NCBI GenBank assembly: GCA_023129235.1
Contig: JAGMCN010000059.1
Span: 1 to 37,979 of the forward strand
Origin: Caldifarciminota bacterium
Lineage (GTDB): Bacteria > Hydrothermota > UBA3073 > JACQXS01
Direction: 5' to 3'
DNA length: 37,979 bases
Made by a program: the position numbers and the translations under genes. The stretch's first letter is position 1, and each line of letters starts with the position of its first letter. The notes beneath the pieces are model-generated. The model was not told where the DNA came from and did no database searches. It saw only the letters and a list, made by a program, of their open reading frames with translations. This document shows positions 1-37,979 of the stretch, one piece after another.

Positions 1-2
1 AT

Positions 3-425
3 TCCCATTCGTATAAATTCCAAAATATCCATGTGCTAATAACTCTAGAATAGCTGACTTTAAATATTTCCCCCTATCCGAAAGTCTGTGTATTGCAATT
101 AAATAATTCTCAAGCTGATCTGCAAATGCTTGGTAAGGTTCCTTTTCTAAAACAGGTTCAGAAAAAACTTCAATAGAAAAACCCGAGTTTGTAATCTCTT
201 CTATAAACGCATCTATAAGATACGCAAGAGGATTATAAGTCTCGGGAACATAATTAGACAGCGCACTTACTAAATCAACTTCAGGGAAAGTCATTTTTTT
301 AACCAAAGAAATTTCCTTCCCAAATAGATAGAAACTTAAATTCTTCTCTGTAACATTAAGAAATTTAGTATGCGAAACCTGCGCAGCTAAAACTCTTTGA
401 AATAATGGATCATATTGACTTACCA
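3..425 (-). CDS. Putative portal protein, N-terminal part (truncated by window edge)
   Basis: Open frame from ATG at 425 to window edge (MVSQYDPLFQRVLAAQVSHTKFLNVTEKNLSFYLFGKEISLVKKM...), missed by the ORF track; directly downstream of terminase, the usual portal position. Identity is positional. Confidence 0.5.
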
Positions 426-431
426 TATTAT

Positions 432-2126
432 TTAGTACGGCTTGGGAGGGATAACTATTGTATCTTTACTCCCAAGAATTTTACGAAGATTCTTCTCATA
501 ATCGGCCCTAATCCAATCTGGCGAACCTACAGATGGACGAACTGCCGATGAAGTTGGAGACCCAACAATTGATATGGGTGCCATTTGCTTTGGGAAGATA
601 ACTTCCGATGCCGTTACAAAATAATTAAGAGCGTGAGCAAAATCATCCATAGATATAGTTTGATATACTTTCTGCTTTCGTCCAAATCTATCTTGAAAAT
701 CAGGGACTAAGTTTTTTAAATGTGTTAGTAATTGATCTCCTCCGGTCATCAATTCATAAAACTTTACTGAGCCATTCCTTATTCTATCATACATACTATC
801 TAATGATTCAGTTCTTTCTAAATTTATAATCTTTGTTTTATTATCAATCTCCTTAAATCCTTTAGACTTTCGAGCAATATTCCAACTACGTTGGTTGATT
901 AAATAAAATCTAATATCTTTAAATTTTTCTTGAAGCTTCGCTGCAAAATGTTGATCTGGAAACATATCCATACAAATCGCATCTGGTTTCAATATCCCGA
1001 TAGCCTTCTCAAAATCTCTAGCATTATGAAACATTATAGCTTTCGTCACTACAGATTGTTCTGGATTTGCAAATCCTATTATCATATGAAAATTGTTTCC
1101 TTGATCAATTCCTAAACAAACTTTACTTCTTTTATAATTCTGAAAGTCAGTCTGTGACATTAAAGCTGCTTTGAAATCAGCTAGGTTAAACTGCATTGTC
1201 TTTTCAAGATAAGGAATACCAAGTGAAAAATTGTAAAAATGCTTTGGCTTTTCACTATGAAATGCCTTTATTAATTTTTCTGCTTTTATCCACGGAGCCA
1301 TTAAACGATTAAAGGAATAACCATGAATCTCTCGACCTGGATTCCTCGGAATCCATAAGCCTTTTCGTCTATCATCATCGGATAAATCCTTTCGGCAATG
1401 CCGACACACGAAGGTCTTTTTTTGAAAACTAACATTCACAGGCCACTGTAGAGTCTGTCTTTCTTTACAAGCTGGGCATTCAATATGCCATTCACGCTGA
1501 TCCGATTCATCCCAAAGATTAGATATTCCATAGTTTGGTAAAGTAGGAGTCCCAATCCAGTAAATAATATCTAATGATTTAGCTCCCTCTAATCTTTCTT
1601 CATACATCTTTCTTACGTCTGGCTTCTGAAAATCTAACTCATCTACTACTAATATATCAGCATCGATAGTTTGGGCTCTAGTCTGACTCCAGGATCCTCG
1701 AAAAAAATAATGCGAGTTATCAATTCTTTTGAGGACACTTGAGAATACTTGGCGTCTCGAGAATGGATCTTTTGAGACCTTATCTCTTAAACCAGATGAC
1801 ATTGCAATCAAAGGATCAACCTTAGAAAGAACAAAATCTTTTACATCTGTCGCCGTCGGCAATGTATAAATAATTGAAATATTCTTTTGGCAACCATGAT
1901 ATAAAACTTTAAGTAGAGTAGTAAATGAAACACCAACTTGAGTACACTTTCTAATAACAATTCTCTGGGCCGGATCTATAAGATAGTCCCATAGAAAACC
2001 ATGATCTCGAAACTCAAGAGGTGCATTCTTATTTGTTCTTATCTCGCAGTCTTTTATCCACTCCACTATCTTCAATTTTTGGGGATCCTTTTGCATCTTC
2101 AAGTTGAGGTAAAGACTTATAACCAA
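432..2126 (-). CDS. terL: Phage terminase large subunit, GpA-like family
   Basis: CTQVGVSF Walker A-like, ILVVDELD Walker B-like, WHIECPACKERQTLQWP...CRHCRKDL zinc motif typical of GpA terminases, C-terminal SMDDFAHALNYF. True start may be the internal ATG near 2096. Confidence 0.9.
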   Translation of the reverse strand: MVISLYLNLKMQKDPQKLKIVEWIKDCEIRTNKNAPLEFRDHGFLWDYLIDPAQRIVIRKCTQVGVSFTTLLKVLYHGCQKNISIIYTLPTATDVKDFVLSKVDPLIAMSSGLRDKVSKDPFSRRQVFSSVLKRIDNSHYFFRGSWSQTRAQTIDADILVVDELDFQKPDVRKMYEERLEGAKSLDIIYWIGTPTLPNYGISNLWDESDQREWHIECPACKERQTLQWPVNVSFQKKTFVCRHCRKDLSDDDRRKGLWIPRNPGREIHGYSFNRLMAPWIKAEKLIKAFHSEKPKHFYNFSLGIPYLEKTMQFNLADFKAALMSQTDFQNYKRSKVCLGIDQGNNFHMIIGFANPEQSVVTKAIMFHNARDFEKAIGILKPDAICMDMFPDQHFAAKLQEKFKDIRFYLINQRSWNIARKSKGFKEIDNKTKIINLERTESLDSMYDRIRNGSVKFYELMTGGDQLLTHLKNLVPDFQDRFGRKQKVYQTISMDDFAHALNYFVTASEVIFPKQMAPISIVGSPTSSAVRPSVGSPDWIRADYEKNLRKILGSKDTIVIPPKPY

Positions 2127-2580
2127 AGTGATCTTTGATATCTTTAATTTTAGTCGGTGTAATATTTGCTTGTTTTAAACTTTCAGCTCCTACTACATTA
2201 AGAAGAATATTAACTAATCCTGAAGATACTTTTTTCTTGCCGGGCGCAGCTCCTACAAACTTCAAGAATTCTTTAACAATCAAATCATCACTAGCATCTC
2301 CTAATCTATTCTCGAATTCAGCTTTAAGACTTTTATAAATATCTGGCAAATCTCTTATCCTTTGAATCTGAAAATCAAACATCTTAGCATTTAAATGATT
2401 TTGAAGACGCTGTGTAAAAATTGGATTATTAATAATCCTATCTATCAAAGCCTCCGTTAACTTAAGTTCCTCCCTAATTTCGGCTAAGCTTTTACCTTCT
2501 ATTACTTTCTCATAAATCTTTTTGTTTCTACCTGAATGCCAATACCGCGTCTCTTCAGATTGTTCAGTTATCTTAGTCAT
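2029..2580 (-). CDS. Putative terminase small subunit (HTH)
   Basis: Immediately upstream of terL; HTH-like KSLAEIREELKLTEALIDRIINNPIF; SD-like AGAGGT before ATG. Confidence 0.55.
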   Translation of the reverse strand: MTKITEQSEETRYWHSGRNKKIYEKVIEGKSLAEIREELKLTEALIDRIINNPIFTQRLQNHLNAKMFDFQIQRIRDLPDIYKSLKAEFENRLGDASDDLIVKEFLKFVGAAPGKKKVSSGLVNILLNVVGAESLKQANITPTKIKDIKDHFGYKSLPQLEDAKGSPKIEDSGVDKRLRDKNK

Positions 2581-2582
2581 GA

Positions 2583-2822
2583 TTACCTCTTAAACAATTT
2601 AAGTGATCGAAAAATATCTTCCAAAATAAAACTCCCAATCAAAAGCCCTAAGACTTTAAGACTAAAGGGAGCAGGAAGATATACAACAAGAATAAACAAA
2701 ACCAAAAAACAAACAAAAAATAGAAGTGGAATCAAAAGAAATGACCACTCTTTCCCCTCCGGAATTTTTGGTTCTTGAGGTAACGTAGGTATTATTTTAA
2801 TATCATCTGGTAACTTAGGCAT
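2583..2822 (-). CDS. Small membrane protein
   Basis: Two hydrophobic segments (LLIPLLFFVCFLVLFILVVYL). Confidence 0.6.
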   Translation of the reverse strand: MPKLPDDIKIIPTLPQEPKIPEGKEWSFLLIPLLFFVCFLVLFILVVYLPAPFSLKVLGLLIGSFILEDIFRSLKLFKR

Positions 2823-2843
2823 GTTCTTACTCTAAACATATAA

Positions 2844-2878
2844 AGAAAAAAGACCCTTGTCAACTACAGAGTCTTAAT
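2844..2878 (-). terminator. Rho-independent terminator
   Basis: Minus strand AAGACTC...GGGTCTT stem (one G.U) followed by TTTTTT, overlapping the end of ORF 2864-3133. Confidence 0.6.
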
Positions 2879-3133
2879 TTTTCCATCAATTACCCGCTTC
2901 AAATATTCATCCGTAGTAGTATCAATCAGCCACGCTATCTTATGTCCCTTTCTAGCTAGCTCAGCATACTTACTTTTCTTCTCCGGATTTTGTTCAATAA
3001 ATAAATATCTGCCTAGCTTATAATATCTCAAGCCACTAGAAGTTGTTTTTAAAACAACAGTCCCTTGAGGTAAGCGGACTTCATTATTAGCAAATAAATT
3101 TTTAAATAAAATTAAGATAATACTATTAGTCAT
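2864..3133 (-). CDS. Hypothetical protein
   Basis: ORF in collinear operon. Confidence 0.6.
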   Translation of the reverse strand: MTNSIILILFKNLFANNEVRLPQGTVVLKTTSSGLRYYKLGRYLFIEQNPEKKSKYAELARKGHKIAWLIDTTTDEYLKRVIDGKIKTL

Positions 3134-3192
3134 AGTTTGAAAATTTAATTTAGTCTGCGAGGTTGTTTTAAAGTTATTGTTTCATGTCTAAG

Positions 3193-3222
3193 AAAAAAAA
3201 GCAAGACCTAAACGTCTTGCTT
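3193..3222 (-). terminator. Rho-independent terminator
   Basis: Minus strand GCAAGAC-GTTTAG-GTCTTGC-TTTTTTTT, downstream of ORF 3251-4036. Confidence 0.85.
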
Positions 3223-3250
3223 AATTTTCCCGATTCCACAAGGATTGAAT

Positions 3251-4036
3251 CTAATGAACTGATTCTTTAATCTTTAGATAAGTTTTGAAACCTTGATTAC
3301 AATCTTGAATATCTTTCATAAATTCTTTATAATTCTTTTCTAACTCTTGCGTACTCTTTTTAAGAGTAAGAAAAGCTTTATAATACATAGGAAGATTCTT
3401 AATTATTTCTTGAAGCATTCTGTAAGAAGAATACTCATTAATTCTTTTTACACTAGACCAACAATCCCAAGCTTTACTATTCCGAGAATCTGAAATGGTA
3501 CGGAAGATCTTAATAGTTCTTCTTAGAAACTCAAAATAAACTTTTAATTTTTCTTGATTAATCAGTTTATAATTTTTTAAGACTGAAAATTCTATCAAGT
3601 CTTTAACTTCTCCCATTCTAATTTCAAGGTCTCCGCTTTTTAACACTTTTCCTTTACCTTTATCAACACCTTGAATCTTCCCTAGATAATTAAGAGCTCT
3701 CCATTCACGTGGATATTTTATTCCATAGACAGAACTTAAATTGTAATGAAGTCTTATAGTATCCTCAGCCACTGGGATTCTGACTATTCGATCACTTAAA
3801 ATTATACTTCTTTCCAACAAGTGAAGTTCGTCCATAATTTCTGAACATAATTCAAACTTATCCTTAGAAAAGAAATTTTCTTTTTCTTTTCCTTTTACCA
3901 GCCCAAACTTTCTCGTAATTTTATTAACTAACCTTACCTTAAGAATATCTTTCTTTTTATCTAATCTTTCTATTTCTTTCCTCACGAATTTAATTTCCTG
4001 AAGAGCCTTTAAAAGAACTTGTATTTGCCTCTTCAT
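3251..4036 (-). CDS. Hypothetical protein, charged/helical
   Basis: Long ORF, overlaps neighbour by 4 nt (ATGA-type coupling). Confidence 0.7.
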   Translation of the reverse strand: MKRQIQVLLKALQEIKFVRKEIERLDKKKDILKVRLVNKITRKFGLVKGKEKENFFSKDKFELCSEIMDELHLLERSIILSDRIVRIPVAEDTIRLHYNLSSVYGIKYPREWRALNYLGKIQGVDKGKGKVLKSGDLEIRMGEVKDLIEFSVLKNYKLINQEKLKVYFEFLRRTIKIFRTISDSRNSKAWDCWSSVKRINEYSSYRMLQEIIKNLPMYYKAFLTLKKSTQELEKNYKEFMKDIQDCNQGFKTYLKIKESVH

Positions 4037-4869
4037 TGCATTAACTTCTGCATTACCCTATAAGGTTTATTAAAATCCTTAAGGTCTGCTAAAAGTTCTT
4101 TTAATTGCTTTACAAACTCTCGTTTTCTTTCTTCTAATTTTAGAAGTTTCTTATGAATTATTCCCCAATTCTTTGCACACTCTTCCTGGATTTCTAATTC
4201 AGGAGGAGAACCATAACCTCTTTCTGTTTCAAAATCTTTAAAACTATCAGACTCCCATGCATCTGGATCCTTTTTATCTCCTTTCCCTTTTCTTTTTCTA
4301 TCAATAGCAAAACCTGTATCATCCTCAACTGTAATGCTTAAATCTTTATTTACTGCATGTTGAGAAGTATCTTCTCCTGTATCTGGTCCATAATAACCAT
4401 GTTTATAAAAACGAAGAAAACCTTCTAGTTTTTTAGATATTTCAGATAACCGTTTTAAACTATTCCTAAAGTATTCCAATCGTTCTTGATTTATCTTTGG
4501 ATTCTCTTTCAAAGACGATAAGTCAATTTCATGTGCTTCTCTTTTAAATTTTAAACTATCTTTTATTGAATGAGAAAGAAACCAAGTCCAAGCTACATCT
4601 GATTCATACGGTCGTTTTAAACCAGGATTCCTAGTCAAAACTACTTCCTTTTTCCATCCCGTCTTGGCTGGAAAACATATCCTTGTAGATTTATGAATTA
4701 AACTCGAGGAAAGTAAAAGATCAAGTTCTTGATCTACATCTACTGCTAAACTTCTAATAGAATCTTTTACTAAACAAGGATAAGTTCTTTTCAAAACAGA
4801 ATCAAAAGCCCTAGATTTTGTATCCAGGGCTCGTTTTGTTTTAACTAATTCTTGTATGGTTTTAATCAT
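4033..4869 (-). CDS. Hypothetical protein
   Basis: Long ORF in operon. Confidence 0.7.
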   Translation of the reverse strand: MIKTIQELVKTKRALDTKSRAFDSVLKRTYPCLVKDSIRSLAVDVDQELDLLLSSSLIHKSTRICFPAKTGWKKEVVLTRNPGLKRPYESDVAWTWFLSHSIKDSLKFKREAHEIDLSSLKENPKINQERLEYFRNSLKRLSEISKKLEGFLRFYKHGYYGPDTGEDTSQHAVNKDLSITVEDDTGFAIDRKRKGKGDKKDPDAWESDSFKDFETERGYGSPPELEIQEECAKNWGIIHKKLLKLEERKREFVKQLKELLADLKDFNKPYRVMQKLMQ

Positions 4870-4870
4870 T

Positions 4871-6088
4871 TTAATTTCTTAACTTGACAATTCGACCAAA
4901 CGGCCACCTGATATCGTTTGATCTAGTTACCCAGTAAGTTTTATACATTGGTTCTTTAGATGGAAAATCTCCATACCCATCCGTGAAGAATACTAAACAG
5001 TCAATAGAGTCTACAAACTTATCCTTGATTGTTTTAAAGACCGGTCTGAAATCAGTACCTCCTCCACCTTTTGGTTTAAGAGCTTTTAACTTTCTCTGGT
5101 TTTCAGCACTTACTTCTATCCAGTCATAAACTTGAGTATCAATCCAACATATCCAGAACTTAAAAGATTTAAAAGTTCTTGCAAGTCCAAACACTTCTGA
5201 TATAGCTTTTGTTATATCATCTTTTGACATTGATCCTGAAGTATCAATAGCAACCACAGCTTTGATAGATCGATTCTTAATGCTTCCAGGAAAAAAGAAG
5301 GGAAGGTATTTCTTACTGGGTCTTCTCCAGGTTCTCTGCTTTTCAAGTCTAGCTAATCTTTGTCTAATGATTTGATACCAAGGGAGTTCAGGATATTCTA
5401 GTTCTCCTAATTCTCTCAAAAGGCCAGCTGGAACATTTCCTTTCTGTTGCTGATTCGCAGCATCTATTCGTTCTTTCCATTCTCTAGCTAATGCCTGAAT
5501 CTCCTCAGACGTTTTTGGTTTTTCTGTTTTCCCTCCTTTAATTAAGTCTTTAACAAGCCTTTCTATTATTTTCTTCCATGAAGGAGGAAGATTTTCAATA
5601 TCAACCTCGAGTCGTCCTCCTGATAACATTTTAAATGTAAACTTAGGAGATTTCTGATATAGTTCTTGATAAATTTGTTCTGTTGTTTTATCTCCAATAT
5701 CTTTAATCCGAATAGGACCAATCTGAATTCCGTCATAATCCGGTATTAATCCTCCTTTTGGAAGTTCAATTCCATTCGTATTTCTTATTTCCTCATTTAC
5801 TTTAATATCTGCAGCAATATTCCATAGAACCATATTTCTATCTTGGATTCTAAATGGATGCTGAAAAGCTAAATGCATAATCTCATGACAAACCAGTCCT
5901 CTTAATTCTATATCATTCAAACCATGAATATAACTTTCGTTAAAGTAGAAATTTCCTTGTTCATCTATAGCTGCGGAAGGAACACTATCTGTTTTTATTA
6001 CATTAAGATAACAAGCTAGTTGTCCAAACCATGGCTGAAAGATTAACAAATTTACTTTTGCTTTTACAATTCTTTCTTCTTCAGTCAT
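4871..6088 (-). CDS. Putative metallopeptidase with C-terminal VWA-like domain (DUF2201-like)
   Basis: HEIMHLAFQHPFR zinc-peptidase-like motif and VVAIDTSGSMS MIDAS motif in one polypeptide. Confidence 0.85.
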   Translation of the reverse strand: MTEEERIVKAKVNLLIFQPWFGQLACYLNVIKTDSVPSAAIDEQGNFYFNESYIHGLNDIELRGLVCHEIMHLAFQHPFRIQDRNMVLWNIAADIKVNEEIRNTNGIELPKGGLIPDYDGIQIGPIRIKDIGDKTTEQIYQELYQKSPKFTFKMLSGGRLEVDIENLPPSWKKIIERLVKDLIKGGKTEKPKTSEEIQALAREWKERIDAANQQQKGNVPAGLLRELGELEYPELPWYQIIRQRLARLEKQRTWRRPSKKYLPFFFPGSIKNRSIKAVVAIDTSGSMSKDDITKAISEVFGLARTFKSFKFWICWIDTQVYDWIEVSAENQRKLKALKPKGGGGTDFRPVFKTIKDKFVDSIDCLVFFTDGYGDFPSKEPMYKTYWVTRSNDIRWPFGRIVKLRN

Positions 6089-6089
6089 A

Positions 6090-6302
6090 TTAATAATTTA
6101 GTTTATCGGATTCATCACATTTGAATTTCGGCCTTTCTTCTCCTAAAACATAATACAATGAATCAAGAATTGAAGTTGCCTCTAATTGCATTAAAGCTCT
6201 AGGAGCATTTATTTGAACAGTTGCTGGATAACAATCAAGAACATGCCAATAGCTTTTAGTTACCTTTTTAATTCTTTCTCTTACTTCTTTTTCTTCAATC
6301 AT
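6090..6302 (-). CDS. Hypothetical protein
   Basis: ORF in operon. Confidence 0.55.
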   Translation of the reverse strand: MIEEKEVRERIKKVTKSYWHVLDCYPATVQINAPRALMQLEATSILDSLYYVLGEERPKFKCDESDKLNY

Positions 6303-6492
6303 ATTTTTTTACTATTTCAGTTAGACTTTTTGGGATAGTCCAGAAAGAGGAAACATGTCTCCAACTTCCTGGTCTATCTTCATCTTGTCTAACATAAATT
6401 AATTCGTTCTTATCAAAGCAACCAAACTTCTTTAGCATCCTAATTCTTAACATTTTTCTTTTGAGCATTTCTTTCTTTCTTTCTAATCTCAT
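6295..6492 (-). CDS. Hypothetical protein (start probably downstream of the ORF-track start)
   Basis: ORF; N-terminus overlaps the 6440-6832 gene. Confidence 0.5.
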   Translation of the reverse strand: MRLERKKEMLKRKMLRIRMLKKFGCFDKNELIYVRQDEDRPGSWRHVSSFWTIPKSLTEIVKKYD

Positions 6493-6832
6493 CCCAACAA
6501 CCTTTACAATACTTAGGATGAGTTTTGTAATAAGTTACATGAAGCCCGCCTTTGGCTCTCAATTTTTCTATTCTATCTCTATTAGTAAGAAGAATAGTAC
6601 AGACTCTACATCGTTTTTTTGAACACGCATTACAAAGCCACGTTTGTTTTCCGACCGGTCTAAACCCTCGTGCTTTCCATCGGTAAACTTGAACAGGCTT
6701 CTTTTCGTAAATAATTGTTACCTTTTCTATTCTAGCTATTTCTATTCTTTCACATTGGTAACATTCTATTTTCTTCTCTAATATCTTAGGCTTCTTTTGA
6801 TTACCATCAAGCCTCATATCTTTAAACCTCAT
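6440..6832 (-). CDS. Cys-rich zinc-binding protein
   Basis: CYQC...CNACSKKRCRVC...CKGC. Confidence 0.65.
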   Translation of the reverse strand: MRFKDMRLDGNQKKPKILEKKIECYQCERIEIARIEKVTIIYEKKPVQVYRWKARGFRPVGKQTWLCNACSKKRCRVCTILLTNRDRIEKLRAKGGLHVTYYKTHPKYCKGCWDEIRKKERNAQKKNVKN

Positions 6833-7931
6833 CTATATAAACACCTAGCTTTTTGAAAAGCTGTTCAAAATTCTTAAGAGCAACCAATTCTTTTGTTCTT
6901 TTCTTCAAAATCATTTTCAAAAATGCCACCGAAAATTCTGGAGGTAGTTCATGTGCTACTTCTGCTACCTTCTCTGGAACTAATTTCTTATCTTTCTTAA
7001 ACCAAAAGGATGCCAGTGTAGATATTATCGCGTAGAATAAAGATGCTTTTTCAGATGATTGTTTAATTTTTTCAATAGCTTCTTTAGGATGTGCTAAAAA
7101 TTTAACCATATCTAACTTACCGGTTAATTTTACATAAGCAATAAACCTTGAAGCTACTTCCGGACTTACACAAGATCCGACCAGGTCTTGAATCAAAAGA
7201 TTATCTTTGAGTCCTTTTATTAAATGACTCGCATTCTCCCACTGTCTTGGAAAAGGATTTGCTTTTCTGTCTAACAATCTTTCATCCCACTTTCCCTGTG
7301 GCCACAAGTCCTCAGGAAAGTTCTTTAGATAACCAACAATTCTTGGATCATCATCATGTTCCAGAAGATAATTAATAATCTCATTCAATTCAGGTTCAAG
7401 TTGTAAGTGACAAAACCTACTTAACAAAGCCAAAGAAGTTGTATGAACCCCACAGTAATCTTGTTCTGAATTGGAAGCAGCTACTCTCCAAAACTTTTCT
7501 TTATTATCCTTATCAAGAACAGGAGGTAAGTTTGAAATTCTACCCTCCAAGATATAAGAATACATAGCTGCTCTTACAGTCTCATCAGCCAAATTCATTT
7601 CATCAAAGAATATTATTCCTTGACCTTCTCTAGGCAATTCCTCTGTAGGAAAGAATCGAGTAATCTTAACTTCATCTCCAGAAATTTGAGGCATACCTCT
7701 TAAATCTGGAGCATCGTATTGACTCATTGTTATTACTTTCAAAGTAAAGAACTTCTTACCAAACCGGTCTTCGGAATAATCCAAACCTAAGTCTTGTGCT
7801 CTAGCTTTAGCAAATTGCCTAAGCACAGAAGTCTTACCAGAACTAGGTCGACCCCAAAGGTAAAGAGGTTTCTTTAATCTCCAAAAATAAAATAACAATT
7901 GTTGAAGACGTCCTATATTTACTATGTGCAT
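6822..7931 (-). CDS. MoxR-like AAA+ ATPase
   Basis: GRPSSGKTSVLRQF Walker A, GIIFFDEMNLA Walker B, RVAASNSEQDY sensor region. Confidence 0.88.
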   Translation of the reverse strand: MHIVNIGRLQQLLFYFWRLKKPLYLWGRPSSGKTSVLRQFAKARAQDLGLDYSEDRFGKKFFTLKVITMSQYDAPDLRGMPQISGDEVKITRFFPTEELPREGQGIIFFDEMNLADETVRAAMYSYILEGRISNLPPVLDKDNKEKFWRVAASNSEQDYCGVHTTSLALLSRFCHLQLEPELNEIINYLLEHDDDPRIVGYLKNFPEDLWPQGKWDERLLDRKANPFPRQWENASHLIKGLKDNLLIQDLVGSCVSPEVASRFIAYVKLTGKLDMVKFLAHPKEAIEKIKQSSEKASLFYAIISTLASFWFKKDKKLVPEKVAEVAHELPPEFSVAFLKMILKKRTKELVALKNFEQLFKKLGVYIDEV

Positions 7932-7994
7932 ATTTTTTATTTGTTATTAGTTTTATTACAACCTTTAAAAAAAGGTAGCGGACCCACTTAAGAT

Positions 7995-8261
7995 TCACCG
8001 CTCATTTTCTAGCATTAACATAATTCCTACAAGTACTCCTTCTTCAAAACTCTTCATCTTTACATTCTTAGTCTTGCTTGTTTCCTTAGCAATCCATTTC
8101 ATAAGACATGCTACATGACAATAAAGACTACCATGATTTCTAAAAGCAGCTGCTCGAAATACTACCTGCAGTTGCTTCTTTTTCATATCTTTCTTGCAGA
8201 TACAACATTTATTAAAATGTCTAGTTGATTTTCTCCGAAACACTAATTCACATACGTTCAT
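7995..8261 (-). CDS. Small zinc-binding protein
   Basis: CCICKKDM...GSLYCHVACLMKW. Confidence 0.6.
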   Translation of the reverse strand: MNVCELVFRRKSTRHFNKCCICKKDMKKKQLQVVFRAAAFRNHGSLYCHVACLMKWIAKETSKTKNVKMKSFEEGVLVGIMLMLENER

Positions 8262-8505
8262 CTTTTTGCTTAACAGCTTTTAATCTTTCTTGCAATATTT
8301 TTTCCATTGCATTTAATTGCCAGTCCTCAAGTTCAGTTAAAGAGTTTATATTAAACAAATTCTTCCAATATTTCTTAACCTTTCTCGCATTCATCCAATC
8401 ATCATGCCCTTTTGCTTTAGCTATTTGTCTAAACAAAATGTGGATAGGTGCATATCGATTTCCTTTTCTTTCAACGTCCATTTCTTTTTTACTGAATTTA
8501 ATCAT
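8248..8505 (-). CDS. Hypothetical protein
   Basis: ORF in operon. Confidence 0.55.
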   Translation of the reverse strand: MIKFSKKEMDVERKGNRYAPIHILFRQIAKAKGHDDWMNARKVKKYWKNLFNINSLTELEDWQLNAMEKILQERLKAVKQKDERM

Positions 8506-8807
8506 TTTCGTTTTAATAAATCTAACATCTTTTTATTCTTAAAGTATTTTAGAATTCTTTTATTCGCACTCTTCGGATATACATAGCCACAGGATAAACA
8601 CCAGAACCCTTTTAAGTTTTTATTCTTTACCAAATCTTCTAAAGAAATATTCCGAAAATATCCAGGGTATCTTGGTTTAGCTCCACGATAAAAAAAACGA
8701 GCTAGGTAATCATAACTATAATTGAATTCTGCACTTATCACTGTGGCTATTCCTATTCTTGTAAAACATCTTGCTTTGCAATTCGGGCATCTCAAAAATG
8801 TTTTCAT
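8502..8807 (-). CDS. Zinc-ribbon protein
   Basis: CPNCKARC...CLSCGY. Confidence 0.65.
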   Translation of the reverse strand: MKTFLRCPNCKARCFTRIGIATVISAEFNYSYDYLARFFYRGAKPRYPGYFRNISLEDLVKNKNLKGFWCLSCGYVYPKSANKRILKYFKNKKMLDLLKRK

Positions 8808-8818
8808 AAGATCTAGAT

Positions 8819-9073
8819 TTATCTATGCTTCTTAAACTTTTTCTTCATGAACTTTTTCTTGAAGTCAAGATTTTGAATCAATCTTACATGACTGATATGC
8901 AAACCAAAGCTTCGGGTATAGGCATTGAATGCTTTAACTGCTAAATTCAATTCCTTAACTCTTTGCTCATCCATTTTTTTAATCTTTAACGCTTCAGTTT
9001 GTTTCTTGACGGCTTCATATAACTCCTTTCCTGGAGTTACAAGATCAAAAGTATTTAGTTTTACGCTGTTCAT
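8819..9073 (-). CDS. Hypothetical protein
   Basis: ORF in operon. Confidence 0.55.
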   Translation of the reverse strand: MNSVKLNTFDLVTPGKELYEAVKKQTEALKIKKMDEQRVKELNLAVKAFNAYTRSFGLHISHVRLIQNLDFKKKFMKKKFKKHR

Positions 9074-9111
9074 ATTTTTATTTTAACATTTTAACGTTCT
9101 AATTTCGACCT

Positions 9112-9429
9112 TTATTTTCCCAAACTTGGGATATTAAACTTACTTATTCTTTTCTCGCCGCAATACAAGTCTCTTTCAATCCCTAATCCAAAAGCTCCTT
9201 TGACTGATTGAAGTTCCTTAAGTGAAAAGGTTCCCCACTCATCATTATGATCTCCAAACAAACTTACGTATCCATAGAATACTTTTGTTCTAGAATCATA
9301 AGAAGTAGCATACCAAGTTCCAGCTCCGCTGGCATTAAAAAACTTAGCTACTACTATCGGATCCTTTTCATTTTCTTGAGTTCCTACTTCAGCAAATCTG
9401 TTCTTTAGTTTTTCAGTAATTAATTCCAT
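9112..9429 (-). CDS. DUF2958-like protein
   Basis: GTWYATSYD...FYGYVSL...WGTFSLKELQSVKGAFGLGIERDLYC matches the remembered DUF2958 pattern. Confidence 0.75.
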   Translation of the reverse strand: MELITEKLKNRFAEVGTQENEKDPIVVAKFFNASGAGTWYATSYDSRTKVFYGYVSLFGDHNDEWGTFSLKELQSVKGAFGLGIERDLYCGEKRISKFNIPSLGK

Positions 9430-9433
9430 ATTT

Positions 9434-10033
9434 TTATTTCTTAAGTAACTTAAATTCTTTTACTTCAAACCTGCCAAAAAGTTTTCCTCTTTCAGGTCTG
9501 TCTGTTCCTAAACCTAGGAACAAGCCACCCCAATCAAGAAACTCTTTAACATCAGCATCAGTAATAATCTCAGGAAGATTATTAATGATCTTAAATTCAA
9601 GCTTCCAGCTATGAATCTCAGGTTTGACGCACCACACCTGGTTTCTAGCACCCCGATTGATATTCACGGTCCAATGACCTATACTCCTAACATCTTTTTG
9701 ATTCTTATGATAAATCTTATCGGGTTCAATTAAGATTCCACCAGATCCTACATACTTTGCGAATCTGGTATTTCCCTGACCAGGTACTTTCTTTCGAGCC
9801 GCGGCTAAGGTTAACATCTTTCTTATCTGACTAGCAGGTTGATAATAACCTTTACCTTTTCCTTTATCCCAATACCTATGATTATTAAATAAAATCTTTG
9901 CTTCTTGAGGTGTTGGGATTCTACTTCCAATACTAGGCATTTTTAAATCGCCTGGCATTGGTCTGCGATGATGTCGTATCGCAGTCATACCTTCTAAAAC
10001 TACCTTATAAGTTTTTTGTGGAATTCCGCTCAT
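9434..10033 (-). CDS. Phage protein with possible RAMP/Cas7-like fold
   Basis: GYYQPASQIRKMLTLAA and C-terminal G-rich GGLFLGLGTDRPERGKLFGRFEV, reminiscent of RAMP glycine-rich loops (inference). Confidence 0.55.
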   Translation of the reverse strand: MSGIPQKTYKVVLEGMTAIRHHRRPMPGDLKMPSIGSRIPTPQEAKILFNNHRYWDKGKGKGYYQPASQIRKMLTLAAARKKVPGQGNTRFAKYVGSGGILIEPDKIYHKNQKDVRSIGHWTVNINRGARNQVWCVKPEIHSWKLEFKIINNLPEIITDADVKEFLDWGGLFLGLGTDRPERGKLFGRFEVKEFKLLKK

Positions 10034-10070
10034 ACTTTTTTTACTTACTTAATTAATGATTAACAAATAA

Positions 10071-10760
10071 ATCTGGTCGACTAAACCAGATATAAAACTA
10101 AGCATAATTTAAATCAAGCTAAGGCATAGGCAAGAGAACTTAATATACAAAGATTTTTCCAAATCTTTTTCAGCTTATTTAAATCTAACCTAAGGAATCA
10201 AAAAATAACCGATAACAAGTAAATCTAATAAGGATCTTCTCAGATCTCTTTCAATTCAATGCAAACCAAATTAACCGATTAGAACTTAATACATTTGGTC
10301 TAAATTTCTTTAAACCTCTTTCAACTTAATTTAATCTAAGTCAACGTAAGCAAAATGAAGCCAAGAACAATTGAAGTTACTAGACTTTTTCGAGTCTCTT
10401 TCAATCTAATTTAATTGAATCTAACACAAATCAAATAAAGATATGGCAGTACGGTTAAAACAATTAACCGTCTTTCAACTTAATTCAATTTAGTAGAGAA
10501 TAAATAAACCTGATGTAAGCGAACCGAATTTAGATTAATAGAACCAAACACTTGGTTCCCTTCCAATCTAAAGTAATACAAAAGAAACGAACCCAAAGCA
10601 AAACAAAAGAACTGATTGTAGTACACTATCGTCTTTCAATCTAAACTAGTTAAAAGCAATAAAGAATAAGAGAAACAAAAATAGGAAAGACAAAAATATA
10701 TCAAGCAAAACCAACGGAACTAAGTAGAACTAGTTTTTAAAACCAGTCCTCTTTCAATTT
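10071..10760 (-). repeat. Non-coding array of about 9 degenerate hairpin repeat units
   Basis: Hairpins at 10071-10091, 10151-10166, 10233-10246, 10297-10316, 10383-10396, 10452-10470, 10541-10558, 10614-10630, 10729-10747; most preceded on the minus strand by (T)TAGATTnAATTnAnnTTGAAAGA. Confidence 0.85.
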
Positions 10761-10817
10761 AATTCAATCAAAACCAAGATAACATAACCAACTTTAAATT
10801 ATATCTTGTTTGGACTT

Positions 10818-10831
10818 GGAAATTAACTTCC
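10818..10831 (-). promoter_or_regulatory. Stop-codon-anchored hairpin GGAAGTTAATTTCC (copy 1, one wobble)
   Basis: Overlaps TAG stop of ORF 10831-11046; same element at 26308 and 31381. Confidence 0.6.
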
Positions 10832-11046
10832 TACTTATTCTCATTTTCTCTAGCTTCTTTTCGTTTCTTTCGTGCTTCAGCGTAAAATTTATCAAGCAAT
10901 TCAGCATAAAGTTTAACTGCTTCATCTACATCATCACATCTGATATTAAACATCTGAGTAGTTTCATTTACATCTTTACCGTAACGATCCTTACCGTATC
11001 TAACGGTACGATTAATTTGAACTTTGTGCATTTTATTATCTGCCAT
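10831..11046 (-). CDS. Hypothetical protein
   Basis: ORF in operon. Confidence 0.6.
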   Translation of the reverse strand: MADNKMHKVQINRTVRYGKDRYGKDVNETTQMFNIRCDDVDEAVKLYAELLDKFYAEARKKRKEARENENK

Positions 11047-11060
11047 GTTTTTTATCGAGC

Positions 11061-11273
11061 TTAATCTGTCTTCTTTGCTTTCTCTGGTGTAAACTCTATC
11101 CCTCTTTTAAAACCCCATTCGAAACAGTAATAGAATAAGGCTCCAGTTATTCCAAGAATAACACCAGCTAGAATAGCTAATACTTTGCTCATTCTCAATT
11201 TCTTAGCTACTTGATAGCAATACCAGATACAATATATCCAAAGAAAGAAAAGTACTATCGGTATAATTATCAC
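11061..11273 (-). CDS. Small membrane protein (GTG start)
   Basis: IIIPIVLFFLWIYCIWYCY...VLAILAGVILGITGALFYYCF. Confidence 0.6.
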   Translation of the reverse strand: MIIIPIVLFFLWIYCIWYCYQVAKKLRMSKVLAILAGVILGITGALFYYCFEWGFKRGIEFTPEKAKKTD

Positions 11274-11310
11274 GTTTTTTCGAGCTTCAATTAATGTCCT
11301 TCGGCCTTTA

Positions 11311-12072
11311 TTAAATATAAGGACATTTTTTTAAATTCTTATCGTTGTCATCTAATAAATCAAAAGAACACAAGGAAACAGATCCATCTGGATTTATTGA
11401 AATGAAATCTTTACCACGTCTGCAAGGCTTTCCTAAAAACTCCCATCTAAAACATTCATCAATAAAAAGATTTTTATATCTTTGTTTTAGAAGGAAAACC
11501 ATTTCCTTTCTTTTCTCTAACGGAATCTTAGTTGTATAAAACTTCGGTCTCAACAAATGAATCTGATCGCAGTACTTATGTATTTTTTTAAGAACATCGG
11601 GAATCTTGTTATACATTTCATCCAACATTAAAATGTTAGCACCTACCTTAATAGACCATGTCTTTACTTCCTTAGCTTTTAAAATCCATTCATTAACTGT
11701 ACACTTTTCTTTATCTAGACTTAAAGCAATCATTTTTACTTTATATCTTGCAAAGAGAGCTAACAGTGGTTCGTTCAAAAACATGGGGTTAGTAGTAATA
11801 TTTACTATATTTCCTTTCGACCATCTCAATTCATCTAATATGTTTACTAAAAACTCAAGTTCTAAACCATTATAAGCAATTGAAACTTGTTGAGCCTGTT
11901 GAGCCAGATCATCAACAATATTTACATAATGATATACCCGAGAGTCCTGATCTTTCACATCTCTTAACTTATTTAAGATTCTTGATCGTTTTAGATAACA
12001 AAAACTACACCTCGGAGATTTTATACATTTATTGGTGTAGTTTACTGATACCATCTTATATTTCTTTTTCAT
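11311..12072 (-). CDS. Radical SAM superfamily protein
   Basis: NYTNKCIKSPRCSFCYLKR cluster motif (C-x5-C-x2-C), C-terminal CRRGKDFISINPDGSVSLCSFD SPASM-like segment. Confidence 0.8.
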   Translation of the reverse strand: MKKKYKMVSVNYTNKCIKSPRCSFCYLKRSRILNKLRDVKDQDSRVYHYVNIVDDLAQQAQQVSIAYNGLELEFLVNILDELRWSKGNIVNITTNPMFLNEPLLALFARYKVKMIALSLDKEKCTVNEWILKAKEVKTWSIKVGANILMLDEMYNKIPDVLKKIHKYCDQIHLLRPKFYTTKIPLEKRKEMVFLLKQRYKNLFIDECFRWEFLGKPCRRGKDFISINPDGSVSLCSFDLLDDNDKNLKKCPYI

Positions 12073-12494
12073 GGTTGTTTACTCTGCCATTCCTCAAAGC
12101 TACCTAAAGAACCTCCATCATAACTCTTTATTTCAGCCTGACACAATTTAATTGCTATATCAAAGAATCTGAATTGAGATTCATCACTGTGATTACATCC
12201 AGAATCAAATCTAAACCCAAGAGAATTATCATAACCATTATCTCCATACTCAATTAGAGTATGGTTTCCTTTCTTATCTACTACAATTACTTCTAATTTT
12301 TCTACTTCATCTTGACCAGATAGTTTACTAACACTATCTAGATATTTCATTCGTTCAAAAACTTTCACACTTAAAGGCGGATCGAAATGCCAGCCGTATT
12401 TCTTTTCTAATTGCTTTATCATTTGATAAAATTCTTTAGGATCTTTGGTAAGAAAGTCAGCTATAAGTTCTGAACAATTAGGGTAATACAACAT
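12069..12494 (-). CDS. Hypothetical protein
   Basis: ORF overlapping the radical SAM gene start. Confidence 0.6.
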   Translation of the reverse strand: MLYYPNCSELIADFLTKDPKEFYQMIKQLEKKYGWHFDPPLSVKVFERMKYLDSVSKLSGQDEVEKLEVIVVDKKGNHTLIEYGDNGYDNSLGFRFDSGCNHSDESQFRFFDIAIKLCQAEIKSYDGGSLGSFEEWQSKQP

Positions 12495-12540
12495 GTTTTT
12501 TTCTACTTTAAAACTTATAATTGTTAAACATAATCTTATA

Positions 12541-12717
12541 CTAAGTTATCTTTTTCTTTGCCTTCGACCTTTTAAGCTCCTTCTCTAAACTAGATAGAAG
12601 TTTTAAAACCGCCTTGTTATAAGCGGATCTCTCATGAAATACGTAAATTCGATGGACAAGGACTCCCATCTGGAATGCCAGCATTAACATAACTATAAAT
12701 AGAAAAGCTTCAGTCAT
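12541..12717 (-). CDS. 58-aa membrane protein, below the ORF-track cut-off
   Basis: MTEAFLFIVMLMLAFQMGVLVHRIYVFHERSAYNKAVLKLLSSLEKELKRSKAKKKIT*; start overlaps end of 12710-12946. Confidence 0.6.
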   Translation of the reverse strand: MTEAFLFIVMLMLAFQMGVLVHRIYVFHERSAYNKAVLKLLSSLEKELKRSKAKKKIT

Positions 12718-12946
12718 ATTGTTTCATTAACATTTCTTCTAATAACTCACGTTTGTTAAGTTCTTCTTCTAACGCTGCCATCACAGCACCTATCTTCAGC
12801 AAAGTCTTAGCTGGATTTTTATGTCTTTGACTAAGAGCTGTATCTTGCAATCTTTCTCTGAAATAAAGTAAAGCATATCTAAGATGGTTATCATTCATCT
12901 TGGAAATGATTATTACCTCGCCGCGTTTATTAGAATACTGTTTCAT
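12710..12946 (-). CDS. Hypothetical protein
   Basis: ORF in operon. Confidence 0.55.
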   Translation of the reverse strand: MKQYSNKRGEVIIISKMNDNHLRYALLYFRERLQDTALSQRHKNPAKTLLKIGAVMAALEEELNKRELLEEMLMKQYD

Positions 12947-13469
12947 TTTCTTGATCTTTTAATTGTTCCCTTGCCTCTTGCTGACAACCACCACATGCTA
13001 AAATATTATTAGCCTTTCCTTGCGGATACCAAGTACAGGCAAGATTGATAACTTCTTCAACATTATCATTGCATAACTGACAATGATAAGAAATATCTAA
13101 CTTATATTTCAGCATAAAAACCTCGCTTGGCGGTCTGTCTAAAACCTCAGAAAAAGATTTAACATCAAGAGGGCTTTCAATCCGACTAAGTCTATCAATT
13201 TTAACCTTCGGATTTAATTTCAAGTAGGCAAGAAGAGCTCTAATAATAAATCTTCTTTCCTTTTCTGAATTAAGTAAGATAATTGACCATGCTTCAGGAG
13301 GAATCTCCTTTTCTTTTTCTAACAGACAATCTATGAGTTTTTTAGTATTCATCTTTAATAAACCTCCTAAAGATTTCAGAGCATGGGAAGTCTGCTTCCT
13401 CTCCTCCTCCAATGTTCTTTTGACTAAAGTAAAGGGATTGTCTCTTCGCATAATTTTCCTCGAACTCAA
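12930..13469 (-). CDS. Hypothetical protein with C-terminal zinc-binding cysteines
   Basis: CQLCND...CTWYPQGKANNILACGGC. Confidence 0.65.
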   Translation of the reverse strand: MSSRKIMRRDNPFTLVKRTLEEERKQTSHALKSLGGLLKMNTKKLIDCLLEKEKEIPPEAWSIILLNSEKERRFIIRALLAYLKLNPKVKIDRLSRIESPLDVKSFSEVLDRPPSEVFMLKYKLDISYHCQLCNDNVEEVINLACTWYPQGKANNILACGGCQQEAREQLKDQENETVF

Positions 13470-13544
13470 GAGACTTCTTCTTTGCCAAGGCTACCCAGGC
13501 CCAGTAATCCTTGAGTTCTTCGTTAGTAAATTTAACCATGTTAA

Positions 13545-13940
13545 TTAATCCGAGATTGATTTACGATTCCACCACATGCAACGAGGACAATAAACAATTC
13601 TATCATTTCCATTCATTGCTAATCTTGCTCTTTTACAACAATAAGGACAGAGGTAACGAGTCGAATTCCAAAGACTACCAATCTTACCCAGATCTTTGAA
13701 ATCGATAGGTCTTCTACCAAATAATGTATTCTTAAACGAAACATTATTCTTTAACTTTTCAGTCTTGATTTCTTTATTAACTATAGAATCTTTAAAGATA
13801 TGTTCAGAAATATGCATCATAACGAAACAAATCATTAAAAGTCCTAATAGTTTTAATAACCAATAGGAAACTTCAACATATGCAACTAACCCAAACATTG
13901 CTACGAGATAGAAAATCCACCTCTTTTGATATGTTTTCAT
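13545..13940 (-). CDS. Membrane protein with C-terminal zinc ribbon
   Basis: Two hydrophobic segments then YLCPYCCKRARL...VYCPRCMWW. Confidence 0.65.
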   Translation of the reverse strand: MKTYQKRWIFYLVAMFGLVAYVEVSYWLLKLLGLLMICFVMMHISEHIFKDSIVNKEIKTEKLKNNVSFKNTLFGRRPIDFKDLGKIGSLWNSTRYLCPYCCKRARLAMNGNDRIVYCPRCMWWNRKSISD

Positions 13941-13944
13941 AATT

Positions 13945-14427
13945 TTAATCCCACCATACTCTTAGGACAGCTCTTTTAATAAAACCGCCGCCTAACAAGA
14001 ATGTGGAAGCTTTAGAAGAAAACCAATCTACAGAATCTGGAATCCACCCTCTAACTAATTCTAACAACTCTTTCTTAATTTTTTCGTTCTCTTTACACAA
14101 GATAAATAATGTATCTACATTCCAAGGCTGATACCCAAGTCTTTTAAATGTTTCCTTATCAAGATCTCGAAGTTTAATTAAAGAAATAGCTCTATTAACT
14201 TTCGATTCAGGTAAGTTTTCATCAATCATTTTGTAGTACATATCACGATCCATAAGCACTCCTTCCCACAAGTCCTGATGAGACAACAAATCCCATACAA
14301 CTTGTTCACCACTATAATTATTGAAGGTAGCTAGTTGCATTAAACGTAAATTTAACCTCTGAACCTCTGGTATTTCCAACAACTTCGCAGCGATCATGGT
14401 ACTCATGTCTGGCGCTTCTTTAATCAT
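13945..14427 (-). CDS. Hypothetical protein
   Basis: ORF in operon. Confidence 0.6.
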   Translation of the reverse strand: MIKEAPDMSTMIAAKLLEIPEVQRLNLRLMQLATFNNYSGEQVVWDLLSHQDLWEGVLMDRDMYYKMIDENLPESKVNRAISLIKLRDLDKETFKRLGYQPWNVDTLFILCKENEKIKKELLELVRGWIPDSVDWFSSKASTFLLGGGFIKRAVLRVWWD

Positions 14428-14677
14428 ATTGTTATTTTAACCTAAAACCCGCCGACTTACAAAGGAAGACACTATACTATTAAGAAAACCTCCCACCTGT
14501 TTTATAGGTAAGCAGGTATATTTATAGTTCTTTCCTATAACAACAAAAATCGCCGTCCTCTAACATTCCCTAGATAATAGAGTACAAGACAAGATAACTT
14601 GTATTAAAGAATAAGTATCAAGGGATATGTTTAAGATGTGTGCAGCGTTCCTGGGTTGGTCGGGTGGTAATAGAGTT

Positions 14678-14974
14678 TTATATTTTCTTCTTTCTCTTAT
14701 CTTGATATTTGTTATTGAGTAGCTTCTTAGCCTTTGTGAGGTCTGGTCTTTCTATTTCTTTCCGATTAAGGAACCAATCTATTAGGTTCTGTTCTATCTC
14801 ACCAGGTTTAGTAAACTGGAGTAAGGCTAAGGCTCTTTCAAAGTCCCATTCTATTATACCTTCTATTTCTACCTGGCGGCCCGGGTCCTTTTCTGCATTC
14901 AACTCTTTCTCATACCTACTAATCTCGTTCTTGAGATACTGAAGTGCACGAAAAATTGTATATTGAATTAACAT
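14678..14974 (-). CDS. Hypothetical protein
   Basis: ORF preceded by conserved leader motif. Confidence 0.6.
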   Translation of the reverse strand: MLIQYTIFRALQYLKNEISRYEKELNAEKDPGRQVEIEGIIEWDFERALALLQFTKPGEIEQNLIDWFLNRKEIERPDLTKAKKLLNNKYQDKRKKKI

Positions 14975-15076
14975 ATTTTTCTCTGTTGCTAGGAGTTTGA
15001 TAAGCTCAAACCTAAGCTCGACCTTTATTCTTTATTGAAAAATAAATAAATATTTTTCAGAAGTCATGATGAAAAA

Positions 15077-15102
15077 TCGCTTTCCGGTGCGAGGTGAGTG
15101 AC
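15077..15102 (-). promoter_or_regulatory. Repeated leader motif copy 1: GTCACTCACCTCGCACCGGAAAGCGA
   Basis: Near-identical to 16018-16043; core shared with 15616-15628. Confidence 0.6.
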
Positions 15103-15128
15103 TAACTCTTAAGCGTTGATATGAAAAA

Positions 15129-15163
15129 AAAGCAGACAGTTTAACAACCGCCTGCCTTTTTTA
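15129..15163 (-). terminator. Rho-independent terminator
   Basis: Minus GCAGGCGGTT-GTTAA-ACTGTCTGC (wobble-tolerant stem) then TTTTTTTT after ORF 15171-15455. Confidence 0.8.
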
Positions 15164-15170
15164 TCATCCT

Positions 15171-15455
15171 TTATTTCTTCACGAAAGGCTTAGCATCTGG
15201 GTAGGCAAAGACTACAAAATCTGGGTCTCTCTTTCCATCTCTCTTCCTTTGATTAGGTAAGCAAAGGAAACCGTCTCCATAGTTCACTTCCATTAACTTA
15301 TCGCCTGTCTTATCAACCAATACATTATCTTTGTCCCTGATTTTACTTTTAAACTTCAGGGAATAGCCATTCACTTTATCGACTTTGAACAAGCTTGCCA
15401 CGATTACTCCCCGTGGCGCCTGTTGAGTCTTAGTGTCAAAAAGTAATTTAGCCAT
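15171..15455 (-). CDS. Hypothetical small protein
   Basis: MAKLLFDTKTQQAPRGVIVASLFKVDKVNGYSLKFKSK...; own terminator. Confidence 0.65.
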   Translation of the reverse strand: MAKLLFDTKTQQAPRGVIVASLFKVDKVNGYSLKFKSKIRDKDNVLVDKTGDKLMEVNYGDGFLCLPNQRKRDGKRDPDFVVFAYPDAKPFVKK

Positions 15456-15615
15456 GTTTGTTTAGCTAGTGATTAGTATCCTCTATCCGACCTTTGGCTT
15501 GGATTCAGCGTTTAAGGTAGAGGAGAGATTTTATTAATCTCGGGATTCTCGAGATTAATTGCTCTCCAGCAGAAGAGCGAAGAAGCCCAGCAGGGCGACT
15601 AAGCAATATCTTCTG

Positions 15616-15628
15616 CGAGGTTAGTGAC
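15616..15628 (-). promoter_or_regulatory. Repeated leader motif copy 2 (core GTCACTAACCTCG)
   Basis: Core shared with copies 1 and 3. Confidence 0.5.
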
Positions 15629-15651
15629 CTCTTCTCCGCTACTAAGAACAA

Positions 15652-15681
15652 AAAAAAGGCGAGCAAAAAACCCGCCTTTAT
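15652..15681 (-). terminator. Rho-independent terminator
   Basis: Minus GGCGGG-TTTTTTG-CTCGCC-TTTTTTT after ORF 15696-15923. Confidence 0.75.
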
Positions 15682-15695
15682 TTTTAGTCTGCCTC

Positions 15696-15923
15696 CTAAG
15701 CTTTCACTCTATCATCCAATAGATTTATCTCCTCAGAGTATTCATGATAACCCTCAGAACAATAAGTCTGGTAATCTGATTCCATTACCCACCGCTTACA
15801 TGTCGGACAATACTTAATCAATCTTCCTTTAAACATATAGTTACCTTCGAGATCCCTCAACTCTTCTTGAAGTGTATCCTTGTCAATCTCTTCCCAGGTA
15901 CGCAACCAGTTTATTCTAACCAT
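15696..15923 (-). CDS. Small zinc-binding protein
   Basis: YCPTCKRWVMESDYQTYCSEGYHEY. Confidence 0.65.
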   Translation of the reverse strand: MVRINWLRTWEEIDKDTLQEELRDLEGNYMFKGRLIKYCPTCKRWVMESDYQTYCSEGYHEYSEEINLLDDRVKA

Positions 15924-16017
15924 GGTTTTAGTATAAATAAAGACAGCCTATACAGCTGTCCAAAATCTCTCGGGAGTAGACTAATTTCCCTAGGGATTTC
16001 ATTAATGAAGAAATCCC

Positions 16018-16043
16018 TCGCTATCCGGTACGAGGTCAATGAC
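16018..16043 (-). promoter_or_regulatory. Repeated leader motif copy 3: GTCATTGACCTCGTACCGGATAGCGA
   Basis: Differs from copy 1 at four positions. Confidence 0.6.
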
Positions 16044-16165
16044 TTCTTTTTATCTATACCTTTAAAGTCTATCTATACCAAAGCAACAGGCAGAACATCG
16101 GAACCCACTCTCTCCTAGCCCAGGCTATTATTCTATCTATACTATTTTTTATTTTCCATTCCCCC

Positions 16166-16303
16166 CTAGCCTATTCTTAAACATATAATTACATTGGTCG
16201 GCCCCTGCCCACAGACAGCCCACTCGTAACAACTAGAGCAACAGGAGTAACAACTAGAGTAACAGGAGTAACAGCTAGAGTAACAAGAACAGACAGTCCA
16301 CAT
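16166..16303 (-). CDS. Possible Cys/Ser/Tyr-rich microprotein
   Basis: MWTVCSCYSSCYSCYSSCYSCCSSCYEWAVCGQGPTNVIICLRIG*; built over a 21-nt tandem repeat; no clear RBS. Confidence 0.25.
   Translation of the reverse strand: MWTVCSCYSSCYSCYSSCYSCCSSCYEWAVCGQGPTNVIICLRIG
16228..16290. repeat. 21-bp tandem repeat, 3 units
   Basis: AACAACTAGAGCAACAGGAGT / AACAACTAGAGTAACAGGAGT / AACAGCTAGAGTAACAAGAAC. Confidence 0.9.
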
Positions 16304-16583
16304 GTAACGGTCCTAATAAACACAAATTAGAAATAAAAAAAACAGAAGCATCAGCTTCTATGTGTAAAGAACCCTAATATATAAGCAGGAGGGAAGAGAG
16401 AGAAATCGCTCAGGCTTAAAGAGAGAGCTACGTTGGAGGAGAAAAATCAATAAAGAACTCCAACATGGCCAGGGAGGTCAAAGGTTGAGTTGATGATGCT
16501 GAGCGAGAGAGCAGCGAGGGGAAAAAATACAAAAAGACCCAGCTGCGATTTAAATAATCTCCTGCCTATAGACCAAGGTTCTT

Positions 16584-16667
16584 TTAGCGTTTAGGGAGAG
16601 TATCTAATAGAAAGTAGATTATCATACCTAATAAAATTCCTATGAGGAGTACTATCAATGAATACAT
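16584..16667 (-). CDS. Possible 27-aa single-span membrane microprotein
   Basis: MYSLIVLLIGILLGMIIYFLLDTLPKR*. Confidence 0.3.
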   Translation of the reverse strand: MYSLIVLLIGILLGMIIYFLLDTLPKR

Positions 16668-16945
16668 ATTTAAATGATATACAAAAAGATGTAATGTCTA
16701 CGAACCAATTTTTATTATTAATTAAGTTCGGGAAAGAAACGCGAGACTAGTTAGGACTCATAGAGGGATCTGTTTAAAGATTAAATTTTAATCCCCTGAG
16801 GGGACCTACATTCGCTTCTTTGATCACCGGCAGAGCAGGAGAGAATCGAACTCTCTTGGGAAGGAATCTGTTTTAAGATCTACACTATGCTAACGTGCCC
16901 ACCCTCAATCCATTTGCTGCCCTGAAAAATAGGAGCCATCGCCCC

Positions 16946-17110
16946 TTAATATATAAAGAACGGTTTCTTCTTAGCGTGAAGGCATTCGAGACACACTATT
17001 GGCGGTATCTTTGCCTTCTCAGTAAGAACTCCGATAGGTTTCCCGCAAAGGCTACAGGTCACCCTATAATAGATTTCTCTAAAGTCGTCTTGGACTATGG
17101 CACCTTTCAT
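16946..17110 (-). CDS. Zinc-ribbon microprotein (54 aa), below the ORF-track cut-off
   Basis: GGAGG SD 7 nt before ATG; MKGAIVQDDFREIYYRVTCSLCGKPIGVLTEKAKIPPIVCLECLHAKKKPFFIY*. Confidence 0.8.
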   Translation of the reverse strand: MKGAIVQDDFREIYYRVTCSLCGKPIGVLTEKAKIPPIVCLECLHAKKKPFFIY

Positions 17111-17119
17111 TTAATTCCC

Positions 17120-17960
17120 TCCACCCTGGAAGCACCTTTGACCCCGGAGAGGAGTATTTCATCCGCGGAGACTGGCCGGAACTTCCAGGAAGGAAGGAAC
17201 TAAATCTTTTGGGACCGCCAAGGATTTGCACCTTGGATAATATAGAATGGCTAATGACTAATATGGTTTCAGAAGGTCTCTACTCGGTGCTAAGACTTTA
17301 TGCCCAATGCCAAGCCTCGTTAGTTTCACTACTCCTGCACACGGATTGTAGTTACTTGTCACCACCCGCCTTCCCGGTATGGCTATATCTTACGTATAGT
17401 GTCTACCTATTCCACCACAGTCCCATAATTTCCTCAGGGCGGAGCTCGCACTAGCAAAACGAGCACCACCAGAAGAAACTAAGTTCCGTTCTGTCAATAT
17501 ACCGTTGTAGTTAACTCTATACCACCAATTGGACTTTGGTATATTGCCTTAGTTCTTCTGTTCTACCTATAAAATACGGATTCGATCCCCTCACCCTCAA
17601 CACTATGATTTCAAGACGAAACACCGTTCTCCAAATGTTGAGAGGCCTCGCAAACATTCCAGCAATAACGCTGAAGGTGAGAGGAACTAATTCTTTCTGG
17701 CAGAGACACATATATTGCAAGCCATCAGTCCATCGAATCTTTAACGATTCCCTAGACAGATGAGCTATCCCTGTTCAAAGGGGGTGGATTAATATGAGAA
17801 TGACTTGGATCCGCGTAGATTAAGTCTCTGCCTTAGTAGCGTTTTTACACGCTCTTTGTTGCTTGGATCGTTAACGCCACTCTTATAATACACATATCCC
17901 ACCCGGAAAGAATTATCTCTTTAGTGGAGTCAAAATCTTTGTCTGAAATTTATTTACTCT
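17120..17960 (-). ncRNA. Candidate large structured non-coding RNA island
   Basis: Raised GC relative to flanks, no convincing CDS, many long perfect or wobble-compensated helices on the minus strand. Confidence 0.55.
17210..17424 (-). ncRNA. tRNA-Leu-like domain interrupted by ~130 nt
   Basis: 5' half GGGACTG-TG-GTGGAATAGGTAGACAC-CTATA-CGTAAGA-TATAG; 3' half CCAAGG-TGCAAAT-CCTTGG-CGGTCCC-A; 7/7 acceptor pairing GGGACTG/CGGTCCC. Confidence 0.45.
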
Positions 17961-18237
17961 TTGGGTCAGTTTGCCCAGTTGTTATTTCTTGACTTTGAGT
18001 TGCGGCTAGTTTTCGTAGTGATTCTTCAAGAACCTTTTTAATTCCGTGACTTGCTTTACAGAATCTAATTCTGATAAGGTCTTTTACTGCTTTATTTTGA
18101 CGTTCATTAACTATTGAACTATCTATGATAGTTAAAACTTGACCAACTAATTGACAATTAACTTCTTCTGAAATTGTCCCTCTGATAAAATATAGTAGAT
18201 TTTCAAAGGGATTTTCATGAATAATTTTATTTGACAT
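17950..18237 (-). CDS. Hypothetical protein flanked by a 14-bp inverted repeat
   Basis: 95-aa ORF between TTTAGTGGAGTCAA (17920-17933) and TTGACTCCACTAAA (18259-18272). Confidence 0.6.
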   Translation of the reverse strand: MSNKIIHENPFENLLYFIRGTISEEVNCQLVGQVLTIIDSSIVNERQNKAVKDLIRIRFCKASHGIKKVLEESLRKLAATQSQEITTGQTDPKSK

Positions 18238-18380
18238 GACTTGAACTAAGACTCCGACTTGACTCCACTAAACAAACAACTAAAAGAAAGGTGGAAGACA
18301 GAGATAGGTCCAGATCCAATACACAAAGGGAGGTAAAAACAATTCCCTGTCTTCCATATTTTGAGGGAAGTTTTTTTAGG

Positions 18381-18521
18381 TTATTCTAACCACACGGCCT
18401 TGTTCTTTTTAAATATACACTCACTGCAAAGAACCATCGGAAAGCGTTTACAATATCCTATTTCTTTACCACAACTAAAACATTGGATCTTATTCCACTT
18501 ATGTTTATTAAAAAGCCCCAC
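18381..18521 (-). CDS. Zinc-ribbon microprotein (46 aa, GTG start), below the ORF-track cut-off
   Basis: AAGGAGG SD; VGLFNKHKWNKIQCFSCGKEIGYCKRFPMVLCSECIFKKNKAVWLE*; paralog-like to 16946-17110. Confidence 0.7.
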   Translation of the reverse strand: MGLFNKHKWNKIQCFSCGKEIGYCKRFPMVLCSECIFKKNKAVWLE

Positions 18522-18557
18522 CTTAGACTTCACCTCCTTGAAGTTTTAAAGAGCAAT

Positions 18558-18848
18558 TCACTTCTTTTTCTTTCTTGATTTCTTTGCCTTTGAAGTTTTC
18601 TTATTTTCATTATCCCATTTACCCAAAGCGCTTGTCAACTCCTTAAGCATAATCTTGGTTCTTCTAGGTGGGATAATAATTCGATCTAGAAAGATTTGTC
18701 TTCTGTCTGTCTTATAATAAAAGTCAATCCCGAAGCTGTCTTTTAGAAATGAGATCTGGGCTTTGTTAGAATATCTTCCTTTGAGTTCCTTAATTTTTGC
18801 TCGTATCTGGATCTGGTTCTCTTTGTTGGGAAAGGGTTGATTGAACAT
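18558..18848 (-). CDS. Hypothetical basic protein
   Basis: ORF; K-rich C-terminus. Confidence 0.55.
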   Translation of the reverse strand: MFNQPFPNKENQIQIRAKIKELKGRYSNKAQISFLKDSFGIDFYYKTDRRQIFLDRIIIPPRRTKIMLKELTSALGKWDNENKKTSKAKKSRKKKK

Positions 18849-19536
18849 GATTTAATTGATCTTGATATTGTTTAAGTTTTGAAGCGAATCTTTTCTTCCA
18901 GTTGCTTGACGCAGCAGATACTGTAGTTCTGGATGGAGTATTCATTTTGGGAGCTGGACCCATGCTTCCTAAGGAAGCGCCTTGTCCAGCCTGCCATACC
19001 GGATGTTTTGAAAGATCATCTGCTTTAAGTTCATCCCGTTCAATTAATTTATATCGTTTAAGTTGAAGAGTATTAGCTTGAATTCGATAAATTTTAGAAG
19101 CTAATTCTAAAGCTTTAGTCCAACACTTGTTACTTCGTTCTTGAGTAGTTCCAAACATTTCTCGATCCATGAGCTTGTTATGTAATTCCTCAGATATCTC
19201 TTTATTTTGTTCAGTAAGTTTCTCTTCCTGTCGAAAGATTGTTCTCATCTTAGTACATAACTTCTTTTCTAAAAGCATCGAAGTATCTGGTGTATAACTA
19301 GCTATACAAAAACCATCTAAACAAGGTTCGAGACAAATTTCTATTTCGTTGGGTCTGTCAAGAAAACTGAAGTAATGACGACTGGTTCCTTTAAGATGAA
19401 TAATCTTAAAATCAATTCGTTCTAAATCAGTTGAACGCATCGTTGAAGTTGTGGTACCGGAATAACCATTGGATGGATAGCCTTCTGTTTGATCATGGTA
19501 TTCCCATAAATTAGAATCTGGATCGCAAGTAGCCAT
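18790..19536 (-). CDS. Hypothetical protein
   Basis: Long ORF. Confidence 0.65.
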   Translation of the reverse strand: MATCDPDSNLWEYHDQTEGYPSNGYSGTTTSTMRSTDLERIDFKIIHLKGTSRHYFSFLDRPNEIEICLEPCLDGFCIASYTPDTSMLLEKKLCTKMRTIFRQEEKLTEQNKEISEELHNKLMDREMFGTTQERSNKCWTKALELASKIYRIQANTLQLKRYKLIERDELKADDLSKHPVWQAGQGASLGSMGPAPKMNTPSRTTVSAASSNWKKRFASKLKQYQDQLNHVQSTLSQQREPDPDTSKN

Positions 19537-19537
19537 A

Positions 19538-19747
19538 TTATTTCGCTCTTGCTATTATCCGACCTGCAAGCCGAAGATTTTCAACGATCTTATCGAATCT
19601 CTTTTTTGCTTCCTCGTCTAAGAGAACTTCGGTGTTTTGCAAGTCAAGACAAGCACTAAGCTTTTCCTGAATATATTTAGTTTCAAAAGCTTTCTTCTGA
19701 GCGAAGAGGGCTTTTAAGGTAATGATTGATTGTTGTTTCTGGTTCAT
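19538..19747 (-). CDS. Hypothetical protein
   Basis: ORF in operon. Confidence 0.55.
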   Translation of the reverse strand: MNQKQQSIITLKALFAQKKAFETKYIQEKLSACLDLQNTEVLLDEEAKKRFDKIVENLRLAGRIIARAK

Positions 19748-20454
19748 TAAATTTTTAAGAGAGTCCCTACGGCCTCTCGAAAGCTAATGTTATTTTGCTT
19801 CATAAGAAAATTAATAGGGTTGCCCTTCCAAGTACAGCCATGACAATAAAGTATATTGGATTTTCTGATCCAGTGAAGCGAAGGAATTTTGTCTTCATGA
19901 AAGGGGCATTTACACATATTTGCCCGATTGAATTTTAGGAAGTAATCAAAAGGAATTCGTTTGGCATATTCAATCTCTGCAGGAGAGAGATGTTTAGATG
20001 AGAATTTCTTTCCTTCTTCAAGAAACATCTGTTCAAATAGTAATCGTTTTCTCTTTGACTGTAATCGATGCAGGCCTGATAATGCCAATCCTGATTCTCG
20101 TAAAGCCCAAGGGATCCGAAGATCTTCATAATTAAGATAGACATTTTCGATTTCTGAACTAAGCTGACTTATCTGGGGTTTTATATATTGTAATCGAGCC
20201 TCCTTGATTTCTTCAGGATAAGTTTCTTTGATCTCTTTCTTAAATTCTTGAACCTGTTTCGCGATTTTAAAATGCTGATCTTCATAATCTTTCTTACAAT
20301 CCCATTCTCGTCTAAGAGCTTCGTGTTCGATCTGATCAATTTTCTCGACATCTTCCTCTTCAAGACATTTGAGCATATCAAGAAATCTAAGAAAACCAGG
20401 TATTTTTCTTGTGTATTTCCATAGCCTAATCAATTTTGATATCTTCACGGGCAT
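19747..20454 (-). CDS. DNA primase-like protein with C-terminal CHC2-type zinc finger
   Basis: CKCPFHEDKIPSLHWIRKSNILYCHGCTWKGNPINFLMKQNNISFREAVGTL. Confidence 0.85.
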   Translation of the reverse strand: MPVKISKLIRLWKYTRKIPGFLRFLDMLKCLEEEDVEKIDQIEHEALRREWDCKKDYEDQHFKIAKQVQEFKKEIKETYPEEIKEARLQYIKPQISQLSSEIENVYLNYEDLRIPWALRESGLALSGLHRLQSKRKRLLFEQMFLEEGKKFSSKHLSPAEIEYAKRIPFDYFLKFNRANMCKCPFHEDKIPSLHWIRKSNILYCHGCTWKGNPINFLMKQNNISFREAVGTLLKI

Positions 20455-21235
20455 AGAATCGTTTATCTCTATAAAGCAATGTTACGACCTTTCCGATAGT
20501 CCCCATCCTCCGATGTTTTAAAATGATAACTTTAGTTTCATTAGAGTATGTGGGACTTCCAGGAAGCTTAGTTCTTTGTATCGCAAGAGTAGCGTCTGCT
20601 TCCTGTGTTATAAATGAAGAATCTCTAATATTTTCTAAGCCTGGAGGTTGATCGCCTCTAGGCATAGATGTGTGAGCAATAAGAAATAAGGTAATCTTAT
20701 ATCTTAATGCCATACTCTTAAGACTTCTTACAATCGTTCCTATCTCAAGAGACGGATGTCTAATCTGAGCTAGATCTATGAGGAAATGAAGATGATCGAT
20801 CATTACTACCTTGATTCGGTATTTCATTATCGCCTCTAGTATTCTCTCTTCTATCCAATGCATAGCACTGCCCTTAAGTTCTTTTGGAAGATAGAATAGT
20901 GGTAACTCTTTGAACTTTGAAAAGAACTGGGCCGCCGTCATCTCATATGAAAACCATAAAGTCTTTACTTTTTGTTCAAGGAAATTCTCAGTTAAGGACT
21001 GGAGAAAACTAGTCTTTCCATGGCCAGTATAACCAGTAACGATAATCAGTTCTCCTTCCTCAAATCCTCCTGAGAATTTATCTAGATCCTCAAAGCCAGA
21101 AGAGAATGAACTAATCTCGTCTTTTCGTTTATCAAGATCATCCTTAAAATCCTTAGATGATATTACGGCGTCTGTGCCTTTGTATTTTTTAAGCCGCTCA
21201 AGTTTATTGAGTTGGGCCTGGTTGAGAGAACTCAT
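20426..21235 (-). CDS. dnaB: DnaB-like replicative helicase (RecA-fold)
   Basis: GELIIVTGYTGHGKTSFLQSL Walker A, WFSYEM, VVMIDHLHFL Walker B, LIAHTSMPRGD, IRDSSFITQEADATLAIQR. Confidence 0.9.
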   Translation of the reverse strand: MSSLNQAQLNKLERLKKYKGTDAVISSKDFKDDLDKRKDEISSFSSGFEDLDKFSGGFEEGELIIVTGYTGHGKTSFLQSLTENFLEQKVKTLWFSYEMTAAQFFSKFKELPLFYLPKELKGSAMHWIEERILEAIMKYRIKVVMIDHLHFLIDLAQIRHPSLEIGTIVRSLKSMALRYKITLFLIAHTSMPRGDQPPGLENIRDSSFITQEADATLAIQRTKLPGSPTYSNETKVIILKHRRMGTIGKVVTLLYRDKRFYAREDIKID

Positions 21236-21548
21236 CTTTTTTTTCTTTAGATAAATTTCGAGATGCGTCTTCTCTCTCTTTAACTTGCTTATCTAATTCC
21301 TCTTTAGATACAGAAGGATGGCTTGCAGTTATCTTACCAGCATCTGGATCTTCTCCTTTAAGAATACAAATCAAGTCATGCTTAAAAATTTCAAGATTAA
21401 CTACACAAACAGGACCCCAACGGTTGATTTGAAAATCTACGTATTTTTCAAGCTCTGCAATTAGTCTTTCTTCTCCTATCTTATCAGTAGGTAAGGCGGT
21501 GAAAGCTTCTTTCTCTGTCTCTCTTTTTTTAATTTTCTTGGTTGGCAT
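21204..21548 (-). CDS. Hypothetical protein
   Basis: ORF in replication operon. Confidence 0.55.
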   Translation of the reverse strand: MPTKKIKKRETEKEAFTALPTDKIGEERLIAELEKYVDFQINRWGPVCVVNLEIFKHDLICILKGEDPDAGKITASHPSVSKEELDKQVKEREDASRNLSKEKKDEFSQPGPTQ

Positions 21549-21592
21549 GGGTTTAAATTATATTAATAGAAGGCAGGTTCGACTAATCCCAC

Positions 21593-22300
21593 CTACTTTC
21601 CTTTATAAATCAGATCGTCAACAATCTCAACTTCTTTATCCCAAGCTCCCAAAACGAAGAACCACTTTCCAAAGGGCGAGCCTACCAAAAGTATAGGGTC
21701 TTTTCTAGTTTCTTTTCCCCCTGAGTCTATTATTAGCTTTATAACTGGCTTATCATTTCTAACCTTATCATAAGCACTTATAAATTTCTCTAGCTCATCA
21801 AAGGCCTCCATTGGAACAGTCTTGTAATATGAATCGAAATTAACTAATTTTACTTTATATTTTTTACACAGAGCTTCAATCTTTGGGAAAGTAGTGGTTG
21901 ACCACCGAAACTTTCCTTGATGTTTCAGATATTTCTTTCTTGCTAATAAGAATTTGAGAGCTTCTTCTTCATCATCAGCCGGAAGCTCAAGCTCTTCCTC
22001 TAGGAATTTCTTTCGTTTTTTAACAATTTCAATCTGGCTATCAAGATTTCTAAGATCAACTTTTGGTTCCTTCGAAAGTATCTCTTTAAAGATTTCAACA
22101 GGTCTCTTTTCAATTCTAGAATCTTTCTTCTTTTTTCTTTTCCCAGAAGAAGTACTATCAGTATAAGTAACGAATTCTTCGACGGCAATGGATTCTGCTT
22201 CAGAAATACCATATCTCGCACTCCATCCGGAGCGATATAAATATGATCTCTTTTTTTTAGCTTTTAATTTCCTTATGAATTTTCTTAGTTCTGATATCAT
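21593..22300 (-). CDS. Hypothetical protein
   Basis: Long ORF. Confidence 0.65.
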   Translation of the reverse strand: MISELRKFIRKLKAKKKRSYLYRSGWSARYGISEAESIAVEEFVTYTDSTSSGKRKKKKDSRIEKRPVEIFKEILSKEPKVDLRNLDSQIEIVKKRKKFLEEELELPADDEEEALKFLLARKKYLKHQGKFRWSTTTFPKIEALCKKYKVKLVNFDSYYKTVPMEAFDELEKFISAYDKVRNDKPVIKLIIDSGGKETRKDPILLVGSPFGKWFFVLGAWDKEVEIVDDLIYKGK

Positions 22301-22346
22301 ATATTTTATAGATAATTTTCTTAGGGACTCGACTAGATCCCGTTTA

Positions 22347-22604
22347 TTATTTAGGTTTAAGTTTCCAGATTCTCTTAATGTATGCTAACGGAATTTTATT
22401 AAGATCATTCCATTCTTGATTTTTTTCATAGTAAGAGGAAGCAAGCACGAGACATTCAGAATCTTTGAATATCAGCCATCCTACTGTCTCAATCAAGAAG
22501 TCCTCATTTATCCATTTCTTTACTTCCTCCATGGTTCGCCACTTACCTGAATTCCCACAGACATCTACCCAGACTACTTTTACTAGTTCTAATTTTTTAA
22601 GCAT
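22347..22604 (-). CDS. Hypothetical phage protein
   Basis: WINEDFLIETVGWLIFKDSECLVLASSY resembles common small phage proteins. Confidence 0.6.
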   Translation of the reverse strand: MLKKLELVKVVWVDVCGNSGKWRTMEEVKKWINEDFLIETVGWLIFKDSECLVLASSYYEKNQEWNDLNKIPLAYIKRIWKLKPK

Positions 22605-22625
22605 TTCTTTTTATATGTTATGAAC

Positions 22626-22706
22626 TTGACAAAATCTCGTCTTATATTTAAAGTAGTGAAATTCACTTGCTCCCGTATATCCAAATTAGGACGGGAGTTT
22701 TCTTTT
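22626..22706 (+). ncRNA. Candidate short plus-strand sRNA unit (promoter + hairpin + terminator)
   Basis: TTGACA-17-TAAAGT at 22626-22654; AGTGAAATTCACT at 22655-22667; CTCCCGT...ACGGGAG-TTTTCTTTT at 22670-22706. Confidence 0.45.
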
Positions 22707-22717
22707 AGTTATATATT

Positions 22718-23239
22718 CTATTGCTTTAAAAACTTCTCTAAATATTTAAGAGGTTCTTTTTCTAAGACCAGTTCCTGAAGGTGGTCCTTCCAACCTTGTA
22801 GTAATCTAATATTATGTGAAGAAGCAAGAATTCCTATGTATCCCGCTAATTTTATATTATCAGTTTTACCAGTATCTTCCTGGTCGTAATAAATAACATT
22901 ATTTATTTTAGATGCAGTACAGTGTTTTTTACAACGATATACAGGAGTCTTTGCTGAATCTGCTTGATAGTGGTCAACTTCCCATTCGTGTTTAATTTTA
23001 GACAAAGGAATTTCCCATCTTCTCTCTCCCCATAATGCTTTAGCAAAATCGTGGAAGAAGATAAGAGCGTAATAACCACATTCAAAAGTATCTCGATAAA
23101 TTAGCCCAATAGGTTCAATAACCTCATAGTTTTTTAATTTCTTTCTTTTTGCTTCTTTATAAGCACCCACTAATTCTTTTCTATACCCATTTTTTACAGC
23201 TTTCTCTATTGCTTTTTTTAAGATTTCTTCGCTAGTCAT
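22718..23239 (-). CDS. Hypothetical protein (start corrected to MTSEEIL)
   Basis: ORF; upstream MVEY is encoded by the repeated leader GTGGTAGAATATATG. Confidence 0.6.
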   Translation of the reverse strand: MTSEEILKKAIEKAVKNGYRKELVGAYKEAKRKKLKNYEVIEPIGLIYRDTFECGYYALIFFHDFAKALWGERRWEIPLSKIKHEWEVDHYQADSAKTPVYRCKKHCTASKINNVIYYDQEDTGKTDNIKLAGYIGILASSHNIRLLQGWKDHLQELVLEKEPLKYLEKFLKQ

Positions 23240-23244
23240 ATATT

Positions 23245-23451
23245 CTACCACTTTAAAAATTTATACCTTTTTTTCTGATAGTATTTACAATTATTATTCC
23301 TGTTTTGTTTTTCAAAATCATCGATGATTGGTGCATATCTGCGCATTGGAGTATCTATTTCTTTTAATTTCTTCTTGCAATAATAACCTCTATAACATGA
23401 GTCTGTATATCCTAACCACCTACAATTTTTACAATATACTTTCTTAGCCAT
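23245..23451 (-). CDS. Small Cys-rich protein (start corrected to MAKKVYC)
   Basis: YCKNCRWLGYTDSCYRGYYCKKK; same GTGGTAGAATATATG leader. Confidence 0.6.
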   Translation of the reverse strand: MAKKVYCKNCRWLGYTDSCYRGYYCKKKLKEIDTPMRRYAPIIDDFEKQNRNNNCKYYQKKRYKFLKW

Positions 23452-23485
23452 ATATTCTACCACTAGGTTTATTTTTAATAATAGA

Positions 23486-23632
23486 TTAGCCAATACAAAT
23501 TACTTTATTCTTTGGTGTGCATTTAGGACATCGCCAAAGATAACCAGTATATTTTTTAGCAATAGAGTCTTTTGCTTCTATAAGTTTTGCCCCGCAGTTA
23601 AGACATTTCTTTATTTTCTTTTTCTTCTTCAT
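23486..23632 (-). CDS. Zinc-ribbon microprotein (48 aa), below the ORF-track cut-off
   Basis: MKKKKKIKKCLNCGAKLIEAKDSIAKKYTGYLWRCPKCTPKNKVICIG*. Confidence 0.7.
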   Translation of the reverse strand: MKKKKKIKKCLNCGAKLIEAKDSIAKKYTGYLWRCPKCTPKNKVICIG

Positions 23633-23637
23633 ATAGT

Positions 23638-23952
23638 TTACACTTCTTTAAGGAATTTTTTAATTTTCTTAACTGCGTCAATACAAGTAGGTGTGTTAAT
23701 TATAATTTGGTCTATCTTAATTATTAAATCTTTTCTAAACTTGAGATGTCGATCTAAGTAAAAACTATCTACCTCAAAGAGAATTTGGTCAGCAGTCTTC
23801 TCAATAATTTCTTTCTCCTTTGGTGCCATATATTCTTTGTAATCTATTATTCCTTTGAACTTCTTTTTCCAAGTCAAATTAAGATCTATGATTCTGTCGT
23901 TGAAATCTGCTAAAATATCGGATAATTTATTTTTGAGTTTTATTTTTTCCAT
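23638..23952 (-). CDS. Hypothetical protein
   Basis: ORF. Confidence 0.55.
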   Translation of the reverse strand: MEKIKLKNKLSDILADFNDRIIDLNLTWKKKFKGIIDYKEYMAPKEKEIIEKTADQILFEVDSFYLDRHLKFRKDLIIKIDQIIINTPTCIDAVKKIKKFLKEV

Positions 23953-24010
23953 AATTCTTTGTTTACTAACTAGTGAGAATTATCAGCTTAATTCTGGGGT
24001 CAAAGTTAGT

Positions 24011-24286
24011 TTATATTCGTATCATTACGTCTCCTGACCTTTCGTAATGTTTGTGACGGCGAAGCTCCTTTACTGTATCTTCAAGTTCTTCTATCCTTTC
24101 TTGAAGAGTAAGGTCATTTGGGTCGTCACTCTCTCCCAAAATTCCCCTGAATGGTTCTCGGTTTCGTAGTTCTTCGAGAGCCTCATCTAACTTTTCCCAA
24201 TCGGTTTCTCCGTTTGGATCTTTATCTGCTTGTTTTTCTAATTTACTTATGAGTTCTAATAACTCAATGGTTGTCTTGTTCTCCAT
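24011..24286 (-). CDS. Hypothetical acidic coiled-coil protein
   Basis: ORF, heptad-like ELEDTVKELRRH. Confidence 0.55.
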   Translation of the reverse strand: MENKTTIELLELISKLEKQADKDPNGETDWEKLDEALEELRNREPFRGILGESDDPNDLTLQERIEELEDTVKELRRHKHYERSGDVMIRI

Positions 24287-24351
24287 AAAGTTTTGTTAAC
24301 CCCAGAATAAAACTAACTATTCTTTATTTGATTCTTAATAGCACATTTCAA

Positions 24352-24468
24352 CTAATCTTTATTAAGCCAATTACCCAACAAACCCATGAACTTAAGCCAT
24401 ACACAAACTCCAAATGGAATCGCAAATGATAATGCTATTAAGATTAAAAGAATTATAATATCCTCCAT
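24352..24468 (-). CDS. 38-aa single-span membrane microprotein
   Basis: MEDIIILLILIALSFAIPFGVCVWLKFMGLLGNWLNKD*. Confidence 0.5.
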   Translation of the reverse strand: MEDIIILLILIALSFAIPFGVCVWLKFMGLLGNWLNKD

Positions 24469-24474
24469 AATTAA

Positions 24475-24774
24475 TTATTCTTCACACATTGCTTTTATCA
24501 ATGGGACTAAAGTTGGTTCACCCATAGCTCCATCAATCGCATAGTTAAACTCTAAAGCACCAACTAACTGTTGTCTTATAATTAGCGCTATATCCTCAGT
24601 AGTTAGCCCTAAACATTTACAGCTTTCTATTCTTTCTATTCTTTCAATCACTTTAGAAGTCTGTTGAATCGTAATTTCCTGATCCATATAATGGATAGTA
24701 GAAATCATTAATCCCGACTGGTAAATAAGCAGAGCGAGCAAACCTATTATGATAAAATTCTTTTCTTTGTCCAT
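24475..24774 (-). CDS. Membrane-anchored hypothetical protein
   Basis: N-terminal hydrophobic IIIGLLALLIYQSGLMI. Confidence 0.55.
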   Translation of the reverse strand: MDKEKNFIIIGLLALLIYQSGLMISTIHYMDQEITIQQTSKVIERIERIESCKCLGLTTEDIALIIRQQLVGALEFNYAIDGAMGEPTLVPLIKAMCEE

Positions 24775-24777
24775 AAT

Positions 24778-25068
24778 CTATTTGACTTTGATTATTATCT
24801 TAGCAATTTTATTTAATTCTTTATCAAGGGCGCCCTCATCCATTTCATCATCTACTACAATATCGACCTTCATTGAGCATTTAGGAACAATAGTTGCTTT
24901 TAAGCCTAACTTCCTAACCCACATTTCAGCATAATCAACTCCGCCTCCGGACCAAATAATCATATCCCAGCCTTGTTTTTCAAACCATCTAAACAAATCT
25001 ATAACTTCATATTTAGGTTTATCGAATTCGTCTATTAAAGTGTAATCTATATCGAATGCTATTTTCAT
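24778..25068 (-). CDS. HAD-superfamily phosphatase
   Basis: MKIAFDIDYTLID (DxDxT), IIWSGGG, VDIVVDDEMDE. Confidence 0.8.
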   Translation of the reverse strand: MKIAFDIDYTLIDEFDKPKYEVIDLFRWFEKQGWDMIIWSGGGVDYAEMWVRKLGLKATIVPKCSMKVDIVVDDEMDEGALDKELNKIAKIIIKVK

Positions 25069-25069
25069 A

Positions 25070-25303
25070 TTATTTATATTCTTTATAGCTATTTGGAATA
25101 CAAATTATTGAATGCAATGTCGCAGAATGTTTTGAGGTTGGTACGTACCAATAAAGACAATTCTTAGTATGATCTTCAAATGACCACCTCCATTCCAAAT
25201 GATATTTAGCTTCTCCATATCCTTTATAGAAAAGAGAAATACTAAATAATGAACCGAGTAAAAATGCTATTAAAATCGCTAGTGTTACTTTATATTTAGG
25301 CAT
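25070..25303 (-). CDS. Small membrane protein (start corrected to MPKYKV)
   Basis: VTLAILIAFLLGSLFSISLFY. Confidence 0.55.
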   Translation of the reverse strand: MPKYKVTLAILIAFLLGSLFSISLFYKGYGEAKYHLEWRWSFEDHTKNCLYWYVPTSKHSATLHSIICIPNSYKEYK

Positions 25304-25304
25304 C

Positions 25305-26060
25305 TTAATACATCCTCCCTGCCAACCACTTATTAAAGACGTAGGTACACAGGGCAACTTTAATTGTACAACCAAGTTCCTGGCTATGTTTTGAGCCTAG
25401 GAACCACGAGAGTTCCTGCTTCAGTTCTTCTATACTATATCTCGTGAGTTTCTTCTTGAGTAACGCACCCTCTATTGCTCCTGAGATTTCAGGCTTGAAT
25501 CCCTTGATCTCATTACATGCTGTATAAAAGAAATCAATTAGTTCCTTCACTCCTGAGCTTTTTGTATTCTCGGGTACATCAGGAGATTTATCGACTGATA
25601 AAAGGTTATTAGTATTTGGTTTATTAGTATATGGTTGAATGTTGTTCTGTGTCAACACCCCTGTTGTTCTAGAACCATACCCCCGTTGTTTTGTATCAAC
25701 ACTATCTACTAATTGATCAAACTTCTCTAGAATTCGGACAAAGAGGCGACTCCCCTTTTCCTTTGGCTCTTGATAGGATTGAATGAATCCTGCGGTCTCC
25801 AACTTTTTAATCCTTCTTGAGATAGCAGCTTTGTTTTTAATCTCGAGAATTGGTAATTCTCGGATGAGCTGGTTTAAATTTATCCAGGTGAAATCATAAT
25901 TCTTACCATCTGATTTTTCAGGTAAACTCATCCTTATCATTTTCTTAGAACCTGAACGGCAAAAACTACCTATAGAGGATAAGATGGCCGCATCTTTAAT
26001 ATCACATCCTGGAGCAATTTGTCTAAAGACATATTGATTTATAACAATAATCCATTTCAT
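25305..26060 (-). CDS. Winged-helix replication/regulatory protein
   Basis: KNKAAISRRIKKLETAGFIQSYQEPKEKGSRLFVRI wHTH; phage replication-initiator-like layout. Confidence 0.65.
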   Translation of the reverse strand: MKWIIVINQYVFRQIAPGCDIKDAAILSSIGSFCRSGSKKMIRMSLPEKSDGKNYDFTWINLNQLIRELPILEIKNKAAISRRIKKLETAGFIQSYQEPKEKGSRLFVRILEKFDQLVDSVDTKQRGYGSRTTGVLTQNNIQPYTNKPNTNNLLSVDKSPDVPENTKSSGVKELIDFFYTACNEIKGFKPEISGAIEGALLKKKLTRYSIEELKQELSWFLGSKHSQELGCTIKVALCTYVFNKWLAGRMY

Positions 26061-26306
26061 TTAAATTTTTGGAACTTTAATGTGTGTAGCGATCTTAGCT
26101 TCTTCAGCATTTAATTTAATAATACCAACTAGCAATCCAGCTCCCTGAAACAAAACATCAGGAATTTCAAATTCTACCCCAAAAGAAACAGTAGGAATAA
26201 ATCTATTGCCTACTTTTAAAGGTGCGTAGTTTGGTTTCTCTGAAGCTTCAGTTTTTATTGCTCCCCTCTTCGTTTTCCCTATTCGTAAGTAAATTACAGT
26301 TTTCAT
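26061..26306 (-). CDS. Hypothetical protein
   Basis: ORF. Confidence 0.55.
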   Translation of the reverse strand: MKTVIYLRIGKTKRGAIKTEASEKPNYAPLKVGNRFIPTVSFGVEFEIPDVLFQGAGLLVGIIKLNAEEAKIATHIKVPKI

Positions 26307-26307
26307 T

Positions 26308-26321
26308 GGAAGTTAACTTCC
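26308..26321 (-). promoter_or_regulatory. Stop-codon-anchored palindrome GGAAGTTAACTTCC (copy 2)
   Basis: Fills the spacer between TAG stop of 26321-26650 and ATG of 26061-26306. Confidence 0.65.
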
Positions 26322-26650
26322 TATTCAACAGGAATTATCTCTGGGTTTAGCTGTCGTTTTGTCCAGACTATTATCCAACGGTCTATAAATTCTGGGCATG
26401 GGTACTGTTTAAATTGCCGGATTGCTTCAGCTATATGTGACTTACCTAATTTGCTCTGCCAAAGAATGAACTCTTCATTGCTAACGGCTAAACCATCGGC
26501 GCCTAAGAGATCTCTTTTAATGAATATTACTCGACCTTTGGTATAGATTCTCTGCATTTTCTCCATATACTCAACATAGTAACCTTTATTCTGAAGGTAT
26601 TTCTTTGTTTTTAATTTATAGTAATTACCTGTTTTAACTGTCGTTACCAT
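26321..26650 (-). CDS. PD-(D/E)XK nuclease-like protein (resolvase/VRR-like)
   Basis: YYVEYMEKMQRIYTKGRVIFIKRDLLGADGLAVSNEEFILWQSKLGKSHIAEAIRQFKQYP. Confidence 0.6.
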   Translation of the reverse strand: MVTTVKTGNYYKLKTKKYLQNKGYYVEYMEKMQRIYTKGRVIFIKRDLLGADGLAVSNEEFILWQSKLGKSHIAEAIRQFKQYPCPEFIDRWIIVWTKRQLNPEIIPVE

Positions 26651-26933
26651 AATAATGTTGGAAGACCGTAGGAAAAGCTCGGTCCCTGTATAGAAGCATT
26701 AATTTTTTTTCTAGAAGGAGTATAAGATTATCAAGATCTTCGAGATTCATAGCGTCAAAGGTATTGAAACCTAGAAGTCCTCTATAGATCTTTCTTTTCT
26801 CATGTATACTTTTAAGCGTGGTATTAGCTTTACCTCGTTCTATTCTACAAATTTCTTCTACGATTACATCAATTCTTTTTCTTTTATGTCCGAATTTTAC
26901 CCAATAGGGGATTTTCTTCTTATCTTCAGCCAT
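26634..26933 (-). CDS. Hypothetical protein
   Basis: ORF. Confidence 0.55.
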   Translation of the reverse strand: MAEDKKKIPYWVKFGHKRKRIDVIVEEICRIERGKANTTLKSIHEKRKIYRGLLGFNTFDAMNLEDLDNLILLLEKKLMLLYRDRAFPTVFQHYYGNDS

Positions 26934-27280
26934 ATAGCATCGAGTCTTTTAACATGTAATTTATACCATTCAAGGGTTAAGTAGGGAGGCTTTGGCTCAT
27001 TAACTTTTTTTAATTGTAATCGTTTCCACCAAGCCTGTCCCTTATTCTTAATAATCTTAGCTTTAATACCTTCAGTATTTACTTTCTCATGACAGCGGCG
27101 ACATAATACAACACCATTATCTTTATCATATCTTAACCAAGGATAAATACTCTTAGGATAAAAATGGTGGACTTCGGCGCCCGCTTCGTCTAGACAAGCC
27201 TCACAGAAAGGTTTATAGTAAATTCTTTGGTATAAGGCATCAGCTATTCTTCGATAGTGATCCTTTCCTTCCTTCTTCAT
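26897..27280 (-). CDS. HNH endonuclease
   Basis: CEACLDEAGAEVHHFYPKSIYPWLRYDKDNGVVLCRRCHEKVN. Confidence 0.85.
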   Translation of the reverse strand: MKKEGKDHYRRIADALYQRIYYKPFCEACLDEAGAEVHHFYPKSIYPWLRYDKDNGVVLCRRCHEKVNTEGIKAKIIKNKGQAWWKRLQLKKVNEPKPPYLTLEWYKLHVKRLDAIWLKIRRKSPIG

Positions 27281-27507
27281 TACTCTTTCTTTGTTTTCTT
27301 TTTTTTGAGATTTTTAATTTCATCTGCTACCAACGTAGCGCATTCCTCGCAAAGAGTTTGAACATCTTTTCCCTTCTGTTTCATTCCTGGCATAGGACTC
27401 ACTTTAGGATCCATAATAGGAAAAATCCATTTCTCTAGCATGAATCCGCCCTGAAGCTCAGATTCTTTTATATCATGACCACATATATCACAGATTATTT
27501 TAATCAT
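27280..27507 (-). CDS. Small zinc-binding protein
   Basis: CDICGHDI...LCEECA. Confidence 0.65.
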   Translation of the reverse strand: MIKIICDICGHDIKESELQGGFMLEKWIFPIMDPKVSPMPGMKQKGKDVQTLCEECATLVADEIKNLKKKKTKKE

Positions 27508-27529
27508 AATGTTATTGATTGTTATGCTT

Positions 27530-27802
27530 TTAATTTTTACGAAAGAGTTTTCTAATTTTCTTAAAGATCCTAGATCCCAATGAGTATTTTTTCTCTGGGG
27601 CCTTGGAGAGAGATGATTTCAATTCAATTTTCTTCTCAGGCTTGAGGATATTTATAAGTTCCGGTTTCTTATTTCTTTGCGCATAATAACCCTCTAGAGC
27701 TCCAGTTCTCTTTAAATAAAGAAATCTCTTTCTCCTAGCATGAGTATATATTCCCCGCTTGATCTGAATCCTCTGTCTAATCTGTTCCTTATTTTTTTTC
27801 AT
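27530..27802 (-). CDS. Hypothetical basic protein
   Basis: ORF. Confidence 0.55.
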   Translation of the reverse strand: MKKNKEQIRQRIQIKRGIYTHARRKRFLYLKRTGALEGYYAQRNKKPELINILKPEKKIELKSSLSKAPEKKYSLGSRIFKKIRKLFRKN

Positions 27803-28397
27803 CTCTTATAACTTTGATTTTCCAATGAGAATGTTTTACACACATTGGCTTAGAAGATCTTGCACCACAGCCTGGACACTTCCAGAATAAAACCTCATTC
27901 TCATGCTTGCAATCAAGTTTATCTCCTATCTCTTTATCCTTTCCTTTCACTGCAAGAATAAGATCTTGAACTGTAAGATCCGCCGCCTTTCCTAACCAAT
28001 CCTGAATCTCATCTTCAGTCTTAGCTTTCGCACAAAGTGGAGCGATGATATCAAGTTTGGTCCATCCTATAGGAGCGATATCTGTATCCATCCTATCAAG
28101 CTTTTCAATAAAGACCTTAAATATTCTTATTAAGCTATCTGCGGTTCTCCTTCGACTTTGTGGGGTACTTCCTGGGATAGGAAGATCTGGTCTACTGCAA
28201 AATTGTGCCCAGGTCCATTCATGCGCTAAATCTTCCCCTATATAGGTCTTCTTAGATTTAATCGTGAGCAAGGTCTCACCTGCCTTCAGGAAGCCTAGTT
28301 GCCCCATCAGAAGTGATTTCTTAAGGATCTCGACCAATTTCCCATGCTCGGTTGCAATACTTATTAAAGCTTTGTCTAATTTATCTTCTTGAATCAT
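27789..28397 (-). CDS. Hypothetical protein with C-terminal zinc ribbon
   Basis: CKHENEVLFWKCPGCGARSSKPMC. Confidence 0.65.
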   Translation of the reverse strand: MIQEDKLDKALISIATEHGKLVEILKKSLLMGQLGFLKAGETLLTIKSKKTYIGEDLAHEWTWAQFCSRPDLPIPGSTPQSRRRTADSLIRIFKVFIEKLDRMDTDIAPIGWTKLDIIAPLCAKAKTEDEIQDWLGKAADLTVQDLILAVKGKDKEIGDKLDCKHENEVLFWKCPGCGARSSKPMCVKHSHWKIKVIRDEKK

Positions 28398-28401
28398 AAA
28401 T

Positions 28402-29184
28402 TTAGAATGGAATATCTTTTATATCTATCTCCTTCTCTCCATTCTTTTCTTTTTCAGATCCTTCTTCTGTTTGAATTACACTCTCGGTGGCAGGTTTCTC
28501 TTCAGGTTCTTTTCTTTGTTGGCCATATGATTGATCTGCAGATTCTATATTCATAGCAACTTCTTTTATTTTCTCTGATATAGATTCAATATCAGTCTTT
28601 TTGCTCTTTGCGAAATCCATTACATAGTAACTTAGGCCGCCTTCATTAGTTTCTTGATGACAAGTAATCTGAGTTTCATATTGAAAGATATGCTCACCAG
28701 TTCCAAAATCTCTATAATATTCGAAGAGCGAAGCTAAACTTTTACCACCTACTCGTAACTTGACTACATCACCATCAAATAGAAAATAAAGATTTTGTTT
28801 TAATCGAAGATTGGAATATTTTTCTCTTAATGCGCTCCCGGTTCCATGGTCTATTAATCTTGATTTTGTGCTTCCTCTGGCTTCAAATAGAACTAAATCA
28901 TCATTCCTTGAGTTATGTTCATTGGTATACATTCTAATAGGATCGCCGCCTCCTTTCTCATAAGCTGAATATACTCTTCGTATCTTAAGAATAACTCCAT
29001 GAGCTTTATCTCCTAATTCTTTTGGAACATAGTTACCTTCAGAATCTGGAGTTAATAATCCAAACTTACCGGTATTGCCATTAAACTTCAGAAGAGGCAC
29101 AGTATATTTAAAACTCTTTACTGTAGACTCTCCTGACAAATTAGCTAACTCATCTAAATCAACTTTTACATTTTTCTTAGGCAT
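28402..29184 (-). CDS. Putative phage ssDNA-binding protein
   Basis: Long acidic/disordered tail ending EIDIKDIPF like bacterial SSB C-terminal tip; next to recombination-type nuclease. Confidence 0.6.
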   Translation of the reverse strand: MPKKNVKVDLDELANLSGESTVKSFKYTVPLLKFNGNTGKFGLLTPDSEGNYVPKELGDKAHGVILKIRRVYSAYEKGGGDPIRMYTNEHNSRNDDLVLFEARGSTKSRLIDHGTGSALREKYSNLRLKQNLYFLFDGDVVKLRVGGKSLASLFEYYRDFGTGEHIFQYETQITCHQETNEGGLSYYVMDFAKSKKTDIESISEKIKEVAMNIESADQSYGQQRKEPEEKPATESVIQTEEGSEKEKNGEKEIDIKDIPF

Positions 29185-29911
29185 ATTTTTGAATCACTTG
29201 TTTAAAGTTAAGTTTTGATTTTTCGACCTTTTTACAAACGTCTTTATAATTACAGAATTTGCATAACCAGGTTTTATCTACAGGCGGAATCTTTTTTTTC
29301 TCCCAGTATTTATTTAAAGTTTTAAGTTCGTCTGTTACTTTCTTGAATCGTTCTTTTTTAAATAGGAAAGAAAATTCTTCTCGAACTCCTCCTCCTCTAT
29401 CAACATAATAAATTCTTGCTTCTTTAAGATCCGGCCATTTCTTCTTAGCAAAATATACATAGGAAGCTAATTGTTGTTTCTGAAAATTTTCTACCTGTTC
29501 TCCTTTAGATTTTCTAGATCTTCTAAAGAATGCTTCTGGTCTTTGAGTTTTTATATCTATTAATACTTTCTCTCCCTGGAGCTCAATCAGAAGATCAAAT
29601 CGTCCTGAGTACTTTAGTTTTTTATCTCTTAGGCGTTCTTCACAAGCAATAAGAACTCCCATTGATTTTGCTGCTTTCTCTCTCCAGGCATGGCCCGCAT
29701 TTCCATCTTGAGCCACAAATCGAATACGATAGGGAGTTGGATTTGAAACACTAAGTCCCATTCTTCGAAAATAATGTTTTCTCATACAGAGACCTAAAGA
29801 TGAAGCATGCCACCAATCATTATCTCTATGCATTCCAAACTCTTTTTCTCTTCTATCCAAAAAAGATCGGAGGACTTCATCGAACGATCTAAAGTTATTT
29901 GTCTTTTTCAT
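29177..29911 (-). CDS. Cas4/RecB-like PD-(D/E)XK nuclease
   Basis: YSGRFDLLIELQGEKVLIDIKT...QQLASYVYFAKK...LCKFCNYKDVCKK. Confidence 0.85.
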   Translation of the reverse strand: MKKTNNFRSFDEVLRSFLDRREKEFGMHRDNDWWHASSLGLCMRKHYFRRMGLSVSNPTPYRIRFVAQDGNAGHAWREKAAKSMGVLIACEERLRDKKLKYSGRFDLLIELQGEKVLIDIKTQRPEAFFRRSRKSKGEQVENFQKQQLASYVYFAKKKWPDLKEARIYYVDRGGGVREEFSFLFKKERFKKVTDELKTLNKYWEKKKIPPVDKTWLCKFCNYKDVCKKVEKSKLNFKQVIQKYA

Positions 29912-30068
29912 CTGACTTAGTAACTATCTTATAAAATTGGGAAAGACCGACTTTTAATATTTCACAAAGATCGCTCATAGATAATTCACTTTTATATTTT
30001 TCCCAACTGGATTTATAAATCTCTGATCGATATTTGCTTAGTCTTCGTGATATAAATTTCTCTGCCAT
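29895..30068 (-). CDS. Small HTH-like protein (start corrected to MAEKF)
   Basis: LSMSDLCEILKVGLSQFYKIV; ORF-track start codon is GTG upstream of the likely ATG. Confidence 0.55.
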   Translation of the reverse strand: MAEKFISRRLSKYRSEIYKSSWEKYKSELSMSDLCEILKVGLSQFYKIVTKSDEKDK

Positions 30069-30097
30069 AGTTTTACACTTATTTTCCACTTATCTTT

Positions 30098-30126
30098 ATA
30101 TTAATAAAATCAAGAAAGGTTGTCAA
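30098..30126 (-). promoter_or_regulatory. Sigma70-type promoter
   Basis: Minus TTGACA (30121-30126), 17-nt spacer, TAATAT (30098-30103). Confidence 0.7.
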
Positions 30127-30129
30127 GTT

Positions 30130-30576
30130 TTATTTTCCTTTCTTTACTTGGTCCCAAAGTGTTTTATCTTCTTTTGGATCTCCTGTATGAATAGAGATTC
30201 CAGTTTGTTTTTCAAGTTGATCTTCCTCTCCCTTAGTCATAGGAGGGCGGTAATTAGGATCGATATCAGTTATCTCTTCAGCCTTACAAATAATCTCTTC
30301 CAAGTCAATGAAATAAATCTCATCTTCTTTGAATTCCCCTTTAAAATTCTTTACTCCATACTCTGGAAAGAGAACATACTCTTTTGGTTTAAGTCCCTGA
30401 ACTTCAGGTCCTAGGGCAATAATCTGGCCCAAATAAAATCGGCCTTCTTTTAGCCGAAGTTTGTAAACTGACTCTGGGATTATAATCCCACTTCTTCGTT
30501 TTGATGGAACCCAGAGAAGAGCTACTCGCTTTCCTAAGGGCTTGATCTTTTTGCCTTTTAAGTCGGAATACAACAT
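30130..30576 (-). CDS. GroES/Cpn10-like co-chaperonin
   Basis: KIKPLGKRVALLWVPSKRRSGIIIPES...GQIIALGPEVQGLKPKEYVLFPEYGV...IYFIDLEEIICKAE; internal ATG at 30576 more likely. Confidence 0.85.
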   Translation of the reverse strand: MLYSDLKGKKIKPLGKRVALLWVPSKRRSGIIIPESVYKLRLKEGRFYLGQIIALGPEVQGLKPKEYVLFPEYGVKNFKGEFKEDEIYFIDLEEIICKAEEITDIDPNYRPPMTKGEEDQLEKQTGISIHTGDPKEDKTLWDQVKKGK

Positions 30577-30583
30577 TGATTCC

Positions 30584-30613
30584 AGCATATCATACTTTCC
30601 AAATACTTGTCAA
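30584..30613 (-). promoter_or_regulatory. Sigma70-like promoter before the GroES gene
   Basis: Minus TTGACA (30608-30613), 18-nt spacer, TATGCT (30584-30589). Confidence 0.45.
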
Positions 30614-31380
30614 GTCCTATTTCTAAATAAGATCTTTTTTCCATCTTGAAGCCAATAATTTCCATTTATCTCTATTTTCTTTCCGTCCCATGTATAGTGG
30701 ATAGAAAGTTTAGGAAACATCTTCTGCAAGAAGATAGTCTTTACTCTAATCGGAGCCATTCCCATCCCAAAGTGAATAAGGAAGATTTCTTTAGGTGGGT
30801 TTCTAAGATTAGATATTTTCTTCAGAAGTTCATAGACACTTCCTTGACAATGACCATATCCTTTGTGATCAATAGGTCTTCTCATGGCAGCGGCACCTAG
30901 AAATAAAACATCGACGCCTGAGAGAATTTGAGGCATCAATGGAACTATACAATAATCTGGAAGCCAAACCATTTCTTTCTTATTCCAAAAAAACTTAAAG
31001 CCATACGTAAGAGTTGTTGATGAATGTAAAACAGGAAAAGGCCGGACCGAAAGCCCGTCTAATGGAGACTTACCTTTGATGAGCCGAAAGTTAACTTTAG
31101 AATTCTTTCTTTCGAGCTTTGGTATAAACGTTGCCGAAGGGACAAGAACTTCAGTACTTGATGGACATGTTGCAAATTGTTCAACATGATCATAGTGTAT
31201 ATGGGTTATTAAAAGATAATCTAATTTTGAACCCTCGAATCTATTTCCTATATCAATCTGAAGTAATTTCTTGTCCCATGAAATTTGGCAACTAGTATAC
31301 TTCTTTGCTAATCTAGATCTCCATTCCTTGGGAATAAACCCCATCGTTCCTATAATCTTTATAGACAGACCTTCAGTCAT
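30610..31380 (-). CDS. Metallo-beta-lactamase-fold hydrolase
   Basis: LLITHIHYDHVEQF, FPVLHSSTTLTYGF, IFLIHFG. Confidence 0.85.
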   Translation of the reverse strand: MTEGLSIKIIGTMGFIPKEWRSRLAKKYTSCQISWDKKLLQIDIGNRFEGSKLDYLLITHIHYDHVEQFATCPSSTEVLVPSATFIPKLERKNSKVNFRLIKGKSPLDGLSVRPFPVLHSSTTLTYGFKFFWNKKEMVWLPDYCIVPLMPQILSGVDVLFLGAAAMRRPIDHKGYGHCQGSVYELLKKISNLRNPPKEIFLIHFGMGMAPIRVKTIFLQKMFPKLSIHYTWDGKKIEINGNYWLQDGKKILFRNRT

Positions 31381-31394
31381 GGAAGTTAACTTCC
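31381..31394 (-). promoter_or_regulatory. Stop-codon-anchored palindrome GGAAGTTAACTTCC (copy 3)
   Basis: Between TAG stop of 31394-31690 and ATG of 30610-31380. Confidence 0.65.
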
Positions 31395-31690
31395 TATTTT
31401 GGAACCTTTGGAACTGCGATTTTCTTTCTAATAGGTTCTAATATCGTTTGAACGATAGTTTTATAGACTAAGAAACTGGCTCCTAATCCATATGCTAAAT
31501 ACTCTCCAAAAGTCTTCCAATCTACAGCTAGATCATCTGTATTCCAGATATAAAGAAAGACCACAATTATCACTATGATAAGAGCTACTAATCTTTTTCG
31601 ATCTTTATTAACACTCAAAGAAGGAAAAACTTTGAAGATCTCAGTAATTATCGAAGATATTAAACCTATGATAAATGCTGGTACCAACAT
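31394..31690 (-). CDS. Holin-like membrane protein
   Basis: Several hydrophobic segments; located among virion/lysis genes. Confidence 0.5.
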   Translation of the reverse strand: MLVPAFIIGLISSIITEIFKVFPSLSVNKDRKRLVALIIVIIVVFLYIWNTDDLAVDWKTFGEYLAYGLGASFLVYKTIVQTILEPIRKKIAVPKVPK

Positions 31691-31805
31691 GAGTTTAGGC
31701 GTATTTAATTATTTAAGCTCGACCTTTGTTTAACGAACTAGCAACCCAAAAGTAACCTACATTGATATAGGTTCAACCGAACTTATATTTTGGTTACCTT
31801 GGGGT

Positions 31806-33401
31806 CTAGATTCCATATAACAAAACGTAGAGCGTAAACGCGGCAGTCTGACTTGCAGATAAAGAAACAGTTAAGGTCCCATCTCCCGCCATTGGAAATA
31901 GGAAAACTTCGCCTGCTCCAGGACCTATAACATGAGTTGAGTTCTTCGCTTTGTTACCAGAATCATAAAGTTCAGCCCCAATACCATCTTGAATTTCAAT
32001 CTTAGCAGTATCTGCGCCACCTTCTAGATCAGGAATCATAAAAATAATTCTTTGAACATTCATGTTAAATCCTCTCATCAGTGTTGAAATACTAGTATGT
32101 CCAGCTGGGATCTCAATAGAATATTTATATCTGGCAACGGGCTTTCTTAAACTTTCAGTTCTTAAATCAAGAGTTTCTAATACTGCTTCTGGTAATGGAT
32201 AATACTTTAGATCTGTAAATCCAGCAATGGCTTCAGCGGTAAAGGATGAACTAGATGAACTACTGCAAGATGAACATGAACAGGAGCTAGAGCTGCTAAA
32301 AGACGAGGAAGAACTTGATGATGAGCAAGAAGAGGAACTACAACTACAAGATGAGCAGCTTGAAGAACAGGAACTACTGAATGATGAACTTGAGCAAGAT
32401 GAACAACTGCTGGAAAAACAGGAACTTGAAGAGCTGCAGCTTGAGCAACTAGAGCTTGAACAGCTTGAAGATGAACAGGATGAATTTGAGCTAGAACTTG
32501 AACTCGAAGACGCATCACCATATTCCTCAAAGAGGAGATCTCTGGTAGTATCTTCGGTCCAGCTTGATCCTGCATTTGCTGAATAACATCTAGCACCACC
32601 CGCATAAGTAGGAGAAGAAGCATCTGCTCGCCAGAGGCCTCGATTATCCAAATCAGCATTCGTGCTTACAACAATTGCATACTTGACTCCAGCATCTAGA
32701 AATGAGCCTGCGCCTAAAGTAATATCATACCATCCTACTCCACTTATCTCATTCAGATTCATAGTTCCAGAACATAAAGCTAGTCCTGTTGGAAGATTTA
32801 CATCTGTAGCATAAACTCCTACAGTTAACGTATTTGAGCCACTTCCCTCTCTATTTAGGTATAAGTTCACACACTTAACTACATGTGAGATAGAAGGAGT
32901 GAATGTCTGTGATTCCCATTCATTTCCGTAAAAACTAACATTATTATCATCTCCTGAAGTATAGTACTCAAATCTTGTTTCTCCTACGCAATAAGCTGAT
33001 GAACTTGAGCTCGAGCTGAAACTACTAGAGCAGCTGGAGCTACTAAAGCTAGAACTACAAGAGCTACTAAACGAAGAGCTACTACAACTGCTTGAGAAGG
33101 AGGATGAACAAGAACTACTAAATGAGCTTGAGCATGAGCTGCTACTAAAGGAACTTGAACAAGATGAACTACTACTAAAGGAGCTTGAACTAGAACTGAA
33201 ACTTGAGCTACACGAAGAGCAACTAGAACTACTTGAAGATCCAATGAAATATCTTGGAATTGACAGATTATGCTTTTGAAACCACCAACACAAATGAATG
33301 GGTTTCCAGGTTTCTAATGCATATCTAAATCTTACAAAGATCTTTGAAGATGAGTCTCTTTGATCAGAGTTACCGGTTTTCATATGCTTTACTGTGGGCA
33401 T
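31806..33401 (-). CDS. Ser/Cys-rich virion surface protein with lectin-like domain (start corrected to MPTVKH)
   Basis: SSSCSSSFSSS tracts; N-terminal WKPIHLCWWFQKHNLSIPRYFIG; domain FEYYTSGDDN...LLFEEYGD shared with 36474-37979. Confidence 0.75.
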   Translation of the reverse strand: MPTVKHMKTGNSDQRDSSSKIFVRFRYALETWKPIHLCWWFQKHNLSIPRYFIGSSSSSSCSSCSSSFSSSSSSFSSSSSCSSSFSSSSCSSSFSSSCSSSFSSSCSSSSFSSSCSSSFSSSSCSSSFSSSSSSSAYCVGETRFEYYTSGDDNNVSFYGNEWESQTFTPSISHVVKCVNLYLNREGSGSNTLTVGVYATDVNLPTGLALCSGTMNLNEISGVGWYDITLGAGSFLDAGVKYAIVVSTNADLDNRGLWRADASSPTYAGGARCYSANAGSSWTEDTTRDLLFEEYGDASSSSSSSSNSSCSSSSCSSSSCSSCSSSSSCFSSSCSSCSSSSFSSSCSSSCSSCSCSSSSCSSSSSSSSFSSSSSCSCSSCSSSSSSSFTAEAIAGFTDLKYYPLPEAVLETLDLRTESLRKPVARYKYSIEIPAGHTSISTLMRGFNMNVQRIIFMIPDLEGGADTAKIEIQDGIGAELYDSGNKAKNSTHVIGPGAGEVFLFPMAGDGTLTVSLSASQTAAFTLYVLLYGI

Positions 33402-33439
33402 GGTTAATAAATTAATAATTAATTGGATTCGACCTTTAT

Positions 33440-33763
33440 TTATAACAATTTGGTTAAGAGAGAAGAAACTATCGCAGTTACAATAACTGCCATAAAACCC
33501 CAAAGAAGTTTGGATTTTATACCTTCAATCTTCTTATCAGTATTTTCTATCTTCTTAACCATCTTATTTTCAATTTCTTTAAGACTATGTGGGATTCCAT
33601 TAAAGACCTGATGTCTAATAACTCCCAACTCATTTTTAATCCATTGCCTTTCCGCTTTTTCCTCAGCGCGGAAAGCCTTCAAATCTGATACATCCGCTTC
33701 TAACTTTTCAATCTTTCGGTTTTGATCCCTATCTTTATTTGATTTTGAATTAGAATTATTCAT
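33440..33763 (-). CDS. XhlA-like coiled-coil protein with C-terminal TM
   Basis: Coiled coil then SKLLWGFMAVIVTAIVSSLLTKLL. Confidence 0.6.
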   Translation of the reverse strand: MNNSNSKSNKDRDQNRKIEKLEADVSDLKAFRAEEKAERQWIKNELGVIRHQVFNGIPHSLKEIENKMVKKIENTDKKIEGIKSKLLWGFMAVIVTAIVSSLLTKLL

Positions 33764-33770
33764 TTTAAAA

Positions 33771-34142
33771 TTAGGAGCTGCTACATGATGAACTACAGGA
33801 TGAAAAACTAGAACTACTAGAAGAGGAGCTCGAACTTGAAAATTCGCCCTTCCATGAAGTTCTTACGACTTTAAACTTTCTTCGTAATTTAACGCTATAT
33901 CCACTAACTGATCCACCAAATATTAAAAGATAATCTCCCTCTGAAGTTGGTGTCCAGAAGAAGTAAAATATACCTGTTGCCTTTTTGGAAGGGATTCCTG
34001 AAGTAACCACATTTCCCCGAATATCTAAGATAACATAGGTAGGATTTACCGGATCTTTTTTAAAAGATTGCATGTCTCTATAGTAACATTCGAAATATGC
34101 TGTATTGTCTTTTTGAAAAGTTTTAGTTAAATCTCTAGACAT
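33771..34142 (-). CDS. Ig-like virion protein with Ser/Cys tail
   Basis: beta-rich domain followed by SSSSSSSSSSSFSSCSSSCSSS. Confidence 0.6.
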   Translation of the reverse strand: MSRDLTKTFQKDNTAYFECYYRDMQSFKKDPVNPTYVILDIRGNVVTSGIPSKKATGIFYFFWTPTSEGDYLLIFGGSVSGYSVKLRRKFKVVRTSWKGEFSSSSSSSSSSSFSSCSSSCSSS

Positions 34143-34146
34143 AATT

Positions 34147-36471
34147 TTAAAATGTCCAATCTAATGGAAAACCTCTTATGAAATCTCCTAAGACTAGAGA
34201 AGATGAACTGCATGCTGATGAACTACTTGAATTAGAAGAACTGGAGCTACTTGAACTTAAAGAGCTAGAGCAAGAACTACAGCTGGAAAATGATGAGCTA
34301 CATGAAGAACAACTGCTTGAGCTAGAAGAGCTAGAACAACTGCTGCAAGAACTACTACTTGAACAAGAAGAGCTAGAAGAGGACCAAGGTGCCCAACACA
34401 TTGTTACATCGTCAGCTAGATTTACTATACTTGAACTAGACGAACTACTAAAAGATGAAGAATGTGAACTTGAGGAGCAGCTAGAGTGACTCGAAGAGAG
34501 AGAAGAACTACAAGAAGAGCTACTGTAAGAACTTGACGAACTTGAAAAACTACTACTGGAAGAACAAGAACTACTACTACTGCTACTAATATCTTCCCAA
34601 CATGCATCACAGCTCTCATAAGTTCCATCAACTATATGACTAATAGGATCCAAAGTATCTTCTTTCCATTGATAACATTGACCATTGACTGCAATTACAG
34701 CAGCTGTATTATAATCAACTACAATATCACCATTCCATTCCTCAACTTCTAATTCCGAAACAGCGTCTTCTATTGGGCAAGCATAACCAATATCTCCACC
34801 ACCAGCGAAATGAATTCCAATAACTTTATAAGAACCTGCAATCATTAAGGCTCCGCCTGAATCTCCGCCCTTACTAACATCTCCATGCTCAGACTGATAT
34901 TCAATTTGATTGGTAAACCAAGCTTGATGACCAGGAGCTGTACAATAAGTTATATTAAGACTTAGATTTTGATCTGAAACATAAGAATCTTGAGGAAGAG
35001 AACCTGTAGTTCTACTCTTTCGATAAACCTGAGTTGAAACTTCATAATCAGCTTTTGAACCAAAGGTAAATGGCCCTTCATCAAGTCCAAGAATCGATGG
35101 GCTTGTTTCATTTGGAGATGCAAGTGAAACAATTCCTACATCACAAGTATTCGTGCCTCCTGCTCCAAACTGTAAAGCTATACATCTTTTTACAGTTCCA
35201 CAAACATCAGCAGGATCTGAACCGCCGTCATTAGGAGAAGGCTGTAAGAAATCATCTCCTTCAGGACTCAAATTACCACACCAAGGTTCTTCAAAAGCAG
35301 GATCATACTTACGACCACAGCAATGATTGCAAGTTAAAAGAACTATTTCATTATCTGTGGAATCCTTAACAGCTATTCCTATCGTACAAGCTCCCTGAGT
35401 TTTTCGAATTCCAGAGACTCCTCCTTGAATCGGTCTCCATTTTTGATTATAAGGAGCCACACCACCTTCTGCAAATATCTTAGGAACTATTATTACATCA
35501 GTAATAACTCCATCTGGCAAAATCTTAGGAATCCTATCTTTCTTTTTTAATTTATTTAAGGAAAGTTTTTGTTTCACTCCTATAACTACACAGGGCTCCC
35601 CAGTACTTTTTCCATTCTTAATTTTAATTCCAGCTTTAGCACTAATAACATTGAGTTTTCCCATAAACATTTCATAAGGCATTTCATTTGCATCAAATGA
35701 TTCTAGACTGTTATAAACATGACCTCTTGGCCCTACGAAAAGCGATCTTTTTCTTAATTCTGATAGACTCTCAACCTGTTCTTTAGGAAATCCTGCACAG
35801 TATTCATAACGAGTATGAATATTACTTGCCGAGGAAGAACTAGAACAGGAGGAAGTACTAGTACTACTAGAGGATGAACCTTCATAATAAACTTTAACTT
35901 CAACATGATCTATATATACAGTATCTGCCTCTGTCGAAGTCTTAAATCTTACTTTAAAATTAGCATTATCAAAGTCAGAGGATATCGCTTCAGGATACCA
36001 TTTGTCTGAAGTTCCTGCTGGTCTAGTTAAGGTTGTATCAGTATCTCCTACAAAAGACCACCATCCTGATCCTTCTTCAGTAGCCCACATGCCTGGAGGA
36101 ATTCCAGAATAACTCTGGAACCACATATCAACAAGCATATGAGATTCTGCCTCTGGATGATGACCATGCCCTTCGATTCTAACTTGTACACCAGTTATTA
36201 ATTGTCCAGCTGGAATTCCGAAATCAAAATTATAATAGTCTTGTTCTAAAGAAGTTCCTGTAGCAGTTGCATATTGGTTATTACTAGTATATGCATTAGC
36301 CGGAGTAGTCCAGTCATTATCAAGCTTTCCAGTTGCGGTCGGAGATTTCCAACCTGTATCTCCTGGGTTACCAACAAAGTATCTTGGGATTCTAAATTCA
36401 TGAATCTCAAACCACTTACACCAGTGAAGTGGCTTCCAAGATCTTATAAATTGTCTTAATCTTTTAAACAT
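34147..36471 (-). CDS. Virion protein with embedded trypsin-like serine protease and Ser/Cys-rich tracts
   Basis: LLTCNHCCG (His), CDVGIVSL (Asp), GGDSGGAL (Ser); N-terminal WKPLHWCKWFEIHEFRIPRYFVG; Ser-rich C-terminus. Confidence 0.8.
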   Translation of the reverse strand: MFKRLRQFIRSWKPLHWCKWFEIHEFRIPRYFVGNPGDTGWKSPTATGKLDNDWTTPANAYTSNNQYATATGTSLEQDYYNFDFGIPAGQLITGVQVRIEGHGHHPEAESHMLVDMWFQSYSGIPPGMWATEEGSGWWSFVGDTDTTLTRPAGTSDKWYPEAISSDFDNANFKVRFKTSTEADTVYIDHVEVKVYYEGSSSSSTSTSSCSSSSSASNIHTRYEYCAGFPKEQVESLSELRKRSLFVGPRGHVYNSLESFDANEMPYEMFMGKLNVISAKAGIKIKNGKSTGEPCVVIGVKQKLSLNKLKKKDRIPKILPDGVITDVIIVPKIFAEGGVAPYNQKWRPIQGGVSGIRKTQGACTIGIAVKDSTDNEIVLLTCNHCCGRKYDPAFEEPWCGNLSPEGDDFLQPSPNDGGSDPADVCGTVKRCIALQFGAGGTNTCDVGIVSLASPNETSPSILGLDEGPFTFGSKADYEVSTQVYRKSRTTGSLPQDSYVSDQNLSLNITYCTAPGHQAWFTNQIEYQSEHGDVSKGGDSGGALMIAGSYKVIGIHFAGGGDIGYACPIEDAVSELEVEEWNGDIVVDYNTAAVIAVNGQCYQWKEDTLDPISHIVDGTYESCDACWEDISSSSSSSCSSSSSFSSSSSSYSSSSCSSSLSSSHSSCSSSSHSSSFSSSSSSSIVNLADDVTMCWAPWSSSSSSCSSSSSCSSCSSSSSSSSCSSCSSSFSSCSSCSSSLSSSSSSSSNSSSSSACSSSSLVLGDFIRGFPLDWTF

Positions 36472-36473
36472 TT

Positions 36474-37979
36474 TTATTGACCTTTTAATCTTATCTGCCG
36501 ATAAGTTTTATTTAAATGCACTGTACCTGTAATCTTAAGAATCCAAGCTGGAAGAGCATCATCTTGACTAAATTCTATATCTGATTCTCGATAATAAATT
36601 ACCATTGAACCAACATCTAAATTTATAGTTATAATTGTACTTGAATCTAAAGCATTGAAATGATGTACTGGACCATTCGCTACTTCATTTAGAGACAATT
36701 GAATCTTACCCCATTCCGGATCTCCTACAATTGTAGGACTTCCGCCTGCTCCATCTGACCAAGTTGACCAGCCTTCAGCTGTATACCCAGGACCAGGATT
36801 TTGTTCACCCCAGGAAAGACACCAGGTATCAAGAAAAGTGGATCGACTTGAAGAACTACTTGAGCTTATTGATTCAGAACTTGAAGAAGAACAACTAGAA
36901 CTTATTGATTCTGAACTACTACTTGAGCTTTGACTTTGACTGCTTGAACAAGAACTAGATGAGCTACAGGATGAAAATTCATCCCAACAAGTTATTAGAT
37001 CGTCTATAATATTTACAATACTTGAACTTGATGAGCTACTAAAAGATAATGAACTACTAGATGAACTTGAATAAGATGAACAACTGCTTGAAATACTAGA
37101 ACTAAACGAACTAGAAGAACACGAACTAGAACTACTTGAAGAACTACTTTGACTTGAGGATGAACTAAAGCTAGATGATGAAAATGAGCTAGATGAAAAA
37201 CTTGATGAGCTTGAAGAAAAAGATGAAGAACAGGAACAAGACGAACAACTAGATGTAGAAGGATCTCCGTATTCCTCAAACATGAAATCTGGCTCTCTTG
37301 TAAACCAACTATCTGCTCCTACATTGTATCCTAAAGAGGTTCCGCCAGCATAAGTTGGACCGGTTTCATCTTCTCGCCACTGAATATTTTCAGGCCATGC
37401 TCCCGAAATTTTTGCAACTATCGCATATTGAGTAGAAGCTGTTAATGAAGTTCCGTTTCCTAAATTAATCTGATACCAAAGTCCTGGACTTATGTTTGTA
37501 ATATTATTTCCGTTTAAAGTTCCACTACATAAATCTCCACCAGTAGGTAAGCCAGCCGCTGTATTTCTGATGCTCACAGTCAAAGTACCTGGAGCTACGC
37601 TTCTAAAGATTTTCATTCGGACGCATTTAATAGTGTGACCTATTGAAGGAGTGAAAGTCTGTCCCCTCCAAGTTTGTTCATTAATACTATCAGCTACATC
37701 ATCTCCAGTATTATAAAATTCAAACATCGTCATTCTCATACAGGGACCTGAAGATGAACTTGAACAAGATGAACAACTACTGGAGAAACTAGAGGAAGAG
37801 CTACAACTACTACAACTGCTTGAGCTTGAAGAAGAAAATGATCCTTCATCTCCATATAAATCAAACATCCAATCTTCATCACCCTGAGCTAAGTCACCCC
37901 AGGTTCCTCCCGAATCATCTGAATCCAGTGCATTTCCTCTGGTATAACTTCCGGCTGTATTATCAAATCTCCATCGCCA
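36474..37979 (-). CDS. Ser/Cys-rich virion surface protein, 5'-truncated by the window edge
   Basis: Frame stays open upstream of 37868 (WRWRFDNTAGSYTRGNALDSDDSGGTWGDLAQGDEDWMFDLYGDEGS...). Confidence 0.75.
   Translation of the reverse strand, partial: WRWRFDNTAGSYTRGNALDSDDSGGTWGDLAQGDEDWMFDLYGDEGSFSSSSSSSCSSCSSSSSFSSSCSSCSSSSSGPCMRMTMFEFYNTGDDVADSINEQTWRGQTFTPSIGHTIKCVRMKIFRSVAPGTLTVSIRNTAAGLPTGGDLCSGTLNGNNITNISPGLWYQINLGNGTSLTASTQYAIVAKISGAWPENIQWREDETGPTYAGGTSLGYNVGADSWFTREPDFMFEEYGDPSTSSCSSCSCSSSFSSSSSSFSSSSFSSSSFSSSSSQSSSSSSSSSCSSSSFSSSISSSCSSYSSSSSSSLSFSSSSSSSIVNIIDDLITCWDEFSSCSSSSSCSSSQSQSSSSSSESISSSCSSSSSESISSSSSSSRSTFLDTWCLSWGEQNPGPGYTAEGWSTWSDGAGGSPTIVGDPEWGKIQLSLNEVANGPVHHFNALDSSTIITINLDVGSMVIYYRESDIEFSQDDALPAWILKITGTVHLNKTYRQIRLKGQ

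Follow-up and report, generated by a model that had tools for sequence, protein, structure and literature searches.

We identified a short asymmetric sequence element repeated in front of three small genes of a phage contig. The repeat is confirmed as real, orientation-specific and beyond chance. Judging from its sequence and surroundings, we tentatively interpret the element as a phage-specific transcription-initiation signal within a composite cassette of terminator, spacer and element.

The window (the whole stretch of DNA analysed, 37,979 nt) is an incomplete phage contig that is cut off at both ends, with nearly all credible genes on the minus strand. These include genes for a terminase large subunit (GpA-like; phrog_675, PF05876), a DUF2201/VWA protein, an ATPase and a DnaB-like helicase, together with a primase domain, a Cas4-like nuclease, an HNH nuclease and a GroES-like protein. 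The DUF2201/VWA protein and the ATPase are typical of large phages. The binning of the contig into its assembly does not prove the host.

Copies of the element and the genes behind them

The elements, terminators and open reading frames (ORFs) of the region are as follows, in the order of the minus strand.

16334 to 16361, minus strand: third terminator, about 290 nt 5' of copy 1
16018 to 16043, minus strand: copy 1, 26-nt element GTCATTGACCTCGTACCGGATAGCGA, taken directly from the sequence, 94 nt 5' of the ATG of ORF 15696-15923
15696 to 15923, minus strand: 75-aa ORF with a cysteine-histidine pattern, unit of copy 1, no family match
15650 to 15679, minus strand: rho-independent terminator 3' of ORF 15696, with 21 nt from the end of its T-run to copy 2
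15616 to 15628, minus strand: copy 2, 13-nt core GTCACTAACCTCG, 5' of the ATG of ORF 15171-15455
15171 to 15455, minus strand: 94-aa ORF, unit of copy 2, no family match
about 15123 to 15162, minus strand: rho-independent terminator 3' of ORF 15171, with 21 nt from the end of its T-run to copy 3 (fold -24.6 kcal/mol, direct sequence)
15077 to 15102, minus strand: copy 3, 26-nt element GTCACTCACCTCGCACCGGAAAGCGA, 102 nt 5' of the ATG of ORF 14678-14974
14678 to 14974, minus strand: 98-aa ORF, unit of copy 3, no family match

The two 26-nt copies and the core lie where an earlier note on this DNA had placed them, and the long copies differ at four positions (22/26 identical), as it had reported. 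Its range of about 95-160 nt between element and ATG is borne out by measured distances of 94, 147 and 102 nt, the second being 147 nt when counted from where the 26-nt stretch ends and 160 nt from the end of the core. Two of the three copies do lie just after a terminator (15679-15655 and about 15162-15123).

The 22/26 identity between the leaders of copies 1 and 3 was never equalled in 1000 dinucleotide shuffles (shuffled maximum 20), and this pair ranked first among the 1925 pairs of 190-nt gene-upstream regions in the window. Only two minus-strand 26-mer pairs were at least 22/26 identical and not of low complexity, one being copies 1 and 3 and the other lying inside two genes. The three-way match over the 13-mer (34/39) was not reached in 150 shuffles (shuffled maximum 31). 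Taken pairwise, copy 2 is weak, matching copy 1 at 11/13 positions (reached in 307/1000 shuffles) and copy 3 at 12/13 (22/1000), so that the case for including it depends on the three-way match and on its position. A weak match to the second half of the element (CTGGAGAGCAA, 8/11) was found 3' of the copy-2 core, past a 44-nt self-complementary stretch, and is suggestive only, with an estimated chance of about one case in ten. Core identity among the copies is 11-12/13, and copies 1 and 3 agree at 11/13 positions of the second half. The core (GTCAYTNACCTCG) has three matches in the whole 1.71 Mb assembly, all in front of these three genes.

As in other phage genes, the in-frame codon score is positive for each of the three ORFs, although ORF 14678 scores no higher in frame than in its +2 frame. 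Their GC content (0.36-0.40) compares with about 0.27-0.44 in other ORFs of the window. A small Cys-rich frame at 16166-16303 did not have a positive codon score, and a 42-aa frame considered as an upstream open reading frame was rejected, with a coding score near zero.

The element might alternatively have no regulatory role and be the remnant of an old duplication or, at module boundaries, a recombination linker. The region does hold duplicates (zinc-ribbon ORFs 16946 and 18381) and small orphan genes. However, similarity ends abruptly at the element, with flanks at most 8/20 identical directly before it and at most 7/20 directly after, and no homology among the three downstream proteins could be demonstrated by sequence: the alignment score of 35 between proteins 14678 and 15696 was reached in 133/2000 shuffles. 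Sharp edges and proteins without demonstrable homology together make a recent duplication unlikely. The identical terminator spacing described below also speaks against a leftover or linker, an explanation that we consider highly improbable.

Terminators, spacing and a putative start of transcription

Along the minus strand, a terminator (16361-16342) is followed by copy 1, ORF 15696-15923, a terminator (15679-15655), copy 2, ORF 15171-15455, a terminator (about 15162-15123), copy 3 and ORF 14678-14974. The spacing from T-run to element is identical in copies 2 and 3, at exactly 21 nt, which the earlier note had not remarked upon. The two spacers are themselves unlike in sequence, agreeing at 6/20 positions. 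No terminator was found near copy 1, and none was seen after the end of ORF 14678-14974. Elsewhere in the window a strong terminator (3222-3199) precedes a gene without the element, so that terminators in this phage are not generally followed by it.

The strong terminators before ORFs 15171 and 14678 imply that a start is needed within the next 150-200 nt or so, unless they leak; leaky terminators might make a local start unnecessary. A consensus scan of the minus strand was negative for sigma70-like sites in both leaders that follow a terminator, those of copies 2 and 3; promoters of an unknown class would escape such scans. Copy 1 has its own TATAGATA repeats upstream and a 9/12 sigma70-like site (16158-16130). 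The element is not AT-rich and is not known to resemble any promoter class; T7-like, N4 hairpin and Bacteroidota promoters gave no convincing fit by eye. Comparison of the 40-odd ORFs of the window with family libraries revealed neither a phage RNA polymerase nor a sigma factor. A search of the assembly for the single-subunit polymerase family (PF00940) gave no match, but no control match either, and is hence uninformative.

A promoter reading is favoured by a sharply bounded short sequence that keeps a constant distance to two terminators, in leaders without another recognisable promoter. The element would be the promoter itself, or part of a promoter read by a phage or host factor, and each of the three small genes would form its own transcription unit. 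The terminator would close the preceding unit, the element 21 nt behind the T-run would start the next transcript, and a leader of 100-160 nt would then lead to an ATG without a Shine-Dalgarno sequence; the ATGs of the window are mostly preceded by A-rich stretches lacking such sequences. We infer the start of RNA polymerase at the element, the factor reading it and any timing in infection. In an unlikely, more far-reaching form of this reading, the element would belong to a new, non-AT-rich promoter class used by an unrecognised phage factor or polymerase, with the T-run as a promoter part at the fixed 21-nt offset. Stop and restart of transcription would then be one signal.

The element might instead be the site of a phage repressor or elongation-blocking protein, acting on transcription through gene boundaries in the manner of an operator or stoperator. 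Its 13-nt asymmetric core is intergenic, always runs along transcription and lies twice behind terminators, and thus resembles the stoperators of cluster A mycobacteriophages, which are 13-bp asymmetric intergenic sites oriented with transcription (PMC9283540). Stoperators number over twenty in L5-like phages (PMC9283540), in contrast to three copies here, both in the 38 kb and in the assembly. A stoperator is also a site to which the immunity repressor binds. No repressor was recognised in the window, and such a site would be redundant beside efficient terminators. We regard a repressor site as very unlikely.

Structure of the leaders

The earlier note had left a promoter and an RNA role both open, and had drawn attention to a possible hairpin (CTCG-yACCGGAwA-GCGAG). 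The evidence leans towards a promoter or DNA recognition. The hairpin argument fails in one of the three copies, and the hairpin is short in another. The hairpin is present in copy 1 (6 bp), but is reduced to 4 bp in copy 3, which reads TCGC-ACCGGAAA-GCGA and then T, and is absent from copy 2. We do not claim a common helix enclosing the motif: copy 1 could form one, copy 3 only a weak one, and in copy 2 other folds compete. Suboptimal folds of the three leaders gave no consistent common fold and no shared helix around the motif. The feature common to all three copies is a short asymmetric sequence rather than a fold.

An RNA element in the 5' UTR is a serious rival explanation, though less probable than a promoter. 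Near the 5' end of the transcript, the motif would form a conserved single-stranded stretch (GUCAYUNA) with a hairpin behind it, and a protein or small RNA would bind it, controlling stability, translation or termination. The copy-2 leader folds far better than its shuffles (z -5.1), and the copy-1 leader extended by 17 nt on its upstream side reaches z -4.8; the loop ACCGGAWA is common to copies 1 and 3, with the closing pair changing from G-U to G-C; hairpins lie 3' of the core in all three copies; and the adjoining 17.1-17.8 kb is strongly structured as RNA (z -5.2). However, the z-score is only -1.7 for copy 1 from the motif on and -1.9 for the copy-3 leader, and several other upstream regions of the window reach -3 to -4. 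The Rfam covariance models gave no match at the gathering threshold, nor any credible one up to an E-value of 5, and three sequences are too few for covariation. Two known kinds of site were also rejected. A CsrA site, prompted by the GGA in the loop, does not fit copy 2, which has no GGA loop there, and no CsrA was found in the incomplete assembly; an integron attC site did not fit by eye.

The structured neighbour is an apparently non-coding stretch of about 690 nt on the minus strand (17100-17790; -234.9 kcal/mol, 0/20 shuffles) that has two stems, each about 20 bp long, and is likely a large structured phage RNA, with no Rfam match. It contains halves resembling a tRNA-Leu(UAA) (17424-17211, minus strand). 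These comprise an acceptor (GGGACTG/CGGTCCC), a D-arm, an anticodon arm (CTATA-CGTAAGA-TATAG) and a T-arm; an insertion of well over 100 nt separates the last two. Neither Rfam nor ARAGORN without introns called it; ARAGORN with introns joined the 5' half to a T-arm-like sequence at 16855-16839. The structured region is flanked by the zinc-ribbon paralogues (16946-17110 and 18381-18533; score 65, shuffled mean 23). Further along, a 21-nt inverted repeat (17913-17933/18259-18279, 86% complementary) encloses ORF 17950-18237, whose 5' and 3' UTRs could pair.

Known systems, relatives and other repeats

A cassette of this kind is a broadly familiar control element. Promoter early stem-loops (PeSLs) of T4-type phages (Arbiol 2010 and Comeau 2014, as cited in PMC4503421) are, as summarised in that source, likewise composite intergenic cassettes of a stem-loop terminator and a start signal between small variable genes, the start being putative here. 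The host-type early promoter (-35/-10) of PeSLs was not found in the leaders of copies 2 and 3, only three copies occur here, one without a terminator, and the phage, seen from an incomplete contig with a GpA-like terminase, may not be T4-like. By analogy with PeSLs as so summarised, the simplest reading is that the cassette would work like them, yet is not a PeSL by membership.

The start-associated sequences (SAS) of cluster K mycobacteriophages, whose function was left open, are also short asymmetric repeats in one orientation before several unrelated small genes, and extended SAS forms carry inverted repeats (PMC3203893). SAS (GGGATAGGAGCCC) lie immediately 5' of the start codon (PMC3203893), whereas 94-160 nt separate the element here from the ATG and its sequence is unrelated. 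Lambdoid-phage morons (PMC1524935) offer a further parallel, as lone small ORFs that carry their own terminator and, probably, a start of their own. The small genes here lack a recognised promoter and the distinct GC content of morons, theirs being close to that of other window ORFs.

In the collections searched, we found no relative carrying the element and no close relative of the phage lineage. The full element pattern had no match in viral contigs or genome contigs. A looser pattern matched twice in viral and six times in genome contigs; these eight were rejected, none being a small-gene leader behind a terminator and most lying inside long ORFs. Among 147 genomes of phylum relatives, none besides the assembly itself had the element. 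Protein searches from ORFs 15171, 14678 and 36474 and from the terminase gave no close relative, and phage records held no relatives of the three small proteins and no DNA match to the region. The terminase shared at most about 27% identity with phage isolates among the tblastn matches listed and at most about 35% with IMG/VR contigs, and none of the distant terminase and DUF2201 relatives (at most about 35% identity) carried the core.

The element alone leaves the understanding of phage gene control unchanged. Repeated regulatory elements between small orphan genes indicate how a phage turns its accessory genes on or off and which factor it brings; element, terminators and structured-RNA island provide a concrete handle for mapping the transcription programme of this lineage.

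We additionally identified other repeats in the window. A minus-strand pair (37733-37758 and 29779-29804) is identical at 24/26 positions and lies inside two genes that seem unrelated, the product of one having a Ser-rich N-terminus and that of the other being Cas4-like. A stretch of about 0.6 kb that is free of long minus-strand ORFs (10159-10778) contains several diverged, AT-rich repeats of 20-30 nt (TCTTTCAAyTTAATTyAATC). Finally, a perfect palindrome (GGAAGTTAACTTCC) occurs at 26308-26321 and 31381-31394, immediately before the ATG of ORF 26061 and that of ORF 30610. Near copies lie at 10818-10831 and 593-606; five matches with at most two mismatches were found against 0.29 expected, an operator-like pattern.
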